Of a DNA stretch of 64,000 nucleotides, positions 1-64,000 are shown piece by piece. How positions within the stretch are numbered: position 1 is the first letter of the stretch; the number at the start of each line of letters is the position of its first letter. The notes under the pieces were generated by a model that saw nothing but the letters and a program-made list of their open reading frames with translations, was not told where the DNA came from and did no database searches. Where the stretch lies: positions 62,001 through 126,000 of the forward strand of contig PXRL01000026.1 of NCBI GenBank assembly GCA_003020965.1, written 5' to 3'. This stretch comes from Halobacteriales archaeon QS_4_69_225. GTDB taxonomy: Archaea > Halobacteriota > Halobacteria > Halobacteriales > Haloarculaceae. Position numbers and translations under genes: made by a program.

Positions 1-2
1 AG

Positions 3-854
3 GTCGTCGCGATGGCGGGGTCGCCGGAGCAGCAGGCCCAGTGGCTGCCTGCGGTTGCGACCGGCGACGAGATTACGGGGCTGGCCGCAACGGAACCCTC
101 CGGAGGATCGGATCTCGCCGGCATGACGACGACCGCCCGGCGTGAGGGCGACGAGTACGTCATCGACGGCGAGAAATACTGGACCAGCAACGGCGTCGTC
201 GCCGACTGGATCGTCGTCTACGCACAGACCGGTGAGCAACGACACGACGGCTACTCTTTGTTCGTCGTCCCGACGGACACGCCGGGCTACGAGGCGGAGC
301 CCATCACCGGAAAGATGGGGCTGCGCGCCTCCCAGCAGGCCCGTCTCACGCTCGACGGCGTTCGCGTGCCCGCTGCGAACCGTCTCGGCCCCGAGGGCGA
401 GGGGTTCTACCGGCTCGCCTCGTTTTTCAACTACGGCCGTATCGCGGTCGCCGGCCACGGCATCGGACTCGCGGCCTCGGCACTCGAAGCCGCATGGGCG
501 TACGTCCACGACAGGGAGCTGTACGACGACCCCGTTGCGGACAACCAGACCGTCCAGCACCGACTCGTCGAGAGTCGCGAACAGTTCGAGGCCGCGCGGG
601 CGCTGGCCTGGACGGCCTGCGAGCACGTGATGGCGGACGATAATCCGGCCTTCTGGGCGAGTCTGGCGAAGAGCCACGCCACTCGGGCTGCCGAGGAGAT
701 CACACAGACTGCCGTCCAACTCCACGGCGGCGAGGGGCTCCGTGAGGAAACGCGTGCCAACCGTGCCTACCGGGACGTCAAGTACCCGTCAATCTACGAG
801 GGGGCCAACGCTATCCAGCGCGACCTCGCCTACAGCCACTGGCCCGAACGCTGA
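3..854 (+). CDS. acyl-CoA dehydrogenase, 5'-truncated by window edge
   Basis: This is the C-terminal 280-odd residues of an FAD-dependent acyl-CoA dehydrogenase, which oxidises acyl-CoA to trans-2-enoyl-CoA. The frame is open to the window edge, so the true start lies upstream; the ATG at 12 is internal. Both family signatures are visible: ATEPSGGSD near residue 27 (flavin/substrate region) and QLHGGEGL near residue 236. The YEGANAIQRD segment near residue 265 carries the Glu expected to be the catalytic base. It ends cleanly with TGA, and no partner gene lies downstream on this side. The chain length of the substrate cannot be read from the sequence. Confidence 0.93.
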   Translation, partial: VVAMAGSPEQQAQWLPAVATGDEITGLAATEPSGGSDLAGMTTTARREGDEYVIDGEKYWTSNGVVADWIVVYAQTGEQRHDGYSLFVVPTDTPGYEAEPITGKMGLRASQQARLTLDGVRVPAANRLGPEGEGFYRLASFFNYGRIAVAGHGIGLAASALEAAWAYVHDRELYDDPVADNQTVQHRLVESREQFEAARALAWTACEHVMADDNPAFWASLAKSHATRAAEEITQTAVQLHGGEGLREETRANRAYRDVKYPSIYEGANAIQRDLAYSHWPER

Positions 855-1057
855 GACGATCTCGGCGCGGGGGTATCGAACCTGCGTTCGCGTCGTAGAC
901 TAATTGCTGATCACCTCTTCGCGGCGTATAAATGCAGTGTTCGTATTTTGCACGGTGTTCTGTAGCGACCATACCTGAAATACGATTACTCTCTTGTTGT
1001 GCGAACGTGACGGACGTCGAACGGCACCGTTTTGTTTCCACGACACGGCTCTCTTAC

Positions 1058-1732
1058 GTGGGTTTCACAGAAGTAGCAGCAACACGACGATCGGTTCATC
1101 AGTACAGTGACGATCCCATCGATCGATCGACGCTGGATACGATTTTCGAAACAGCGACCCTTGCTCCCTCCGGCTACAATCTCCAGCCGTGGGAGTTTCT
1201 CGTCCTCCGCGACGACGAAACCAAAACGGCACTCAAGGAGGTCGCAAGCGGGCAAGAACACGTCGTTGACGCCGACACGGCGGTCGTGATCCTCGGGAAC
1301 ACTGATCCAATGGCCCACGCGGAGACGGTCTTCGACGACTGGCTCGCCAAGGAATACATTCCGAACGAGGACGTTCGAGACACCCTACTCGATAACGTCG
1401 AGGCGATGGCCGGGATGTCGGAAGCCGAACGCCGGGTCTGGACGACGCGGTCGAGCGCCCTCGCCGCGATGACACTCATGTATGCCGCGTGGGAACACGG
1501 TGTCGCCAGCTGTCCGATGGAAGGGTTCGACGACGACGCACTCGTTCAGACCTTCGATATCCCCGACGGCTACGAACCAGTTATGATAGTGACGCTCGGC
1601 TATCCCGACGAGGAGGCATCCGACATCGAAAACGAGCGCAAGGGACGCCGACCGATAGAAAACGTCGTCCACTACGAAAGCTTCGATCCAAGCGCCGAAA
1701 CGACGCTTGAAACGCCGGATATTGGCGGGTGA
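1058..1732 (+). CDS. nitroreductase family protein (FMN-dependent)
   Basis: A 224-residue nitroreductase-fold oxidoreductase, expected to use FMN and NAD(P)H as a dimer. I start it at the GTG at 1058 because the family begins a few residues before the FMN-phosphate motif, here ATRRSVHQYS; the ATG at 932 would add 42 residues that look non-coding. The APSGYNLQPW segment (about residues 38-47) is the second flavin-contact motif. The C-terminal part has the usual ACPMEGF-like segment, here SCPMEGFDDD, followed by a strand ending VTLGYPDE. It stands alone between unrelated genes. The physiological substrate is unknown, as is normal for this family. Confidence 0.85.
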   Translation: MGFTEVAATRRSVHQYSDDPIDRSTLDTIFETATLAPSGYNLQPWEFLVLRDDETKTALKEVASGQEHVVDADTAVVILGNTDPMAHAETVFDDWLAKEYIPNEDVRDTLLDNVEAMAGMSEAERRVWTTRSSALAAMTLMYAAWEHGVASCPMEGFDDDALVQTFDIPDGYEPVMIVTLGYPDEEASDIENERKGRRPIENVVHYESFDPSAETTLETPDIGG

Positions 1733-1966
1733 ACAGGCGGGACACCGGTAGATAGCACCCGCACGAACCCGACGACGGCCAGCGCCCGTGGTCGGGCCGC
1801 CAATCCAGCGGTCGCTGGCGGCTGTCCGAATCTCTGCGGCGGCTAGACGGACGGAATCGGCTACACGCATGGTAATTACGAGGAATGAATACCGGGTTCG
1901 TTTTCGGGCGACTTGGCTGGAAATGTCGCGGCTGGAACCGAACCCGTTGGGCGCCGTGTCGAGTTA

Positions 1967-2113
1967 TCAGTCTTCGCTGCGCCGCTGGTCGCTGAGTTCC
2001 TCCCAGACTTCGGCACAGCCACAGCCGTCGTCGACGACTTCCAGATGCGAGACGTCGACATCCCGGACGGCGTCGTCCGACTCCGTTTTCGAGCTGTCGT
2101 TACTCGAACTCAT
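1967..2113 (-). CDS. small 48-residue acidic protein with a CGC motif
   Basis: A short minus-strand reading frame of 48 codons, ATG at 2111-2113 and TGA at 1967-1969. The product is strongly acidic with the core VSHLEVVDDGCGCAEVWEEL, so two Cys separated by one Gly sit in the middle and could bind a metal or be redox active. A TATA-like element lies about 27 bases upstream of the start, matching leaderless haloarchaeal transcription, and the codon use is haloarchaeal. It is divergent from the TrmB regulator. I recognise no named family; I call it a real gene from composition, promoter position and clean start and stop. Confidence 0.6.
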   Translation of the reverse strand: MSSSNDSSKTESDDAVRDVDVSHLEVVDDGCGCAEVWEELSDQRRSED

Positions 2114-2136
2114 AGTAAATCAGACGACGTGCCCAG

Positions 2137-2146
2137 TACATAAATG
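2137..2146. promoter_or_regulatory. shared TATA-like box between divergent genes
   Basis: TACATAAATG on the plus strand reads CATTTATGTA on the minus strand. It lies about 27 bases before the minus-strand start at 2113 and about 35 bases before the plus-strand start at 2177, so one AT-rich element may serve both promoters. Confidence 0.5.
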
Positions 2147-2176
2147 TTAGGAGCGAGCAATCGAACTTCGGGGCAC

Positions 2177-3028
2177 ATGACGAAAACGGACGGAACGCAG
2201 TTGCTGGAATCACTGGAACTGAAGGAATACGAGCGGACGGCCCTCGATCAGCTCCTGCGTCTCGGCCGGACGACGGCGCCGAACCTGGCGGAGGCGTCCG
2301 GAATCCCGAAGGCCCGCGTCTACGGCGTCCTCGAGTCACTCGGCGACGAGGGATTCATCGAGATCATCCCCGGGCGACCGAAGGAGTACCAGCCGAAGGC
2401 CCCGGAGGAGATCCTCCAGCGGGCCAAGGCCAACCGCCGCCAGGTCTACGAGGCGTACTGTCGGGAGATCGACTCGGTGTCGGAGACGTTCCTGAACCAC
2501 TACCGGCCACTGTACGAGACGGCGACGTCGGAGATCTCCCCGACCGAGGAGCTGTTCCGCGTCGTCAACGTCGGCGAGCCGAGCCTCCGGGAGACGCGCG
2601 AGATCTACCGGGATACCGATACCGAACTCGACATTACGACCAAGAGCTTCGAGTACCTCGTCGACGTCGAGCTGACGCTGCGGGAGACGATCGACCGCGG
2701 CGTCGACGTCTCGGTTCTGTTCGTCCACCCGTCGCATCTGACCGACGAAAACAGTCGGATTCAGGCGGAAATCGTCGACCGGATCGACGCGCAGTTCCCC
2801 AAAGTAGCCTACCGGTTCAGCGAGCAGCGGCTGCCGTGGCGCGGGACGCTCGCCGATCCGAGCCTCGAATACGAGACCGGCACCGCGATCCTGCTGGTCG
2901 AGGAGAAGGACATCCCGCTGCACATGCGGCAGGCCGCGGTCACGGACAACGAGGCCTTCGTGGCCGGGATGAGCCGCTATTTCAGCCTCATCTGGGAGCA
3001 CGACAGCGTCGAGCTGTCCGACCGCTAG
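2177..3028 (+). CDS. TrmB family transcriptional regulator
   Basis: A 283-residue regulator. Residues about 8-75 form the TrmB winged helix-turn-helix (LELKEYERTALDQLLRLG, then GIPKARVYGVLESL as recognition region), followed by a short coiled segment rich in Arg and Gln and a C-terminal domain typical of TrmB-like proteins without a clear sugar-binding extension. I prefer the ATG at 2177 to the in-frame ATG at 2144, which overlaps the TATA-like box. The stop codon overlaps the convergent stop of the SDR gene by four bases. In this setting it may control the neighbouring sugar-nucleotide operon, but that is inference. Confidence 0.85.
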   Translation: MTKTDGTQLLESLELKEYERTALDQLLRLGRTTAPNLAEASGIPKARVYGVLESLGDEGFIEIIPGRPKEYQPKAPEEILQRAKANRRQVYEAYCREIDSVSETFLNHYRPLYETATSEISPTEELFRVVNVGEPSLRETREIYRDTDTELDITTKSFEYLVDVELTLRETIDRGVDVSVLFVHPSHLTDENSRIQAEIVDRIDAQFPKVAYRFSEQRLPWRGTLADPSLEYETGTAILLVEEKDIPLHMRQAAVTDNEAFVAGMSRYFSLIWEHDSVELSDR

Positions 3029-3996
3029 TTCAGGTTGGCGCGGATCTGCCGTCGGATGGTCTCCTCGACGTCGTGGGTCGGCTCCCAGCCAAGTTCCGCG
3101 CGGGTCTTGGAGGTGTCGACGCCGAACTGCTCGACCATCGTCTCCCCGGACCGGGGGTTTTCGACCGGTTCGACGTCGGGTTCGAGCCCCGCCTCCTCCT
3201 CGGCGACTCGCTGGACCGTCTCGGCGACGGCCATGACGCCGGGGTCCTCGTCGCTCGCGATCATGTAGCGGTCGACGCCGGTCTCGCCGGCGGAACGCTG
3301 CTCTCGGAGCCGTTCGGCGCTGCGGACGTACGAGCGGGCCACGTCGACGACGTGGACGAAGTTCCGCGCCTGCGTGCCCGGTTCGTAGACGGTCAGCGGC
3401 TCCCCGTCGAGCGCCCGCTGGATGAAGAAGTTGATGACCGTCCCTTTGGACACTCGCTCGCCGTCGACGGTGTACTCGCCGTAGAGGTTCGATTTGATCA
3501 GGACGTGCGCGGGGAAGTTGTCGGATGCGAAGCCCTCGATGGCCGTCTCGCCGAGGGCCTTCGTCCGGGCGTACCAGTTGAGCGGGTCCCGTGGCTGTCC
3601 GAGCGTGATGGGAAACGACTCGGGATCGCCCAAAAGCGCCATACTCGCGGGAAAGACCACTCCGATGTCCGCCTCGTGGCAGAGCCTCGCGACGTGGTTC
3701 GTCGCGACGACGTTCGTCTCGTAAGCCAGGTCGGGATTGTTGTCACAGTCGTCGACGCCGCTGATTGCCGCCAGATGCAGCAGAACATCGACGTCGCCGA
3801 ACGTCGCCGCGAGTTCGTCCCGGTCCCGGATGTCGAGGTGCTGTACCTCGACGTCGCCGACCTGCCGGACCGTTCCTTTGTAGAAGTTGTCGGCGGCGAC
3901 GACGTCCCACTCCGGGTGGGTAGTCCGAAGTTCGTGGACGACCCGGGCGCCGATGTAGCCGGCTGCGCCCGTGATGCCGACGGTGAAGTCAGACAT
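3025..3996 (-). CDS. NAD-dependent epimerase/dehydratase (extended SDR)
   Basis: A 323-residue extended short-chain dehydrogenase/reductase. The NAD-binding glycine motif is GAAGYIGAR at residues 10-18 and the catalytic pair is YARTK near residue 145. The usual Ser/Thr-rich strand before it reads PASMALLGD, unlike the SSSVYG of galactose epimerases. Length and motifs fit a nucleotide-sugar 4-epimerase, 4,6-dehydratase or reductase; the exact reaction cannot be read. I start it at the ATG at 3994-3996 because an 18-residue Arg/Pro-rich extension upstream overlaps the preceding gene. It is the last gene of the three-SDR operon, overlapping its predecessor by 8 bases. Confidence 0.85.
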   Translation of the reverse strand: MSDFTVGITGAAGYIGARVVHELRTTHPEWDVVAADNFYKGTVRQVGDVEVQHLDIRDRDELAATFGDVDVLLHLAAISGVDDCDNNPDLAYETNVVATNHVARLCHEADIGVVFPASMALLGDPESFPITLGQPRDPLNWYARTKALGETAIEGFASDNFPAHVLIKSNLYGEYTVDGERVSKGTVINFFIQRALDGEPLTVYEPGTQARNFVHVVDVARSYVRSAERLREQRSAGETGVDRYMIASDEDPGVMAVAETVQRVAEEEAGLEPDVEPVENPRSGETMVEQFGVDTSKTRAELGWEPTHDVEETIRRQIRANLN

Positions 3997-4978
3997 CGCT
4001 CTCACCCCGCGCAGGGGAGGCCGGGCCGTCGGGCGTCGGTCCGTCGGCACCGAGCCGAGCCGCCAGGTCCCGGATGCCCGTCGGTAGCGTCCATTCCGGC
4101 TCGAAGCCTGTCTCTTCGAGGCGGCCGAAGTCGACGTGGTACGACGGGCCGGGCTGTTTCTCCCGGAGGTAGTTGACGTCCAGTTCGCAGTCGAGTTCCA
4201 CGTCGACGACGTCGGCGACGGTCGCGATGCGGTAGTTCGCCGCGTCGGCGCCGACGTTGTACACCTGCCGTGGCCACCGGTCCGGGTCGGTCGCCGCCGT
4301 CCGGAAGCTCCGGGCGGCGTCCTCGACGTGGATGAACGGCCGCCAGTTCGAGCCGTCGCCGTAGACCGTCAGCGGGCGGTCCGTCAGCGCCCGGAAGACG
4401 AAGGTGTTCACCACGAGGTTGAACCGCACCCCCGGCGCGTAGCCGTAGTTGGTGCTCATCCGGAGGGCCGTCGTCTCCAGCCCGTAGTCGTCGGCGTAGT
4501 CCGCCAGCAACCGTTCGGACTCGTGTTTCGCCCGCGCGTAGGGGTTGATCGGGTCCGGCTCGACTGTCTCGTCGATTTCGCGCGACTCCGCGCGGCCGTA
4601 GTTGTTGCAGGAAGAAGCGAAGACGACGCGGTCGACGTCGAACTTCCGGGCGGCCTTCAGGACGTTTTCCGTGCCGCCGCGGTTGACGGCTCGCGTCTCG
4701 GCTTCCCGGCCGTGGGTGCTTTCGGCGCCGGTGATGGCCGCCAGGTGGATGACGACGTCGACGTCCCGCACGGCCGCCTCGATGGCGCCGTACTCGCGGA
4801 CGTCGCCCTCCCGGAAGGCGAGGTCGTCGCGGCCGACGTCGGCACCCGTCAGGTTGGCCGGCGATCCCGTCGAGAGGTTGTCCAGCACCGTCACCCGAGA
4901 GACGGCGTCGTCGTCCTGCAGCCGCGGCACGAGCGCGCTGCCGATGTAGCCGCAGCCGCCGGTGACCAGCACCCGCAT
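3989..4978 (-). CDS. NAD-dependent epimerase/dehydratase (UDP-glucose 4-epimerase-like)
   Basis: A 329-residue extended SDR with GGCGYIGSA at residues 7-15, the Ser-containing strand ASSCNNYG near residue 122 and the catalytic Tyr/Lys motif YARAKHESE near residue 148. The segment FIHVEDAARSF is the typical substrate-side motif of sugar-nucleotide epimerases and reductases. The start is either this ATG or a GTG two codons upstream at 4982-4984 that would overlap the previous stop codon; both imply translational coupling. It is the middle gene of a minus-strand operon whose first gene looks like UDP-sulfoquinovose synthase, so a sulfosugar-related or branched sugar pathway is plausible but unproven. 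Confidence 0.86.
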   Translation of the reverse strand: MRVLVTGGCGYIGSALVPRLQDDDAVSRVTVLDNLSTGSPANLTGADVGRDDLAFREGDVREYGAIEAAVRDVDVVIHLAAITGAESTHGREAETRAVNRGGTENVLKAARKFDVDRVVFASSCNNYGRAESREIDETVEPDPINPYARAKHESERLLADYADDYGLETTALRMSTNYGYAPGVRFNLVVNTFVFRALTDRPLTVYGDGSNWRPFIHVEDAARSFRTAATDPDRWPRQVYNVGADAANYRIATVADVVDVELDCELDVNYLREKQPGPSYHVDFGRLEETGFEPEWTLPTGIRDLAARLGADGPTPDGPASPARGESDV

Positions 4979-4980
4979 CG

Positions 4981-6150
4981 TCACTCCTCCAGAACCCCCG
5001 GCAGGAAGCGGTCCTCGTGAGCCGTGATGGTGTCTTGGCGCGGGACGATGGTCTCGAAGATGTCGCGGACGCCGGCCTCGAAGCTCTGGGCCTGCCCGTC
5101 GATGAGCGCGTCGTAGCGGTCGTTTTCAATCTCCATCTTGTGGGTTTCGTCCTCGTCGCGGGGGTTCTCGAAGTGCTCGACGGCGACGTCGAGGTCGAAC
5201 TCGTCGCCGACGTCGGCGATGGTGTTCGCAACCTCGACGATGCTGATGGCGCGGGTGACCTGGTTGTAGACGGTGTGAGCGGCCGGCCGGTCGTCGGGGT
5301 CGGCCGTGGCGAGTCGAGCGAGGCCCTCGACGGCATCCTCGAGCGAGACGAACGGCTTGCGCTGTTCGCCCTTGCCGTAAACCGTGACCGGGTAGCCGGC
5401 GGCGGCCTGTGCGCAGAACCGGTGGCCGACAGTCCCGAAGTAATAATCGAAGTCGAACCGCGTCTTCAGCCGGTCGTCGGCCCGCGTCTCCTCGGTTTCG
5501 GTCCCGTAGACGATGGCCGTCCGGACGTCCGAAGTCGGGATGTCGAACTGTTGGTGGGCCAAGCGCATGTTCGCGGCGTCGTGGCTCTTTGACATGTGGT
5601 ACCACGACCCCGACATCGCCGGGAACGGCACCTCGTCGCGCTCGCCCTGGCTTTCCATCGTGGCGCCACCCTCGGGGATCGGGAACTCGGGGGCGCCGTA
5701 GACGCCCGTCGTCGTCGTCTCGACGAAGTGGGCGTCCGCGAGGCCGTTCTCCTCGAGGCCGAACAGCAGGTTGCGGGTCGCCTGGAGGTTGTTGTGCTGG
5801 GTGTAATTGGCGCGTTCGCCGTTGATCTGGGAGTACGGCGCCGACGGCTGGGCGGCCGCGTGAACGACGGTGTCCGGCTCGTGGACCTGCAACAGCTCCT
5901 TGACGAAGGACTTCTCGGTGAGGTCTCCTTCGACGAAGGAGAGATTGCGGAGGCCGTGGACCTCGCGGGCGGCCTCGAGACGCTCGTCTATCGAGGCGAC
6001 CGGCGTCGCGGAGACCGAACCGACCTCCTCGACCCACTCCCGGCGGGCGAAGTTGTCCACGAGGACGACGCGGTCGTCGGTTCGGTCGGCGATGCGAAGG
6101 GCGGTCGGCCAGCCGACGTAGCCGTCGGCGCCAGTGACGAGGATGCTCAT
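4981..6150 (-). CDS. sqdB: UDP-sulfoquinovose synthase family protein (SqdB/Agl3-like)
   Basis: A 389-residue extended SDR of the SQD1/SqdB/Agl3 type, which converts UDP-glucose plus sulfite to UDP-sulfoquinovose. The family-specific blocks are present: GADGYVGWPTAL at the NAD site, LVDNFARREW, the SVSATPVASIDERL segment, SAPYSQI, YTQHNNLQATRNLLF, and the active-site stretch SWYHMSKSHD supplying Tyr and Lys. A Thr-rich strand (TTTTGVYG) provides the third catalytic residue. In Sulfolobus, Agl3 feeds an N-glycan; in plants and bacteria it feeds sulfolipid. It is the first gene of an operon with two further SDRs. A different sugar substrate cannot be excluded. Confidence 0.8.
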   Translation of the reverse strand: MSILVTGADGYVGWPTALRIADRTDDRVVLVDNFARREWVEEVGSVSATPVASIDERLEAAREVHGLRNLSFVEGDLTEKSFVKELLQVHEPDTVVHAAAQPSAPYSQINGERANYTQHNNLQATRNLLFGLEENGLADAHFVETTTTGVYGAPEFPIPEGGATMESQGERDEVPFPAMSGSWYHMSKSHDAANMRLAHQQFDIPTSDVRTAIVYGTETEETRADDRLKTRFDFDYYFGTVGHRFCAQAAAGYPVTVYGKGEQRKPFVSLEDAVEGLARLATADPDDRPAAHTVYNQVTRAISIVEVANTIADVGDEFDLDVAVEHFENPRDEDETHKMEIENDRYDALIDGQAQSFEAGVRDIFETIVPRQDTITAHEDRFLPGVLEE

Positions 6151-6151
6151 T

Positions 6152-6172
6152 GTTACTCAGGATTTCAGTAAC
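6152..6172. promoter_or_regulatory. inverted repeat just upstream of the sqdB-like operon
   Basis: GTTACT at 6152-6157 and AGTAAC at 6167-6172 form a perfect 6-base inverted repeat with a 9-base spacer directly before the ATG at 6150. Its position over the expected transcription start would suit an operator. No binding protein is known. Confidence 0.35.
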
Positions 6173-6263
6173 AGTTCCTAAAAGTCTATTGAAAAAGAGG
6201 CTCCGCGTCGTTTTACACGAGTGAGGGACAGACAAGCGGTAGTATTGGGCCTGCCATTCGGAT

Positions 6264-6404
6264 CTATGGGTCCGCAGACGGTTCATCAGCGAGCCTGAAC
6301 GATTCGTCATTACTATCCCACTCGTCAACGAGGTCGTCTTCGCTACGGGCATCTGTGTCCGCGGACTCCGGAAGAGAATCCGCGTCCAGTTCATCGAGCG
6401 TCGA
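6264..6404 (-). pseudogene. acidic C-terminal gene fragment
   Basis: Forty-six sense codons on the minus strand end at a TAG (6264-6266) and are bounded upstream by an in-frame stop at 6405-6407, with no start codon. The translation is rich in Asp, Glu and Ser (LDELDADSLPES, EDDLVDEWDS), the composition of a haloarchaeal protein tail. I read it as the end of a deleted gene. Chance open frame in GC-rich DNA is the alternative. Confidence 0.25.
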
Positions 6405-6455
6405 CTACCGGCGGCGCCCCGTCGATCGCGTCCGGCAGGTGCGCCCGTCGCGGCG

Positions 6456-6464
6456 TTGATATAT
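6456..6464 (+). promoter_or_regulatory. TATA box of the M42 peptidase gene
   Basis: TTGATATAT is centred about 25 bases before the ATG at 6485, the spacing expected for a leaderless haloarchaeal transcript. It supports that start codon. Confidence 0.6.
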
Positions 6465-6484
6465 CTGGCACCCGAGACGACGGT

Positions 6485-7549
6485 ATGGAGGATTCTCAAC
6501 GGGCGTTTCTCGACGACCTGCTGTCGACGTCGACGCCGTCGGGCTTCGAGGCGGCCGGCCAGCGCCGCTGGCTCGAATACGTCGAACCACACGCCGACGA
6601 AACGCGCGTCGACGCCTACGGCAACGCCGTCGCCGTCTCGGAGGGCGCTCCGGACGCGCCGAACATTGCTGTTGCGGGCCACGGCGACGAGATCGGGCTG
6701 ATGGTCCGGTCGATCGCCGACGACGGCTCGCTGAACCTGACGCGCATCGGCGGCTCCGACCGCACCGTCACCCGGGGTCAGCACGTGACGGTCCACGCCG
6801 GCGACGACCCGGTCGACGGGGTCATCGGGCAGGTCGCAATCCACCTCCGGGAAGGCGACGGCGAGGGGTACAGCGACATCGAAGCGCAGTACGTCGATAT
6901 CGGCGTCGAGGACGGCGAGGCCGCCCGCGAACTCGTCTCCGTCGGCGACCCCGTGACGATCGACAGCGAGATCGCGGAGCTGGCCGGCGATCGGGTCGCC
7001 GCTCGCGGGATGGACAACCGCGTCGGCATCTGGACCGCCGCGGAGGCGTTCCGGCGCGCCGTCCAGGCCGATCCCGATGCGACCGTGTACGCGGTTTCGA
7101 CGGTGCAGGAGGAACTCGGCCTCCGGGGAGCGCGGATGGTCGGCTTCGAGGTGGAATTCGACGCCGTCATCGCCGTCGACGTGACGCATGCGACCGACCA
7201 GCCTGACTCGCCCGGCGACAAAGGAAGTGATATCGAACTGGGTGCCGGCCCGGTCGTCGCCAGGGGCAGCGCGAACCACCCGGCGCTGGTGTCCGCGGTG
7301 CGGACCGTCGGCGAGGACGCCGGTATCGACCTCCAGCTGGCGGCCGCCGGAAGCCGAACCGGCACCGACGCCGACGCGTTTTACACCGCAAGTGGCGGCA
7401 CGCCCGCGCTCAACCTCGGACTGCCGAACCGCTACATGCACACCCCGGTCGAGGTGGTCGATCTTGCCGATCTCGATGCGGCTGCCGAGTTACTCGCGAC
7501 AGTCGCCGCCCGAGGCGAGGAGTTCGCGCCGTTCGGCGTCGACATCTGA
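6485..7549 (+). CDS. M42 family metallopeptidase (glutamyl aminopeptidase/FrvX type)
   Basis: A 354-residue cytoplasmic di-zinc aminopeptidase of family M42, a family that forms large tetrahedral assemblies (TET) and trims peptides. Metal ligands and catalytic residues are visible in order: His in VAGHGDEIG (about residue 64), Asp in ARGMDNRVG (about 176), Glu pair in TVQEELGLRG (about 208), Asp in IAVDVTHA (about 231) and His in YMHTPVE (about 318). The length matches the family. It is a single-gene unit with its own TATA box and no functional link to the neighbouring sugar genes. Confidence 0.93.
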   Translation: MEDSQRAFLDDLLSTSTPSGFEAAGQRRWLEYVEPHADETRVDAYGNAVAVSEGAPDAPNIAVAGHGDEIGLMVRSIADDGSLNLTRIGGSDRTVTRGQHVTVHAGDDPVDGVIGQVAIHLREGDGEGYSDIEAQYVDIGVEDGEAARELVSVGDPVTIDSEIAELAGDRVAARGMDNRVGIWTAAEAFRRAVQADPDATVYAVSTVQEELGLRGARMVGFEVEFDAVIAVDVTHATDQPDSPGDKGSDIELGAGPVVARGSANHPALVSAVRTVGEDAGIDLQLAAAGSRTGTDADAFYTASGGTPALNLGLPNRYMHTPVEVVDLADLDAAAELLATVAARGEEFAPFGVDI

Positions 7550-7611
7550 CTTACTGCGTCGGATCGGCCCCGTTGGACTCTCCGAATAATTGAGAATTGG
7601 GTGTCAAAACA

Positions 7612-7619
7612 AATATAAG
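7612..7619 (+). promoter_or_regulatory. TATA box of the first FkbM gene
   Basis: AATATAAG lies about 27 bases before the ATG at 7642 and supports leaderless transcription from that start. Confidence 0.55.
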
Positions 7620-7641
7620 ATAAGCTCCAGATACGGTCATT

Positions 7642-8514
7642 ATGATAGATAATAAGATACGCCAATTATGGGGCTTGCTTACTCCTTCTCGATTTCCTAA
7701 AACTTCTGATAAGGTGATCAACTTTATTCTTATAGGTATAGCTCTACCAGTCGCAGCAGTCTTATCAGTAGTCAAAGATGCTGATCTAACTGGCATATTC
7801 ACCGACATGTATCGCCAATTAATGCCACGGGATATGTTAATAACCTACAGAGGCAGTCTGTTTCTGGCGAGGCAAGGGCACATAGAAATATTCCTTCTCA
7901 ATCCAGAGAGCGAACCATATGCATCCGAGATATTCAATCCAACTAATAAAGATGTCGTCGTGGATATGGGTGCTCACGTCGGAAAATATACTCTCCCGAG
8001 TGCAAGACGAGTCGGTAATGAAGGTCATGTCTTCGCCTTTGAGGCCATCCCTAACCACTACGAAGCATTAAAGAAGAATATCAAGTTAAATGAGTTTTCT
8101 AACGTTACAGCTCTTAATGCTGCAACATATGACGAGAATCAAGAGATGTGGTTAGTTGGATGGGATTTGAAATCAGATCCGGAACCAGATCATACAGCGG
8201 CGCAACATATTAATCCTGAAGGAAGTATGCCAGTAAAGGCGGTAACTGTAGATAGTGTCCTTGAAGAGCATAAAATCGAATCTGTTGACTACGTTAAAAT
8301 CGACATAGGGCGGCAAGAATTGAGCGCCATACGAGGTATGGCAGATACCCTGCGTGCTTCTGATGAAGTGACAATGTTGGTTGAAATAGGAGAGGAGAAT
8401 TTCAAGCATGTTGATTCTTTACTCACTGATTTGGGATTCAACGGAACTGCTCTTGACGATTCTTGGGGAAACGGCCTCAGAGATTATGTATACAGAAAGA
8501 AAACGCAGCATTAG
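7642..8514 (+). CDS. FkbM family methyltransferase
   Basis: A 290-residue SAM-dependent methyltransferase of the FkbM family, which O-methylates sugars or other small hydroxyl substrates. SAM motif I is VVDMGAHVGKYTLP near residue 107, followed by HVFAFEAIPNHY. The usual KIDVEGAE block is altered to VKIDIGRQELSAIRGM, with Gly-Arg replacing the normal Glu-Gly. The first 60 residues include a hydrophobic stretch around IGIALPVAAVLSVV, possibly a membrane anchor. The gene is much richer in A and T than its left neighbour and marks the edge of an imported glycan island. The acceptor is unknown. Confidence 0.85.
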   Translation: MIDNKIRQLWGLLTPSRFPKTSDKVINFILIGIALPVAAVLSVVKDADLTGIFTDMYRQLMPRDMLITYRGSLFLARQGHIEIFLLNPESEPYASEIFNPTNKDVVVDMGAHVGKYTLPSARRVGNEGHVFAFEAIPNHYEALKKNIKLNEFSNVTALNAATYDENQEMWLVGWDLKSDPEPDHTAAQHINPEGSMPVKAVTVDSVLEEHKIESVDYVKIDIGRQELSAIRGMADTLRASDEVTMLVEIGEENFKHVDSLLTDLGFNGTALDDSWGNGLRDYVYRKKTQH

Positions 8515-8710
8515 ATTTTAATATTACCTCTAACTGGTGTCGTGTATCAGCTGTACACGTGCTCTCATATTCCCAGCACACATGATAGGGCATATAGCGG
8601 TCAAACGGCCAGTAGTATTTTATTAACCCGTGGTCTTTACATATATATGATCGGTGGGATTGTCTCAACTTGTAGCAACAGACATCTATCAAATACTATG
8701 ATTATATAAC

Positions 8711-9742
8711 ATGTCTGGGGCATTCGGGGCGTTCGAGTTCGCTATCTTAGTGGTCGCTGCGTTAGTACTGATATGGGGGTTCCAACGTTACCGGAATAAC
8801 TTCCTCAAGACCGAGCTATCGGTCGCTGTTGGCGTCGCGTTTGGTTTGGTATCCCTCGCGATTGTACCACGGATCTTTGATTTCATCGGCGGTGCTCTCG
8901 ATCTGCAACGTAGAGTGGTGATTGTTTCATTTCTCGCGAATCTCATGCTTCTGGGTCTGCTGCTCTACTACATCAGTAAACTCGATTCGATTAAAACGGA
9001 CGTCGCCGAGCTCACTCGTAGCTTGTCGGTGGAGCAAGCGCCCAAAACTGACGGCGGACGTAGTGAAATCTTCGTCGTCATTCCAGCGTACAACGAAGCC
9101 GAGACGATCCGTGACGTCGTCTCTTCGCTTCCAGAAACAGTTCGGAAGTACGGAGTGCAGCCGGTCGTCGTGTCCGATGGGTCCGCCGATGCAACCGCTC
9201 GCAATGCGGCATACGACGGATCGATGGTCGTCGAACACCCGCTCAACCAGGGCCAAGGCGGCGCGCTACAGACCGGATTCAGGATTGCGATAAAGAACGA
9301 CGCTGCAATTGTAGTCACGATGGATGGCGATGGTCAACATCCCGCCGATGAGTTGGAGCATCTGGTATCGCCGATCATCGACGACGAGGCGGACTTCGTG
9401 ATGGGATCGCGGTACATCGGCGAGGATCACTCCGAGAACGGGCCCGTTCGGAAAGCCGGTATCCGGTTCTTTACGGCGACCATCAACCTGCTAACCAAAT
9501 CCGAGGTGACGGACTGTACGAACGGATTCAGAGCGATTCGTGGATCCATGCTCGACGAGTTGCGACTCACCGAAGAACGGTTCAGTGCGCCCGAATTGAT
9601 TATCGAAGCTCGAAAGAACGGAATGCGGATTCAGGAATACCCAGTTACGGTGAAGCAGCGCCAGGCCGGGGAGACAAAGAAGCCGCAACTCGGATACGCG
9701 ATCGGCCTGGCCCGGACGATAGTAGCAACCTGGCTTCGATGA
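8711..9742 (+). CDS. DUF2304-GT2 fusion glycosyltransferase (dolichyl-phosphate sugar synthase-like)
   Basis: A 343-residue membrane glycosyltransferase. Residues 1-100 carry three hydrophobic helices of the DUF2304 type followed by a short coiled segment; residues about 118-343 are a GT2 domain like DPM1/AglJ, with IFVVIPAYNEAETI, the DGSADAT nucleotide-sugar motif and DGDGQHPADEL (the DxD metal site). The GT2 part lacks C-terminal membrane helices, so the N-terminal block is the anchor. It likely transfers a sugar from a nucleotide donor to dolichol phosphate at the inner membrane face. DUF2304 is more often a separate small gene beside such an enzyme; here it is fused. Confidence 0.85.
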   Translation: MSGAFGAFEFAILVVAALVLIWGFQRYRNNFLKTELSVAVGVAFGLVSLAIVPRIFDFIGGALDLQRRVVIVSFLANLMLLGLLLYYISKLDSIKTDVAELTRSLSVEQAPKTDGGRSEIFVVIPAYNEAETIRDVVSSLPETVRKYGVQPVVVSDGSADATARNAAYDGSMVVEHPLNQGQGGALQTGFRIAIKNDAAIVVTMDGDGQHPADELEHLVSPIIDDEADFVMGSRYIGEDHSENGPVRKAGIRFFTATINLLTKSEVTDCTNGFRAIRGSMLDELRLTEERFSAPELIIEARKNGMRIQEYPVTVKQRQAGETKKPQLGYAIGLARTIVATWLR

Positions 9743-9794
9743 TCGAGTACAGTTCGGTGTTCGCCAGCGATTCCACGGAAGATAAAAGGTCACG

Positions 9795-10991
9795 ATGAAT
9801 CTGCTCTACGTTACGAAAACGTCGCTGGTCGGAGAGGGCGGCGGCGGCGAGGAGCGAGCTCGCGAGGTCATAGACGGATTGGCGGACCGCAGTCACGACG
9901 TGACGGTAGTTTGTGGAAAAACGGAGGCCGGTCTCGAGAAACGGACGAGCTACCGTGACTGTCAAATCCGCCACGTTTGGTGCGGCCCCGAACGCGCGTT
10001 GGGAGATAGTTGGATCGGATTTCTCCTTCCTCGGTATCTTTTTGCGTTCTGTAGCCTCCCAGTGTTAGTACAGGAATTCACTCAATCCAACTACGATGCG
10101 GTGGTCGAGAATATGACGCCCTACCCGACGCTGACCATCCTACTTGCCAAGCTCTTTGCCGTTCCTATCGTCGCCGTACAGCACGAGTTCCACGGTCGGG
10201 ACTGTATCGAGATGTACGGTCCCCTCACCGGCCGGATTCAACTCGTCGTCCAGCGGCTCCATCGGGCCTTTCGCTACGACGCGATCGTCGTCCCCTCGAG
10301 TCCTGTCAAGACGGCATTAAAAAAGTACGATGTTGCAACCGACCGCATCGAAGTCATTCCGAATGGCATCCACCACGGACAGTATCATCGCCCGGATGTC
10401 GAGTCAACTCCGGGACGGCTCGTGACCGTCGGGCGGCTCTGCAAACGCAAAGGGCAAGCGGACCTGCTACGAGGATTTGCAAAGTTGCAGGAGTCTCACC
10501 CGAGAACCCACCTCGACATCGTCGGGGCTGGTCCACGTCGAGCCGACCTCAAGGATCTCGCCGCGAAATTAGGTGTCAGGGAGAGCGTCACATTTCACGG
10601 GTTTGTCTCCGAGGAAGAGAAAATCCGGCTCCTGAACCGAGCCGAACTCTTCGTCTTTGGTTCTCATCAGGAAGGCTTCGGAATCGGAATCCTCGAAGCG
10701 ATGGCAGTCGGATTGCCAGTCGTAGCTCGTGAGCTTCCTGTATACGAGGAATTCTTCGAGGACAACACCAACGGGTTTCTCGTTGATGAGCCATTCGTGG
10801 AGAATTTCGCTGACTCGTCGCAAACGTTGCTCGAGACAGACGAGAGACGGACTGAAATCGGTGCACGTAACAGGAAGGCGGCAGCCAATTACGGGTGGGA
10901 ACACACCGTGGGCGATACAGAATCGCTTCTGATCGAAATCGCCGACAGTTCGGCGGCTACAGAACGAGATATCAGCGGTGAAATCGTATGA
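9795..10991 (+). CDS. GT4 family glycosyltransferase
   Basis: A 398-residue GT-B fold retaining glycosyltransferase. The N-terminal half starts LLYVTKTSLVGEGGGGEE, with a Gly-rich acceptor loop. The C-terminal donor domain shows VTVGRLCKRKGQADLL near residue 213 and the E-x7-E motif EGFGIGILEAM near residue 295. It begins a tight three-gene operon: its TGA overlaps the ATG of the sulfatase-like gene, which in turn overlaps the next GT4. No membrane segment is evident, so it acts at the cytoplasmic face on a lipid-linked or soluble acceptor. The sugar cannot be assigned. Confidence 0.9.
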   Translation: MNLLYVTKTSLVGEGGGGEERAREVIDGLADRSHDVTVVCGKTEAGLEKRTSYRDCQIRHVWCGPERALGDSWIGFLLPRYLFAFCSLPVLVQEFTQSNYDAVVENMTPYPTLTILLAKLFAVPIVAVQHEFHGRDCIEMYGPLTGRIQLVVQRLHRAFRYDAIVVPSSPVKTALKKYDVATDRIEVIPNGIHHGQYHRPDVESTPGRLVTVGRLCKRKGQADLLRGFAKLQESHPRTHLDIVGAGPRRADLKDLAAKLGVRESVTFHGFVSEEEKIRLLNRAELFVFGSHQEGFGIGILEAMAVGLPVVARELPVYEEFFEDNTNGFLVDEPFVENFADSSQTLLETDERRTEIGARNRKAAANYGWEHTVGDTESLLIEIADSSAATERDISGEIV

Positions 10992-12325
10992 CGGACAATC
11001 CAAACGTATTCCTCCTTACGATCGACGCACTTCGCGCCGACCACCTCGGATACCACGGGTACGAGCGCGACACGAGTCCGTTTCTCGACTCACTCGCCGA
11101 CCGAGCGGCCTGTTTTTCGACCGCCATCTCTGCGAGTTCACACACACGCGAGGCGGTTCCAGCGCTTCTTACAGGGCGATACCCGGACGTGTTTGCATCC
11201 CAAGGGTATCGATGCGCTACCGAGACGGTTGCTGATCGTCTCCAGGTTGCTGGATACACTACGGCCGGCTTTCACTCGAACCCTTACGTTTCCAGAGCGT
11301 ATGGGTTCGATAGTGGATTCGACACATTTGACGATGATCTGCATCTGGGGCAAAATCGCATCGTCGCTCTGATACAGCGTGCTTTGGACAAATTCCTGTT
11401 GAACAAAGGGGAGTATCATGCTCGGGCAGAGACGATCAACGAGCGGTCGCTGGATTGGATTGATACCGTGGACGACGGGCCAGTCTTTCTGTGGAATCAC
11501 TACATGGACCCACATGGACCATACAATCCGCCTGACGGCTATTCGTACGCCGATAATGAAATATCGAACAGCCAGGCGCACGATCTCTATCAGACGGTGA
11601 TCAACCGACCCGGAGAGGTAACCGAAGAGGAAAGACAATTACTCCTCGACTGCTACGATGGTGAAATCTGCTATCTCGACGAACAGTTGAGAAAGTTCTT
11701 CGATGAACTCGAAGAGAGAGAGCTGCTACGAGACAGTCTGGTCATAATCACAGCGGATCACGGTGAAGCGTTCGGCGAACACGGGTTCTTTACTCATCCT
11801 CGACAGCTCCACGAGCATCTCATTCACGTGCCGTTGCTCATCTCTCCTCCAGTTGGGGAAGAAATGAGTGATCAGGACGGGCCCGTGAGTTCGTTGGATC
11901 TGGTGCCCTCGATACTCGATAGTGCCGATTTGGCCTCTACCGGACTTCCCGGCAAGTCGCTCCTCCGCTCATCGGACCGGAGCGAATCGTCAGAGGAAAA
12001 TATCGTTTTTGCGAGCGCGACCGGAGAAAACGAGCACGAAGGGATTCGTCGATTTGCAGCCAGGGGGCCAGACGTGAAGGTCCAGGTCGAACGTGACATC
12101 GGATCCGGTGATATCTTGCATGAGACAGCGTACGAGATGGACCGCTATTCAAGCGGACGTAATCCGCAGGACCCTACCGAGATAGGTGCAGGGGAGGTCG
12201 CGGAAAAATTACGAGAGTTTAGCGAATCGAGACTGCGCTCCGAGGACCGAGGATCAACAGAGGATGTCGCGAGAGCTAACTCGGACGAAATAGACGAGCG
12301 ACTGGAAGCTCTGGGATACAAATGA
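10988..12325 (+). CDS. sulfatase-like alkaline-phosphatase-superfamily protein with LGY tail
   Basis: A 445-residue sulfatase-fold protein with no signal peptide: the first strand FLLTIDALRADH, carrying the first metal-binding Asp, starts at residue 8. The position of the formylglycine Cys is taken by a Thr in SSHTREAVPALLTG, so it cannot be a classical type I sulfatase; Thr-type members include phosphoglycerol transferases and phosphonoacetate-type hydrolases. The second metal site is ITADHGEAFGEHG near residue 255. The C terminus is DERLEALGYK, a tail shared with six other such proteins here. It overlaps both operon neighbours (GT4 genes) by four bases. It may add or remove an anionic group on the glycan. 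Confidence 0.85.
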   Translation: MTDNPNVFLLTIDALRADHLGYHGYERDTSPFLDSLADRAACFSTAISASSHTREAVPALLTGRYPDVFASQGYRCATETVADRLQVAGYTTAGFHSNPYVSRAYGFDSGFDTFDDDLHLGQNRIVALIQRALDKFLLNKGEYHARAETINERSLDWIDTVDDGPVFLWNHYMDPHGPYNPPDGYSYADNEISNSQAHDLYQTVINRPGEVTEEERQLLLDCYDGEICYLDEQLRKFFDELEERELLRDSLVIITADHGEAFGEHGFFTHPRQLHEHLIHVPLLISPPVGEEMSDQDGPVSSLDLVPSILDSADLASTGLPGKSLLRSSDRSESSEENIVFASATGENEHEGIRRFAARGPDVKVQVERDIGSGDILHETAYEMDRYSSGRNPQDPTEIGAGEVAEKLREFSESRLRSEDRGSTEDVARANSDEIDERLEALGYK

Positions 12326-13479
12326 CCGAGGCAGCTGACGACGAGGCTCTGAACGTCCTGCTGCTGGCTGAAGATTTCTATCCTAAGGAATCCGGTGGTG
12401 CATTCATCGACTGGAATGTCGCAACGTATCTGGTTGAGCATGGAGACTCCGTAACGACCGTAACTCCCCGAAATGGGGATACTGCGCGGAAAGAAATCGT
12501 AAATGGGGTTGAGATTCGTCGCCCGTTCAGGGTGCATTCAAACGATAGACATCCCAACTCGATACGTGGGTTTCTCAGACGAATCCTATTTGCCCTGTTC
12601 CTCGTCCCCTATCTCTTTGTCCTGTGCTGGCGTCGAGAGTTCGACTTGATATATTCCACCAATCATTTACTCCATCCTTCAGCTGCAACTGTAGGATTCG
12701 TGAATCGACTACCCCACATCTCTTTTATTGGCTTCTCGCCGAGTATTCAAGAGGAACGATCAATACTCGATCCACTTGTGCTATTAGAACGGACAAATTT
12801 CCGATTTTTTATTGGAGACCAAGTGCTCTGTCAAACACCAAAAGTACAGGATATCTTATCCGAAGCGTTTAGTTGCAACGTTGAACGGCTTGATGGTATT
12901 GTAGACAAAGAAGCAATTAAATTGGCAATCGATTCAAGCAGTATATCGAAAGACTGCGCTCGTATGAGCGCAGATATTCAACTGATTTTCGTTGGTAGGC
13001 TTGTTGATATCAAGAACCCAACCAAATTACCGGACCTCATTTCCAATCTACCCTCAACATATTCACTACTCATTATCGGCGATGGCCCCAAAAGAGAAGC
13101 TGTGGAAGTGGCTGTTAATGAAAAAAGAGTGGGTGATAGGATTGAGATAGCGGGCCGTCTACCACATAAAGAAACCCTCCAATTAATACACGAGTCAGAT
13201 ATTCTTATTCTCCCTTCAGAAGCCGAATCGTACGGAGCAGTTGTGTTCGAAGCACTTTCACTGAACACGCCCGTAGTTGCCTCACCAGTCGGAGTGTTCC
13301 CAATGGTTGACCACCCAAATCTCAATATAGCTGAAATCGAGGATTTCGCTGATACTATATCTGAAATCAGTGTAGAAGAGGCAGACGGGATTAATTCAGA
13401 TACGTTGGAAGAATTCGCTGTCGATCGGTTTGCGGAAAGCGTGCGTGAACAAATGTTATTTGAATACTCTTCTATTTAG
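12322..13479 (+). CDS. GT4 family glycosyltransferase
   Basis: A 385-residue GT-B fold enzyme. The N-terminal domain begins VLLLAEDFYPKESGGA with the usual acceptor-side Gly loop and a hydrophobic patch around LFALFLVPYLFVL (residues about 92-108) that probably attaches it to the membrane. The donor domain has LIFVGRLVDIKNPTKL near residue 225 and the E-x7-E motif ESYGAVVFEAL near residue 302. Codon use shifts toward A/T in the second half, so the gene lies at a composition boundary. It is the last gene of the operon with the sulfatase-like protein and converges on the deacetylase gene. Confidence 0.88.
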   Translation: MTEAADDEALNVLLLAEDFYPKESGGAFIDWNVATYLVEHGDSVTTVTPRNGDTARKEIVNGVEIRRPFRVHSNDRHPNSIRGFLRRILFALFLVPYLFVLCWRREFDLIYSTNHLLHPSAATVGFVNRLPHISFIGFSPSIQEERSILDPLVLLERTNFRFFIGDQVLCQTPKVQDILSEAFSCNVERLDGIVDKEAIKLAIDSSSISKDCARMSADIQLIFVGRLVDIKNPTKLPDLISNLPSTYSLLIIGDGPKREAVEVAVNEKRVGDRIEIAGRLPHKETLQLIHESDILILPSEAESYGAVVFEALSLNTPVVASPVGVFPMVDHPNLNIAEIEDFADTISEISVEEADGINSDTLEEFAVDRFAESVREQMLFEYSSI

Positions 13480-13512
13480 CGAATACAAATTAAATAATAA
13501 TTATCGACGCTA

Positions 13513-14463
13513 CTATCTCGAATGACGAAGTTCCGAATTTAGCTCTTTCATATTCTTGATTTGGATTTGCTCCTTCGTCTTCGATTCAGAAATTCGTCGT
13601 AAGAAGGACCTGATCAGCGGCCACTGAACTCCATTTGCAGTCTCCCAAAGATGAGTCCAAATATGGATATTGGAATCCCGCTCAATTGCAGCAGTGAGAC
13701 TCTTGTTGAGATTGTGTCTATGTAGGCGACGGCGAACGATTTTTGGTATCACTCTAAACACTGGATGTGGTTTCCTCTGCCCGGATTGAAGAAACGGTGC
13801 AGTTAACGACGGGAAACTCGTACAATAGGTTTCGATTATGTCATCCACCATCCTTGGTCGCTTGATCGGTTGGTTTCCAGTCAGAATCTCCCAGGCCAGT
13901 CGTACGCGATTTGGTGCCTCCTGTGATTCAGAATGTCTTTTACGAGGGGACCGTACGATTTCGATTCCATACTCCTTGAGAATGTCTCTGGGAGGGGGAC
14001 TGTGCCGAGGTGGCACAAGGGAGACGGGGCGATCCAAGCCGAAGTCCTCGTGAGCTTCTAATACTTTATCGAATTCCCATTGGAGTGTCTCATTAGTTAC
14101 ATTGGCACATTCAACGTGCGTGAACGTATGAGTGCAGATTTCGTGATCGACTGAAGACTCCTGGATGCGTTCGACGAGACCAGGAGCATAGAATTCAGGT
14201 GCATTTTCTGGACCAGTTTTCGGGATATCATCAAACCATCCGTCCTCATGGCTTGCGTCATACGTAACGAGCGGATTGTGCCGCAGGAGGTGGCCGACGA
14301 CGTTGAACGTCATTGGAATCCTGAGTTCGTCACAAAGTTCCAGTAATCGTTCGAGTGCTTCCGTTTCGGCTTTTCGGCCTTGGCTGAGAACGTCGAGATT
14401 GTCATACTGAATGACTCCCCATCCAAGTTCGACTTCGATACTAAACGTAACCGTCGCTGACAC
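13513..14463 (-). CDS. polysaccharide deacetylase-like protein (CE4 fold), copy 1
   Basis: A 316-residue NodB/CE4-type protein. Motif 1 reads TFSIEVELGWG (the acidic residues that bind metal in place of the TFDD of classical enzymes) and motif 2 reads THTFTH near residue 127, giving the H-x3-H metal pair. The PPRHSPPP segment near residue 167 fits the Arg-containing motif 3. The C-terminal 100 residues have HIWTHLWETANG, shared with the second copy at 22298-23260. No signal peptide is visible, so the substrate is probably cytoplasmic, for example a lipid-linked N-acetyl sugar. It is divergent from a phosphodiesterase-like gene, and the same two families sit together again at 20.7-23.3 kb. Confidence 0.8.
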   Translation of the reverse strand: MSATVTFSIEVELGWGVIQYDNLDVLSQGRKAETEALERLLELCDELRIPMTFNVVGHLLRHNPLVTYDASHEDGWFDDIPKTGPENAPEFYAPGLVERIQESSVDHEICTHTFTHVECANVTNETLQWEFDKVLEAHEDFGLDRPVSLVPPRHSPPPRDILKEYGIEIVRSPRKRHSESQEAPNRVRLAWEILTGNQPIKRPRMVDDIIETYCTSFPSLTAPFLQSGQRKPHPVFRVIPKIVRRRLHRHNLNKSLTAAIERDSNIHIWTHLWETANGVQWPLIRSFLRRISESKTKEQIQIKNMKELNSELRHSR

Positions 14464-14538
14464 ACCTCGTCCCTGTGCGTCGACGATTAACTACATTACT
14501 GTCTTCAGAGGAAGTATCCAGATAATCATCCATCGGGA

Positions 14539-14546
14539 TTTTATAC
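14539..14546 (+). promoter_or_regulatory. TATA box of the phosphodiesterase-like gene
   Basis: TTTTATAC is centred about 26 bases before the ATG at 14568, again the leaderless arrangement. Confidence 0.6.
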
Positions 14547-14567
14547 GTTCGCGTAGTTGATTCTCTA

Positions 14568-16100
14568 ATGGCATCACCACGAACTGTCGTCGTGGGGCTG
14601 GATGGCGGTCATTTCGAACTAATTCAGCCTTGGATCAACGACGGTAAACTCCCGAATATCGAGCGAGCAATTGAGACAGGCATTTCGGCTGATCTCAATT
14701 CCGTTCTTCCGCCGGTTACGTCACCGAACTGGAAATCATATGCGACCGGTAAGAACCCAGGGAAACTGGGGATTTTCTGGTGGGAAAATATCGATGTTGA
14801 GAACGAGCGCGTCTACTATCCAACGGAGCGAAAAAATGATCACACCGAGTTCTGGGAGCTCATCGGCGAGAAAGAGTCCGCAGGGATTGTCGGCGTTCCA
14901 ACGACTTATCCACCGAAACCAGTCGATGGCTTTGTGATTTCGGGCGCCCCGGACGGCGAAAATTCCGATTATACGCACCCGGAATCGCTTGAGAGTGAAC
15001 TCGAAGAGTCGTTTGATTATGCCGTCACGAAACGGAACCGTCTGTCGGTCAATAGAGAGGCAGCAGTCGAAGAGATCCTTAAGTTGATCGACTCCCGGTT
15101 TCGAGTTGCGAAGGAGCTGGCGGATGAACACGATGTCGCCTTTCTACAGGTTACGACGTTCTATCTGAATTCGCTCCATCACTTCCTATGGGACAATGAG
15201 GCGACTCTGGAAGGATGGCAAATCGCTGATGAGCACCTCGGCGACTTTCTCGATGAAGACTGCAATCTCGTCCTCATGAGTGACCACGGCTCAACCGAAA
15301 TCGAGACCGTGTTCAATATCAACACATGGCTGGAACGAGAAGGGTATTTGACGCTCAGTACGGGAATCGCCAATTACCTCTACAGAGCGGGTATTACGAC
15401 TGATAGGCTGATACGGTTAGCATATTTTCTGGGGATTCCGCGATTGGCCGAGCGAGTGGTTCCGGAGCGACTTCTCAGACTCATTCCGGACGAGCACGGA
15501 GAACTCCGGCGTGAAGCCAAAACTGATAGTGTCGATTGGCGGCGTTCCGACGCACTCGCAAGTGGCCAAGGCCCGGTCTACTTGACGATAGATACCGACG
15601 AGAACCGATACGAACAGATTCGATCAGAGATCATCAGCCAACTCCAGCAGTTCAGGGACCCATCCGGACACCCGGTCGCAGACAGAGTACTCCCCGGCGA
15701 AGAGGTCTACAGTGGCCGGTATCTCGGTCAGGCTCCGGATATCGTGATCAACCAGAGCGACGGAATCCACATTGCCGGCTCGATCGGTCGAGACGATATT
15801 TTTTCGACTCCACGCAACGACGAATGGCGAGCGGAAAACAAGCGCCAGGGGATGTTCGTTGCATCCGGCCCGGATTTCAGCAATACTGTTCCGGATCAGT
15901 TATCAATTCTCGACCTCGCTCCGATGATGCTTCATCTTCATGGATGTGCTGTTCCACGCGATATGGACGGCTGCGTACCAAAAGCCGTTTTTGCCGGCGG
16001 GACGCCGCCAGCGGAGCGCGATATCGAATTCCGATCCCAGTCTAAAAAAGCCGGAGAGCGACAACGGATTCGAACGATAGCACGGCATTCATCCCTCTAA
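14568..16100 (+). CDS. type I phosphodiesterase/nucleotide pyrophosphatase-like protein, copy 1
   Basis: A 510-residue alkaline-phosphatase-superfamily protein of the phosphodiesterase (NPP-like) branch. The first metal Asp is in VVGLDGGHFEL, the nucleophilic Thr in PPVTSPNWKSYATG near residue 46, and later metal residues in LMSDHGSTEIE near residue 236 and DGIHIAGSIGRDD near residue 399. It has no signal peptide. It is a close relative of the protein at 20748-22301, sharing whole blocks such as NPGKLGIFWWEN. Unlike that copy it lacks the C-terminal LGY tail and ends ARHSSL; a separate small gene ending in that tail lies one base downstream on the other strand. The substrate is unknown. Confidence 0.85.
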   Translation: MASPRTVVVGLDGGHFELIQPWINDGKLPNIERAIETGISADLNSVLPPVTSPNWKSYATGKNPGKLGIFWWENIDVENERVYYPTERKNDHTEFWELIGEKESAGIVGVPTTYPPKPVDGFVISGAPDGENSDYTHPESLESELEESFDYAVTKRNRLSVNREAAVEEILKLIDSRFRVAKELADEHDVAFLQVTTFYLNSLHHFLWDNEATLEGWQIADEHLGDFLDEDCNLVLMSDHGSTEIETVFNINTWLEREGYLTLSTGIANYLYRAGITTDRLIRLAYFLGIPRLAERVVPERLLRLIPDEHGELRREAKTDSVDWRRSDALASGQGPVYLTIDTDENRYEQIRSEIISQLQQFRDPSGHPVADRVLPGEEVYSGRYLGQAPDIVINQSDGIHIAGSIGRDDIFSTPRNDEWRAENKRQGMFVASGPDFSNTVPDQLSILDLAPMMLHLHGCAVPRDMDGCVPKAVFAGGTPPAERDIEFRSQSKKAGERQRIRTIARHSSL

Positions 16101-16101
16101 T

Positions 16102-16284
16102 TCATTCGAGATATCCAAGATCTTCAAGACGGTCCTGGACATCGTCGGCTGCGTCCTCCTCTTCAAGCTCATCGATAACAGTTTCAAGTATAATTACACA
16201 GTATTTTTCGGTCGAATCGAACCCCATTTTCTCCGCACGTTCGCTGAGCCTCTGTTGAAGTTGCTTGTCGATATCTAATTGCAT
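16102..16284 (-). CDS. 60-residue ribbon-helix-helix-like protein ending in the LGY tail
   Basis: A 60-residue protein; I start it at the ATG at 16282-16284 because the nine residues before it are hydrophobic and not conserved in style. Residues 1-38 (MQLDIDKQLQQRLSERAEKM, then GFDSTEKYCVIILETVIDEL) resemble a strand-helix-helix ribbon-helix-helix domain. After an acidic linker it ends VQDRLEDLGYLE, nearly identical to the end (VQDRLKDLGYME) of the phosphodiesterase-like protein at 20748-22301. It converges on copy 1 of that enzyme, which has lost or never had the tail. It could be a small regulator or a docking partner. Function is not known. Confidence 0.7.
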   Translation of the reverse strand: MQLDIDKQLQQRLSERAEKMGFDSTEKYCVIILETVIDELEEEDAADDVQDRLEDLGYLE

Positions 16285-16409
16285 TATTAGGAGAAACTCG
16301 TATAGGCACATCCTTGTAGATTCCTACTTCTAGTCCGACACCTGTGGCAGGCGACCATTGGTAATAGAAGAGCATACATTAGAGGAAGTGATTATCTCTG
16401 ACGAACTTT

Positions 16410-17453
16410 ATGAGTGGGACGCTTGGCATCTTCGTCGGGTCTGTATCCTCTTTCAATCTCGGTCAAGCTGCTTCAAATATTGGTCAGGCGCTTTCTAACG
16501 AATTCACGATTCATCTGATTGCAACCGATGCAGGGTTTGCAGCGGACGTGTCTACTACTTATGACGGAGTTCACGGCACATTAGAACCTTGTTCTCTTCG
16601 CGGGGAGGTATCGGCACTCCAATCATACATCCAATCCCATGACCCAGATGCACTTTTTCAAATCACAAGCCCTCCAATTCACGGAAACATAGTAGGTAGT
16701 CTCGGGAAAACCCATGGAATACCGTTCGTGTACCGATATAGTGGAGATCGATTCTATGAATACAAGGTTTCGCGAGGAGTAACCAGACTTGTCCATTTTG
16801 GTCTTAACAATGTTCTCGGTCGAATTCCGCTCTACTTTGCAGATGTCTGTGTAACGCTGGGGTTAAGCGGGCAGCGGCGGTTGGAGAACCGCGGGGTGGC
16901 CTCCGAGGACATCACGATTATCCCTCCAATTGTCAATCGAGACCGGTTCTCTATGTCCACCGTAGAGCCGAATGACGATACCCCGGTCGGATTATTTGTC
17001 GGACGCCTGTCGCAACGGAAAGGTGTCGAAACTCTCGAACGAACGCTACCTGAAATACTCCAACGTCGCAGCGATATAGAATTTATACTCGTCGGCGAGC
17101 AACAAAAACCGATTGAAATTCCGGCGGAGTACTCTCACCGTGTTACAATCGCCGGTACAGTCCCACCTATGCGGATTCCAGCTTATTACAAACGTGCTGA
17201 TTTTCTCGCTCACCCCACGCTTACCGAAGGGCTCCCACGCGTTGTACTTGAGGCACTTGCAAGTGATATCCCTCCCATAGCGCGGGATGTCGGAGACGTC
17301 GCCTACGCAACCGAAAACACCTTCCAGACGGATCGTGAGTTCATTGAGATGGTTTGTGATTTCGAGTCATTGAATGTCGATTCGAGCGATCCGTTTACTC
17401 TCGACACTCAACGGAATAAATACGTAAAACTATTCGAAAAGTTGCTACAATAG
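16410..17453 (+). CDS. GT4 family glycosyltransferase
   Basis: A 347-residue glycosyltransferase with a compact N-terminal domain (GIFVGSVSSFNLGQAASNI) and a clear donor domain: GLFVGRLSQRKGVETL near residue 194 and TEGLPRVVLEALAS near residue 271, the E-x7-E pair being Glu-Gly ... Glu-Ala. It lies between the small tail protein (opposite strand) and a convergent sulfatase-like gene, so it is a single-gene unit. Composition is poorer in GC than the flanking core. Donor and acceptor are unknown; context suggests one step of the surface glycan. Confidence 0.87.
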   Translation: MSGTLGIFVGSVSSFNLGQAASNIGQALSNEFTIHLIATDAGFAADVSTTYDGVHGTLEPCSLRGEVSALQSYIQSHDPDALFQITSPPIHGNIVGSLGKTHGIPFVYRYSGDRFYEYKVSRGVTRLVHFGLNNVLGRIPLYFADVCVTLGLSGQRRLENRGVASEDITIIPPIVNRDRFSMSTVEPNDDTPVGLFVGRLSQRKGVETLERTLPEILQRRSDIEFILVGEQQKPIEIPAEYSHRVTIAGTVPPMRIPAYYKRADFLAHPTLTEGLPRVVLEALASDIPPIARDVGDVAYATENTFQTDREFIEMVCDFESLNVDSSDPFTLDTQRNKYVKLFEKLLQ

Positions 17454-17536
17454 GGTGCTAAAACCAGGGGGCGAAACCGTCAAATTGACCCAGCAGAAAG
17501 GATAAGACGTACTGCGTCACGGCTTCCTAAATTTGA

Positions 17537-18946
17537 CTACATTTTGTAGCCCAGTTGCTCTAATTGACGCTCGACAGTTCGTGAGAACTTGCCTTCGACC
17601 CGTCCAAGTTCTGACGGCGAGCTTGCGACGCTGGCCGCTGTCTCGGTAAGTGCATCTGGGGTTGATTCCCGATCCAGTAGTTCCCTTTCTCCTCGGTCCA
17701 TCAAAATGTTAAATCCACCGTTGGGCGGTGTATGAACCACATCTACATCAGCAGTCTCCGTAAGTTCTCTAGTGACGTATTTGAACTCATGATTTCGAAC
17801 GGTAATCGAGTGACCATGAGCGTCAAGTGCATCCGAGACGACTAACGGTGACCTCTTAATATCGCCATCGAGATGACTGTCTACGCCGCTCTCCGCTGGG
17901 AAGGTCGGGGGATCCACATCAATCACCTCTGCGATTAATTCGCCCAGCCAGGCCATTGAGAACGGGGTCGACAATCGTCGTGCGCCACCCTTCGGATCGC
18001 GAATCAAGAGAGGGACGTGGAGCAACTCGTCGTACGGATAATGCCGCGGATGACCGTATCGTCCTCTGTCGAACAAGGCCTCGCCATGGTCACCCGTGAT
18101 AATCAGCACGGTATCCTTCCACTGGTTTTCGTGGCGCAACCACTCAATTATCTCGTCGATTCGGTTGTCGACATACCGAAGAGCATTATCGTATAGTGCC
18201 TCAAAGCGTGGGTCGAATCGGTCTGTCGCAGCGTGTGCATCGATCTGGAACTGGCGGCCTAGCGAAGGTGAATGTCCACCGCCGTCGCTGCCAGCTGCGT
18301 CTGGGTGGAGTGGACGATGTAGATCCATTAGATGAGTCCAGGCGAAAAAGGGGCTATCGACCGCCTCCAATGAGTCGAATAGGACGTCGAGTACCATCGG
18401 TGCTTGGATGGATGGCCATTCCGAGAGGTACTGATACGCCCGGCCAGCCGTAATGACTGGAACGGAGTCCAGTACGCCACACCGACTGAGTACGGAGCGA
18501 GTCCTGTCGATGGGTGAATCCGGTTGGGAGCTACGACTCGCTGCCGCCCTGTCGATACCGCCAGCTAAACTGAGATTTTCGAACTCGTCGAATCCGCTGT
18601 CAAAATTGCGCTCGGACGTAAGATGTGGATTGGTCAGCACGGCAGTGGTGTCATAGCCTATCGAGTGAAAGTGAGTAGCGAGGGTTGCATGGTCAGCAGG
18701 TATCGCCTTCCATGCAGGGTCATCACCGAAGTAGATGCCGTTATGTGAGTGCAGACCAGCGATCATGCCAGGAACGGATTCTGTGGTGTACGTCCCCGTC
18801 GCGTAAGCCTGGTCAAACAGAAGTGAGTCTCCAGCGAGGGAATCAAGCGTAGGCGTCGTTTCTTTGTGGTGGCCGGCGAATCCACACCGATCGTATCGCA
18901 AGCAGTCGACAGTTACGAGCAATACGTTCGGCATTCTGTCTGCCAT
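17537..18946 (-). CDS. sulfatase-like alkaline-phosphatase-superfamily protein with LGY tail
   Basis: A 469-residue sulfatase-fold protein. Metal-binding Asp lies in VLLVTVDCLRYDRCG at the very N terminus, the nucleophile position is Thr in TYTTESVPGMIAGL, and the second metal site is ITGDHGEALFDRG. There is no signal peptide or Tat motif. The C terminus is ERQLEQLGYKM. I start it at the ATG at 18944-18946 because a TATA-like GACTTATT lies about 28 bases upstream; a GTG three codons earlier and an ATG four codons later are alternatives. It resembles the operon protein at 10988-12325 in the T-x-E-S/A-V-P nucleophile block. Predicted role: phosphate or sulfate group chemistry on glycan intermediates. 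Confidence 0.83.
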   Translation of the reverse strand: MADRMPNVLLVTVDCLRYDRCGFAGHHKETTPTLDSLAGDSLLFDQAYATGTYTTESVPGMIAGLHSHNGIYFGDDPAWKAIPADHATLATHFHSIGYDTTAVLTNPHLTSERNFDSGFDEFENLSLAGGIDRAAASRSSQPDSPIDRTRSVLSRCGVLDSVPVITAGRAYQYLSEWPSIQAPMVLDVLFDSLEAVDSPFFAWTHLMDLHRPLHPDAAGSDGGGHSPSLGRQFQIDAHAATDRFDPRFEALYDNALRYVDNRIDEIIEWLRHENQWKDTVLIITGDHGEALFDRGRYGHPRHYPYDELLHVPLLIRDPKGGARRLSTPFSMAWLGELIAEVIDVDPPTFPAESGVDSHLDGDIKRSPLVVSDALDAHGHSITVRNHEFKYVTRELTETADVDVVHTPPNGGFNILMDRGERELLDRESTPDALTETAASVASSPSELGRVEGKFSRTVERQLEQLGYKM

Positions 18947-18970
18947 GCAACTCACTGCATCATGTGGGGC

Positions 18971-18978
18971 AATAAGTC
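18971..18978 (-). promoter_or_regulatory. TATA box of the 17537-18946 gene
   Basis: GACTTATT on the minus strand ends in the 40-base gap between the two minus-strand genes and is about 28 bases from the chosen ATG. Confidence 0.45.
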
Positions 18979-18995
18979 ATTCTTCCCGAGGTATA

Positions 18996-20717
18996 CTACG
19001 TCTCGGAGGGAAGCGAATTTGTCCGCGATACTGATGAGAAGTATGATACACACCCTGAATTATACACTCGGTTGTACGAGTGCTCGAGAACTAATTCTGG
19101 ATCATATGTTAGTTTCCATATACCAGATTTTGATCGGTAGATTTCGATGCAATCTCGATAAGCGACTGTAAGTGGTTGATTTTCTCGAAAATCATTATTC
19201 AGATACATACTCGTCCGACTTTCGAACTTCGAGAAATCGATGTCACTATTCGATTCTCTCCTTTGAATACGTGTTGGTGGTGACTCACCAGCGTAATATT
19301 GGTCCGCTGCGATTGCTCCGGGTACTCTCTGGTATCCCCACTCCTTCGCCTCAACCTCTTCGGCAGTGAGATAGTTTCGATTAAGCGTATCCCAGTCGGG
19401 GGCTGCCGTCGGTGATACGCCAGCTGATATCAAGAGTGCGAATATACCGATGATAGCGGCGTATCGGGCAAGCGGTCGGAACGAACTCGCTGATTCAGCG
19501 ACGACCCAATACCCACCAATTCCGATTAGGACGGCTAATAGCACCTCTACGTAAAAGATAGTCCGCACGGGGTTCACCCCGGCTGGATACAGCATTATCA
19601 CAAGTGCGGCTAGTGAGGAAACAAACCCGAGAAGGAGGATATCTTGAGGCGGACCTTGATTCTTTACTGTTCGCCAGCACAACCCGAGCCACATGAGTCC
19701 GCTGATTAAGCCCATGAGAATAACATATGAGAGCGCAAACACCCGATCAGTGAAGGTATACGGATCAATTGCCAATCCTGGATTTGGGGGCGGAGAACCA
19801 GAAATTGAGGGCCCGTAGAGTTGGAAGACGACTGCTCGAATGAATCCCGTAACGAAGAGCAGCTGTACAGCAGTGAGGAGGGCGATAATCAAGAAAGCGC
19901 CTGTAGCCAGCCGTCTCACCTCATTACTCCGTCGAGTCGCAGGATGCATAATCCCGAGGAGCACTGCTCCGATCACAGAGAGCGTTGTGGCGACTGCCGA
20001 TAGTTTGTGGGTGTATACAGCGCCCAGCATCGTAACAATTCCCAAAATTAGCCACCGTTTGCCTCCTGCGTTCGCGTAGGCGAAAATCGACGCCAACGTA
20101 AACAATAGAAATAATACCCCCGTGGACTGAGCGACCGGCCAGTAGGAGAATCGAGTACTGTAACCTAAAACTGAAACTACACCCGTCACTAATACTGTTG
20201 TCTCCGGAATGTTCGGGCGAAGCCGGTAAGCCAAACTCGCCGCAATTAGTGGGATAGCGACGCCACCGGCAATGGGATAAATAACACTTGCTGCCGGGGC
20301 TGAGAGTGCAGTTATCAGTCCCGTGATGGTTCCTTTGAGGATATGGAGAGGTGCTTGCTTATAGAACCCGAAGGTGATAGCCGACGTCTCACCGGCTTCC
20401 AACACACGAGCAATCTGAATTGCATAGGTGTCTGGATCCTGTCCGATCATTGACGCGGGAAATAAGAAAATGCGGAGTCGGTATGCTACGGCAAGGATGA
20501 TTAAGACACAAATATATACTGGATAAGTATCTCGGAGAGACGGATCAAGTCGTGAAATAGCGATGACAGAGAGAACAGCAGTAGTTAAGACGATATTTAC
20601 AGCCGGATACAGTTGACCTCCAAGGAGCGGCATATGTATTCCTGCAGATATCGAAATAAGCAAAACAATTATTACATACTTTTTACAATTTGCTTCAGAA
20701 ATCTGATAACCATACAT
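18996..20717 (-). CDS. polytopic membrane protein, GT-C glycosyltransferase-like
   Basis: A 573-residue integral membrane protein with about 12 hydrophobic helices up to residue 445 and a hydrophilic C-terminal domain of about 125 residues. The first large loop holds MIGQDPDTYAIQIARVLEAG (about residues 94-113), resembling the acidic catalytic loop of GT-C enzymes that use dolichyl-phosphate sugars. Later helices carry short loops with Arg and Pro (PAGVNPVRTIF). I infer an extracytoplasmic sugar transferase or a related polymer enzyme. It sits upstream of the sulfatase-like gene and downstream of the phosphodiesterase/deacetylase pair on the same strand. It is not AglB: no WWDYG-type motif is visible. 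Confidence 0.65.
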   Translation of the reverse strand: MYGYQISEANCKKYVIIVLLISISAGIHMPLLGGQLYPAVNIVLTTAVLSVIAISRLDPSLRDTYPVYICVLIILAVAYRLRIFLFPASMIGQDPDTYAIQIARVLEAGETSAITFGFYKQAPLHILKGTITGLITALSAPAASVIYPIAGGVAIPLIAASLAYRLRPNIPETTVLVTGVVSVLGYSTRFSYWPVAQSTGVLFLLFTLASIFAYANAGGKRWLILGIVTMLGAVYTHKLSAVATTLSVIGAVLLGIMHPATRRSNEVRRLATGAFLIIALLTAVQLLFVTGFIRAVVFQLYGPSISGSPPPNPGLAIDPYTFTDRVFALSYVILMGLISGLMWLGLCWRTVKNQGPPQDILLLGFVSSLAALVIMLYPAGVNPVRTIFYVEVLLAVLIGIGGYWVVAESASSFRPLARYAAIIGIFALLISAGVSPTAAPDWDTLNRNYLTAEEVEAKEWGYQRVPGAIAADQYYAGESPPTRIQRRESNSDIDFSKFESRTSMYLNNDFRENQPLTVAYRDCIEIYRSKSGIWKLTYDPELVLEHSYNRVYNSGCVSYFSSVSRTNSLPSET

Positions 20718-20747
20718 AATGAGAGAGAATGTACTATCGGCGAAATA

Positions 20748-22301
20748 TTATTCCATGTATCCTAAGTCTTTCAGTCTATCCTGGACTTCTTCATCTGTTT
20801 CAGGAGATTGTGTATCGTGTGGAGTCATAGACTCCTGTTCATTGAAGACTACCTCTCGACGGAACGCGTCACTTGATTTTCGATAAATCTCATTGCGAAC
20901 TTTCCCGTCGAGAGAGTGGGGGATTTCACAGCCATGCAAGTGAAGCATCGTTGGCGCGAGGTCGAGGATTGACACGTCTCCGAGCCTTTCCGAGTTGAAG
21001 TCAGGGCCTGACGCAACGAACAGGCCAATTCCCTTGTTTTCGCCTCTCCACCCGTCGTTTTCGGGGCGAGAAAAGACTTCATCGCGGCCCAGGCCTCCCT
21101 GAATGTGAACACCGTCAGTTTGTTCGATAATGAGGTCCGGAGCCTCCTCCACATACGGACCACTGTATACCTCTTCGCCTCGGTGGACATCTGCGGCGAC
21201 CTTCGTCCCGTTGGGGCCGGTGAGGTTCATCAGTTTCTTTTTCAGCTCACTTCGAACCTGTTGGTAATCGGGTACCTGTCTGTCAATATACATCGGTCCC
21301 TGTCCACTCGCCAATGCCGTTGTTTCCTTCCAGTTGAGATTCGACATTTTGCTCTCTCGTTGAACCTCTCCTCCATTAGATGGTATCCGGTTGAGCAACC
21401 AGCTTGGTGCCGTCTGTCTGGCTAACTCCTGAATTCCTAATTTCGTTGACAGCCCTACCAATCGCTCTGTTGTAATTCCAATCCTTTCCATCGCCTCGCT
21501 GACACTGAGATCGGGCGTGAGATACCCCTGCTGTTCAAGCCAGGTATTGACATGAAACACGGTATCAATCTCGGTTGAACCATGATCACTCATCAGAACG
21601 ATATTATACTCTTGATCGAGAAACTCGCCGAGATGTCTGTCGACGACTTTCCATCCTTCTAGCGTCTCGTTACCATTCCAGAAGTAGTGATGCAGCGAAT
21701 TGAGGTAAAACGTGGTGACTTGGAGAAATTCGGGGCCGTACTCCCGAAGCAAGTACTTTGCTGTCCGAAACCGTAGGTCTATCAGGTCAGCGATTTCATC
21801 GGCAGCCTTTTGAGGTTGATTTTTAATTGGTGTACTCTTCGTAACCCGGTAATCGAGTCGTTCCTCCAGCTCTTTTTCAAGTCTTTCTGGATGAGTGTAT
21901 CCTGAACCGTCGGCGTCCGGTGCTCCGGCCACGATGAACGGCTCAACATTCCGGGGTGGATACGTCGTCGGGACATTGATTACGCCGGCGGACGAGTGAT
22001 TCCCGATGATCTCCCAGAACTCAGGATGCCGGGACTTCCTCTGTTCGGGGTAGTACACTCGCTCCTCGTTCATATCTACGTTTTCCCACCAAAAAATGCC
22101 GAGCTTTCCGGGATTTTTCCCTGTCGCGTAGGCCTTCCAGTTTGGGGACGTTACCGGTGGATGCACAGAATGCAAATCCGCGGTGACTCCGTTATCAACG
22201 GCACGTTCAATATTCGGTAGGTGGCCGGCTTCAATCCAGGGTTCGATTAACTCGAAGTGAGCACCGTCCAACCCTACCACGATGGTCTTTTTTCCGATCA
22301 T
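20748..22301 (-). CDS. type I phosphodiesterase/nucleotide pyrophosphatase-like protein, copy 2, with LGY tail
   Basis: A 517-residue paralogue of the protein at 14568-16100, with TIVVGLDGAHFELIEPW (metal Asp), PPVTSPNWKAYATG (Thr nucleophile) and LMSDHGSTEID (metal site). It ends VQDRLKDLGYME, which copy 1 lacks. The start is the ATG at 22299-22301, overlapping the TGA of the upstream deacetylase gene, so the two are translationally coupled. An in-frame start six codons earlier would overlap further and is unlikely. No signal peptide is present, implying action on a cytoplasmic or inner-leaflet substrate such as a glycan lipid or nucleotide sugar. Confidence 0.86.
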   Translation of the reverse strand: MIGKKTIVVGLDGAHFELIEPWIEAGHLPNIERAVDNGVTADLHSVHPPVTSPNWKAYATGKNPGKLGIFWWENVDMNEERVYYPEQRKSRHPEFWEIIGNHSSAGVINVPTTYPPRNVEPFIVAGAPDADGSGYTHPERLEKELEERLDYRVTKSTPIKNQPQKAADEIADLIDLRFRTAKYLLREYGPEFLQVTTFYLNSLHHYFWNGNETLEGWKVVDRHLGEFLDQEYNIVLMSDHGSTEIDTVFHVNTWLEQQGYLTPDLSVSEAMERIGITTERLVGLSTKLGIQELARQTAPSWLLNRIPSNGGEVQRESKMSNLNWKETTALASGQGPMYIDRQVPDYQQVRSELKKKLMNLTGPNGTKVAADVHRGEEVYSGPYVEEAPDLIIEQTDGVHIQGGLGRDEVFSRPENDGWRGENKGIGLFVASGPDFNSERLGDVSILDLAPTMLHLHGCEIPHSLDGKVRNEIYRKSSDAFRREVVFNEQESMTPHDTQSPETDEEVQDRLKDLGYME

Positions 22302-23260
22302 TGATGTGTATCTAAACAATCTCCGCGTGACTCGGGTACACTAAGTTCGTCCATCCGCTTGATTAGTATTTCCCCTTCGTCTCGTCGTTTGGCAAGGTAT
22401 TCTAATCCATCTGAAATAGGTTCCCACTGCCCATCGTTTGCCATATTGTAAACATGAGTCCAAAGGTGAACATGTCTGTTTTTCATCGCTGCTTTATCTA
22501 CAGTGTCGATTAAATACTGCCTATGTAATGCTTGCCGGATTTGCCGAGGGATAATGGAAAACAGAGGATGAGGGCGAGACTGCCCAGTAGGAAGACTCGC
22601 CGCGGTCAGTGATGGATGAGGCGTCGCCGTCGTCTCGAGAATGCCATCTTGTCGCTTGAGAGTCGATGCGGGATGGTCACGAATGAGGAGCCACCAGAAC
22701 GTCGAGGCCCAGTCCGAATTAGAAGAACCGTAACCCTCCATTGGTCGTCGAATCGTTTCGATGCCGCGGTCGGCAAGAATTGAATAATTGGGCTGTTGAT
22801 GACGGGGCATCACGATAGATGTCGGCGCCGGGAGGCCGGCGTCAGCGTGAAGATTGTTGACAGTAGCGAGTTCGTCGTCAAGCTCCTCTGACGTTGCTTC
22901 ATCGACCAATAAATGAGAGTATGTGTGGGTCGCAATTTCATGATCAGCCTCCCGGCTCAGAATTTCTCGAATCAGATCAGGGGCGTAGAAGAGTGGATCT
23001 GTATCAATATGTGTACCTGGATCTTCGGTCCACCACGACTCTGGATGGGGTCCAGGATGGGACCCAGAGCATGAGTCGTGAAACAAGTGCCCGACAATAT
23101 TAAATGTGATTCGTAGGTTGAGGCGGTCGGCGAGGTCCAATAGACGGTGGAGCGTCTCGGTTTCAGCTGATCGGTCTGAGGAGAGGTGACCGTATTCGGC
23201 TTGATCATGCATTCCCCAGCCGAATTCTAATTCAATGCTCAGGGTAATGATGCTAGTCAT
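22298..23260 (-). CDS. polysaccharide deacetylase-like protein (CE4 fold), copy 2
   Basis: A 320-residue NodB-fold protein with motif 1 TLSIELEFGWG, motif 2 THTYSH (H-x3-H) near residue 128 and a Pro-Arg-His motif in SIVMPRHQQPN near residue 152. It matches copy 1 at 13513-14463 across its length, including the C-terminal HLWTHVYNMANDG. It is coupled by a 4-base overlap to the downstream phosphodiesterase-like gene. An N-deacetylase of a HexNAc-containing intermediate is the simplest reading, but the altered motif 1 means activity should not be assumed. Confidence 0.8.
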   Translation of the reverse strand: MTSIITLSIELEFGWGMHDQAEYGHLSSDRSAETETLHRLLDLADRLNLRITFNIVGHLFHDSCSGSHPGPHPESWWTEDPGTHIDTDPLFYAPDLIREILSREADHEIATHTYSHLLVDEATSEELDDELATVNNLHADAGLPAPTSIVMPRHQQPNYSILADRGIETIRRPMEGYGSSNSDWASTFWWLLIRDHPASTLKRQDGILETTATPHPSLTAASLPTGQSRPHPLFSIIPRQIRQALHRQYLIDTVDKAAMKNRHVHLWTHVYNMANDGQWEPISDGLEYLAKRRDEGEILIKRMDELSVPESRGDCLDTHQ

Positions 23261-23409
23261 ATAAATTGATTTGCTTCGACTTCTTTCGATACCATTATAT
23301 CATTATCCGATCCAACCGTCTTAGTAACATGGATTTCGACCAGTACTATTCTCAATGCGAAACCGAGGCTTAGTAGCAATAGTCGATTAAAATCACGTTA
23401 ATACCATTT

Positions 23410-24417
23410 ATGAATCATGATGAAGTACGGATATTATGTCCGGTTCGGCTGAACTCTCCGGGGCCAATACAAACAATATATCGGGAGGTGGCTAAAAATC
23501 TTCAAAAAGTATACGAGTTTTATGGCCTATGCGGCGTGAATATAGACAATGCAACAAATGTTTTATTTGATACTTTACCGATTGATTCGACTTGGCCACT
23601 TTACAAGCGCGGTATTACGCTGCTGAGACTTTATTTTTCGGACTATGATATCGTCCATACAGGGGCGTCTGGTTATAGGACCCATCCACTTCTGCTTCGT
23701 TTAGCCGATATACATGACGCGGTTCATATCCATACCCATCATACTACCACACCGAAGAATTACGAACAACAGTATTGGTTAGCTAGTCACGCTGAACACG
23801 TTACTGCCGTAAGTCAATTCGTAGCTGATTGGGCAGAAGACGAATTTGATTTATTAGACGTTACTGTCATTCCGAACGGTGTGGACCGTAATGAGTTCCG
23901 TCCTGATATGGCAACAACTGACGAGGATTATATACTTTTTGTTGGTCGGTTGATCAATCGAAAGAATCCAGAATTGATCATCAAGATAGCCAAACGACAG
24001 ACCGATTTAAAATTTGCTATCAGGGGGAACGGACCTCTGAAGGAAAAATTAGAGCGTCGGGCGCCGGCAAATGTTGAATTTCTTGATCATCTTTCAGAAA
24101 GAGCATTGATTGAAGAGTATTCTCGGGCATCAGTAACAATCTGCCCATATGAAAACGAGGGGTTCGGGATGGTTGTGATTGAGTCAATGTCTAGTGGAAC
24201 GCCAGTAATTGGACTTAATAGCGGTAATCTCTCTTCAATAATTAAAAACGGCCAGAATGGAATATTGTGTGAAACACTCGATATAGAAGATTGGATAGCT
24301 GCTTTGAAACATGTACAGACGAGTCAAGAGCATTTCGAGCCTCGGAAAAGTACGAAACAATATTCATGGGATATTGTTGCTTCGTCTTATGAAGCAATAT
24401 ATGATGAGCTAGTCTAA
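23410..24417 (+). CDS. GT4 family glycosyltransferase
   Basis: A 335-residue GT-B enzyme with a histidine-rich acceptor loop (DAVHIHTHHTTTP near residue 107), donor-domain start ILFVGRLINRKNPELI near residue 177 and E-x7-E motif ENEGFGMVVIESM near residue 249. The gene is strongly A/T-rich against the surrounding chromosome, and its last nine bases overlap the convergent FkbM gene. The N-terminal segment lacks the usual Gly-Gly loop in the first 20 residues (CPVRLNSPGPIQTIYREV instead), as in GT4 enzymes that bind lipid-linked acceptors. Specificity is unknown. Confidence 0.87.
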   Translation: MNHDEVRILCPVRLNSPGPIQTIYREVAKNLQKVYEFYGLCGVNIDNATNVLFDTLPIDSTWPLYKRGITLLRLYFSDYDIVHTGASGYRTHPLLLRLADIHDAVHIHTHHTTTPKNYEQQYWLASHAEHVTAVSQFVADWAEDEFDLLDVTVIPNGVDRNEFRPDMATTDEDYILFVGRLINRKNPELIIKIAKRQTDLKFAIRGNGPLKEKLERRAPANVEFLDHLSERALIEEYSRASVTICPYENEGFGMVVIESMSSGTPVIGLNSGNLSSIIKNGQNGILCETLDIEDWIAALKHVQTSQEHFEPRKSTKQYSWDIVASSYEAIYDELV

Positions 24418-25209
24418 TATATTGATAGCTTTTATAAATAGCTCTTCGGTCTGGTCAGTTTGTCGTTTCAGCATTTCTCGTGTTTCATATCCTTTTTTAT
24501 TTAAAAGTGAAATGAGTTCTTTTTTATTATCTCCGAAGTGGGTGATTTTATCGTGAACTTCAATGTAGATTATTCGACATGAGCTGTCATTTAAGATATT
24601 TCCAAAGCCCTTGAGAGCGGAAAGTTCAGCACCTTCAACATCAATTTTCACCACGTTTGGTGGGGGTAGCTCTTCTGGTATTAAATTATCTGCTCGATTG
24701 ACCTTGACTGAAAATCCTTCTGATCCCATTTCTGTCATCTCGTTTGTCTCATCTGTGTGAAGCGCGTAACTTAGCTTAACATTCCCTGACTTATCACCTA
24801 AAGCTTCAGTACGGACTGTAGCCTCCACACCATTTCTTTTTAGATTACGTTGGAGCGATTCACGTCGAAGGGGATGTGGCTCAAATGAAATTAGACGCTC
24901 ATGGGGAACTTTCGTAGCCACAAGAACGGTGTACAGGCCGGCATCAGCACCAATGTCATAAAATACATCATCTGATCGGATTTCTTTAAGAAGGTCATTC
25001 AGGACAACAAGTTCTGCTTCAAGATACTGATCCCCAATGAGTGTGAAATCCGCAAATCTTCCCGAAGTATTGTTTACCTCAATATTTCGAACCCCAGACT
25101 TCCACTCCTGAAATCGGCGGTATAAAGATCTACTTTGATAGTCCAGACCGATTGTTTTAAATATTCGCTTGAGAGGAGATTCATTATATATCTTGCCGAT
25201 ATTACTCAT
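24409..25209 (-). CDS. FkbM family methyltransferase
   Basis: A 266-residue SAM methyltransferase of the FkbM family. Motif I is VFYDIGADAGLYTVL, followed by LISFEPHPLRRESLQRNL, and the family block VVKIDVEGAELSALKGF is intact, in contrast to the relative at 7642-8514. I start it at the ATG at 25207-25209; the apparent TTG three codons earlier is less likely, and a TTTATAAA element lies about 36 bases upstream. It converges on and overlaps the neighbouring GT4. A/T-rich composition suggests it arrived with the adjacent GT4 genes. Expected reaction: O-methylation of a sugar in the glycan. Confidence 0.86.
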   Translation of the reverse strand: MSNIGKIYNESPLKRIFKTIGLDYQSRSLYRRFQEWKSGVRNIEVNNTSGRFADFTLIGDQYLEAELVVLNDLLKEIRSDDVFYDIGADAGLYTVLVATKVPHERLISFEPHPLRRESLQRNLKRNGVEATVRTEALGDKSGNVKLSYALHTDETNEMTEMGSEGFSVKVNRADNLIPEELPPPNVVKIDVEGAELSALKGFGNILNDSSCRIIYIEVHDKITHFGDNKKELISLLNKKGYETREMLKRQTDQTEELFIKAINILD

Positions 25210-25350
25210 GGTACTCAATTACGACTTTGTACAAGGTAAGTGTTTATAAACGTACTGCAACGCTGATGTGATCTAAATATGCATTTTAATGAAATAACCG
25301 CACGACACTCGGATCGAATAGCTGCTGCTCATGCGGAGCACAAACAAGCC

Positions 25351-26613
25351 TCAATTCAACAGTATTGTTTCGTAAAGCTCCTCAATGGCTGGGCCTACTC
25401 TATTAATATCATAATTATCGGCCTTCTCATTTCCCCTCTTTGCCATCTGAATATACCTTTTTTTATTATTGATGAGACGTGAAATCTCTCTAGCGAATTC
25501 CTTGGGTTGACCGTTTACTACCACACCACCAGGCCCCAGAATTTCCTCGGCAATACCGATATCACTTGAAACAACTGGAGTACTACTTGCTAACGCCTCA
25601 AGAAAAACTCGACCAAATGCTTCGCGGACACGACCAGGATATACAAATATATCGTGAGAAGCGTACACATCAGGTAGATTATGATTTTTTATATGACCTT
25701 CAAAGTTAACATAATCATCTAGACTCCTATTATCGAATTCATCCTGAATGACACCATCAAGATCACCGCCCTCTCCAACTACTGTCAACTCAATATTACG
25801 CTCGTAATGCTCACGAAGGATCGTTATAATATCTGGCAATTTATCTACGCCTTTGTCACTTGATAGTCTTCCTACATATAGAGCTTTAAATGCACCTGAT
25901 GATCTCGTATTTATATCGGAGTCAAATATATTATTTTTAGGGATAGGTATTTTATAGAATTTTTTAGTAGGATAACCAAAATCGTCGTATATTGTTTTAG
26001 CATGATCACCATATACATGAAACGCATCAATATGATCAAGATTTTGTTCACATTTGTTAGCAATTCGAATGTCTCGAAACATATTTGTTTGCGAATTACC
26101 AGCAGAAATGCCTCCAGAAATAGATGCTCTGGAAATGAATTCTGATAAATTCAAGTGAGCAGTACAGGCTGAACATTTAGCGAACCCTCTAGAACTACAA
26201 GGATATTTCTCAAAGTATAAAACGTTATTTTTGGGGCAGATACTATTGTAAGCATTGAGTGTTATAATACTCTTGATTTCTGTTTTCCTACTGATTTTAC
26301 CTACACTGGGAATTCCCATCCCCGTATAACAGTGTATAATCTCATGGGTTCGTAAATTGTCATTCGCCAGAATTTTTCTATTGAATTCCTCGCCCTGATG
26401 TCTCGGAAATGATGGATCAACATTGAGGAATTGAGTCTCAAGATCATCTGCAATTTTACTGGAATCATCAGGATTGTCTGGACAATATACGACGACATCG
26501 TGTCCTTGATTGTGAATATATCGTATATATTCTGTTGCAGCGCTCGTTTCCGAGATATCCTCATTTCTTGGGTATTTTAGGTGAATAAACCCAACATCAA
26601 GGGTACCGGGCAT
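25351..26613 (-). CDS. GT4 family glycosyltransferase with a cysteine cluster
   Basis: A 420-residue glycosyltransferase. The donor domain shows ALYVGRLSSDKGVDKLPDI near residue 235 and REAFGRVFLEALASSTP near residue 341 (E-x7-E). A cluster of four Cys between residues about 121 and 150 (CPKNN, YPCSS, AKCSACTAH) occurs in a subset of GT4 enzymes and may bind metal or be structural. It is the most A/T-rich long gene in the window. It lies just downstream of the ABC transporter gene on the same strand with a 29-base gap, so the two probably form one transcript. Confidence 0.87.
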   Translation of the reverse strand: MPGTLDVGFIHLKYPRNEDISETSAATEYIRYIHNQGHDVVVYCPDNPDDSSKIADDLETQFLNVDPSFPRHQGEEFNRKILANDNLRTHEIIHCYTGMGIPSVGKISRKTEIKSIITLNAYNSICPKNNVLYFEKYPCSSRGFAKCSACTAHLNLSEFISRASISGGISAGNSQTNMFRDIRIANKCEQNLDHIDAFHVYGDHAKTIYDDFGYPTKKFYKIPIPKNNIFDSDINTRSSGAFKALYVGRLSSDKGVDKLPDIITILREHYERNIELTVVGEGGDLDGVIQDEFDNRSLDDYVNFEGHIKNHNLPDVYASHDIFVYPGRVREAFGRVFLEALASSTPVVSSDIGIAEEILGPGGVVVNGQPKEFAREISRLINNKKRYIQMAKRGNEKADNYDINRVGPAIEELYETILLN

Positions 26614-26642
26614 GAGATTTGTCTTTTTATATAAGTTTGTAT

Positions 26643-28442
26643 TTATGACTGAATACCATACAGTTCGGCGTATGTACCGTCCTTCGAGAGCAAGTCACTA
26701 TGCGAACCATACTCGGAGATACGACCGTCCTCTACAGTATAAATACAATCGGCATTCTCGACAGTTGAGAGTCGGTGGGCGATCGCGATGATGGCGTATT
26801 CTCGGTCCATCCCTTCGATTGCCTGTTGGACCTCCTTTTCGAGATTAGAGTCCAGATCACTCGTCGCCTCATCGAGGATCAGCAGATCCGCGTCTTCGAG
26901 GAGGGCCCGTGCCAGTGCGACACGTTGCTTCTGGCCGCCCGAGAGTCGAACGCCGTCGTCGCCGAGCAGCGTGTCGTAGCCCTTCGGCAGATCGTCAAGG
27001 AACTCGTCTACACGGGCTATCTCACAAACGCGCTCTATCTCTCGATCAGCAGCATCTCGATTTCCGATTGTAAGATTGTACTCCAGGGTATCGTCAAAAA
27101 TAAACGGATTTTGCCGTACGACGGTTATCCGATCCCGCCATTCGCCGATATCCATGTCATCTATCGGAACCCCATTCGCTCGGATGTCACCGTCGTATTG
27201 TTGGTATAATCGCGCTAGGAGGGAGACGATCGTGGACTTGCCGGCGCCGGACTCACCCACGAACGCGATGTATTCACTCTGTTCAACTTCGAAGTCGATC
27301 CCCTGGAGAACGTTCTCTTCGCCGTCGTATGAGAACCTGACATCGTCGAATTCCACGTGTTTGATCTCTGCTGGAACATTTCCTGCTGTTGCGTTCGGTT
27401 CCTCATATTGTTCAAGCGTTTGGATGAACTCCTGGGTCCGGACGAGATGCGGGAGGTCATTCTCAATGCGATAGAACATCTGATTCAAATTGCTCACTCT
27501 CGGTCCCAGACGAAACATTGCGAATAGGAATACTGCAAGTGAGCTGATAGACAGGTTTGCGAAGGTGAGTGCGAAGTATATCAGTGCGAATACCGAGACG
27601 GACACCAGCAGGTTGTAGAACTTCTGTATCGCGGCCTCGTTCCGTCGTAATGATATCCGGGCGCCGGTATACTTGTTGACTGCGCCAACGAAGTCATCAA
27701 ACAGCTCATCTGCGACGCCGAAGATGCGGATATCTCGGATGCCCTGTGTCCCGGCTTGGGCTGCCGCCTGTCGCTGTTCGTTCGCGTCGGCCACTTTATC
27801 TCCGAGATTATATCCTGGCTCGATAACTTGTCGCATGAGGACGGTAATCCCACCGAGCACGACGGACGTATAAAGTGTGAGCACGGGAGCGACCACGAGG
27901 GCGATGAGCAAGTAGACAACCGAGAGGAAAGCTTGTTCAATGAACTTGACGACACGCATGATCACTCGGCCCGCGTAGAACGTTTGCGTGATGATTGCGT
28001 TGAGAATGTCGTCTGACCCCTCTTGATCATAATACTCTACTTTTGCATCAAGTGCATCGTCAAAGGCCCGGATTTGGAGATCCCGAGTGTAGTACGTCCG
28101 AAGTGCTTCACGGAACCAGGCAACCATGAAGCTCAGCGTGTATCTGACTGTCATCACCAATGCGACTCCCACAATGACGAACTGCAGTGCAAATGGGATT
28201 CCAAGCGTTCGATAGACGGTTACAAAGACGCCAAGGAACCCGCTAGCCTCTGCGGCGGGATTCTCTGACTGTACTATCTCGATGATCGGCAAAATGAATC
28301 CGAGTCCGATTCCCTCTAATACTGCCGCCCCCAGTCCGAGAACAACGATCAGAACCGTAAACTTCGGATTGAATTTCGCGACATCGAACAACGCGTGTAT
28401 TTTCTCCCGTCGTGGAACGTCGCCGATTTCGTCTTCAGACAT
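26643..28442 (-). CDS. ABC transporter, fused permease-ATPase (lipid-linked oligosaccharide flippase candidate), copy 1
   Basis: A 599-residue half-transporter of the MsbA/PglK type. Six helices occupy residues about 20-320; the nucleotide-binding domain has Walker A GESGAGKST, a Q-loop at VVRQNPF, signature LSGGQKQRVALA, Walker B LLILDEATSD and switch His in AIAHRLS. I start it at the ATG at 28440-28442; an upstream extension with several Cys looks non-coding, and a TATATAAG box (read on the other strand) lies about 48 bases upstream. Together with the copy at 44928-46712 it suggests two flippases for two glycans. Multidrug or lipid export is the alternative. Confidence 0.88.
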   Translation of the reverse strand: MSEDEIGDVPRREKIHALFDVAKFNPKFTVLIVVLGLGAAVLEGIGLGFILPIIEIVQSENPAAEASGFLGVFVTVYRTLGIPFALQFVIVGVALVMTVRYTLSFMVAWFREALRTYYTRDLQIRAFDDALDAKVEYYDQEGSDDILNAIITQTFYAGRVIMRVVKFIEQAFLSVVYLLIALVVAPVLTLYTSVVLGGITVLMRQVIEPGYNLGDKVADANEQRQAAAQAGTQGIRDIRIFGVADELFDDFVGAVNKYTGARISLRRNEAAIQKFYNLLVSVSVFALIYFALTFANLSISSLAVFLFAMFRLGPRVSNLNQMFYRIENDLPHLVRTQEFIQTLEQYEEPNATAGNVPAEIKHVEFDDVRFSYDGEENVLQGIDFEVEQSEYIAFVGESGAGKSTIVSLLARLYQQYDGDIRANGVPIDDMDIGEWRDRITVVRQNPFIFDDTLEYNLTIGNRDAADREIERVCEIARVDEFLDDLPKGYDTLLGDDGVRLSGGQKQRVALARALLEDADLLILDEATSDLDSNLEKEVQQAIEGMDREYAIIAIAHRLSTVENADCIYTVEDGRISEYGSHSDLLSKDGTYAELYGIQS

Positions 28443-28487
28443 GTGTAGAGGTTGACTGCATTGATGGATAGAGCAACTCGGGCAGCG

Positions 28488-28494
28488 TATATAA
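28488..28494 (-). promoter_or_regulatory. TATA box of ABC transporter copy 1
   Basis: TTATATA on the minus strand lies about 48 bases before the ATG at 28442, which predicts a short untranslated leader of roughly 20 bases, unlike the leaderless genes nearby. Confidence 0.5.
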
Positions 28495-28529
28495 GTGCAC
28501 TCTTTTGACAACGCTCGACCCAAGGCCCG

Positions 28530-28649
28530 ATGCTACAGTCACGTCGGACAAGACTCGCTGACAGCGAGTTAATCGACCTGATTGATGAGACGTCATTTAT
28601 CTCAGTTGGAATGAATCCGTGTGCGCTGTTCGATCAGGTGATTCACTGA
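28530..28649 (+). CDS. 39-residue open frame, possible small or truncated gene
   Basis: ATG at 28530 to TGA at 28647-28649 gives 39 residues, including ELIDLIDETSFISVGMNP. A CTCTTTTGAC element lies about 27 bases upstream, the position of a TATA box, and the codons look haloarchaeal. It diverges from the ABC transporter. It may be a true micro-protein or the head of a gene truncated by rearrangement. I do not recognise it. Confidence 0.3.
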   Translation: MLQSRRTRLADSELIDLIDETSFISVGMNPCALFDQVIH

Positions 28650-28712
28650 TCTAAGACGACCATCTCACGGAAGTTGAGCAAGTATTCCGATATACAAGGT
28701 TGACCACCCGCC

Positions 28713-29021
28713 TCACTCGAAGTCGACACAAATCTCGTATCTGGGCTCCGGCCAGCCGACCCGCTGGTTCAGGACGACTGCCTCGTAAGAATCGAGAGAA
28801 TACTCTACACAGGATTCGACGACGGTTCTGACATCGGGCTTGTTGGAACTCGGGATGGTCTCCGGGACCTGCAGTTCGGCGATCCCATCTGGTGACTCTG
28901 CCAACCGCACCTCGGTGGGTGCCGCGAACAGTTCGCCGACCGACTTGGTCAGCGTCTCCTGCCGCTCTTCGGGGATGTCGTCCAGTGTCGCAGCTAAATT
29001 GTATATATCATGGTCCTGCAT
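28713..29021 (-). CDS. unrecognised 102-residue acidic protein
   Basis: A 102-residue protein starting MQDHDIYNLAATLDDIPEER. I prefer this ATG (29019-29021) because the AT-rich TTAAATATC block at 29058-29066 fits a promoter just upstream, whereas a start at 29084 would put that block inside the gene. The middle holds SVGELFAAPTEVRLAE and the end has DSYEAVVLNQRVGWPEPRY, with a regular helix-strand pattern but no cofactor motif. No signal peptide or membrane helix is seen. It lies alone between the flippase and the epimerase. I do not recognise a family; codon use supports a real gene. Confidence 0.6.
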   Translation of the reverse strand: MQDHDIYNLAATLDDIPEERQETLTKSVGELFAAPTEVRLAESPDGIAELQVPETIPSSNKPDVRTVVESCVEYSLDSYEAVVLNQRVGWPEPRYEICVDFE

Positions 29022-29178
29022 CCCCGGTGCACCTGTATTAGATACTGGATCAATACAGATTAAATATCTTTTCCTCTCACCCATCTCATCAATTGTACGT
29101 ACGGTTCTGATCCCAATACAGCAGCACGAACGCATCACAGACTGTCGAAAAGACGATACATTCTGACCACCGCTCGGC

Positions 29179-30168
29179 TCAGGACGACCGCACGAGCGGC
29201 TCGTACCAGTCCCGGTTCGCCCGGTACCACTCGACGAACGTCGCGACGCCTTCCCGGATGGTGTGATCGGGGTCGTAATCGAGCAGCCGCTCGGCCTTCG
29301 ACGTGTCGGCGTGGGTGTGGTCGGCGTCGGCATCGTAGCGCTCGGCGAACTCCAACTCGAGGTCGGGCGCCAGCTGGTCGCGGATCTCGGCCGCCAGCGT
29401 CCGGATCTCGATGGTGTCCGTCGAGCCGACGTTCACCGCCTCGCCGTCGGCGGCGGCCGACGACAGCAGTTGCCGGTTGGCGTCGAGAACGTCGTCGATG
29501 TAGGTGAAGTCCCGCGTCTGGGTGCCGTCGCCGTACACCACCGGCGGCTCGTCGTTGAGACACCGCGAGACGAAATTCGAGATGGCCATGTTCGGCCGCA
29601 TCCGCGGGCCGTAGACGGTAAAGTACCGCAGCGACACCGTTGGCAGACTGTACACCTCGTGGTAGGCGGCGGCGTAGCGCTCGGCGGCCAGCTTCGAGGC
29701 GCCGTACGGCGAGACGGGCAGCGTCGGGTCCGTCTCCGAGAAGGGGACGTACTCCTCGCGGCCGCCGTACACCGACGACGAGGAGGCCATCACGAACCGC
29801 TCGAGGTCCGTCTCCCGGGCGGCATCCAGCAGGTTCAGCGTGCCGCCGACGTTGACCGCGTCGTACTCCCGCGGCGCCTCGACGCTCGGCCGGACGCCGG
29901 CCTTGGCGGCCTGGTGGTAGACGTAGTCCGCCTCGGCCACGAGATCGGCAACGAGCTCCGCATCCCGGACGTCGCCCTCGACGAACTCGTAGTCGACGCC
30001 CGCCTCGGCGGCCGTCTCGCGGTGGACGTCGAGGGTGTGTCTTTTGATGCCCAGGTCGTAGAAGGGGTCCATCGCGTCGAGGACCGTCACGTCGTGGCCG
30101 TCGGCGAGGAAAGCCTCCGCAAGATGGCCGCCGATGAAGCCGGCGCCGCCGGTGACGAGTACGTGCAT
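29179..30168 (-). CDS. nucleotide-sugar epimerase (UDP-glucuronate/UDP-glucose 4-epimerase-like SDR)
   Basis: A 329-residue extended SDR with GGAGFIGGH at residues 7-15, HQAAKAGVRPSV near residue 85, SSSSVYGG near residue 121 and the catalytic YGASKLAAE near residue 150. The HQAAKAGVRPSV block and the two-residue pattern around RYFTVYGPRMRP are typical of UDP-glucuronate 4-epimerases and UDP-apiose-like enzymes rather than rhamnose dehydratases. With AglM in this window producing UDP-glucuronate, conversion to UDP-galacturonate is a sensible guess. It is high in GC like the core agl genes and ends the minus-strand block before VapBC. Confidence 0.86.
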   Translation of the reverse strand: MHVLVTGGAGFIGGHLAEAFLADGHDVTVLDAMDPFYDLGIKRHTLDVHRETAAEAGVDYEFVEGDVRDAELVADLVAEADYVYHQAAKAGVRPSVEAPREYDAVNVGGTLNLLDAARETDLERFVMASSSSVYGGREEYVPFSETDPTLPVSPYGASKLAAERYAAAYHEVYSLPTVSLRYFTVYGPRMRPNMAISNFVSRCLNDEPPVVYGDGTQTRDFTYIDDVLDANRQLLSSAAADGEAVNVGSTDTIEIRTLAAEIRDQLAPDLELEFAERYDADADHTHADTSKAERLLDYDPDHTIREGVATFVEWYRANRDWYEPLVRSS

Positions 30169-30213
30169 ACGCGTCCTCCGACGCCACCGATAAAAAGGAC
30201 GGCGGAACGGTCG

Positions 30214-30648
30214 TCAGTCCGGCGCGTACGGGTTCGTCGCGTCCGCCAGCCGTGCAATCCTGTCGACGCCGTCGAATCCACCGTCGAAACTGTAGAAGTA
30301 ATCGATATCGTGGTGACGAGCGTACGCGGCGATGAGGCCGTCGGCCAGCGACAGTCGCTCGATCCCACGGAACGTATCGACGCCTGCATGCCAGACGGCG
30401 TTCGTCGTCCGGTCGAGGGCGAAACCGGTGCTGACCTCGAGGCGGTCGAGCATGTCCACGGCCGTCTCGTGACCGACGTCCCGCGTGAGACCGTTCATCG
30501 TTTCCACTTGGACGACATCGGGGATTCGGAGCGTCGGCAATCGCTCGTGGTCCGCCGCGTGGAGTACCTCCAGGCCCCGGTCGTGGCGCTGTGAGCGTTC
30601 GTTCCCCGCCGCGTAGAGGACCGTCGTATCGACGACTGCATCGGGCAT
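30214..30648 (-). CDS. vapC: PIN domain ribonuclease toxin (VapC-like)
   Basis: A 144-residue PIN-domain protein. The first acidic residue is in AVVDTTVLYAAG (Asp 7), a Glu in DVVQVETMNGL near residue 49, the third in SLADGLIAAYA near residue 102 and a fourth Asp in FYSFDGGFDG near residue 121, which together make the usual metal-binding pocket of VapC endoribonucleases. The gene starts directly next to the stop of the AbrB-like gene (no gap), the standard antitoxin-toxin order. Expected action: cleavage of tRNA or rRNA when the antitoxin is lost. Confidence 0.85.
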   Translation of the reverse strand: MPDAVVDTTVLYAAGNERSQRHDRGLEVLHAADHERLPTLRIPDVVQVETMNGLTRDVGHETAVDMLDRLEVSTGFALDRTTNAVWHAGVDTFRGIERLSLADGLIAAYARHHDIDYFYSFDGGFDGVDRIARLADATNPYAPD

Positions 30649-30891
30649 CTACTCCAGGCCGAATGCGTCGTGTTCCTCGACGCCCTCTACCTCCTCCGCC
30701 GACCGGCCCGGTTCGAAGTCGTCGAACGCGCCTGCCTCGGTCGAGACGACGGTCACTCGGAGTTCCTCGTCGACGACCCGCCACCGGAGCGTGTCCCCGT
30801 CCTCAATGTCGAAGGCGCGGCGGATCCCCGCGGGTATCGAGGCCTGGTTGCCCGATACCTTCCCTTCTCCCACGTGGTCGGTATCGCTCAT
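30649..30891 (-). CDS. vapB: AbrB/SpoVT-like antitoxin (VapB-like)
   Basis: An 80-residue protein with an N-terminal swapped-hairpin DNA-binding domain of the AbrB type (KVSGNQASIPAGIRRAFDIE, then DGDTLRWRVVDEELRVTVV) and an acidic, disordered tail from residue 52 that would wrap the toxin. It precedes the PIN-domain gene without a gap. It should neutralise VapC and repress the operon by binding its promoter. Confidence 0.85.
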   Translation of the reverse strand: MSDTDHVGEGKVSGNQASIPAGIRRAFDIEDGDTLRWRVVDEELRVTVVSTEAGAFDDFEPGRSAEEVEGVEEHDAFGLE

Positions 30892-30946
30892 GGGCGACGG
30901 TACGGCGTCGTCCCTGAAAAGCCTTAGTGCGCTTTGACACTACCGG

Positions 30947-31711
30947 TTATTCGGAGGCGGCAGTCGCGCCCTCCTCTTCGGTCGCCGCGTCCGGATCGTC
31001 CCCCTCCCGGAGCAGGCGTTCGGCCTCGTCGCGGTCCTCGGGGTAGCCGACGTCGACCCGCCAGCCGTCCATCCGGATGGCGTCGATGGTCCGGCCGGAC
31101 TGGATGAGCAGGTCGACCGCATCCGAGAGTTCGTACTCGCCGCGGTCCGACGGCTGGACGAGATGGCAGGCGTGGAAGATGGCCGGCGTGAACGTGTAGA
31201 AGCCGGTCATCACGAGGTTGGCCGGCGGGTCGTCGGGCTTCTCTATGACCTCGACGATCTCGCCGTAGTCGTTGGTGTCACACACCCCGTACCGCGAGGC
31301 CTCCTCCCAGGGCACCTCCTCGACGAGGAAGGCGGCGTCGGCGCGGGCTTCCCGCTGGCGGTTGACCGCGTCCGCGAGGTTGGCGTCGAAGACGTTGTCG
31401 CCCAGCATGAGCATGAACTCGCCGTCGACGTGCTCTTCGACCGTCAAGAGTGCGTGAGCCAGCCCCTGCGGCTCCCGCTGGTGGGCGTAGGTGATGGGGA
31501 CGCCGTCGTAGGTGTCGCCGTAGAACTCGATGATCTCCTGTTTCTCGTAGCCGACGACGACGAGCAGTTCCTCGGCGTCGAGTTCGATGAGGCGGTCGAA
31601 GCAGTGCCCGAGGATGGGCCGGCCGTCCACCTCGACGAGCGCCTTCGGCTTGTCCTCGGTGAGCGGCCGCAGACGCGTTCCTTCGCCCGCGGCGAGTACG
31701 ACTCCCTTCAT
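30947..31711 (-). CDS. aglF: sugar-1-phosphate nucleotidyltransferase (AglF-like)
   Basis: A 254-residue nucleotidyltransferase that joins UTP (or dTTP) and glucose-1-phosphate. The N-terminal signature is MKGVVLAAGEGTRLRPLTED followed by KPK; the metal Asp is in LMLGDNVFDANL near residue 104, and the product-side motif EVIEKPDDPP near residue 154. Length and wording match AglF of Haloferax volcanii, which makes the nucleotide sugar for the N-glycan hexuronic acids. I start it at the ATG at 31709-31711, dropping nine Arg-rich residues. The end is an acidic tail of about 20 residues. It is divergent from the GT87-type gene. Confidence 0.85.
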   Translation of the reverse strand: MKGVVLAAGEGTRLRPLTEDKPKALVEVDGRPILGHCFDRLIELDAEELLVVVGYEKQEIIEFYGDTYDGVPITYAHQREPQGLAHALLTVEEHVDGEFMLMLGDNVFDANLADAVNRQREARADAAFLVEEVPWEEASRYGVCDTNDYGEIVEVIEKPDDPPANLVMTGFYTFTPAIFHACHLVQPSDRGEYELSDAVDLLIQSGRTIDAIRMDGWRVDVGYPEDRDEAERLLREGDDPDAATEEEGATAASE

Positions 31712-31801
31712 GCTCCCACGGAGTCGGGACCGGCACATATGCCTTCCGGAGGTAACCCGAAACGGACAGCTTTACTTCCGACCGGGGTGCGACCAGGAAC
31801 C

Positions 31802-33073
31802 GTGACCCCGGCCGACCGATTCGATCGCCGTCGCCGGACGAGACTCGTGTTGCTCGCGAGCATCGTCGGCGGCCTCCTGACGGCCCTCTTCTACGCTCTA
31901 CTGCGCCCGTCGCCCAACATCACGTTCGGGGTGTTCTACGCCGGCGCCGAAAACGCGATGGTCGGTCGGGTGGTTTACGACACCGAATACGGGCTCTACG
32001 TCTACACGCCGGTCGTGCTCCTGTTGTTCTATCCCTTCGCGTTTCTCTTCGACCTCCCGACCGCCGTCCTGGCGTTCCGTCTGTTCAATCTCGTCTGGGT
32101 CGCGGGCTACGCCGCCGTCGTGGCCGACTTCGTCGGTGACGTCGCCGACGTCGGCCGTGTCGACCGACTCCTCGTCGCCGGCTTCGTCGCCGGCACCGTC
32201 TACCCCGTCACCATCGTGGCGACGGCGAACATGGGCATCATCTTCGGCTCGTTGCTCGGACTCGGGTTCGTGTTACTCGAACGCGACCGACCGTCCGGCG
32301 GGGCGGTCTGGGCACTGGCGTCGCTCGTCAAGGGGTTTCCGGCACTGTGGGGGCTGTATCTGCTTCGGACCCGGCGGCTCCGGGCGGTGGTCGCCGCCGT
32401 AGTGACCGGCGGCGGCGCGACACTTCTCGGGATCGCCCTCTACGGGATCGACGCCTATCGGCGATTCTTTACCGTCGCCGCCACGAGCCGCGTCCGTATC
32501 CAGTCGTTCGCCGGCGGCAACAGCCCCGACAACGAGGCCGTCACGCCGATACGGCCGCTCGCACAGTTGTTTCCCGGCGTCGATCCGGCCGTCTGGACGC
32601 CCGTCATCGTCGCCGTCGTGGTGCCGCTCACCGCGGCGGCGTACTACCTGCTGTCGACCGACGACCTGACCGACCGTGCGACGCTCCTGCTCGCGACCGT
32701 CGTCGCGGTCACCTTCGCGATGCCGACCTCCCAGGATCTCGACGTCTATCTCGTCTACGTCCCGCTCGTCGTGCTACTGTTCGTCGAGCGGGACCGAACC
32801 GTCCACGGGCTGTACGCCGTCGGGACGCTCTTTCTCGCCTACAACGTCGGCCGCGGCGAGGTCCGGAGCGTCGCCGCTGCCGTCGACCGGGGGCTCTCCG
32901 AGACGATCATGGTCGTCGCCGACCCGGTGCTGGCGTTCGCCTCGATGCCGCTGTACGGATTAATACTGCTGTACGCCGGGTGTCTCACGAAGGCATGGCG
33001 TCGAGGCCGACAGCGGGGACGGGTCGCTCACCTCCGGCGGCGACTCGGCCTCGCGGGACCGTCGACGGAGTGA
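31802..33073 (+). CDS. GT87-like (DUF2029) membrane glycosyltransferase
   Basis: A 423-residue integral membrane protein with about ten hydrophobic helices. The first extracytoplasmic loop contains NITFGVFYAGAENAMVG and VVYDTEYGLYVYTPVVLL, the acidic and aromatic pattern of GT87/DUF2029 enzymes (mannosyltransferases such as PimE relatives). I start it at the GTG at 31802 because CTTTACTT lies about 32 bases upstream; the in-frame ATG at 31739 would add 21 residues. It is the first of a plus-strand run ending in the GT4 at 37638. It would use a polyprenyl-phosphate sugar outside the membrane. Confidence 0.75.
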   Translation: MTPADRFDRRRRTRLVLLASIVGGLLTALFYALLRPSPNITFGVFYAGAENAMVGRVVYDTEYGLYVYTPVVLLLFYPFAFLFDLPTAVLAFRLFNLVWVAGYAAVVADFVGDVADVGRVDRLLVAGFVAGTVYPVTIVATANMGIIFGSLLGLGFVLLERDRPSGGAVWALASLVKGFPALWGLYLLRTRRLRAVVAAVVTGGGATLLGIALYGIDAYRRFFTVAATSRVRIQSFAGGNSPDNEAVTPIRPLAQLFPGVDPAVWTPVIVAVVVPLTAAAYYLLSTDDLTDRATLLLATVVAVTFAMPTSQDLDVYLVYVPLVVLLFVERDRTVHGLYAVGTLFLAYNVGRGEVRSVAAAVDRGLSETIMVVADPVLAFASMPLYGLILLYAGCLTKAWRRGRQRGRVAHLRRRLGLAGPSTE

Positions 33074-33147
33074 GAGTGACCCCGTCGCGCGCCGCCGAAC
33101 TCCCGAGACACAACGCTTATTCGACGCTCGGGGGTACGACCGCGGTG

Positions 33148-34065
33148 ATGAAGGTCTCGGTCGTCATCTGCACCTACGCCGACGAGATGTACGAGCACTT
33201 CGAGGACGCCCTCGAGAGCGTCCGGTCGCAGACGTACGACGACATCGAGATCATCGTCATCGTCGACGGCAACGAGGAGCTCCACGAGCGGATCAGGGCG
33301 GACCACGGCGACGCCGAGGACCTGACGCTGCACTGCAACGAGGAGAACCTCGGGCTGTCGGGCAGTCGCAACAACGCCCTGGGGGTCGTCTCCGGCGACG
33401 TGGTGGCGCTCATCGACGACGACGCCGTCGCCGACGAGCGGTGGGTCGAGGAGCTGGTCTCCGTCTACGAGAAGCGGGACGCCATCGCCGCCGGCGGGCG
33501 GATGACCCCCATCTGGGTCGACGGTCGGCCGGCCTTCCTGCCCGAGGAGTTCTACTGGCTGGTCGGGGTGACCCACCGCGGCTTCGCCGAGCCGGGCGAG
33601 GAGGTCCGCAACACCTTCGGCTCGAACATCTCCTTCCGGACGGAGGTGCTGGAGGAACTGGGCGGGTTCGCCACGGAGGTCGGCCGGCAGGGCGACAAGA
33701 ACCTCCAGGCCCACGAGACGGAGCTGTGCGCGCGGATGCGCGAGGAGTACGGCCGCGGGGTGGTCTACAACCCCGACGCCGAGGTGGGTCACAAGGTCTT
33801 CGGCTGGCGGACGGACAAGCGGTGGCTGCTGGAGCGGGCCTTCTGGCAGGGCTACTCCAAGCGGGCCATGGAGACGCTGGTCTCCGAGGAATCCAGCGCC
33901 GAGGAGTCGGCGTTCCTCGGGCGGCTGCTGACGGAGTTCGTCCCCTCGCGGGTGCGGTCGCTCGCGGCCGGGCCGGACGCCGCGAAGGCCGCCCAGCTGG
34001 CGACGCTGTTCGTGCTGACCGGCACCATCGGCACCGGTTACCTCTACGGCTTTCTGAAGTGGTGA
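33148..34065 (+). CDS. aglG: GT2 family glycosyltransferase (AglG-like)
   Basis: A 305-residue inverting glycosyltransferase. The GT-A nucleotide-binding start is MKVSVVICTYADEMYEHFED, followed by IVIVDGNEEL, ALIDDDAVADERW (DDD metal site) and EFYWLVGVTHRGFAE, which is characteristic of AglG, the enzyme adding the second residue (a hexuronic acid) to the Haloferax N-glycan lipid. The late block ERAFWQGYSKRAMETL also fits. A hydrophobic helix near the C terminus (ATLFVLTGTIGTGYLYGF) can anchor it. The ATG at 33148 is chosen; the long upstream open frame is a shadow of the GT87-type gene. It is followed by a UDP-sugar dehydrogenase. Confidence 0.85.
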   Translation: MKVSVVICTYADEMYEHFEDALESVRSQTYDDIEIIVIVDGNEELHERIRADHGDAEDLTLHCNEENLGLSGSRNNALGVVSGDVVALIDDDAVADERWVEELVSVYEKRDAIAAGGRMTPIWVDGRPAFLPEEFYWLVGVTHRGFAEPGEEVRNTFGSNISFRTEVLEELGGFATEVGRQGDKNLQAHETELCARMREEYGRGVVYNPDAEVGHKVFGWRTDKRWLLERAFWQGYSKRAMETLVSEESSAEESAFLGRLLTEFVPSRVRSLAAGPDAAKAAQLATLFVLTGTIGTGYLYGFLKW

Positions 34066-34123
34066 GCGGCCGGCGCGGCGAAGCCGATAGAGTGAACTTC
34101 CCGAGGGGCGTCGGCTCGAGCAC

Positions 34124-35395
34124 ATGACCGAGTCGACCCGGGTCGGCGTCGTCGGCCTCGGCTACGTCGGCCTGCCGCTGGCGCTCGCGATGCACAACGC
34201 CGGCTACGACGTCGTCGGCGTCGACGTCGACGAGGACACCGTCGCCCGCCTGCGGGACGGCGAGTCGACGGTCCGCGACGTCGCCGACGCGGAGGTGGCC
34301 GACGCCGTCGCCGAGGGACTGACGTTCACCACCGACTACGCCGCGCTGTCGGACGTCGACGGCGTCTCCGTCTGCGTGCCGACGCCGCTGCGGAAGACCG
34401 ACACGCCCGACCTGTCGTTCGTCGTCGACGCCGCCGAACGACTCGCCGGCGTCCTGCCCGCAGAAACGACGGTCGTCCTCGAGTCGACGGTCTATCCGGG
34501 CGCCACCCGCGAGGTGGTCGGCGAGGCGCTCGCGGACGACGGCAAGACCGTCGGCGAGGACGTCCACGTGGCGTTCTCGCCGGAGCGCATCGATCCCGGC
34601 AACGACGACTACGGCCCGACGGAGATCCCGAAGGTGCTCGGCGGGGTGACGCCGGCCTGCGGCGACCGCGCGGAAGCGCTGTACGACCCCGTCTTCGAGG
34701 AGGTCGTCCGCGTCGATTCCGCGACGGAAGCCGAACTCGTCAAGCTGCTGGAGAACACCTTCCGGGCGGTCAACATCGGCCTCATCAACGAGTTGGCGCA
34801 GGTCGCCCACGAACTGGACGTCGACATCTGGAACGCCATCGACGCCGCCGAGAGTAAGCCGTTCGGCTACATGGCCTTCTACCCCGGCCCGGGGCTGGGC
34901 GGTCACTGCATCCCCGTCGACCCCTTTTATCTGTCCTGGAAGGCCAACGAAGCTGGCATCGACACCCGGTTCATCGAGCTGGCCGACACCGTCAACCGGG
35001 AGATGCCCGACCACGTCGTCGGCCGCATCGTCGAACAGCTGAACGACCGCGGCGTGCCGCTACCCGATTCCGACGTGCTGATCGTCGGCGCCGCCTACAA
35101 GCCCGACGTCTCCGACACCCGCGAGTCGCCGGCCGTCGACATCGTCGACGGCCTCGAAGAATGGCACGCCGACATCGCCTACCACGACCCTCACGTGCCG
35201 ACGTTGGACGTCGGCGACGCGACCTACGAGTCGGTGCCGCTGACCGACGAACGGCTCGACGCGGCCGACTGCGTCGTGTTGGTGACCGACCACTCGACCC
35301 TCGACGTCGAGCGGCTCGCCGGGCGATCGTCGCTGCTGTTCGACACCCGCAACGCGACCGCCGGACTCGAGGCCGACGGCGTCGTCAGGCTGTAG
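34124..35395 (+). CDS. UDP-N-acetylhexosamine/UDP-hexose 6-dehydrogenase (WbpA/WbpO type)
   Basis: A 423-residue NAD-dependent sugar dehydrogenase. The N-terminal Rossmann motif is VGVVGLGYVGLPLALAM; the catalytic Cys lies in GPGLGGHCIPVDPFYL near residue 265; the central Lys and Asn are in AELVKLLENTFRAVNI near residue 210. The HCIPVDP wording and the GLPLA start are those of the UDP-GlcNAc/GalNAc/ManNAc dehydrogenase branch, distinct from the UDP-glucose dehydrogenase AglM at 43515-44810 (GGSCFGKD). Its neighbour at 35497 resembles the UDP-GlcNAc 4-epimerase WbpP, so the pair may make UDP-GalNAc uronic acid. Confidence 0.87.
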   Translation: MTESTRVGVVGLGYVGLPLALAMHNAGYDVVGVDVDEDTVARLRDGESTVRDVADAEVADAVAEGLTFTTDYAALSDVDGVSVCVPTPLRKTDTPDLSFVVDAAERLAGVLPAETTVVLESTVYPGATREVVGEALADDGKTVGEDVHVAFSPERIDPGNDDYGPTEIPKVLGGVTPACGDRAEALYDPVFEEVVRVDSATEAELVKLLENTFRAVNIGLINELAQVAHELDVDIWNAIDAAESKPFGYMAFYPGPGLGGHCIPVDPFYLSWKANEAGIDTRFIELADTVNREMPDHVVGRIVEQLNDRGVPLPDSDVLIVGAAYKPDVSDTRESPAVDIVDGLEEWHADIAYHDPHVPTLDVGDATYESVPLTDERLDAADCVVLVTDHSTLDVERLAGRSSLLFDTRNATAGLEADGVVRL

Positions 35396-35496
35396 GACGG
35401 GCCGAGGGCTGGCTTCGCGGTCGACCGTACCGCGGCGCCGAGCGGAAGCTCGGTCCGAGCCGACAGGCTAAACCGGCCGCCGCGAGGAGGGCCGGT

Positions 35497-36426
35497 ATGC
35501 CGACCGCACTCGTCACCGGCGCCGCCGGGTTCATCGGGTCCAACCTCTCGGAGGCACTCCTGGATCGCGGCTACGAGGTCCGCGGCGTCGACAACTTCGC
35601 GACGGGACGTCGCGAGAACCTCGACCCGCTGGAGAGCCGCGACGACTTCGAGTTCCGCGAAGCCGACATCCGCGACGACGGAGCGATGGCCGACGCCGTC
35701 GATGGGGTCGATTGCCTGTTCCACCAGGCGGCCGTCGCCTCCGTCCCGCGCAGCGTCGAGGACCCCGTCACGTCGACGGACGCCAACTGCACCGGGACGG
35801 CGACGGTACTGGACGCCGCCCGCCGGGCCGACGTCGACACCGCCGTCGTCGCCTCCTCGTCGTCCGTCTACGGCGCCAGCGAGGAGCTGCCGAAGATCGA
35901 GACGATGCCGACGACGCCGGAGTCGCCGTACGCGCTGTCGAAGTACTTCACCGAGGAGCTGGCCCTGGAGTTCAGCGACTTCTACGACATCGACACCGTC
36001 GCGCTGCGGTACTTCAACGTCTTCGGGCCCCGACAGGACCCCGAGGGTCAGTACGCCGCCGTCATCCCGAAGTTCGTCTCGCTGATGCTCGACGGCGAGC
36101 GGCCGGTGGTCTTCGGCGACGGCGAGCAGTCCCGGGACTTCACCTACATCGACAACGCGGTACAGGCGAACGTGCTGGCGGCGGAAGGCGACGTCACCGG
36201 CGAGGCGTTCAACGTCGGCACGGGCGGCCGGGTGACGGTCAACGAACTGGTCGGAACGCTGAACGACCTGCTCGAGACGGAGATCGACCCCGTCTACGAC
36301 GACCCCCGGCCCGGCGACGTGCGGCACTCCCACGCCGACGTCTCGAAGGCCGCGGACCTGCTCGGCTACGATCCCGAGGTCGGCTTCGAGGCGGGCCTCG
36401 AGCGGACCGTCGAGTACTACCGCTGA
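35497..36426 (+). CDS. UDP-N-acetylglucosamine 4-epimerase-like SDR (WbpP type)
   Basis: A 309-residue extended SDR with GAAGFIGSNL at residues 7-16, QAAVASVPRSVEDPV near residue 79, SSSSVYGA near residue 118 and YALSKYFTE near residue 143. The SVPRSVEDP block is a hallmark of UDP-HexNAc 4-epimerases of the WbpP/Gne group, and RYFNVFGPRQDP is also typical. It starts 101 bases after the dehydrogenase and ends three bases before the next GT4, all on the same strand. Expected reaction: UDP-GlcNAc to UDP-GalNAc, or the same at the uronic acid level. Confidence 0.85.
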   Translation: MPTALVTGAAGFIGSNLSEALLDRGYEVRGVDNFATGRRENLDPLESRDDFEFREADIRDDGAMADAVDGVDCLFHQAAVASVPRSVEDPVTSTDANCTGTATVLDAARRADVDTAVVASSSSVYGASEELPKIETMPTTPESPYALSKYFTEELALEFSDFYDIDTVALRYFNVFGPRQDPEGQYAAVIPKFVSLMLDGERPVVFGDGEQSRDFTYIDNAVQANVLAAEGDVTGEAFNVGTGGRVTVNELVGTLNDLLETEIDPVYDDPRPGDVRHSHADVSKAADLLGYDPEVGFEAGLERTVEYYR

Positions 36427-36429
36427 ACG

Positions 36430-37638
36430 ATGGCCGGAGGCGAGGCGACCGGAGCGGGACCCGACGGAACGGCGTCCGAGAGAGCGGAGACGGGGGCGGA
36501 AGCGGACCTCCCCTCCGTCTGCGTCGTCACCCACCCGCTCGGGTCGGCCGGCGAGAACGCGACCCGGACACTGCTGGAGATCCTCGGCGCGCTCACCGCG
36601 GTATCGCTCGTCACGGCCGAACTCGACGACGACTCGCCCCTCCGCGACCGGTATCCCGTCGTCGAGCTCACCGAGAAGGGCGCAGGGACGAGCGTCGCCG
36701 TGGCGGCCGGCCGGTTCCTCCTGAATCAGGCCCGGATGTGCCGGACGGTGGCCGGCCGCGACGAGGACGTCGTCCTGTTTTTCGGCGCGACGTCGTACCT
36801 CCTGCCGGTCGTCTTCGCGCGACTTCTCGACAGGACGGTGGTCGTCGAACCGCGCGGCGACGTGCCGCTAACGCTCCGACTCCACTGGGAACGGCGGCTC
36901 CCCGACCCGCTGGCGCGACTGCTGGCCGGTCTCGTCCGGGCGCTGGAGCGGGCCGGCTTCGCGGCCGCCCACGGCGTCGTCACCTACACGCCCTCGATGG
37001 CGCGGCAACTCGGCGTCGACCCCGAGGCCCCCGACGTGTACCCGGAGGGCGCGAGGTACGTCGACACCGACCGGTTCCGGCCGGAAACGCCGTACGAGGA
37101 GCGCGAGGAGGTCGTCGGGTTCGTCGGCCGGCTGGACGAGGAGAAGGGCATCCGGACGCTAACGGCCGTCGCCGAGCGGCTTCCCCCCGACGTTACCTTC
37201 CGGTTCGTCGGCGACGGCGACCTGCGGCCGTGGCTCGAGCGGGAACTGGCCGACGAGATCGAAGCCGGCGAGGCCGAGCTCACCGGCTGGGTCGACCACG
37301 ACGAGGTGCCCGACAGGCTCGACGACCTGCGACTGCTGGTGATGCCGTCGGACGCCACCGAGGGCCTTCCGACGACGATTCTGGAGGCGCTGGCCTGCGG
37401 GACGCCCGTCTACGCGACGCCCGTAGCGGGGGTTCCGGACGTCGTCCGCGACGGCGAGACGGGCTTTCTGATGCGAGAGACGGACGCGGACGCCATCGCC
37501 GGGGGCATCGAGGAAATCCTGGAACGCGAGGACCTGCCGACCGTGGGCCGCAACGGACGGGAACTCGTCGAGGCGACGTACAGCTTCGACGCCGCCGTCG
37601 ATCGCTACGAGGCGATCCTCTCCGGGGTCACCGAGTAG
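36430..37638 (+). CDS. GT4 family glycosyltransferase
   Basis: A 402-residue enzyme beginning with about 25 acidic, low-complexity residues before the first strand (SVCVVTHPLGSAGENATR). The donor domain has VGFVGRLDEEKGIRTL near residue 228 and TEGLPTTILEALACGTP near residue 312. The segment VVEPRGDVPLTLRLHWER near residue 138 is unusually Arg-rich and may contact a phosphate-bearing acceptor. Three bases separate it from the 4-epimerase, so it belongs to that operon, and transfer of a HexNAc-type uronic acid is a reasonable guess. Confidence 0.86.
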   Translation: MAGGEATGAGPDGTASERAETGAEADLPSVCVVTHPLGSAGENATRTLLEILGALTAVSLVTAELDDDSPLRDRYPVVELTEKGAGTSVAVAAGRFLLNQARMCRTVAGRDEDVVLFFGATSYLLPVVFARLLDRTVVVEPRGDVPLTLRLHWERRLPDPLARLLAGLVRALERAGFAAAHGVVTYTPSMARQLGVDPEAPDVYPEGARYVDTDRFRPETPYEEREEVVGFVGRLDEEKGIRTLTAVAERLPPDVTFRFVGDGDLRPWLERELADEIEAGEAELTGWVDHDEVPDRLDDLRLLVMPSDATEGLPTTILEALACGTPVYATPVAGVPDVVRDGETGFLMRETDADAIAGGIEEILEREDLPTVGRNGRELVEATYSFDAAVDRYEAILSGVTE

Positions 37639-37704
37639 CTCCGGCGAGACGGCGGCGACCGCGGCCGCGAGGGGGACGCGACCACGTCGGCTCCCGGAGA
37701 CGCG

Positions 37705-39090
37705 TCACAGGTACCCGAGGTCCTCGAGTTGTCGCTTCTTCGACGGCGAGAAATCGCCGGTACGACCCTCGTCGGCCGGTCGTCCGTTCTCCGCCAGCCA
37801 CGCCGAGAGCGTCTCGTCGAGTTCCGACACGACCGCGGGATACTGGTCGGACACGTCCGTCGTCTCGTCGGGGCGCTCGAACAGGTCGGCTCCCTCGTCG
37901 CTCCGCTGGTAGACGAACCGGTCGGTGCGGAGCGCGGTCAGCGTCGGGCGGTGGAACCGGTCGGCGTCGAACCCGGAGTTGTACGACAGGAGGTCGTCGA
38001 AGTCGACGGGGCCGCGCTGTGAGACCGCGAACGGCGGGCTCTCCGCCCGAAGGTCGGTTCCGACCATCCCCTCGGTATCGCCGCCGGCCCGCTCTACGAC
38101 CGTCCGCATCACGTCGGCGTGCTGGACGATGTCGTCGGGGTCGGCGGCCAGATCATCCAGTCCGTGGACGGCCATCGGGACGTGGGTGACCGCGGCGTCG
38201 AGGACGTAGCTGTGCGCCAACAGCCCGTGTTCGCCGAACAGTTCGCCGTGGTCGGCGGTCACGACGAAGATCGTCTCTCCGACGTCGAGCGAGCGGACGT
38301 GATCGACGAGTCGACCGACCATGTGATCGGTGTAGGCGATTTCGGCGTCGTACAGCGCGAAGATCGCCTCCCACTCGTCGTCGGTCAGGTCACAGCCGTT
38401 CGCGATCATCTCGTCGAGGTTGTAGTGGAACTCCATCGCGAACTCCGCCGCCTCGTCGGCCGACATCGCTATCTCGTCGGTGAACCGCTCCAGGTGGCTG
38501 TTCGGCGGGTAGTACGGCCGGTGGGGCTCGTTGTAGTGAACGTACAGGAAAAACGGGTCCGGCTCCGCCTCGAAGTCGGAGAGCCACCGCTTCGCGGTGT
38601 CGTTCATCAGGTACGGGGAGGCGTGTTTCGCCGTGTCCAGCGCCAACCCCGCCGAGTGCGACCGGATGTTGGCGAAGTACTTGAGCAGCGTCACCGGGTG
38701 GAGTTGATGCATCGTCGAGGACGACAGCCACTGGAAGCGGTCGAACCCGCGGTCCAGTCCCGTCGCGGCGCTCACGTAGGAGTTCCGGGAGATGCAGGCG
38801 GTCCGGTAGCCGGCCGCGCCGAGGCGCTCGGCGACCGACGGAACCGCCTCGGGGAGCTTCTCGCCGCTCACGCCGACGGTGTTGTGCGTCGGGGGCGTCC
38901 CCGTGAGGATGGCCCCGCTGGAGGGGTGCGTCGACTTCGAGTGCGCGAAACACTGCCGGAAGGCAGTTCCGGCGGCGTCGTCGGCCAGTTCCCGAAGGAA
39001 CGGCGTCGTCTCACGCTCGTACCCGTTCAGGTTCGTGTGGTCCGCGCGGACGCTGTCGAGCGTGATCCAGACGACGTTCGGGCGGGACAT
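37705..39090 (-). CDS. sulfatase-like alkaline-phosphatase-superfamily protein with LGY tail
   Basis: A 461-residue sulfatase-fold protein. The start at 39088-39090 (MSRPNVVWITLDSVRADH) places the metal Asp at residue 12; 82 upstream residues in the open frame are antisense to the neighbouring gene. The nucleophile position is Thr in SKSTHPSSGAILTG, not Cys, and the second metal site is VVTADHGELFGEHGLL. No signal peptide. It ends SPSKKRQLEDLGYL. It is divergent from another superfamily member at 39179, so the two share an 88-base promoter region. A role in cytoplasmic trimming or transfer of phosphate or sulfate groups is inferred. Confidence 0.84.
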   Translation of the reverse strand: MSRPNVVWITLDSVRADHTNLNGYERETTPFLRELADDAAGTAFRQCFAHSKSTHPSSGAILTGTPPTHNTVGVSGEKLPEAVPSVAERLGAAGYRTACISRNSYVSAATGLDRGFDRFQWLSSSTMHQLHPVTLLKYFANIRSHSAGLALDTAKHASPYLMNDTAKRWLSDFEAEPDPFFLYVHYNEPHRPYYPPNSHLERFTDEIAMSADEAAEFAMEFHYNLDEMIANGCDLTDDEWEAIFALYDAEIAYTDHMVGRLVDHVRSLDVGETIFVVTADHGELFGEHGLLAHSYVLDAAVTHVPMAVHGLDDLAADPDDIVQHADVMRTVVERAGGDTEGMVGTDLRAESPPFAVSQRGPVDFDDLLSYNSGFDADRFHRPTLTALRTDRFVYQRSDEGADLFERPDETTDVSDQYPAVVSELDETLSAWLAENGRPADEGRTGDFSPSKKRQLEDLGYL

Positions 39091-39178
39091 GGGTTGTTTC
39101 CCGGATTCACACGAACGGTCTTTTGAATTGCGGTTCGCCCGAAAGACCTTACACCCGCGTTCGCCATCCATCGAACAG

Positions 39179-40150
39179 ATGACGCTGGTCGTCCTGGGCA
39201 TCGACGCGCTCGACCCGGAGCTGGTCAACGCCGACGAGCACCCGAGCCTGACGCTCGCCACCCACGAGTCGATCGCGACGATCGACAGCTCGGCGGGCGA
39301 GCCGAGCACCCACGAGCTGTGGCCGACGATGATCACCGGACTGCGCCCCGAGGATCACGGGCTGGTGCTGGACGACGGCGTCGCCTGGGAGAGCCCGCTG
39401 TTGCGGTACGGCAGCCGGGTCGCCGACCACCTCCTTCCCGACGACCTCCAGACCCGCATCGGCGGCTGGCTGCTCACCCGGACCGACGAGGACGCCTTCC
39501 GCGTCCCGGCGACGTACTACGAGGACAACGACATCGAGACCGTCTTCGACGGCCGCGAGGCGGTCGCCATCGGCGTCCCGAACTACGTCACCGATTCCGA
39601 CGACGAGGACCGCGAACACCAGCTCCGGCGGCACATGGGCGAGCTGTTCGAGCGGGACGCCGACGCGAAGGGAGGCCACAGGAGCGCCGATCCCGAGAAG
39701 TTCTACGAACGGTGTCTGGAGATGTCGATGATCCGGATCGCCCGGGTGCGCCGGGCGCTCCGGAGCCGTCGACACGAACTCGTGTTCGGGTACACGAGCG
39801 GACTGGACCTCGTCGGCCACGTCTCCTACGACCGGCCGGACCTGCAGCGCCGGGCCTACCGGGAACTCGACGAGTTCGTCGGCGAACTCCACGGCGACCT
39901 CGGAGCCGACGACGAGCTCCTGCTCGTCAGCGACCACGGGCTCCAGGAGGGCCTCCACACCCACGAGGCGATAATCGCCGCGACGACGGCCTCGCTCGTC
40001 GAGTCCGTCGACGGCGTCGTCGACGTCAGGGCGGCCATCGAGGCCGAACTCGACGCGACCGACCACCGGCCGGACGACCGGGAGACGGCCGCGGTCGAGG
40101 GGTCCGGAAACGAGGTGCGCGACCAGCTGGAGAGCCTGGGCTACCTCTGA
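39179..40150 (+). CDS. short alkaline-phosphatase-superfamily protein with LGY tail
   Basis: A 323-residue member of the superfamily, shorter than its neighbours. LVVLGIDALDPELV supplies the first Asp, THELWPTMITGL the Thr nucleophile (about residue 43), and LLVSDHGLQEGLHTHEA the distal metal site near residue 244. No signal peptide. It ends NEVRDQLESLGYL. I start it at the ATG at 39179; CCTTAC about 30 bases before it looks like the TATA element. It is divergent from the sulfatase-like gene at 37705-39090. The reduced length suggests a minimal catalytic core with a small substrate. Confidence 0.8.
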   Translation: MTLVVLGIDALDPELVNADEHPSLTLATHESIATIDSSAGEPSTHELWPTMITGLRPEDHGLVLDDGVAWESPLLRYGSRVADHLLPDDLQTRIGGWLLTRTDEDAFRVPATYYEDNDIETVFDGREAVAIGVPNYVTDSDDEDREHQLRRHMGELFERDADAKGGHRSADPEKFYERCLEMSMIRIARVRRALRSRRHELVFGYTSGLDLVGHVSYDRPDLQRRAYRELDEFVGELHGDLGADDELLLVSDHGLQEGLHTHEAIIAATTASLVESVDGVVDVRAAIEAELDATDHRPDDRETAAVEGSGNEVRDQLESLGYL

Positions 40151-40261
40151 TACTGATCACTGCGAGTCGTCACCGTCGAGTGTCGAACGAATCGGATTTT
40201 GAACGTCGAAGCAGCCTCTCTTCACTGCCGTGCCGAAAACTATCGCAGTAACCACTACGAG

Positions 40262-41362
40262 TCAGCCGAGTATCTCGGCGTACAGCCCGCGGTACTGCCG
40301 GGCGACCGACTCCATCGTGTACCGCGTCTCGACCAGCTTCCGGCCCGCGGCCGCGAGGTCATTCCGGAGGTCCGGTCGCTCGGCGAGCGTCACGAGCCGG
40401 TCGGCGAGCTCGTCGGCGTCGTCCACGGAATGGAACAGCGCGACGTCGTCGTACGGTTCGCGGAACGGCTCGATGTCGGAGAAGACGCAGGCGGTGCCGA
40501 GGCCCATCGCCTCGACGGCGGCGGCGCTGAACCCCTCCCACCGGGACGGCATGGCGTAGACGTCGGACTCGTGTATCAGCCGGTACACCTGCTCGCGGTC
40601 GATGCGTCCGAGGAGGTGCACCCGGTCCGTGACCCCCTCGCGCTCGGCGAGCGACCGGAGCCGCGGCTCGAGCGGGCCGTCGCCGGCGATCGCCAGTTCG
40701 ACCCGCTCGTCCGTCCGTGTCGCCGCGAGCGCCCGTATCAGCACGCCGTGGGCCTTCTGCTCGGTGAGAAGCGCCGCGTTGCTTACGAGAACCGTCTCGG
40801 GACCGATGCCGCGGGCCTCGCGGACGCTCCAGTCGAGGGACTCGCCGGCCGCCAGCCGGTCGGCGTCGACGCCGTTCGGGATGACCCGGACTCGATTCTC
40901 CGGGAGCAGGAGACGCTCCCAGCGCCGGAAGTCGTCGCGGACCGCCACGGAGTTCGGGACGACCCGGGCTGCGAGGGCGTTCGTCAGGCCGTTGAACGCC
41001 CGCCCCTCCCGGGTGAAGCCGCGCCGGAGGTTGCCCTCCCGCGAGACGGCCGGCACCCCGGCGAGGCGAGCGAGTAGCTTGGCGAACCCCCCCGAGTGGT
41101 TGTGGTGGGCCTGCACGAGGTCGTAGCTCTCGACGACGTCCCGCGCCTCGGCGAGGGTTCCGCGGTCCGCACCCAGCGCCGTGTCCGGAGCGTCCAGACA
41201 CCGCACCCCGACGAGGTCGTCGCCCTCGAAGGAGTCGGCGTCGAACCACGCGAGCACGTTGACGGTGCAGTCGGTGTACTTCACGAGTGCGGTCGCGATG
41301 TCGGCGGGGACGCTCGTCTCGTCGACGGAGTTGACGACGAAACAGATACGCGGGCGGTCCAT
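40262..41362 (-). CDS. GT4 family glycosyltransferase
   Basis: A 366-residue GT-B enzyme. The N-terminal half begins ICFVVNSVDETSVPADIA and has AHHNHSGGFAKLLARLAG near residue 88; the donor half has VIPNGVDADRLAAGE, VSNAALLTEQKAHGVLI near residue 206 and WEGFSAAAVEAMGLGT near residue 283. I start it at the ATG at 41360-41362, with TTTTATC about 33 bases upstream on the minus strand; the much longer open frame beyond it is a shadow. It is convergent with the 39179 gene and divergent from the nucleotidyltransferase. Confidence 0.87.
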   Translation of the reverse strand: MDRPRICFVVNSVDETSVPADIATALVKYTDCTVNVLAWFDADSFEGDDLVGVRCLDAPDTALGADRGTLAEARDVVESYDLVQAHHNHSGGFAKLLARLAGVPAVSREGNLRRGFTREGRAFNGLTNALAARVVPNSVAVRDDFRRWERLLLPENRVRVIPNGVDADRLAAGESLDWSVREARGIGPETVLVSNAALLTEQKAHGVLIRALAATRTDERVELAIAGDGPLEPRLRSLAEREGVTDRVHLLGRIDREQVYRLIHESDVYAMPSRWEGFSAAAVEAMGLGTACVFSDIEPFREPYDDVALFHSVDDADELADRLVTLAERPDLRNDLAAAGRKLVETRYTMESVARQYRGLYAEILG

Positions 41363-41603
41363 CGATCGTGTCGTCAGTACCATCCGGGGTGATAAAACGG
41401 GTTTCGAAAGGGCTGCGCACTGGATACGGCTACGAGGTCGCCACCCTCGACCGGCCGAGCATCGAGTGAGCACTCGTCGACCACCGTCTGCAGACCAAGC
41501 CAGTACCGACCGTCCGAATAGACGCCTCTCGTCGCCATCGAGGGCAGTGCGACGCCCTGCTCCGGGCGGAATCCTTTTGAAACGATGTACCATTGTTCCG
41601 CCT

Positions 41604-42080
41604 ATGAACTCGGACGATGAGGACTCACGGTCGCTCACGTCGCGGCTGGGACCGTTATGCTCCGACCCGGACACCGAGTTCGCGGTCAGGTTCGGGTCAC
41701 GAACGACAGGCCGGTCGCGCCCATCGTCCGACCTCGATGTCGCCGTGAAATTCGCGGACGAACTCAGCTTCGAGGACCGGTTCCGCAGGCGCTGCTTCCT
41801 CTCGGGTGACCTGCAGCAACCAGGGGGACCGCATATCGACCTGGTCGACCTGGAATCGCTACCGATCGAAGTGGCCCACGACGCGGTTTCCGGCGAGTTC
41901 GTCTGCGGCGACCGAGCGGCGTTCGAGGAATTCAAGCGGGACCTCGAAACCACGTATCAGGCCGGTCGACACGACCGGCGTCGGCGGCGCTGGAGGCGAA
42001 TCGACCGCATCGCCGAGGAGGGGCTCCGTGGGTCAACTACCCCACCCTACTTCGCTCACCCTGAGGGGTTCGCTCGTTGA
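41604..42080 (+). CDS. mntA: MNT-type nucleotidyltransferase (MntA-like antitoxin), 3' end replaced by IS sequence
   Basis: A minimal nucleotidyltransferase of about 143 host-encoded residues followed by 15 residues read from a transposon end. The fold signature is FGSRTTGRSRPSSDLDVAV near residue 30, with a third acidic residue in HIDLVDLESL. MntA enzymes usually adenylylate and so inactivate a HEPN toxin (HepT) encoded next to them. The last host codons (DRIAEEGLRGS) look like the normal family end, so little is missing. The stop codon lies in the hairpin of the IS200/IS605-type element. A 29-codon remnant resembling the end of a HEPN gene lies on the far side of the insertion. Confidence 0.75.
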   Translation: MNSDDEDSRSLTSRLGPLCSDPDTEFAVRFGSRTTGRSRPSSDLDVAVKFADELSFEDRFRRRCFLSGDLQQPGGPHIDLVDLESLPIEVAHDAVSGEFVCGDRAAFEEFKRDLETTYQAGRHDRRRRRWRRIDRIAEEGLRGSTTPPYFAHPEGFAR

Positions 42081-42088
42081 GGGTGGGG
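42040..42088. repeat. right-end hairpin of IS element 1
   Basis: A perfect 9-base stem with a 31-base loop that itself contains a short CCCT/AGGG-like fold. It is the counterpart of the larger hairpin set at 59015-59120 and probably forms the 3' part of the guide RNA of the element when it was active. Confidence 0.65.
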
Positions 42089-43248
42089 CTTGTCCGTGAA
42101 CTCGGCCTCGAACCCTTCCGGGTAGGCGGTAAATCCGCTCTTCGGCGTCACTGTTCCAGACTTGAGGGCGAGTTGACTGTCGCCCGTCCGCCGAGACGAC
42201 TGTTGGCCTCGACGGACATACCGCATCCCGATGTTCTTCGCTGCGTTGTAATCCGCGTTCGCTTCTGACCCACACTTCTGACACCGGAAGTCGTTGCGGG
42301 CCAGGCGATTCTCGTCTGCCGTGAATCCACACTCAGCGCACCGCTTCGATGTGTACGCCGATCCGACCTGCTTCACCGAGATGCCGACTGCTTCAGCCTT
42401 GTACTCCACTTGTTCGTACAGCGTTCGGAACGCCCACTTGTGCCCCCACGACGCGCCGGTTCGCTCGCGGATGTGGGTTAAATCCTCGAACGCGATCACG
42501 TCACAGTCGTACCGGAGTGCTTCGTCTACAATTGCATTTGATGCTCGGTGGAGTACGTCACGAATGTATCGGAGTTGCCGCCCACTCAACTGTTCAAGTG
42601 TTCGGTGGACACTCCGAGTCCCGGTCTGTTGGAGTCCGGCACGTACCTTCTCAAGCTCGCGGAGGTCGTGGGTTAGCTCCCGCCCGCTGGAGAAGTAGGC
42701 GGTGCTGGCGTTCCGTCCTCGGCGGTGTTCCGTTCGGTATTGTTCTTGTGTCGGCGAAACCCGATGTGTAAGAAGTAGTCGCCGTCGCGGGCGGTGAGCG
42801 TGCTTTCCGTGACACTCCACTCGTCCGAGTCAAGGTACTGGCGCTGATAGCCATCGTCGGCGTCGGGCAGGGCAAGCGGACACTGGACGCGGCTCTCCGT
42901 AGTGGAGAGGGAGACGGTATCGTCGTCGAACAGCGTCATCGTCCGCGTATCGTACTTCACCGTGGGTGCGGTAAAAGTCGGCTTACTGGCCTTCTTCCCT
43001 TTCGACCGGCGTTCGATACAGCCGGTAATGGCTTGTGCGGCTTGATGGGTGGCGAGAATCGCGTGCTGACTCCCGAGGTCGGTGTCTTCACGCACAGAAT
43101 CGTAGGCGAGGGGCTGGACATCGCTTTTGGCGTTGCACTTGCCCCACGCCATATCGGTGGCGAGTTGGCAACCACGCTTCCACTCGGAGATCGTTTTCTC
43201 AAGCAACTGTTGTTGCTCAGAGCGGTGGCTACTTATAAGCTGGTGTCA
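42056..43248 (-). pseudogene. tnpB: broken tnpB (RNA-guided nuclease family)
   Basis: The N-terminal half (ISEWKRGCQLATDMAWG, then DGDYFLHIGFRRHKNN) is read in one frame to about 42712, and the C-terminal half (ASTAYFSSGRELTHDL onwards) in another. Comparison with the intact TnpB at 59030-60355 shows that the segment around [15 protein letters not shown], which carries the first RuvC Asp, is missing at the frame change. The later parts are good: DVIAFEDLTHIRE (RuvC Glu), CAECGFTADE and CQKCGSEAN (zinc ribbon) and NADYNAAKN (last RuvC Asp). The 5' end also has no proper start codon: the frame is open back to an in-frame stop near 43250. Confidence 0.8.
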
Positions 43249-43270
43249 GTGATCTTTGCGAACGCGCTCC

Positions 43271-43315
43271 TCCCCTCCCTACTCACTCGCTTGGCTCATT
43301 CCTTGAGGGAGGGGA
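43271..43315. repeat. left-end hairpin of IS element 1
   Basis: TCCCCTCCCT and AGGGAGGGGA form a perfect 10-base stem with a 25-base loop, just inside the junction with the HEPN remnant. Subterminal hairpins of this kind are the recognition structures of IS200/IS605 elements. Confidence 0.65.
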
Positions 43316-43324
43316 CTCCACGCT

Positions 43325-43414
43325 ACCGCCCACGTTGAAACGCTCCAGAGCGGACTCGACGTGTACGACGCGTTCAGTCGACAGGTCGCGTCCTGGTACC
43401 GTGACCGATACTAA
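43325..43414 (+). pseudogene. HEPN/HepT-like C-terminal remnant
   Basis: Twenty-nine codons ending in TAA read HVETLQSGLDVYDAFSRQVA then SWYRDRY. The pattern (leucine-rich helix, Asp-Tyr-Asp-x-Phe, final aromatic helix) resembles the last helix of HEPN/DUF86 proteins. Its place directly beyond the IS insertion in the mntA locus makes a deleted hepT toxin gene the best reading. No start codon is present. Confidence 0.45.
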
Positions 43415-43514
43415 CGGCCGGCACCATCGCCGCTGTGTCCGGACCCGCTCCGGCGACGCATCACATCTCGGTTCCAAGCCGAACCCTCAAATTCTCCACC
43501 GTATTACCCCATCT

Positions 43515-44810
43515 ATGCACGCAAGCGTCGTCGGAAGCGGCTACGTCGGCACGACCGTCGCCGCCTGTCTCGCCGACCTCGGTCACGACGTCACCGCCGT
43601 CGACATCGACGAAGAGATCGTCGAGCGGCTCAACGCCGGCGAGCCGCCGATCCACGAGCCCGGACTCGACCCGCTCGTGTCGGCGTACGGCGGTTCGAGT
43701 TTGGAGGCGACCACGGACCACGGTGCAGTCGCCGAGACGGACCTCACGTTTCTCGCGATCGAGACCCCGGCGAACGACGACGGCTCCATCGACCCCGCGG
43801 CGCTGCTCGCCGCGGCCGAAGACGTCGGCGAGGCCGTCGCCGACAAGGACGACTACCATCTCGTCGTCGTGAAGTCGACCGTGCTGCCGGACGTCGTCGA
43901 GGGGGAACTCGTTCCGGCGATCGAACGAGCCGCCGGCAAGACGGACGGCGACGAACTCGGCGTCGCGGTCAACCCCGAGTTCCAGCGGGAAGGCAGCGCC
44001 GTCGACGACTTCATGAGCCCCGACAAGATCGTGCTCGGGACGGACGGCGACGAGCGGGCACTCGATCGGCTCGCGGAGCTGTACCAGCCGCTGGTCAGCG
44101 ACTGGGACGTCCCGGTCGTCGAGACCGGCCGTCGGGAGGCCGCGATGATCAAGTACGCCAACAACAGCTTCCTGGCGGCGAAGATCAGTCTCATCAACGA
44201 CCTCGGGAACGTCTGCAAGGAGTTCGGCGTCGACGCCTACGAGGTGGCCGACGCCATCGGAATGGACGACCGCGTCGGCGAGCGGTTCCTCCGGTCCGGC
44301 GTCGGGTGGGGAGGCTCCTGCTTCGGGAAAGACACCGCCGCTCTCGCCGCGGCCGCCCGCGAGGCCGGCTACGAGCCGTCGATGCTGGAGGCAGCCCGCG
44401 AGGTGAACGACCGCCAGCCGGAACGGATGTTAGAGCTGCTCGATACTCACGTCGACGTCTCGGGGGAACGCGTCGCCGTCCTCGGGCTGGCGTTCAAGCC
44501 GGGCACGGACGACGTCCGGAATTCCCGTGCGATTCCGGTGATCGAGGGGCTGCAGGAGCGGGGCGCCGAGGTCGTCGCGCACGACCCCAACGCCGTCGAG
44601 AACATGCGCGAGCGGTTCCCCGAAATCGAGTACGCGGACGCTCCGGAGGGGCCGCTCGAGGGCGCCGAGGCCGCCCTGATCGTCACCGAGTGGGAGGAGA
44701 TCGTGGAACTGGACGCGGAGTTCGACCGGATGGAGACGCCGGTCGTGATCGACGGTCGGCGCGCCATCGATCGGCGCGAGGGACTCGTCTACGAGGGGTT
44801 GACCTGGTGA
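43515..44810 (+). CDS. aglM: UDP-glucose 6-dehydrogenase (AglM)
   Basis: A 431-residue NAD-dependent dehydrogenase oxidising UDP-glucose to UDP-glucuronate in two steps. The Rossmann start is MHASVVGSGYVGTTVAACLA; the central KYANNSFLAAKISLIND block and the catalytic Cys in GVGWGGSCFGKDTAA (about residue 263) are classical; VLGLAFKPGTDDVRNSRA starts the C-terminal domain. It matches AglM of Haloferax volcanii in length and motifs. I start it at the ATG at 43515; a longer open frame upstream runs through the HEPN remnant. It supplies the hexuronic acid donors used by AglG-type enzymes. Confidence 0.9.
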   Translation: MHASVVGSGYVGTTVAACLADLGHDVTAVDIDEEIVERLNAGEPPIHEPGLDPLVSAYGGSSLEATTDHGAVAETDLTFLAIETPANDDGSIDPAALLAAAEDVGEAVADKDDYHLVVVKSTVLPDVVEGELVPAIERAAGKTDGDELGVAVNPEFQREGSAVDDFMSPDKIVLGTDGDERALDRLAELYQPLVSDWDVPVVETGRREAAMIKYANNSFLAAKISLINDLGNVCKEFGVDAYEVADAIGMDDRVGERFLRSGVGWGGSCFGKDTAALAAAAREAGYEPSMLEAAREVNDRQPERMLELLDTHVDVSGERVAVLGLAFKPGTDDVRNSRAIPVIEGLQERGAEVVAHDPNAVENMRERFPEIEYADAPEGPLEGAEAALIVTEWEEIVELDAEFDRMETPVVIDGRRAIDRREGLVYEGLTW

Positions 44811-44927
44811 CCTCGTTGGGTGGCGACGATTCGATCACGAGTCGATGCCTACCGATCGCCGGCGGCACCGCTCGTGTTCGGTATCACTACCCTTTTGAAT
44901 CTCAGTCGGGAAGAACCGTGTGATCGA

Positions 44928-46712
44928 ATGGCCGACACCGACCGTATCACGTGGCGTGAGAAGGGCCGGGCACTCTATCGCGTCGCCAGCTACCGCCCGG
45001 AGTTCGCCGCCATAATCGTCGTTCTCGGTGGATTCGTCGCGGCGCTGGAGGGAATCGGGCTGAGTTTCATCTACCCGATCATGGAGGTCGCACAGAGCGG
45101 CGACGCCGAGGCACAGGACGCGATCATGTCGGCGTTTCTGTCGGCGTACGAACTGGCTGGGATTCCGTTCACCCTCGGATTCCTGATCGTCGGAATCGCG
45201 GGCGTAATGACGGTACGGTTCACCTCGTCGTTTCTCGTCGCCTGGTTCCGGGCCATCCTGCAGAAGGAGTACGAACGCGATCTGCGCGAAAAAACCTTCC
45301 GGCGAGCACTTTCCGCGAGGATCGGCTACTTCGACGAACGTGGATCCGACGACATCCTGAACGCGATAATCACCGAGACACGGTACTCGGGAAAGGTGAT
45401 TCGGAGTGCCGTCCAATCGCTCGAGACGCTCGCGCTCGCGCTCGTCTACCTCTCGATCATGTTCTACATCGCGCCGGTGATGACCGTGTTCGCCTTAGGG
45501 CTGCTCGGGGGGATCACCGTCTTCATGCGTTACGTCATCGAACCGGCATACACGGCAGGGACGCGGGTCGCCGAGGCGAACGAGCGCGTCCAGCGGTCGG
45601 TCCAGGCCGGAACGCAGGGGATCCGCGACGTGAAGCTCTTCAATCTCGTCGGAGAGGTGTACGATTCGTTCGAGAATTCGATTCAGCAGTACACGGGATC
45701 GGAGATCAATCTCAAGCGAAACGAGGCGGCGCTACGGAACTTCTACGACCTCGCGGCCGCGCTCTCGCTGTTCGTGCTGATTTACGTCGGCTTCACCTTC
45801 TCGGAGCTCACGCTCGGCGCGCTCGGGATTTTCCTCTTCGCGATGTTCCGACTATCCCCCCTCGTGAGCCGGTTGAACAGTCAGGTGTACAAAGTCGAGG
45901 GAAACGTCTCGCATCTCGTTCGCACACAGGAGTTCGTCGACGAACTCGAAACGCGGGAGGAATCGGACGGATCCCGCTCGATCGACGAGATCGAGCAGGT
46001 CCAGTTCGAGGACGTTCACTTCTCGTACGACGGAGAGGAGAAGATTCTCGACGGCCTCTCCTTCGAAATCGAGAAGGGAGAGTTCGTCGGATTCGTCGGC
46101 CAGTCGGGTGCCGGCAAGTCGACCGTCGTCTCGATACTCGCCCGGATGTACCGACCCGACCGAGGTGAGGTCCGAAGCGAGGGCGTCCCGATCGAGGAGT
46201 TCGACCTGGAGGAGTGGCGGTCTCGAATCGCGTTCGTCCGTCAAAAGCCGTTCATCTTCGACGATACGCTGGAGCGAAACGTGACCGTCGGCAGCCGAGA
46301 CGCGACGCGTCGGGAAGTGAAGCAGGTGTGTGAGATCGCGAAGGTCGACGAGTTCCTGGACGATCTCCCCGACGGATACGAGTCGCAGTTGGGCGACGAC
46401 GGCGTGCGGCTGTCCGGCGGGCAGCGCCAGCGGGTCGCACTGGCGCGAGCATTACTGAAAGACGCTGATTTTCTCGTGTTGGACGAAGCGACGAGTGATC
46501 TGGACTCGAATCTCGAGAAGGAAGTACAGACCGCTATCGAATCGATGAATCGGGAGTACGGAATCATTACGATCGCTCACCGATTGTCGACGGTCAAAAA
46601 TGCCGATCGAATATATACGTTAGATGACGGTGAAATAGTCGAAAAAGGGTCTCATGAGAAGCTGTTGGCCGATAACGGGGAGTACGCAAATCTATACACG
46701 ATTCAATCGTAA
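44928..46712 (+). CDS. ABC transporter, fused permease-ATPase (flippase candidate), copy 2
   Basis: A 594-residue half-transporter closely related to the one at 26643-28442, sharing blocks such as GSDDILNAIITET, the AGTQGIRDVKLF coupling region and the DEFLDDLPDGYES stretch before the signature. Nucleotide-binding motifs: GQSGAGKST, FVRQKPF, LSGGQRQRVALA, FLVLDEATSDLD, IAHRLST. I start it at the ATG at 44928; CCTTTTGAATC about 32 bases upstream looks like the TATA element. Seventeen bases after its stop begins a GT4 gene, so they form an operon. Two such transporters imply that two lipid-linked glycans are flipped, or that one replaced the other. Confidence 0.88.
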   Translation: MADTDRITWREKGRALYRVASYRPEFAAIIVVLGGFVAALEGIGLSFIYPIMEVAQSGDAEAQDAIMSAFLSAYELAGIPFTLGFLIVGIAGVMTVRFTSSFLVAWFRAILQKEYERDLREKTFRRALSARIGYFDERGSDDILNAIITETRYSGKVIRSAVQSLETLALALVYLSIMFYIAPVMTVFALGLLGGITVFMRYVIEPAYTAGTRVAEANERVQRSVQAGTQGIRDVKLFNLVGEVYDSFENSIQQYTGSEINLKRNEAALRNFYDLAAALSLFVLIYVGFTFSELTLGALGIFLFAMFRLSPLVSRLNSQVYKVEGNVSHLVRTQEFVDELETREESDGSRSIDEIEQVQFEDVHFSYDGEEKILDGLSFEIEKGEFVGFVGQSGAGKSTVVSILARMYRPDRGEVRSEGVPIEEFDLEEWRSRIAFVRQKPFIFDDTLERNVTVGSRDATRREVKQVCEIAKVDEFLDDLPDGYESQLGDDGVRLSGGQRQRVALARALLKDADFLVLDEATSDLDSNLEKEVQTAIESMNREYGIITIAHRLSTVKNADRIYTLDDGEIVEKGSHEKLLADNGEYANLYTIQS

Positions 46713-46729
46713 TAGATAATCGCACTGAT

Positions 46730-47833
46730 ATGAAAGTTGCGTGCGCATACACTGGTCAAAGTATGTCTCAACCCGTCCTGCTGAATCAATTGAACAAGGA
46801 GGTAGGTATCGAACTTCACTTATTCAAAGACCATACAGGAAATGTTGATTTGATCGATTTTGACTACGAACACTACTCGTTAGACGTTCAAGATATACAG
46901 ATACGGCGGCGAACTGCGCTTTGGATGACTCAATACAAGTTACGAAACGAGTGGCGAGACTTCCTTGTAGAACGGCTGAATGAAGAGTTTGATCTCGTGA
47001 TCGGAATGAACGATGTTGCGACTGCCGCCGTCGATGCCGCGAATGTATTCGATATTCCGTCGCTGTTTTTCATTCGTAATTTAGAAGCTAGCGGTCAGGA
47101 GATGTTCTCTTCCGATCGGGGCCACCTCGCCAATTTCAAAGTTGCCGATTTCGGTGCGAAGATTCAGTATCCGTTTTTCGTGAATAACTTCACTGAATAT
47201 CGACGCGGTATGACAAATGCAAACCGAGTTATAGCGAACAGTGAATACGTCTCACGGCGAATGAAACACGATTTCGACGTCGAATCAAGTGTAGTCTATC
47301 CGCCAATAAGTTTGGACGAGTACAGAGTAGAGCACGATAGCGGTGACTACATCGCGGCTGTTAATCCGAGAAATCGGGGCAAAGGAGCGGATATCTTTCT
47401 AGATCTCGTCGAAGAGATGCCGAACGAGAAGTTCATCTGCGCGGGCGTATTTCGGGATCAGTCCTTCAGACGGCGTGCAGAGGCTCTCTCCAATCTGGAT
47501 TATATGGGTTACTGTGATGACATGCGTGATTTCTACAAACGGGCGAAAGTTGTAATCGTCCCTTCACGGTGGAATGAAGCGTTCGGCCGTTCGGCAGCCG
47601 AACCGATGGTAAACGGAATACCGGTAGTAGTAAGCGACCGTGGAGGGCTCCCTGAGGTCGTAGGTGAGACTGGAGAGGTGGTAACCGAGATCAACTCTAT
47701 CGACGCCTGGAAGGAGGCCGTCGATGCAGCATTAGAAAACCACGACCCTCAAGCGGAAAGAAAGCGCGTGAAAAGATTCTCAGCTGAAGCTCAAGGGAGC
47801 AGATTTGTAGAAATAGTAAATGGTATTGTGTAA
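46730..47833 (+). CDS. GT4 family glycosyltransferase, paralogue A
   Basis: A 367-residue glycosyltransferase without the usual N-terminal Gly loop (CAYTGQSMSQPVLLNQLN). It has LFFIRNLEASGQEMF near residue 110, NPRNRGKGADIFLDLVEEM near residue 211 and NEAFGRSAAEPMVNGIPVV near residue 282, ending RVKRFSAEAQGSRFVEIV. The same blocks occur in the gene at 50791-51915, so the two are paralogues. Composition is A/T-richer than AglM just upstream. It follows the ABC transporter by 17 bases and converges on the phosphohydrolase-like gene. Confidence 0.86.
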   Translation: MKVACAYTGQSMSQPVLLNQLNKEVGIELHLFKDHTGNVDLIDFDYEHYSLDVQDIQIRRRTALWMTQYKLRNEWRDFLVERLNEEFDLVIGMNDVATAAVDAANVFDIPSLFFIRNLEASGQEMFSSDRGHLANFKVADFGAKIQYPFFVNNFTEYRRGMTNANRVIANSEYVSRRMKHDFDVESSVVYPPISLDEYRVEHDSGDYIAAVNPRNRGKGADIFLDLVEEMPNEKFICAGVFRDQSFRRRAEALSNLDYMGYCDDMRDFYKRAKVVIVPSRWNEAFGRSAAEPMVNGIPVVVSDRGGLPEVVGETGEVVTEINSIDAWKEAVDAALENHDPQAERKRVKRFSAEAQGSRFVEIVNGIV

Positions 47834-47873
47834 AGTATCCGATATCGTTACAGTGGCTTCTAAGCTCTTGATA

Positions 47874-48839
47874 CTATAGATATCCAAGATCGGCCAACTG
47901 TTCTTCGAGGTTATCCTGTTCCATCCGTTCATCGTCGGGTTCAATTTTCGGAGCGTACGTGTTTTCGTCTGTCGCCGTCGTTTCTATCCACGGTACTTTC
48001 CGTACACAGGGTAGCGGGCAACCGATCTGATGGCCATAGAAACCAAATTCGCCGAATGCTTCCCCATGATCTGCGGAGATGACTACTTTTTTAGCGTCAA
48101 TATTGCTCAGAAGGAGCTCTAACTCGTCGAGCACAAGCCGGAGATTCTCCAGATATGACTCCCAAGCCTCCTGCTTGGTAATGTGGCCTTTTCGAAGTGG
48201 AACGAATACGTTCTGTCCGAGTCCGTTCTCATCGCCGATGTGCGGTTCGTGCGGTTGCATATAGTGAACAATAAGCCGATCCGGATTCGATGTACGAGAA
48301 ATATCTACCGCTCGGTCCGTCATCGTCCGTGGCAGTACGCATCTTTCTCGATCATCAGTGCCGTACCTCCGCACTTCATCCAAAACACGGAACTCTCCTG
48401 GATCTACTACGTTATAATCAGTCGGTCCGAACGGAATCGGTTGACTGACTGGCGGTTCCTTCCGTTCTCGAAATACTGGTGTGAGATATGGGTTTCCACT
48501 GGTGTAGGCAGTTTTTCGTATCTCGGCGGCATGCTGTTTTTGGAAAGTTAGGGGAAGCCATTCGAACGACGTACTTCCGACCGACCAAATCGAATTTACA
48601 GTGTCAATGAAGTCATACTCATCGGCGACTTCTCGTATCGCATCGACGCGGCAGGCATCGAGTATAACGAGCGCGTCCCAATTTCGAGTGAATATATTCG
48701 TACCGATCGACTTCCGTTTGGAGATCGTGAGCAATCCGCCGACGTAACCATAGTACAGACTTCGGGGGACCCCCGTCTTCAGATCGGATGATATTCTATC
48801 CGTGCTTTTCTGGAGCCACCCTCGGAAATCAACTGGCAT
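47874..48839 (-). CDS. alkaline-phosphatase-superfamily protein with LGY tail, paralogue A
   Basis: A 321-residue protein with about 54 N-terminal residues before the first catalytic strand (WDALVILDACRVDAI). The nucleophile is probably the Ser or Thr in SVGSTSFEWL; its paralogue at 49603 has NYSYEF there, so the shared Ser is the better candidate. The distal metal site is VISADHGEAFGEFGFYGHQ near residue 252. It has MQPHEPHIGD, a His-rich substrate-side block. It ends EEQLADLGYL. No signal peptide. Both paralogues lie beside a GT4 of one family, which suggests a linked two-step reaction. Confidence 0.8.
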   Translation of the reverse strand: MPVDFRGWLQKSTDRISSDLKTGVPRSLYYGYVGGLLTISKRKSIGTNIFTRNWDALVILDACRVDAIREVADEYDFIDTVNSIWSVGSTSFEWLPLTFQKQHAAEIRKTAYTSGNPYLTPVFRERKEPPVSQPIPFGPTDYNVVDPGEFRVLDEVRRYGTDDRERCVLPRTMTDRAVDISRTSNPDRLIVHYMQPHEPHIGDENGLGQNVFVPLRKGHITKQEAWESYLENLRLVLDELELLLSNIDAKKVVISADHGEAFGEFGFYGHQIGCPLPCVRKVPWIETTATDENTYAPKIEPDDERMEQDNLEEQLADLGYL

Positions 48840-48889
48840 CAGATGTCGATTATTCCACTCGTGATTTACGCCTTACTTTGTGACGCGCT

Positions 48890-48909
48890 CCCACGACTAA
48901 AGTCGTGGG
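48890..48909. repeat. perfect hairpin, copy 1 (transposon end)
   Basis: CCCACGACT, a two-base AA loop and AGTCGTGGG form a perfect 9-base stem, followed by GCTTCCCGAGG. Hairpins of this sequence type are found at the 3' ends of haloarchaeal TnpB elements. Confidence 0.6.
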
Positions 48910-49203
48910 CTTCCCGAGGTTCTCATGTTACTCCCGTCAATTCGGATGGTTGGGAATCTAAGCTTTGTGGACTGTCGGCCACCGGCTCCGCCACGAAGCC
49001 GTTACTCGTACCCGCGACAGGCTTCGAGTTACCTGGTTATTTTACGACAGTCGGCGTGGTCGGCTCAATGTTTTGATTTCGGCAGAGTGCCGCGGCAAAC
49101 ACCGAGTCAACTGCCAGTTTTCCACGCACATTCCTCCGTACACCGCAACAGGATGTGAACCTTCGGCACACAGTGAAAGTAAACGATGACGGGCGATTCA
49201 TCT

Positions 49204-49219
49204 CACGACTAAAGTCGTG
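49204..49219. repeat. perfect hairpin, copy 2 (transposon end)
   Basis: CACGACT, AA and AGTCGTG repeat the core of the hairpin at 48890-48909 in the same orientation, followed by a GATTTTCTCGCC that partly matches the flank of copy 1. The two copies could bound a non-autonomous element or be two independent ends. Confidence 0.55.
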
Positions 49220-49260
49220 GATTTTCTCGCCCTACAAATCATATAATCTGCCTCATTATT

Positions 49261-49512
49261 GTGCCTCAAGATACTTACTCAGGGTTTTACTCTCTCATTG
49301 TTCGTTACACTCCGATCGAGTCCTCTGTAACCTTTCTCGTCGTGCTCAAACTGACAGTAATCTACGAAAATCGACCTGAGTTGATCTCGGAAAATGAGGC
49401 CGTCCGCAAAGTCTTCCCCCGCGTGCGTCTCAGGGACGTCCGCGAATTCCTTCATGCTGTACTGACACAACTGAATGTACCGATGGCCGTCGAAGGGATG
49501 GCCGCCTATTAG
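49261..49512 (+). pseudogene. unrecognised open frame, probably a gene remnant
   Basis: An 83-codon open frame starting at a GTG, with SENEAVRKVFPRVRLRDVRE and FLHAVLTQLNVPMAVEGMAA. After the stop at 49512 the sequence YFSESRLQVTAVQILED could continue the same protein, which suggests an interrupted gene. I do not recognise the family; a decayed transposase is possible from the neighbourhood. Confidence 0.3.
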
Positions 49513-49570
49513 TACTTCAGCGAGTCACGACTGCAGGTCACGGCAGTTCAGATCTTGGAAGATCGAAAAT

Positions 49571-49577
49571 TTTTATC
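49571..49577 (+). promoter_or_regulatory. TATA box of the 49603 gene
   Basis: TTTTATC lies about 29 bases before the GTG at 49603 and supports that unusual start as a leaderless initiation codon. Confidence 0.5.
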
Positions 49578-49602
49578 GTGACAGAATTTCCATGCTAACG
49601 TA

Positions 49603-50559
49603 GTGCTGCCGAAGCGATACTCCTTGGAAAATTTAGGACGTGTGCTCGAAGACCCATTTCTTTTAGTGAGAGAAGTCAAGAGGTTAGCATCTAAAGTCAT
49701 TTATCCAATAAATGAACGATATTTTGAATTGACCACGGCTCAAGGGATAGATGTAATGGATGAAGATTGGGATAATTTGATAATACTCGATGCATGTCGA
49801 TACGATTACTTCGAGAAACATAACGATATTGAGGGTGAATTACGGTCGGTTCTATCGCATGGGAATTACAGCTACGAGTTCATGAAAAAGAACTTTGCCG
49901 ACGAGAAACTGCACGATACGATATATATTACGGCAAATCCCCACGCGACAAAATTATCCGATGACATTTTTTATGATATGAAACTCATTCTCGACCAGTA
50001 TATGTCACCCGAAGTAGTCGTCCAGAAAGCGGTAGAAATCTACAAAGATAATCCGGATAAGCGTATCATTGTCCATCTCATGCCGCCACACCGGCCACAC
50101 TTCGGTCCTCTTGCAGAACGATTCAGAGACGAATTTGACATCAAAGATTGGGAGCGTATCGACAAAACGGATACTTCGACACAGAAGCAATCAGAACGGC
50201 CCGTATGGAATCTCGCGATACATGGTGAAATAACGGACGAACAGTTGCGGGACTCTTACGCTGAAACCGTCGAAATCGCACTAGATTACGCCAAGGAGTT
50301 AATCGATGAACTCGACGGTAAGACGGTTATAACCTCCGATCATGGAGAATTACTGGGTGAGCCGGCTGCACCGCTGACACACAAGCGGTACGGACATCCG
50401 CATGAAGTGAATTGTCGAAGGCTACGATTCGTTCCGTGGCTTGAGGTTGACGGTACGGAGCGTCGAACGATTGTATCTGAAGAGCCTGTATCCCGGACAG
50501 AAATCGACGATGAGGTGGTCGATGATCGTTTAGAAGCACTCGGATACAAAAGTGAATGA
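49603..50559 (+). CDS. alkaline-phosphatase-superfamily protein with LGY tail, paralogue B
   Basis: A 318-residue paralogue of the protein at 47874-48839, starting with GTG. The first 55 residues precede the catalytic strand WDNLIILDACRYDYF; the nucleophile region is SHGNYSYEF; the distal metal site is ITSDHGELLGEP near residue 242. Both paralogues share a His-rich HLMPPHRPHFG/HYMQPHEPHIG block. The end is DDRLEALGYKSE, three residues longer than the usual tail. No signal peptide. A 231-base gap separates it from the GT4 at 50791, on the same strand. The gene is A/T-rich. Confidence 0.8.
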   Translation: MLPKRYSLENLGRVLEDPFLLVREVKRLASKVIYPINERYFELTTAQGIDVMDEDWDNLIILDACRYDYFEKHNDIEGELRSVLSHGNYSYEFMKKNFADEKLHDTIYITANPHATKLSDDIFYDMKLILDQYMSPEVVVQKAVEIYKDNPDKRIIVHLMPPHRPHFGPLAERFRDEFDIKDWERIDKTDTSTQKQSERPVWNLAIHGEITDEQLRDSYAETVEIALDYAKELIDELDGKTVITSDHGELLGEPAAPLTHKRYGHPHEVNCRRLRFVPWLEVDGTERRTIVSEEPVSRTEIDDEVVDDRLEALGYKSE

Positions 50560-50790
50560 ATCGACGCGAGAGAAGATTCAATCTCCTCCAGCGTATAATA
50601 GTTATTCCGTGCGCCTTCTTAGACAAACCACGTCTACCCTGCCACGGGCAGCGACGACGATAACTGAATCCCAAACACGTTTAGACTCGAGCACTTTCTC
50701 GTGGTTATTCCGGTGGCTTGATTCTACTTATCAAGCTGGATATTAAACACCGGTCACAAAGCCTTAATCAGTAAAAAGTCAACGGTAATC

Positions 50791-51915
50791 ATGCGTGTCG
50801 CCCTCTCTTATAATAAATTCGGAACATCAAACTCGGGAGGAGCACGAAAGTCCTTGATTACACTATTGAGGGGGGTCGCCGAACATAAGGACATCACTGT
50901 CGACGTCTACCAGACTCCGCCCGTTGATGATCCACCCGAGACGAACTTCAAATATTCCATTTACGAAGGGGAATTGCACGAGATACCAAAGCTCACTTGG
51001 ATGAATCAGGTGATCTCTCGATTACAGTGGGGACGCTACCTCCGCCAGCAACTCAAATCGGACTACGATTTGTTACTCACACAGAATGTACTGGCTCCTG
51101 TGTCCGTGCAGATATCGAACGAGTTGAATATCCAGTCATTATACTTCATTCGTAGCATAGCCCTGACCGGGTACGAAAAGTATAATCCGGAACTCGGTCG
51201 GATCTCGAATGTATTTCAAACTGATTTCGGGGGGAAGATACAGTATCCGTTCCTCCGGAAGAACTTCCACGATTACGGGCAGGCAGCAGCCGGGGCAACT
51301 CAAACGATAGCAAATAGCAACTTCACTGCCGCAAAAATTAACGATCTTTTTGGAGTCGAGGCTGCAGTTATATATCCGCCGATCGAGTTAGAGAATTACA
51401 AGGTGGAGTACGATCGGGACGGATACATCACGATGGTGAATCCTCGGGCGGAGTACAAGGGAGCAGATATTTTTCTCGATATTGCAGGCGAATTACCGAG
51501 CGAAGAGTTCTTGCTTGTCGGTCCGATATCGTCGGAGTCGATCAGAAGTCGGGCCGAACACATGACGAACGTGAGCCACTGTGATTGGTGTGACGATATG
51601 CGAGAAGCGTACGCAGAATCGAAACTCGTCGTCGTTCCCTCCCGGGTTGAGGAATCGTTCGGACGTGTACCCGCCGAAGCGATGGTGAGCGGAATCCCGT
51701 GTGTCGTCAGCGATAGAGGCGGGCTCCCGGAGGTGGTCGGGAAGACCGGAGAAGTCGTCGAACAGATCGATTCGGTGGACGAATGGGTCGATGCGATCGA
51801 TCGAGCACTGACCGACCACGACCCGGAGGCACAGAAACGACGAGTGAAGCGGTTTTCTGCCGAGAAGCAGGTAGAGAAGTTACGTCGGATCATCGACGAC
51901 ACGACGAGTCCGTGA
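50791..51915 (+). CDS. GT4 family glycosyltransferase, paralogue B
   Basis: A 374-residue glycosyltransferase related to the one at 46730-47833: both have FIR-containing LYFIRSIALTGYEKY or LFFIRNLEASGQEMF, GGKIQYPFLRKNF or GAKIQYPFFVNNF, KGADIFLDI or KGADIFLDL, and RVKRFSAE near the end. The N terminus keeps a Gly-Gly loop (SYNKFGTSNSGGARKS) that paralogue A has lost. E-x7-E is EESFGRVPAEAMVSG near residue 288. Donor and acceptor are unknown. It closes the glycan island; beyond it the chromosome returns to GC-rich housekeeping genes. Confidence 0.87.
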   Translation: MRVALSYNKFGTSNSGGARKSLITLLRGVAEHKDITVDVYQTPPVDDPPETNFKYSIYEGELHEIPKLTWMNQVISRLQWGRYLRQQLKSDYDLLLTQNVLAPVSVQISNELNIQSLYFIRSIALTGYEKYNPELGRISNVFQTDFGGKIQYPFLRKNFHDYGQAAAGATQTIANSNFTAAKINDLFGVEAAVIYPPIELENYKVEYDRDGYITMVNPRAEYKGADIFLDIAGELPSEEFLLVGPISSESIRSRAEHMTNVSHCDWCDDMREAYAESKLVVVPSRVEESFGRVPAEAMVSGIPCVVSDRGGLPEVVGKTGEVVEQIDSVDEWVDAIDRALTDHDPEAQKRRVKRFSAEKQVEKLRRIIDDTTSP

Positions 51916-51944
51916 GCCACGTATCGGACGCGCCGGTTCCGCAC

Positions 51945-52142
51945 TCAGATGGACTCGACAGCGTCAGCGACTTCGATATCACCGGCTGACCCGAGGTCGC
52001 CGGCCTTGACGCCGCGTTCGACGTGATGGCCGACCCAGTCGTCGTTAACGGCCGGCGAACAGTCGAGCGCCGCGGCGACATCACCTGCGAGGGGCTGACC
52101 TGATAGTCGCCAACGGAAGCCGAAGCGCTCATTCCGCAGCGG
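51945..52142 (-). pseudogene. gene remnant without start codon
   Basis: Sixty-five sense codons on the minus strand end in TGA (51945-51947) and are bounded upstream by an in-frame stop at 52143-52145. The translation ([20 protein letters not shown], then [20 protein letters not shown]) has normal haloarchaeal composition and a predicted helix-turn-helix-like rhythm, so it looks like the C-terminal end of a lost gene. Its place at the border of the glycan island is consistent with a rearrangement breakpoint. Family not recognised. Confidence 0.3.
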
Positions 52143-52157
52143 TCACCAATCCATCGC

Positions 52158-52751
52158 ATGCGCGAGTTCGTCGTCGTCGGCCACGAGGCGCCGACGACAG
52201 CGGAGTTCTCCCTAGACGACCTGCCCGGCGCCGGCCGGCTGGACGTGCTCTGTCGGTGCGTCACCGCCGCCTTCGGTCTCTCTCACGACTTCCGGGACGA
52301 GGTCAGGGTGCGGCTCGTCCTCGGCGACGAGTACGTCGTCCGGTTCGAGGGGGCGGAGCTGCGGCATCTCCGCCCCGACGAGCGGTCCGCGGGGTCGTTG
52401 ATCCGCGGCGCCCTGGAGGCTCGTGACGGGGCCATCGGGGCGATGGAGGCCACCGCCTCGCCGGGCGTCCACGTCGGAACCGGCGACTTCGAGTCGGCCG
52501 TCGCGGCCGCCGCCGAGATGGGAACGCTCGTCGAACTGCACGCCGACGGCGACCCCATCGTCGACCTCGAGCCGCTGGACGACGTCGCTTTCGTCCTCTC
52601 GGACCACCGCAACTTCACCGACGCCGAGGCCGCGGTGCTCGAACGTGCGGCCGACGAGTGCCGCTCGCTCGGCCCCGAGCCGATACACGCCGACGACGCC
52701 GTCACGGTCGCACACAACTACCTCGACACCGACGGCTTCGAGGCATACTGA
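52158..52751 (+). CDS. trmY: tRNA (pseudouridine(54)-N(1))-methyltransferase TrmY
   Basis: A 197-residue SPOUT-class methyltransferase that methylates pseudouridine 54 in the T loop of archaeal tRNA. The N-terminal MREFVVVGHEAPTTAEFSLD is diagnostic, as are RLDVLCRCVTAAFGLSH, VRLVLGDEYVVRFEG, DVAFVLSDHRNFTDAE and the C-terminal AVTVAHNYLDTDGFEAY, which forms the knotted SAM site. The length is normal. It begins the housekeeping block to the right of the glycan island and has no operon partner visible. Confidence 0.93.
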   Translation: MREFVVVGHEAPTTAEFSLDDLPGAGRLDVLCRCVTAAFGLSHDFRDEVRVRLVLGDEYVVRFEGAELRHLRPDERSAGSLIRGALEARDGAIGAMEATASPGVHVGTGDFESAVAAAAEMGTLVELHADGDPIVDLEPLDDVAFVLSDHRNFTDAEAAVLERAADECRSLGPEPIHADDAVTVAHNYLDTDGFEAY

Positions 52752-52805
52752 CTCACCGACCGTTTCGACCCGGGGGTTCACGTTCGGGCGCGGCCGACGC
52801 CCGGT

Positions 52806-53576
52806 ATGGCCCTCCAGATAGCGGACGCGATCGGCGACGGCGCTCGCCGGGCGTTCACGTACAGCGGCGGCGTACTGATGCTTTTGATGTTCGGCTACCA
52901 GTTGCTGTTCATGGGGGCGACGAACACGATCACCGCATCGCTCCTCCCAGCGGCACGGGGCGCCGCAGACCCGGGGTTCACACTCCCGATCTCGGTGGGC
53001 GCGGCCGCCGCCCTCGCCGTCGCCGGGCTGGTGGCTGGGACCGTGCTGTTCATCATCTCGGCACGGGCGCTGACCCGGCCGCAGTCGGAGCTCGGCGCGC
53101 TGCCATCCGAACTGTTCATTCGCCGCGTCGGTCGGGCGACGCTATCGGCCCTCGGCGCCAACCTCGTCGTCGTGGTCGCGGTCGTCGTCGGATTCATCTT
53201 CCTCGTGGTGCCAGGGGTGTTCCTGACGCTCAGCTTCCTGTTCGTCGTCTTCGCAATCGGCATCGAAGACGAACGCGCCGTCGACGCCATGCGGCGGAGC
53301 TGGGCGCTGGCCAGCGGCGACCGCTGGCCGCTGCTGGCGGTGCTGGTCGTCGTCACCGTCGTCACGAGCGTCGGCAGCGGCCTCGGGGGCGCGCTGTCGA
53401 CCGTCAGCCCCGTCGTCGGCCAGATCGCGAGCATAGCCCTGTCGTCGGTCCTCACCGTCGTCGGCTACGGCATCCTCGCGGACGCGTACCTCCAGCTCTG
53501 CGAGGAGAAACCGTCGGACCTCGACCCCGACCGCACCGCCGGCGCGGGCGCCCGCGAGGGCGACCCGCTGGCCTGA
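52806..53576 (+). CDS. six-helix integral membrane protein (DUF7847-like)
   Basis: A 256-residue membrane protein with about six hydrophobic helices, ending in a short acidic tail. The loop RAVDAMRRSWALASGDRWPL is typical of a large haloarchaeal family related to glycerophosphodiester phosphodiesterase membrane domains, in which an R-S-W-x-L segment follows the fourth helix. No catalytic motif is seen. It lies 54 bases after trmY and immediately before the tRNA-Pro gene. Function unknown; a membrane-remodelling or sensing role is only a guess. Confidence 0.75.
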   Translation: MALQIADAIGDGARRAFTYSGGVLMLLMFGYQLLFMGATNTITASLLPAARGAADPGFTLPISVGAAAALAVAGLVAGTVLFIISARALTRPQSELGALPSELFIRRVGRATLSALGANLVVVVAVVVGFIFLVVPGVFLTLSFLFVVFAIGIEDERAVDAMRRSWALASGDRWPLLAVLVVVTVVTSVGSGLGGALSTVSPVVGQIASIALSSVLTVVGYGILADAYLQLCEEKPSDLDPDRTAGAGAREGDPLA

Positions 53577-53627
53577 CCCTCGCCGTATCACAACGCTTAA
53601 CCTCGCCGCCGGCGTCGCTTCGACTGC

Positions 53628-53700
53628 GGGCCGGTGGGGTAGCTTGGTATCCTTCGGCCTTCGGGTGGCCGTAACCACGATTCAAATTCGTGCCGGCCCA
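53628..53700 (+). tRNA. tRNA-Pro (anticodon CGG)
   Basis: A complete 73-base cloverleaf: acceptor GGGCCGG pairs with CCGGCCC, D arm GGGT/ATCC, anticodon stem CGGCC/GGCCG enclosing the loop TTCGGGT, so the anticodon is CGG and reads CCG proline codons; T arm CACGA/TCGTG with loop TTCAAAT; discriminator A at 53700. No intron and no encoded CCA. Its 3' 22 bases recur twice downstream. Confidence 0.93.
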
Positions 53701-53818
53701 TATCACCCCACTTCGCAACGACGAGCGATAGCGAGGAGTCCGTAGTGGGTGTGAAATGGTCACCGGACGGATTTGAATGGGGCCGGACGCGCGCAGCGAA
53801 GCGAGCACGTCCGGACGT

Positions 53819-53841
53819 GATTCACAATTCGTGCCGGCCCA
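53819..53841 (+). repeat. partial tRNA-Pro 3' end, copy 1 (possible att site)
   Basis: Matches tRNA positions 53679-53700 with one extra C in the T loop (GATTCACAATTCG against GATTCAAATTCG), then GTGCCGGCCCA. It is preceded at 53790-53806 by a GCGCAGCGAAGCGAGCA block. Confidence 0.65.
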
Positions 53842-53970
53842 TTTCACCCTCTCGACATGTGAACCCGAGCCACAGCGAAGGGTCCCGGAGTAGGGAACGC
53901 GAATCCGTGCCGAATTTGAATGAGGCGAGACGCAGCCCGCGCAGCGAAGCGAGCAGGACCGTCTCGACGT

Positions 53971-53992
53971 GATTCAAATTCGTGCCGGCCCA
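53971..53992 (+). repeat. partial tRNA-Pro 3' end, copy 2 (possible att site)
   Basis: A perfect 22-base match to the tRNA 3' end at 53679-53700, followed by TACCACCCT where the tRNA is followed by TATCACCCC. The same GCGCAGCGAAGCGAGCA block lies just upstream, so it is a second unit of a direct repeat with a period of about 150 bases. Confidence 0.7.
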
Positions 53993-54147
53993 TACCACCC
54001 TCCCGACATTTCGTCCGACAGCGACGGCGCTCGGCCTGCCGACCGACGGTCGCGTGGACGGGGCAAGCGGTGAACACTCGAACGAATCGGCGTCGAATCC
54101 TACCCTAACGAGCGCGGCTTTTTACCCTCGCGGCCGGTAGCGAGGCC

Positions 54148-54492
54148 GTGCGCGTTCACGGCCACGAGGTTCGGGGAGTCGACGTCGACGGCGAAACTCG
54201 CTGTGCCCACTACGGGACCGAGCGGGATGTCGTCGCGCTACGGTTCGGCTGCTGTGAGAGCTACTACCCCTGCTTTCGGTGTCACGCGGCGGTCGCCGAC
54301 CACGAGGCCGAGCGGTGGCCCGCCGGCCGCCGCGGCGAGCCGGCGGCGCTGTGCGGCGTCTGCGGCGCCGAGCTGACCGTCGACTGCTACGCGGCCGTCG
54401 ACGCCTGCCCCGACTGCAGGACGGCGTTCAACCCCGGCTGTGCCAGCCACTACGACCGCTACTTCGAGCCGGCGGCCGCGGCCGAGGACTGA
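54148..54492 (+). CDS. CHY-type zinc finger protein
   Basis: A 114-residue protein starting with GTG. The CHY signature CAHY lies at residues 19-22, followed by CCESYYPCFRCH, CGVCGAEL, CYAAVDACPDC and a closing CASHYDRYF, which supplies the Cys and His ligands for about three zinc ions. The length matches stand-alone prokaryotic CHY proteins. CHY fingers in eukaryotes occur in ubiquitin ligases; the prokaryotic role is not established. It lies 45 bases before the NUDIX gene on the same strand. Confidence 0.85.
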   Translation: MRVHGHEVRGVDVDGETRCAHYGTERDVVALRFGCCESYYPCFRCHAAVADHEAERWPAGRRGEPAALCGVCGAELTVDCYAAVDACPDCRTAFNPGCASHYDRYFEPAAAAED

Positions 54493-54537
54493 CCGCCGGA
54501 GCGGGGAGGTTTTGCCCGTCCGTACGGACCGTCGAGC

Positions 54538-55095
54538 ATGGACGGAGACGAGACGGACCTCGCCTGGGAGACGCTGGACAGCGAGACGGAGTACACCTGC
54601 CCCGGCTTCGACGTCGTGCGCGACGACGTCGCATTCCCGGACGGCGACCGTGGGTCGTTCCACTACGTCACCGACGCGCCGTCGGTCGTCGTGCTGCCGT
54701 TCACGGCCGACGGCGACGTCGTCGTCATCGAGGAGTGGCGCCAGCCCGTCGGCCGGGTCAACTACGGGCTGCCGGCCGGCGGCCTCGAGGACGACGACGC
54801 GGACCTGTCGGCGACCGCCCGCCGGGAGCTGCGCGAGGAAACCGGCTACGAGGCCGACGCCGTCGAGCAGCTCGCAACCTACGAGCCGAGCAACGGGCTC
54901 TTCGACTCGGTGTACCACTACGTCGTCGCCCACGGCTGCGAGCGGACGGCCGATCAGGAGCTGGACGACAACGAGTCCATCCGCGTCGGGACGACGACGT
55001 TCACCGACCTGCAGGAGCGGGCCGCGGCCGGCGACCTCCGGGACGGCCGGTCGGCGCTCGGCGTCCTCCAGTACGCGGCACAAATTGGCGAGTGA
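54538..55095 (+). CDS. NUDIX hydrolase (ADP-ribose pyrophosphatase-like)
   Basis: A 185-residue NUDIX protein. The box reads GGLEDDDADLSATARRELRE then ETGY near residues 80-105; the metal-binding REL-REE core is intact, while the first Glu of the consensus is replaced by Asp within a run of acids. The preceding strand VVVIEEWRQPVGRVNYGLPA is typical of ADP-ribose and nucleoside-diphosphate-sugar pyrophosphatases. Expected to hydrolyse ADP-ribose or a related nucleotide in the cytoplasm. It converges on the cyclophilin gene. Confidence 0.85.
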   Translation: MDGDETDLAWETLDSETEYTCPGFDVVRDDVAFPDGDRGSFHYVTDAPSVVVLPFTADGDVVVIEEWRQPVGRVNYGLPAGGLEDDDADLSATARRELREETGYEADAVEQLATYEPSNGLFDSVYHYVVAHGCERTADQELDDNESIRVGTTTFTDLQERAAAGDLRDGRSALGVLQYAAQIGE

Positions 55096-55150
55096 GGCCG
55101 GCAGGCGGACAGTCGTCCTCGCCGCGGCCGCGCTACTCGCGCTACTCGTT

Positions 55151-55756
55151 TTACTCGTCGACCGTGACGCCCTCGATGGCGACCTCTTCGCGGGGGCGGT
55201 CGTCGCCGTCGGTCGGCACCGAGCCGATCTCTTCGACGACGCTCATCCCACCGGAAGACTCGCTCCGCTCGTCTTCCGAGGAACCGCTCGCTTCGCTCGC
55301 GGGACCCTCGACCACCTCGCCGAAGACCGCGTGGCGGCCGTCGAGGTGCGGCTGGGCGTCCAGGGTGATGAAGAACTGGCTGCCGTTGGTGTCGGGCCCG
55401 GAGTTGGCCATCGACAGCATTCCGGGGCCGTCGTGGCCGAGGTCGTCGTGGAACTCGTCGTCGAACTCGTAGCCGGGGCCGCCGCGGCCGGTGCCGGTCG
55501 GGTCGCCGCCCTGAATCATGAACCCCTCGATGATGCGGTGGAACTCGACGCCCTCGTACAGCGAGTCGCCGCGGATCTCGCCGGAGTCGGGGTCCTCCCA
55601 GGTGTTGGAATCCGGCGCGGGGTCGGCGTCGGCGGCGGGGTCGTGACGGGCCAGCCCCAGGAAGTTCTCGACGGTGCGGGGCGCCCGCTCGGCGAACAGC
55701 TCCACGGTGACGTCGCCGTGGGTCGTCTCCAGCGTGACGGTCGGATTGTCGCTCAC
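55151..55756 (-). CDS. cyclophilin-type peptidyl-prolyl cis-trans isomerase
   Basis: A 201-residue cyclophilin. I start it at the GTG at 55754-55756 ([20 protein letters not shown]). The catalytic Arg is in [20 protein letters not shown] near residue 73, the proline-pocket Phe and Met in [20 protein letters not shown] near residue 115, and [15 protein letters not shown] closes the domain. An acidic insertion of about 20 residues ([16 protein letters not shown]) lengthens the first loop, and the C terminus has a variable acidic tail. No signal peptide, so it is cytoplasmic. Confidence 0.9.
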
Positions 55757-55890
55757 GTCCCGACGGTCGCGCGGCCGCCGCAAAAGGCTGCCGGCCGTCC
55801 CGTCGACGGCGCCGCAGAGTCGTGTTGGCGTATTGAATGCCGCCCTCGCTGACCCGTTCGAGACGGACGCCGGAGAGTGACGCGGCCGGC

Positions 55891-56955
55891 TCAGAACGCC
55901 CGTAGCGCCTCGAGCCGCGCGGCGGCCGCGCCACTGTCCAGCGCCTCGCGGGCCTGTTCGAGGCCGTCGCGGATGTCCTCGGCGTCGCCGCCGGCGTAGA
56001 TCCGGAGCGCGGCGTTGACGGCGACGGCGTCGGCGAAGTCGCCCTCGCGGTCGCCGGCGAGGACGCCCTCGGTCATCGCGGCGGAGTCGACGGCCACGTC
56101 GTCGACGCCGAGGTCAGCCTCCTCGAAGTCCATGCCGTACTCCGGCGTCTCGATCTCGAAGTCGTCCAGCTCCTCGCCCTCGTTCCAGACGGCCACCGTC
56201 GTCGAGCCGGGCCGGACGTCGTCGTAGCCTTCCATTCCCTGGAACATGACGACCCGGTCGACGTCGGCCGTCTCGCTGGTCTCGAACGTGTCGATGATCC
56301 GCTTGGCGTAGGGCAGGTGGTAGAACGATCCCAGGTGTGTCGAGGCCTCGGCGGGGTTGGCCAGCGTCTCGATGGTGTTGACGAACGTCCGGACACCCAT
56401 CCGGTCGCGGCGGTCGTGCAGTTCCTCGATGGCCGGCGCGAAGTCGGACCGGTAGTAGAAGCCAAAGCCCACCTCGTCGGTCATCGCGGCGGACTCCGCG
56501 GGCGCGAGTTCGGTCCGGACGCCCAACTCGTCGAGGACGTGTTTGTAGGCGTCCTGCTTCTGTGTAGGGACGCGGTCGCCGGAGTGTGCGACGACCGGCG
56601 TGCCGGCGGCGGCGGCCACGAGGCCGGCGGCGACGCCGAAGATCGCGGTGCGGCCCTTGCCGTCGTAGTTGGCGCCGCAGTCGACGGGGTCGCAGTCCGG
56701 CGCGGCCGTCTCGACGCCCTCGCTCATCACGTCGACGAAGGCCGCCAGCTCCTCGGGCGTGTTGCGCTTCCAGCGGTTCGCCAGCCAGAACGCCCCCAGC
56801 GTCGTCGGGTCCGGCTCGTCGTCGAGCACCCGGCGGAACGCCTCGGCGGCCTGCTCGCGGGTCATGTCGTCGGCGGACTTGTGTCCGGAGCCGACGACCT
56901 CCGTCATCAGCCGCTCCAGCGGCCAGTCGCCGTACGTCTCGGTCGCTTTCGCCAT
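55891..56955 (-). CDS. anthranilate phosphoribosyltransferase-like protein (TrpD/TrpD2 family)
   Basis: A 354-residue glycosyltransferase family 3 protein. The N-terminal helical domain ([14 protein letters not shown]) and the large domain are those of TrpD, but the two PRPP-binding motifs are altered: the GTGGD loop reads [10 protein letters not shown] and the KHGNR motif reads [10 protein letters not shown]. This matches the divergent TrpD2/YbiB branch, whose members bind nucleic acid in the known case, rather than a tryptophan-pathway enzyme. I start it at the ATG at 56953-56955. No trp gene lies near. Confidence 0.8.
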
Positions 56956-57328
56956 ACCGACCGTTGGGCCCACCGCGTCAAAAGCGTCCCTCTTTCGGCG
57001 ACCCGGCGCCGCTCAGTTGTCGCCCCGACGGCGCCGCTCGGTTGTCGTCCCGACGGCGCCGCTCGGTCGTCGGCGACCCAGTACCGTTCGGTCGTCGTCC
57101 CGACGGCACCCGGCCGGCGCGAGCGACGCGACGGCCGCGAGAACGGCCGGCGCCGCTCGACCCTCGCTGCGACCCGGGCTCGCGGTCGACGGACGGTGTG
57201 GTCGGAGCCGGCGTCGGCGAGACCGGAGCCGGCGGCGCCGAGACCGCCAAGCGGCCGGCGCCGGCAGGCGCCCTCCCGTGTGGGTCGCTCCGGGTCCGAA
57301 ACGGACGCCGCAGGAGCGCGACGCCCGG
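56956..57328. other. GC-rich gap with tandem repeats
   Basis: No gene is supported. The left part holds tandem 25-base repeats (57006-57106); the rest is Arg/Ala/Pro-coding GC-rich sequence in every frame without a start or conserved motif. Confidence 0.6.
57006..57106. repeat. 25-base tandem repeat, about four units
   Basis: Units at 57006-57030 and 57031-57055 differ at two positions (core GCGCCGCTCGGTTGTCGTCC). A third unit from 57056 is interrupted by a CGGCGACCCAGTACC insertion, and a fourth partial unit ends at 57106. The phase does not match a coding repeat. Confidence 0.6.
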
Positions 57329-57865
57329 TCACGACTCCCGGACCCGGTCGAGTTGGCGCGTGATGCGGGCGTTCACCGCCTCGGGGTCGGCCACCGCGCG
57401 GAACCGCATCTCGACGCCGCCGCCGCCGGCCGTCGAGACGCGGACCGTGCCGTAGCCGAGGAGTCGCTGGAGGGCGCCCTGCTCGAAGCCGCTGTCCTGG
57501 ACCCGATCGAGCCGGAGGTTCCGCACCGACCGCGACAGCAGCCCCCGCTTGCGGTATAGCTCCGCGCTGGTGATGAGGTACTCGACGGCCCGGAGCCGGA
57601 GGTAGCTCGCGACGGCAAGGGCGACCCCGAGGCCGACGACCGCGAGACCGACGCCGGTGAGCCCGAGCGGGACGGCCGGGACCGCCGGCAGGTCGAGGTC
57701 GAGGCCGACGACGCCAGCGTCGAGCGCCAGAAGCGCCGATCCGGCGACGACGAGGAGAGCCTCGCCGAGGAGGTCGCGGGCGATCCGGGCGGGGGCGGGG
57801 CCGCCGCGCCAGACGACCGTCTCGTCGTCGGTGAGCGTCACCCAGTCGGGTACGTCGGTCGGCAT
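57329..57865 (-). CDS. PH domain-containing membrane protein (bPH2/YdbT type)
   Basis: A 178-residue protein starting at the ATG at 57863-57865. About 35 residues (ETVVWRGGPAPARIARDLLG) lead into two membrane helices between residues 35 and 93, then a bacterial-type PH domain (EYLITSAELYRKRGLLSRSV, NLRLDRVQDSGFEQGALQRL, GTVRVSTAGGGG). This is the standard layout of single-unit bPH2 proteins. The role is usually unknown; a membrane stress or lipid function is suggested for relatives. Confidence 0.85.
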   Translation of the reverse strand: MPTDVPDWVTLTDDETVVWRGGPAPARIARDLLGEALLVVAGSALLALDAGVVGLDLDLPAVPAVPLGLTGVGLAVVGLGVALAVASYLRLRAVEYLITSAELYRKRGLLSRSVRNLRLDRVQDSGFEQGALQRLLGYGTVRVSTAGGGGVEMRFRAVADPEAVNARITRQLDRVRES

Positions 57866-57966
57866 CGCCCCACACTGCCGGGCGCGGCCGTATATTCGCT
57901 TCGACGCGCTTCGATGGCGGCCCCGGAACCGACGGAGCCTAAACCCCGCGGCCGTAATAATGAGTG

Positions 57967-59010
57967 ATGAGTCCGTCGAGGGCCGACGGGGGCGACTGGC
58001 GGGCCGGGCTCGACGACGTCGACGCGGCGCTGATCGACGACTACCAGTCGGGCTTTCCGGTCGTCGAGCGGCCGTTCCGTCGGCTGGGGGCGGCGCTGGG
58101 CGTCGAGGAGTCGACGGCACTGCGGCGGGTCCGGGAGCTGCGCGATCGGGGGGTGTTCCGGCGGTTCGGGGCCGTGCTCAACCCGCCGGTGATCGGCGCC
58201 TCGACGCTCGCGGCCGTGCAGGCGCCGGCCGACCGCTTCGAGGCCGTCGCCGAGACGATCAACGGCTACCGGCAGGTGAACCACAACTACCGCCGGGACC
58301 ACGAGTGGAACACCTGGTTCGTCGTTACGGCGGGGTCGCTGTCGAAGCGGGACGCCATCCTAACGGAGATCGAAACCGAGACCGGCTGCGAGGTGCTGAA
58401 CCTGCCGATGCTGACGGACTTCTACATCGACCTGGAGTTCCCGGTCGTCAACGCCGACAGCTTCGCCCGCGAGTCCGTCGCCGAGACGTCGGTGTCGGCG
58501 ACGCGGATCTCCGAGACCGCCGCGGCGAACCTCTCGGCGCTGGACCGCCGGCTACTGTTGGAGATCCAGGACGGCTTCCCGCTGTCGGCGACGCCGTACC
58601 GCGACGTCGCCGACGCCGTCGACGCGCCGGTCGAAGAGGTGCTGGCGGCCGTCGAGTCGCTCCGCGCAGACGGCTGCATCAAGCGCATCGGCTGCGTCGT
58701 CAACCACCTCGTCACCGGCTTCGACGCCAACTGCATGGTCGTCTGGGACGTCCCCGACGAGGAACTCGACGACCGCGGCGAGGCCGTCGGCCAGCTGCCG
58801 TACGTGACGCTCTGCTACCACCGGCCCCGGCGGCCCGAACAGGGGTGGACGTACAACCTGTTCACGATGATCCACGGCCGCGACCCCGAGGCCGTCGACG
58901 AGAAAATCGACGAACTCGCCGCCGATCACCTGTCGGTCGACCACGAGCGGCTCTACTCGACGGAGACGCTGAAACAGACCGGCGCCCGCTACGAGGACAT
59001 CGTCGAGTAA
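57967..59010 (+). CDS. ahbAB: fused siroheme decarboxylase AhbAB (Lrp/AsnC-like)
   Basis: A 347-residue protein made of two homologous halves, each an AsnC-like winged helix plus a ferredoxin-like domain. The second half (residues about 185-345) has IQDGFPLSATPYRDVA, CIKRIGCVVNHLVTGFDANC, MVVWDVPDEEL and YNLFTMIHGRDPEAV, diagnostic for AhbB/NirL-type siroheme decarboxylase; the first half has the AhbA counterparts (YQSGFPVVERPFRRLG, HEWNTWFVVTAG). The enzyme removes two acetate carboxyls from siroheme in the archaeal heme route. AhbA and AhbB are usually separate genes. The final TAA coincides with the border of IS element 2, whose right end begins there. Confidence 0.85.
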   Translation: MSPSRADGGDWRAGLDDVDAALIDDYQSGFPVVERPFRRLGAALGVEESTALRRVRELRDRGVFRRFGAVLNPPVIGASTLAAVQAPADRFEAVAETINGYRQVNHNYRRDHEWNTWFVVTAGSLSKRDAILTEIETETGCEVLNLPMLTDFYIDLEFPVVNADSFARESVAETSVSATRISETAAANLSALDRRLLLEIQDGFPLSATPYRDVADAVDAPVEEVLAAVESLRADGCIKRIGCVVNHLVTGFDANCMVVWDVPDEELDDRGEAVGQLPYVTLCYHRPRRPEQGWTYNLFTMIHGRDPEAVDEKIDELAADHLSVDHERLYSTETLKQTGARYEDIVE

Positions 59011-59014
59011 ACTA

Positions 59015-59120
59015 CCTCACCCTACTTGTTCACGGCTTCTTCTCGCGGGCCGCAGGCCCGCTCGAATGGTTCGCGGAACTTTGTTCCGCGCTATCGCCGT
59101 TCGCTTCGTTGAGGGTGGGG
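59015..59120 (-). ncRNA. candidate omega RNA scaffold and right end of IS element 2
   Basis: Read on the minus strand, an outer stem pairs 59112-59120 with 59015-59023 (one wobble), enclosing two perfect hairpins: GCGGAAC-type arms at 59072-59079 and 59083-59090, and GCGGGCC/GGCCCGC arms at 59045-59051 and 59055-59061. The position, overlapping the 3' end of tnpB and ending at the element border, is that of the guide RNA of TnpB systems; the guide would be the adjoining ahbAB 3' sequence. Confidence 0.55.
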
Positions 59121-60355
59121 CTTTCGCGTGGACTCCCGCTCTGGCCGGAATCTCCGGCAGGAGGTTCAAATTCTCCGTTCGCGTTCAACATCCCGCGATT
59201 CAAGCGCACGCCTACGGGTGCGCCTCCGCCGTCCCCAGTTTGGTTACGACGGAGATACCGCAGACCGATGTTTTTGGCCGCGTTGTAGTCGGCGTGGTTC
59301 CCGTACCCACATTTCAAGCACTCGAAGTTCTCGCCCTCGCGGTTGTCCGGATGCGTGAACCCGCATGTCGAACACCGCCGCGACGTGTTCTCCGGGTCTA
59401 CCTGCTTGACCGATATACCGCGCGGTTCGGCCTTGTACTCGACGTACTCGTACAATCGGTCGAAGGCCCATTCGTGTCCCCACGACGCGCCAGAAAGCCT
59501 GTCGCGGATGCCAGTCAATTTCTCGAAGGCGATGACTGTACAGCCGTTCTCGGCGGCCTCCTCGATAATGCCGTTCGCAATTCGGTGGAGCATCATCGTG
59601 AAGCGCCCCGTCTCTTTGCGACCGACAGACTGGATGTTCTCGTGGGCGTGACGGCTTCCGCGCTGCTGGAGCGATCCACGCCGTTTCTCGTACTCCCGTC
59701 GCCAGTGGTCGAACTCGCTACCGCTCCAGAACACACCCGTTGACGTGACCGCGAGTTGGTTTACGCCGAGGTCAACGCCGAGGACTGTGCTGTGCCCGGT
59801 CGTTGCCTGTTCCAACGTATCGGACTCCACCTCCGCCTTTGTGCGGAGATGAAGGAACCACTCGCCGTCTCTGTGGTGCAGTTCCGCGCTCGTCACCTCG
59901 TAGTCGTCGTTGTCGAGGTACCGACTGTGGGGTGTGTCGCGGGCGGGGTCGGGGAGGACGTACTCGACGTCGATGCGTCCATCGACGGTCGCCAGCGACA
60001 CGTACTCGTCGTGGAAGGTGGCGCACCGCCTGTCGTAGACGGCGGTCGGATTCGAGAAGTGCGGTTTGCCTGCGTATCTGCCCTGTTTCCAGCGGGCGAC
60101 GGCACTCTGCACGGCGTCAGCGGCCTTGTTGCGAGCGTTTTGGACGAGGTTCGCGTGCAATCCTGTCTGGTCGCGCACCTCGTCGTAGGTTTCCTCTTGT
60201 AACTGTGCCTTGCTGGTCGTTTTATATTCGCCCTGCCACGCGTGGTTGACGACGTGGTTAGCGGCCCACAGAAACTCGTCTACTGTCTCATACAGAAGTG
60301 CAGCGCCGTCGCTGTCCACGTCGAGTTTGACCGGGACAGTTCGCCGCACCTCCAT
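59030..60355 (-). CDS. tnpB: TnpB, RNA-guided DNA endonuclease of IS200/IS605 elements
   Basis: A 441-residue TnpB. RuvC motifs are all present: Asp in [15 protein letters not shown] (about residue 197), Glu in [13 protein letters not shown] (about residue 285) and Asp in [14 protein letters not shown] (about residue 368). The zinc ribbon is [11 protein letters not shown] ... CLKCGYGN. The last 60 residues are low-complexity and read into the structured right end, so they may overlap the guide RNA and be dispensable. Codon use is chromosomal. An expected protein-guide complex would cut the vacated site and so favour retention of the element. Confidence 0.9.
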
Positions 60356-60463
60356 ACGTCAGACGTGTCCCCGGCAATTTATAAATATTGGATAGAAAGG
60401 GTGGTAACAGTCCGTGGACAGTGGCGGAATTGTCGGCTTCCTCCTCGGCCTACTCGCTCCGCG

Positions 60464-60519
60464 CTTCCGACTCGGCGTCGGAAGCCCTCGCTCTTTGAGG
60501 CCGGGGGCTCCGCCTCAAA
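60464..60519. terminator. two hairpins downstream of the 60530 gene
   Basis: CTTCCGAC/GTCGGAAG (60464-60471 with 60477-60484) and TTTGAGGC/GCCTCAAA (60494-60501 with 60512-60519) are perfect 8-base stems. They lie just after the stop codon of the minus-strand gene at 60530 and between it and the TnpB element, so they may act as transcription terminators or be transposon-end structures. Confidence 0.4.
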
Positions 60520-60529
60520 AACTGCTGAA

Positions 60530-60784
60530 TCAGTCGGCGGCGATGAACACCAGCGGCCCGACGACGATGAGCCCGAGTCCCAGCCACTGGAAGTACATCG
60601 CGTGGGTGCTCATCGGCGTCAGGAAGAACACGAGCCCGAAGACGGTGAACTGCAGCCCGGTGAGCCGCATCGACTTCTTGACGACCCCCACGCCGACCGC
60701 GCCGAGAAACAACAGGAGAATGGCGTGTGCGACGCTGTATTGGCGCAGAATCCCGTCGACCACCTGCAAGGGGAGTTCGAGCAT
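60530..60784 (-). CDS. small three-helix membrane protein
   Basis: An 84-residue protein with three hydrophobic helices (VAHAILLLFLGAVGVGVV, LQFTVFGLVFFLTP, LGLGLIVVGPLVFIA) and a positively charged loop KKSMRLTG between the first two. No catalytic motif. The ATG at 60782-60784 is the natural start. Composition is chromosomal. It belongs to the many short haloarchaeal membrane proteins of unknown function, and its neighbours give no hint. Confidence 0.7.
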   Translation of the reverse strand: MLELPLQVVDGILRQYSVAHAILLLFLGAVGVGVVKKSMRLTGLQFTVFGLVFFLTPMSTHAMYFQWLGLGLIVVGPLVFIAAD

Positions 60785-60841
60785 CCCTAGCGGATATGGC
60801 GCGGTTCCGGTCTTAACCCTTCCGTTAGCCGGGTCCGGCGG

Positions 60842-61060
60842 TCAGCCGTCGGCGGGGCCGGTCAGCTCGAGGTCCCGGAGCCAGACCACCCAGACCACCA
60901 GCAGCGCCCCCGCGTAGCAGGCCGCCCAGACGTAGATTCCGAGGAACTCGTAGCCGCTGTTCGACAGGAGGTAGTCGGCGACGCCGGCGGTGGCGATCGT
61001 CCCCGACAGCAGGAGTATCCCCGCGGCCCAGCCCGGCAGGTCGGCGTCGGCGTCGGTCAT
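60842..61060 (-). CDS. small two-helix membrane protein
   Basis: A 72-residue protein with a short acidic head (MTDADADLPGW), one helix (AAGILLLSGTIATAGVADYL), a loop NSGYEFLG and a second helix (YVWAACYAGALLVVWVVWL), then an acidic tail. No motif suggests a function. Same strand as the 60530 gene, 57 bases upstream of it, so they may be co-transcribed. Confidence 0.65.
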   Translation of the reverse strand: MTDADADLPGWAAGILLLSGTIATAGVADYLLSNSGYEFLGIYVWAACYAGALLVVWVVWLRDLELTGPADG

Positions 61061-61183
61061 GCCCGTCCGTAGCGGACCCGGAGGTTCGAGCGTTGCGGTC
61101 CGGCCCCGGCCGGACTCGACCGCCGTTGTCGGCGGCTCGACGGCGGGCGGTCCGGCAATATGAAAGTCCGGATACGACCGGCG

Positions 61184-61196
61184 GTAGTAATACTAC
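61184..61196. promoter_or_regulatory. palindrome over the promoter of the 61218 gene
   Basis: GTAGTA, one A, then TACTAC is a perfect 6-base inverted repeat centred 28 bases before the ATG at 61218, the place where a TATA box would sit in a leaderless gene. It could be a repressor operator. Confidence 0.4.
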
Positions 61197-61217
61197 CTTG
61201 GGTCCGTACAGAAGCAT

Positions 61218-61622
61218 ATGGGTTGGACCGTCGACGTCGAGTCGGACTGGCGGGTGGGTCGTGACCACCTCCGGGAGTACTGGTCGTGGACCGGCGTGGC
61301 GCTGTATCTCCTGCTCACGCTCGACCTGCTGACGACGCTGTACGCGGCGGCGCTGTACGGCCCCGCCGCGGAGTCGAACCCGTTCGTCCGGGCCGTGCTG
61401 ACACAGGGCGTTTCCCCTCTCGTCGCCGTCAACCTCGCGGCGCTCGCGATTTCCGTCGGGCTCCTGGCGGCGTACATACGGCTGCTGCGGCGCACCCGCG
61501 GCCTCGAGGCGTGGTTCCTGGCCCGGGGCTTCGAGGCGTGGCTCGGCGGTCTCATCGCCGCCGGGCTGTTCGTTTTCGCCAACAACCTCTCGGTCATCGT
61601 CCTCGGCGCGTCGCTGCTGTGA
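61218..61622 (+). CDS. four-helix membrane protein (DUF5658-like)
   Basis: A 134-residue membrane protein with about four helices. The first loop contains LTLDLLTTLYAAALYGPAAE followed by SNPFVRAVL, the E-x-NP motif that marks DUF5658-type proteins, in which a Glu-Ser/Asn-Pro follows the first helix. The closing helix is LIAAGLFVFANNLSVIVLG. The function of the family is not known. It precedes msrB by 89 bases on the same strand. Confidence 0.7.
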   Translation: MGWTVDVESDWRVGRDHLREYWSWTGVALYLLLTLDLLTTLYAAALYGPAAESNPFVRAVLTQGVSPLVAVNLAALAISVGLLAAYIRLLRRTRGLEAWFLARGFEAWLGGLIAAGLFVFANNLSVIVLGASLL

Positions 61623-61711
61623 GCGGGTCAGCCCGGCGCCGCGCGAGGCGGCCGTGTCGACCCCCCGGGCAATCACGCAGGGATTTAACCGCCGGCGCAC
61701 GAACACCGATT

Positions 61712-62122
61712 ATGGCCGAGCAATCCGGCGACGACATCCCACGGACCGACGAGGAGTGGCGCGAGCAGCTGAACGACGAGGAGTACGAAGTGCTCAGAAA
61801 CGAGGGCACGGAGCCGCGCGGCTCCTCGGAGCTGCTGGAGGTCGACGACGATGGCACGTTCCGGTGTGCCGGCTGCGGGCAGGCGCTGTTCACCAGCGAC
61901 GAGAAGTTCGGCTCCGGGACGGGGTGGCCGAGCTTCTACGACCCCGCCGACAGCGACGCCGTCGAGACGCAGCCGGACCACAGCCTCGGCCGCACCCGCA
62001 CGGAGGTGATCTGCAGCCGCTGTGAGGGCCACCTCGGCCACGTCTTCGACGACGGCCCCGACCCGACCGGCAAGCGCTACTGCATCAACGGCGCGGCCCT
62101 CGACTTCGACGACGAGGAGTAA
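61712..62122 (+). CDS. msrB: peptide methionine-R-sulfoxide reductase MsrB
   Basis: A 136-residue MsrB that reduces the R-epimer of methionine sulfoxide. Structural zinc Cys pairs are in FRCAGCGQALF and VICSRCEGH; the substrate pocket has GSGTGWPSFYDP; HLGHVFDDGP is the second active-site block; and the catalytic Cys is in KRYCINGAALDF near residue 126. The usual INS is ING here. No signal peptide, so it protects cytoplasmic proteins from oxidative damage. Confidence 0.93.
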   Translation: MAEQSGDDIPRTDEEWREQLNDEEYEVLRNEGTEPRGSSELLEVDDDGTFRCAGCGQALFTSDEKFGSGTGWPSFYDPADSDAVETQPDHSLGRTRTEVICSRCEGHLGHVFDDGPDPTGKRYCINGAALDFDDEE

Positions 62123-62255
62123 CCGGCGGGATACCGGGGTCTCGTCGGCCCGCACCGTCGGCGCCGACGACTCCGGCGGGTAGGCGCCGGTTGTTTTATT
62201 GTGTGTTGGTCACACGGAACGTAACACGTGGGCGTTCGAGGCGCCCCCCAGACAC

Positions 62256-62669
62256 ATGGACGAGGACACACTCGAGCGGCCGGTCAAAGAGGTCATGAAC
62301 AGCCCGGTACGGACCGTCGACTACGACACGTCGGTGGCGGACGCCGCACGGACGCTGACGAGAGATGATATCGGGTCGCTGGTCGTCGGCGACGACCCCA
62401 TCGGCATCGTCGCCGAGTCGGACATCGTCGACGCCGTCGGCGCCGAACGCGACGTCGACCGCATGACGGTCGGTCAGGTGATGACGGAAGGCGTCACGAC
62501 GGTCGACGCCGCCGACTCCGTCGAGACCGCCTGCGAGCGGATGCGCGACGAGGGCATCAAGAAGCTCCCCGTCACCGGCGACGACGGTCTGGCCGGCATC
62601 ATCACGACGACCGACGTCACCCACGCGCTGGTGCCCGAACTCGACGACGTCATCACTGCCTTCCAGTGA
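62256..62669 (+). CDS. tandem CBS domain protein
   Basis: A 137-residue protein made of two CBS domains (residues about 8-60 and 72-130), with VKEVMNSPVRTVDYDTSVAD and GQVMTEGVTTVDAADSVETA starting them, and IGSLVVGDDPIGIVAESDIV and IKKLPVTGDDGLAGIITTTD as the ligand-facing halves. Such proteins bind adenine nucleotides or SAM and act as sensors. I start it at the ATG at 62256; a GTTTTATTG box near 62189 would give a leader of about 35 bases. It lies between msrB and an alcohol dehydrogenase. Confidence 0.88.
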   Translation: MDEDTLERPVKEVMNSPVRTVDYDTSVADAARTLTRDDIGSLVVGDDPIGIVAESDIVDAVGAERDVDRMTVGQVMTEGVTTVDAADSVETACERMRDEGIKKLPVTGDDGLAGIITTTDVTHALVPELDDVITAFQ

Positions 62670-62754
62670 CGGCGGCCGGCGGCCGCCCGGTCGCCGCGCC
62701 GCGGGGCCGGCCGCGACCGACACCCTCTGGTGTGACCGCCGCCTACCGACCGGC

Positions 62755-63777
62755 ATGTCGGACCAGATGACGGCGGCGGTCGTATCCGAACCCGGTGCGG
62801 AGTTCGAACTCGTCGAGCGTGCGGTGCCCGAGCCGGACCCCGGCGAGGTCCGGGTCGACGTCGAGGCCTGCGGCATCTGCCACAGCGACGCCTTCGTGAT
62901 GGAGGGCACGTATCCTGGCGTCACGTACCCCCGGGTGCCGGGCCACGAGATCGCCGGCCGCGTCGACGCCGTCGGCGAGGGCGTCGAACGGCTGGCCGCC
63001 GGCGACCGCGTCGGCGTCGGCTGGCACGGCGGCCACTGCTTCGAGTGCGAACCGTGCCGCCGCGGGGAGTTCACCGCCTGTGAGAACGGCGACATCACCG
63101 GGCTGACCTACGACGGCGGCTACGCGGAGTACGCGACGGTGCCGGCGGAAGCCGTCGCGACCGTCCCGGAGGCGCTGGACGCCGTCGACGCCGCGCCGCT
63201 GCTGTGTGCCGGCGTCACGACGTACAACGCCCTGCGGAACACCGACGCCCGGCCGGGCGATCTCGTGGCGATCCAGGGCATCGGCGGGCTGGGCCACCTC
63301 GGCGTCCAGTACGCCCACGCCGTCGGCTTCGAGACGGTCGCCCTCTCGCGGAGCGCCGACAAGGAGCCGCTGGCGCTGGAACTGGGCGCCGACCACTTCC
63401 TCGACACGACCGAGACCGACCCCGCCGAACGCCTCCAGGAGCTCGGCGGCGCGTCGGTCGTCCTCGCGACGGCGCCGGCGAGCGAGGCCATCAGTTCGGT
63501 CGTCGGCGGGCTCGGCCTCGACGGCTCCGTCGTCGTCGTCGGCGTCCCGGGCGACCCCATCGAGGTCGACGGCGCGGAACTCGTCGGCGCCCGTTCCGGC
63601 GTCGAAGGGTGGGCCTCCGGCCACGCCCGCGACTCCCAGGACACCCTCGAGTTCAGCGCGCTCCGGGACATCGCTCCGGAGGTCGAGACGTTCCCGCTGT
63701 CGGAGGTCTCGGCGGCCTACGAACGGATGATCGACAACGAGGCCCGCTTCCGGGTCGTCCTCGAACCCGGCGCGTAG
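62755..63777 (+). CDS. zinc-dependent alcohol dehydrogenase (MDR family)
   Basis: A 340-residue medium-chain dehydrogenase. Catalytic zinc ligands are in ACGICHSDAFVMEG (Cys) and PGHEIAGRVD (His, Glu); the structural zinc loop is CFECEPCRRGEFTAC, with all four Cys; the coenzyme motif is GIGGLGHLGVQYA near residue 178, with SRSADKE after the second strand, suggesting a choice of NADP or NAD that I cannot settle. It resembles AdhP/AdhA-type enzymes acting on primary alcohols or aldehydes. It is a single-gene unit. Confidence 0.92.
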   Translation: MSDQMTAAVVSEPGAEFELVERAVPEPDPGEVRVDVEACGICHSDAFVMEGTYPGVTYPRVPGHEIAGRVDAVGEGVERLAAGDRVGVGWHGGHCFECEPCRRGEFTACENGDITGLTYDGGYAEYATVPAEAVATVPEALDAVDAAPLLCAGVTTYNALRNTDARPGDLVAIQGIGGLGHLGVQYAHAVGFETVALSRSADKEPLALELGADHFLDTTETDPAERLQELGGASVVLATAPASEAISSVVGGLGLDGSVVVVGVPGDPIEVDGAELVGARSGVEGWASGHARDSQDTLEFSALRDIAPEVETFPLSEVSAAYERMIDNEARFRVVLEPGA

Positions 63778-63964
63778 GGCGGCGCTTCCGCGCGAGCGTT
63801 CCGTCGGCGGTCTTCGACTCGTGGCTCTACGGGCGAAGAACGGCTCGAGACGCGACGCGTGCGGACGGCCGAGCCGTCGCTTCTCGACGGAGACGACGGA
63901 AAGTGAGACGCCTACGGGAGTTCGGCCCACCGCGCGGGACGGCGAGAGCCGTCCGCGCCGGGAG

Positions 63965-64000
63965 TGGGCCAAACCGGATTTGAACCGGTGACCTCCCGGT
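63965..64000 (-). tRNA. 3' part of a tRNA on the minus strand (probably Ile), cut by window edge
   Basis: Read on the minus strand, the last 36 bases give a T arm ACCGG-TTCAAAT-CCGGT followed by TTGGCCC and discriminator A at 63965. The anticodon lies outside the window. The GGAGGTC variable region and GGCCC acceptor end look like haloarchaeal tRNA-Ile, but that is inference. Confidence 0.75.

Follow-up and report, generated by a model that had tools for sequence, protein, structure and literature searches.

Modular repeat units with arms matching the host tRNA stand in tandem behind tRNA genes of haloarchaea

Introduction

Why does the 3′ end of a tRNA gene recur, in tandem, behind the intact gene? 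The question is raised by tRNA-Pro(CGG) in a 64,000-nucleotide stretch of Halobacteriales archaeon QS_4_69_225 (assembly GCA_003020965.1, contig PXRL01000026.1, positions 62,001 to 126,000), which as a whole is called the window below. An initial annotation had noticed that the last 22 bases of this tRNA occur twice more downstream, and it read the copies as scars of larger elements once integrated at the tRNA. The T-loop is a known integrase sublocation within tRNA genes (PMC8371274). In the open-access literature on haloarchaeal tRNA-downstream repeats, partial tRNAs and hairpins, to which our search was confined, no description of such units was found. The nearest statements concern partial tRNAs that adjoin full ones in Hfx. 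gibbonsii (PMC7921747) and small mobile repeats in Haloquadratum (PMC3119063).

Results

Both copies of the tRNA-Pro 3′ end were confirmed at the positions first reported (Table 1). They are stacked in tandem, bring their own conserved unit with them, and are att-like in that they begin in the T-loop and finish at the tRNA 3′ end. The same block, GCGCAGCGAAGCGAGCA, stands ahead of both (53791-53807 and 53939-53955), the CACCCT flank after them is indeed a repeat, in a 33-nt register (91%), and the start-to-start spacing, given initially as about 150 bases, is 141 and 151 bp. The initial annotation did not mention that each block is preceded by an inverted T-loop arm, which makes each unit a long hairpin. 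Both units lie 3′ of the gene and consist of this arm, a core and the direct 3′-end copy; they fold in the order left arm, internal loop, inner stem, loop and right arm, the last being the tRNA copy. Folding gave z-scores of -3.4 (RNA) and -1.2 (DNA) for the hairpin of unit 1 and of -4.8 (RNA) and -3.2 (DNA) for that of unit 2. Copy 1 reads GATTCA-C-AATTCGTGCCGGCCCA, the extra C being its sole insertion, and the rare A53/T61 pair of tRNA-Pro(CGG) is mirrored in the left arm of unit 2 (CGA-ATTTGAA-T). The core of unit 1 is common to units behind other tRNAs, and trailer hairpins are present after many unit-bearing tRNAs. The block AGCGAAGCGAGC, to which the initial annotation had pointed, was discarded as a marker: it showed no enrichment over a reversed control in the window's genome (28 vs 45) and is therefore not diagnostic alone.

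Table 1. Parts of the tRNA-Pro(CGG) locus, in window coordinates
Feature	Position	Strand	Sequence	Remarks
tRNA-Pro(CGG)	53628..53700	+		ARAGORN; orthologue matched in same genus and family
Source block for the copies (last 22 nt of the tRNA)	53679-53700		GATTCAAATTCGTGCCGGCCCA	nt 52/53-73
Trailer hairpin adjoining the tRNA	53703..53754	+	CACCCCACTTCG...GTAGTGGGTGTG	folds, modest, DNA z -1.6
Unit 1 left arm, inverted T-loop-region copy	53768..53778	+	CGGATTTGAAT	
Unit 1 core, short type	53779..53818	+	GACGCGCGCAGCGAAGCGAGCACGTC	covariance model R1 match at C26:115768-115832
Direct copy 1 of the tRNA-Pro 3′ end	53819..53841	+		one C inserted in T-loop
Trailer from copy 1 to unit 2	53842..53910	+		
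Unit 2 left arm	53911..53921	+	CGAATTTGAAT	exact inverted copy of host nt 53-63
Unit 2 core, long type	53922..53970	+	GAGACGCAGCCCGCGCAGCGAAGCGAGCAGGACCGTCTC	covariance model R1 match, E 3e-16; inner-stem covariation
Direct copy 2 of the tRNA-Pro 3′ end	53971..53992	+		perfect, 22/22
Flank after copy 2, recurring after copy 1	53993..54009	+	TACCACCCTCCCGACAT	33-nt family, 91%

The observation at tRNA-Pro holds, yet it is a single instance of a far wider pattern. A copy of the tRNA's own 3′ end (at least 17 of 21 positions, within 600 bp downstream) was found for 19 of the 37 tRNAs in the window's genome, whereas the same search upstream never exceeded 14/21 for genuine tRNAs; the downstream copies are therefore not due to chance. 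With a covariance model built from 26 units behind many different tRNAs, 36 matches were obtained in this genome, 33 of them downstream of a tRNA and on its strand (chance 0.5%). One of the other three stands behind an intron-containing tRNA-Trp, as judged by eye against another tRNA-Trp, one behind a 3′-half tRNA-Leu, and the third comes from the opposite strand of a palindromic unit. The first unit mostly starts 31-50 bp past the tRNA end. The unit thus occurs genome-wide, behind about half of the tRNA genes, the other half being without one, and the 140 units collected for comparison stand behind 31 isoacceptor types. Scattering away from tRNAs had been named as the sign of an ordinary interspersed repeat; in the window's genome essentially every match is at a tRNA, and a few relatives have the inner core alone, not the unit, inside another dispersed repeat. 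This repeat, which lies off tRNAs, combines the inner core GTCGCAGCCCGCGCAGCGAAGCGAGCAGGA(A/C)CGTCT with GCTGGGGAGG and GGGACTCAAAGGGGCAG (genomes G217 and G038, loci L195-L207 and L212; genome G042, L045 and L046).

The covariance model matched 32 of the 33 Halobacteriales genomes searched and none of 164 genomes from elsewhere in the phylum; G152 is the sole sampled haloarchaeal genome without a match. A pattern scan of named genomes found the structured form in haloarchaea only, at tRNA genes, for example in Haloferax, Haloarcula, Natronococcus, Halosimplex, Halorientalis, Salinarchaeum and Halorhabdus, and its bacterial matches had no remainder of the unit. BLAST with the two tRNA-Pro units found no unit in phage records, the matches being mycobacteriophage noise (E 0.9), and plasmid matches spanning only the 37-bp core. 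Likewise, all 13 matches of the pattern scan in viral contigs had no rest of the unit and were read as chance. Rfam (cmscan of 53000-54600, E up to 1) returned only a chance match to mir-598.

To describe the boundaries, copies were aligned with their own tRNAs in the 140 units, which had been selected on nt 53-72 only, so that both outer edges were free. Identity is about 0.25 through nt 51, 0.84 at nt 52 and 0.91-0.99 over nt 53-73; past nt 73 it is about 0.65, dropping to 0.4 in the trailer. In 84 of the 140, copy and tRNA agree at 20/20 positions. The median period is 125 bp and units range from 100 to 180 bp; a gene would not fit into any of them.

The two arms differ from host tRNA to host tRNA and match their own, while the core is common to all tRNAs. 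At nt 61, 62 and 63 of the left arm, the observed level of match to the host was reached in 0 of 2000 shuffles for each position; the match at nt 64 and 65 was much weaker. A tRNA-Gly with the rare T-loop TTCAATT has the left arm GGAATTGAACC. The left arm usually ends near nt 63, and at locus L425 it is a perfect 22-nt inverted copy of the whole block. The core consensus RGWCGC...CGTCT is common to 31 tRNA types, pairs 1 and 2 of the inner stem covary, with extensive changes on both sides and 236 Watson-Crick pairs among 250 (base composition alone predicts 86), and a constant T·T mismatch is present in 103 of 125 units. G·T pairs, 2 of 250 in the inner stem, are not significantly below the 22 of 1211 in tRNA acceptor stems of the same loci (p 0.41); with this control DNA-level pairing is not proven, and missing wobble was dropped as an argument for it. 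Relative to the tRNA the core is forward in 106 scorable units and inverted in one; a second inverted core was seen by eye (L211). Both belong to genome G025, and their arms stay in place. The same genome has four tandem units behind a tRNA-Tyr, with two core types alternating (L213).

Two variants of the copy were recognized. In class II units (41 of 239 tails) the copy spans nt 61-73 and the arms come from the acceptor strand. One-base changes in the T-loop of copies comprise 17 insertions, in about 9% of copies, against one deletion; ten of the 17 read GTTCA-C-AAT and one, unit 1 of the window, reads ATTCA-C-AAT. The insertion, usually a C at the same place, recurs at many loci, behind other tRNAs and in other species; examples are L032, L254, L272, L289, L329 and L343, besides 53819-53841 of the window.

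Units of this kind might arise with no dedicated enzyme. At tRNA genes, which stall replication, template switching and slippage on T-loop and acceptor sequences would copy the 3′ end in direct and inverted orientation; quasi-palindrome correction would maintain the match between the arms, and in the polyploid cell the copies would be held to the sequence of the gene by gene conversion. Inverted arms of up to the whole block, as the perfect 22 nt at L425, agree with this, as do a host match that decays outward from the T-loop, the use of nt 61-73 and acceptor-strand arms in class II, and an integrase number that does not track unit number (see below). However, accidental duplication would not yield a conserved core in 31 tRNA types throughout a whole order, and the boundaries are identical at every tRNA. 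We regard an origin of this sort as rather unlikely.

Filled and empty sites were compared at orthologous tRNAs of the sister species G038 and G217, a comparison that is unpolarised as to gain or loss. At a tRNA-Ser one species has an additional 123 bp, and at a tRNA-Gly the opposite species has an additional 177 bp; in both cases the copy is followed by the trailer adjoining the tRNA in the empty species. At one tRNA-Arg each allele of nt 65 goes with its own trailer, C65 with CTATC and T65 with TTCC, and the order of these modules of 3′ end plus trailer is reversed between the two species. Within that genus the trailer modules of tRNA-Ser are arranged as Q+P, P+Q, P, Q and longer arrays including a Q+P+Q-like one, and tRNA-Gly has at least five modules in varied orders. 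For tRNA-Ser and tRNA-Gly, module boundaries fall at the 3′-end copies. Differences by whole units and the varied order of trailer modules indicate that these are modular cassettes which turn over, and not scars left by large elements.

This bears on the initial reading, in which the copies are decayed att scars of integrated plasmids or viruses. The copies do resemble att sites, at an integrase sublocation that is known from tRNA genes (PMC8371274), and partial tRNAs stand beside full ones in Haloferax gibbonsii (PMC7921747). As at an att scar, the 3′ end is duplicated and the gene is intact. However, the units of relatives are also 100-180 bp, with neither an integrase gene nor an element remnant between the duplicated ends, they differ as whole units between sister species, and they stand behind 31 isoacceptor types. 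The phage records hold no unit, the plasmid matches are core-sized, and the viral-contig matches lack the structure of the unit. Decayed copies should also not be identical at 20/20 positions in 84 of 140 units while the adjoining trailer differs. Finally, two larger tRNA-bounded islands have another boundary, since their tRNA duplications are much longer and start from the anticodon arm. Taken together, att scars appear improbable. One of these islands, of 8.5 kb, lies in the window's genome (C20:30305-39083, L138) between tRNA-Leu(TAG) and a 3′-half copy that carries its own unit; by reading, its metabolic genes include a regulator, a sugar ABC transporter and CoA-transferase-like and HMG-CoA-lyase-like genes, and no integrase was seen among them. 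The other, of 8.2 kb (G038:C1:113137-121619, L139), lies between a tRNA-Gly and a 3′-half tRNA-Gly with units behind the latter, and contains a short PF00589 integrase match at 114012-114389.

Alternatively, the units might be selected RNA elements, with trailer and T-loop hairpins that are co-transcribed with the tRNA, help to terminate transcription, to process the 3′ end or to protect the pre-tRNA, and are kept because they function. The strict same-strand orientation, the start of the first unit about 31-50 bp past the tRNA in most cases, and the stable, strongly covarying hairpins fit such a role. On the other hand, orthologous tRNAs of sister species hold from zero to several units and roughly one tRNA in two is without any, which makes the unit dispensable at any one tRNA, and about 9% of the copies contain a one-base T-loop insertion. 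A selected RNA function is, in our judgement, unlikely.

Candidate enzymes were surveyed in 33 genomes. Tyrosine recombinases (PF00589) are present in all 33, and unit number does not rise with PF00589 gene number (Spearman -0.24, p 0.17); the window's genome has about 38 unit matches and one PF00589 match. The Y1 transposase (PF01797) gave no match in the window's genome, an assembly with a completeness of about 89%, or in 13 further genomes that bear units, and the genome with the most Y1 matches, G152 (10, many of them broken), has no unit. Cas1 (PF01867) was found in 11 of the 33 genomes, and 22 of the 32 unit-bearing ones have no match. Because they are missing from so many unit-bearing genomes, Y1 transposase and Cas1 were ruled out as general drivers. 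The window itself contains, at 59030-60355 on the minus strand, a 441-aa open reading frame that reads like TnpB of the IS605/IS1341 type.

Reverse transcription of the tRNA was also considered and set aside: the copy begins at nt 52/53 rather than behind a T-loop modification site, and it has no CCA.

Discussion

Recombination at the T-loop fits these data best because the edges are sharp, the arms are host-specific on both sides, modules are shuffled around an intact tRNA and the hairpin points one way. We therefore favour, with a probability of roughly 0.4, the reading of the units as non-autonomous cassettes that a putative host recombinase recombines at the T-loop. Each cassette would comprise tRNA nt 52/53-73, the trailer, the inverted T-loop arm and the conserved core. 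By recombination at the T-loop sequence, cassettes would be gained, lost and re-ordered; the 5′ part of the tRNA would stay while its 3′ end is swapped for an identical one, and the former 3′ end with its trailer would be displaced downstream, where it appears as a copy. The folded hairpin, with its host-specific arms, covarying inner stem and one-way orientation, may be the feature that the recombinase recognizes. The candidate enzyme would be host-encoded and act in trans, and most likely belong to the tyrosine recombinase family. This reading is weakened in that unit number does not rise with PF00589 gene number, and in that modules could also be exchanged in polyploid haloarchaea by gene conversion or by recombination between short repeats.

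Irrespective of the driver, the tRNA 3′ flanks across an archaeal order hold one fast-evolving, modular repeat family, the host tRNA serving as template for its ends. The units may explain the partial tRNAs that stand directly beside full ones in haloarchaeal annotations. If recombinase-driven, they would represent a previously unknown DNA-mobility system that is easily studied in Haloferax volcanii and that bears on tRNA 3′ ends as recombination hot spots and on the evolution of pre-tRNA trailers.

Several known systems share features with the units. Archaeal tyrosine-integrase att sites (PMC8371274) likewise target a tRNA gene, duplicate its 3′ end and restore the tRNA. In contrast to these, no element or integrase lies between the copies here, and a single core serves 31 tRNA types in whole arrays of 100-180 bp units. 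The SMR, PATE and MITE repeats of Haloquadratum walsbyi, about 110 bp long, are short, transposase-free, palindromic and mobile; SMR-A targets IS605 palindromes without target duplication, and others derive from IS605 (PMC3119063). The present units differ in their position at tRNA 3′ ends and in their 21-22 nt duplication, and the window's genome, as stated above, has no match to the Y1 transposase to which IS200/IS605-derived mini-elements (PATE, REP-like) are tied. A MITE has terminal inverted repeats related to an autonomous transposon, plus a target duplication; the units have inverted arms, made of host tRNA sequence, and a duplication of 21-22 nt, and no transposon that could be their parent was found.

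Casposon or Cas1 integration produces a target duplication at a tRNA 3′ end and a repeat-spacer-like layout, and both features are found in the units. Their 'spacers', however, are homologous to one another, and Cas1 is missing from most of the unit-bearing genomes. The nearest analogue known to us, likened by description, is the set of 178-bp repeats at E. coli tyrT that give rtT RNA (Rfam RtT): tandem, downstream of a tRNA and each with a copy of the tRNA 3′ end, as here, they occupy one enterobacterial locus. We know of no inverted host-specific arm or order-wide core in them, and the cmscan of 53000-54600 returned no match to this Rfam family.

In integrons, a cassette array stands behind a fixed site, cassette order is shuffled, and the attC site is a one-strand hairpin with an occasional extrahelical base (PMC2727003). 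The units show the same array, shuffling, polarity and extrahelical base; they differ in that the cassettes hold no gene, that the site is the tRNA T-loop, and that the unit junction reads GTTCAAAT or ATTCAAAT, with C at position 4, instead of the attC core site GTTRRRY. Conceivably, though we would call it doubtful, tRNA genes are the fixed platform of an integron-like system in which a hairpin-reading recombinase keeps inserting, removing and shuffling gene-less cassettes and the tRNA 3′ end is rebuilt each time. Cassettes would then stand behind roughly 20-50% of the tRNA genes in the genomes examined, with hairpins made from the tRNA T-loop and the core. Given an enzyme, such a system would, if real, be categorically new.
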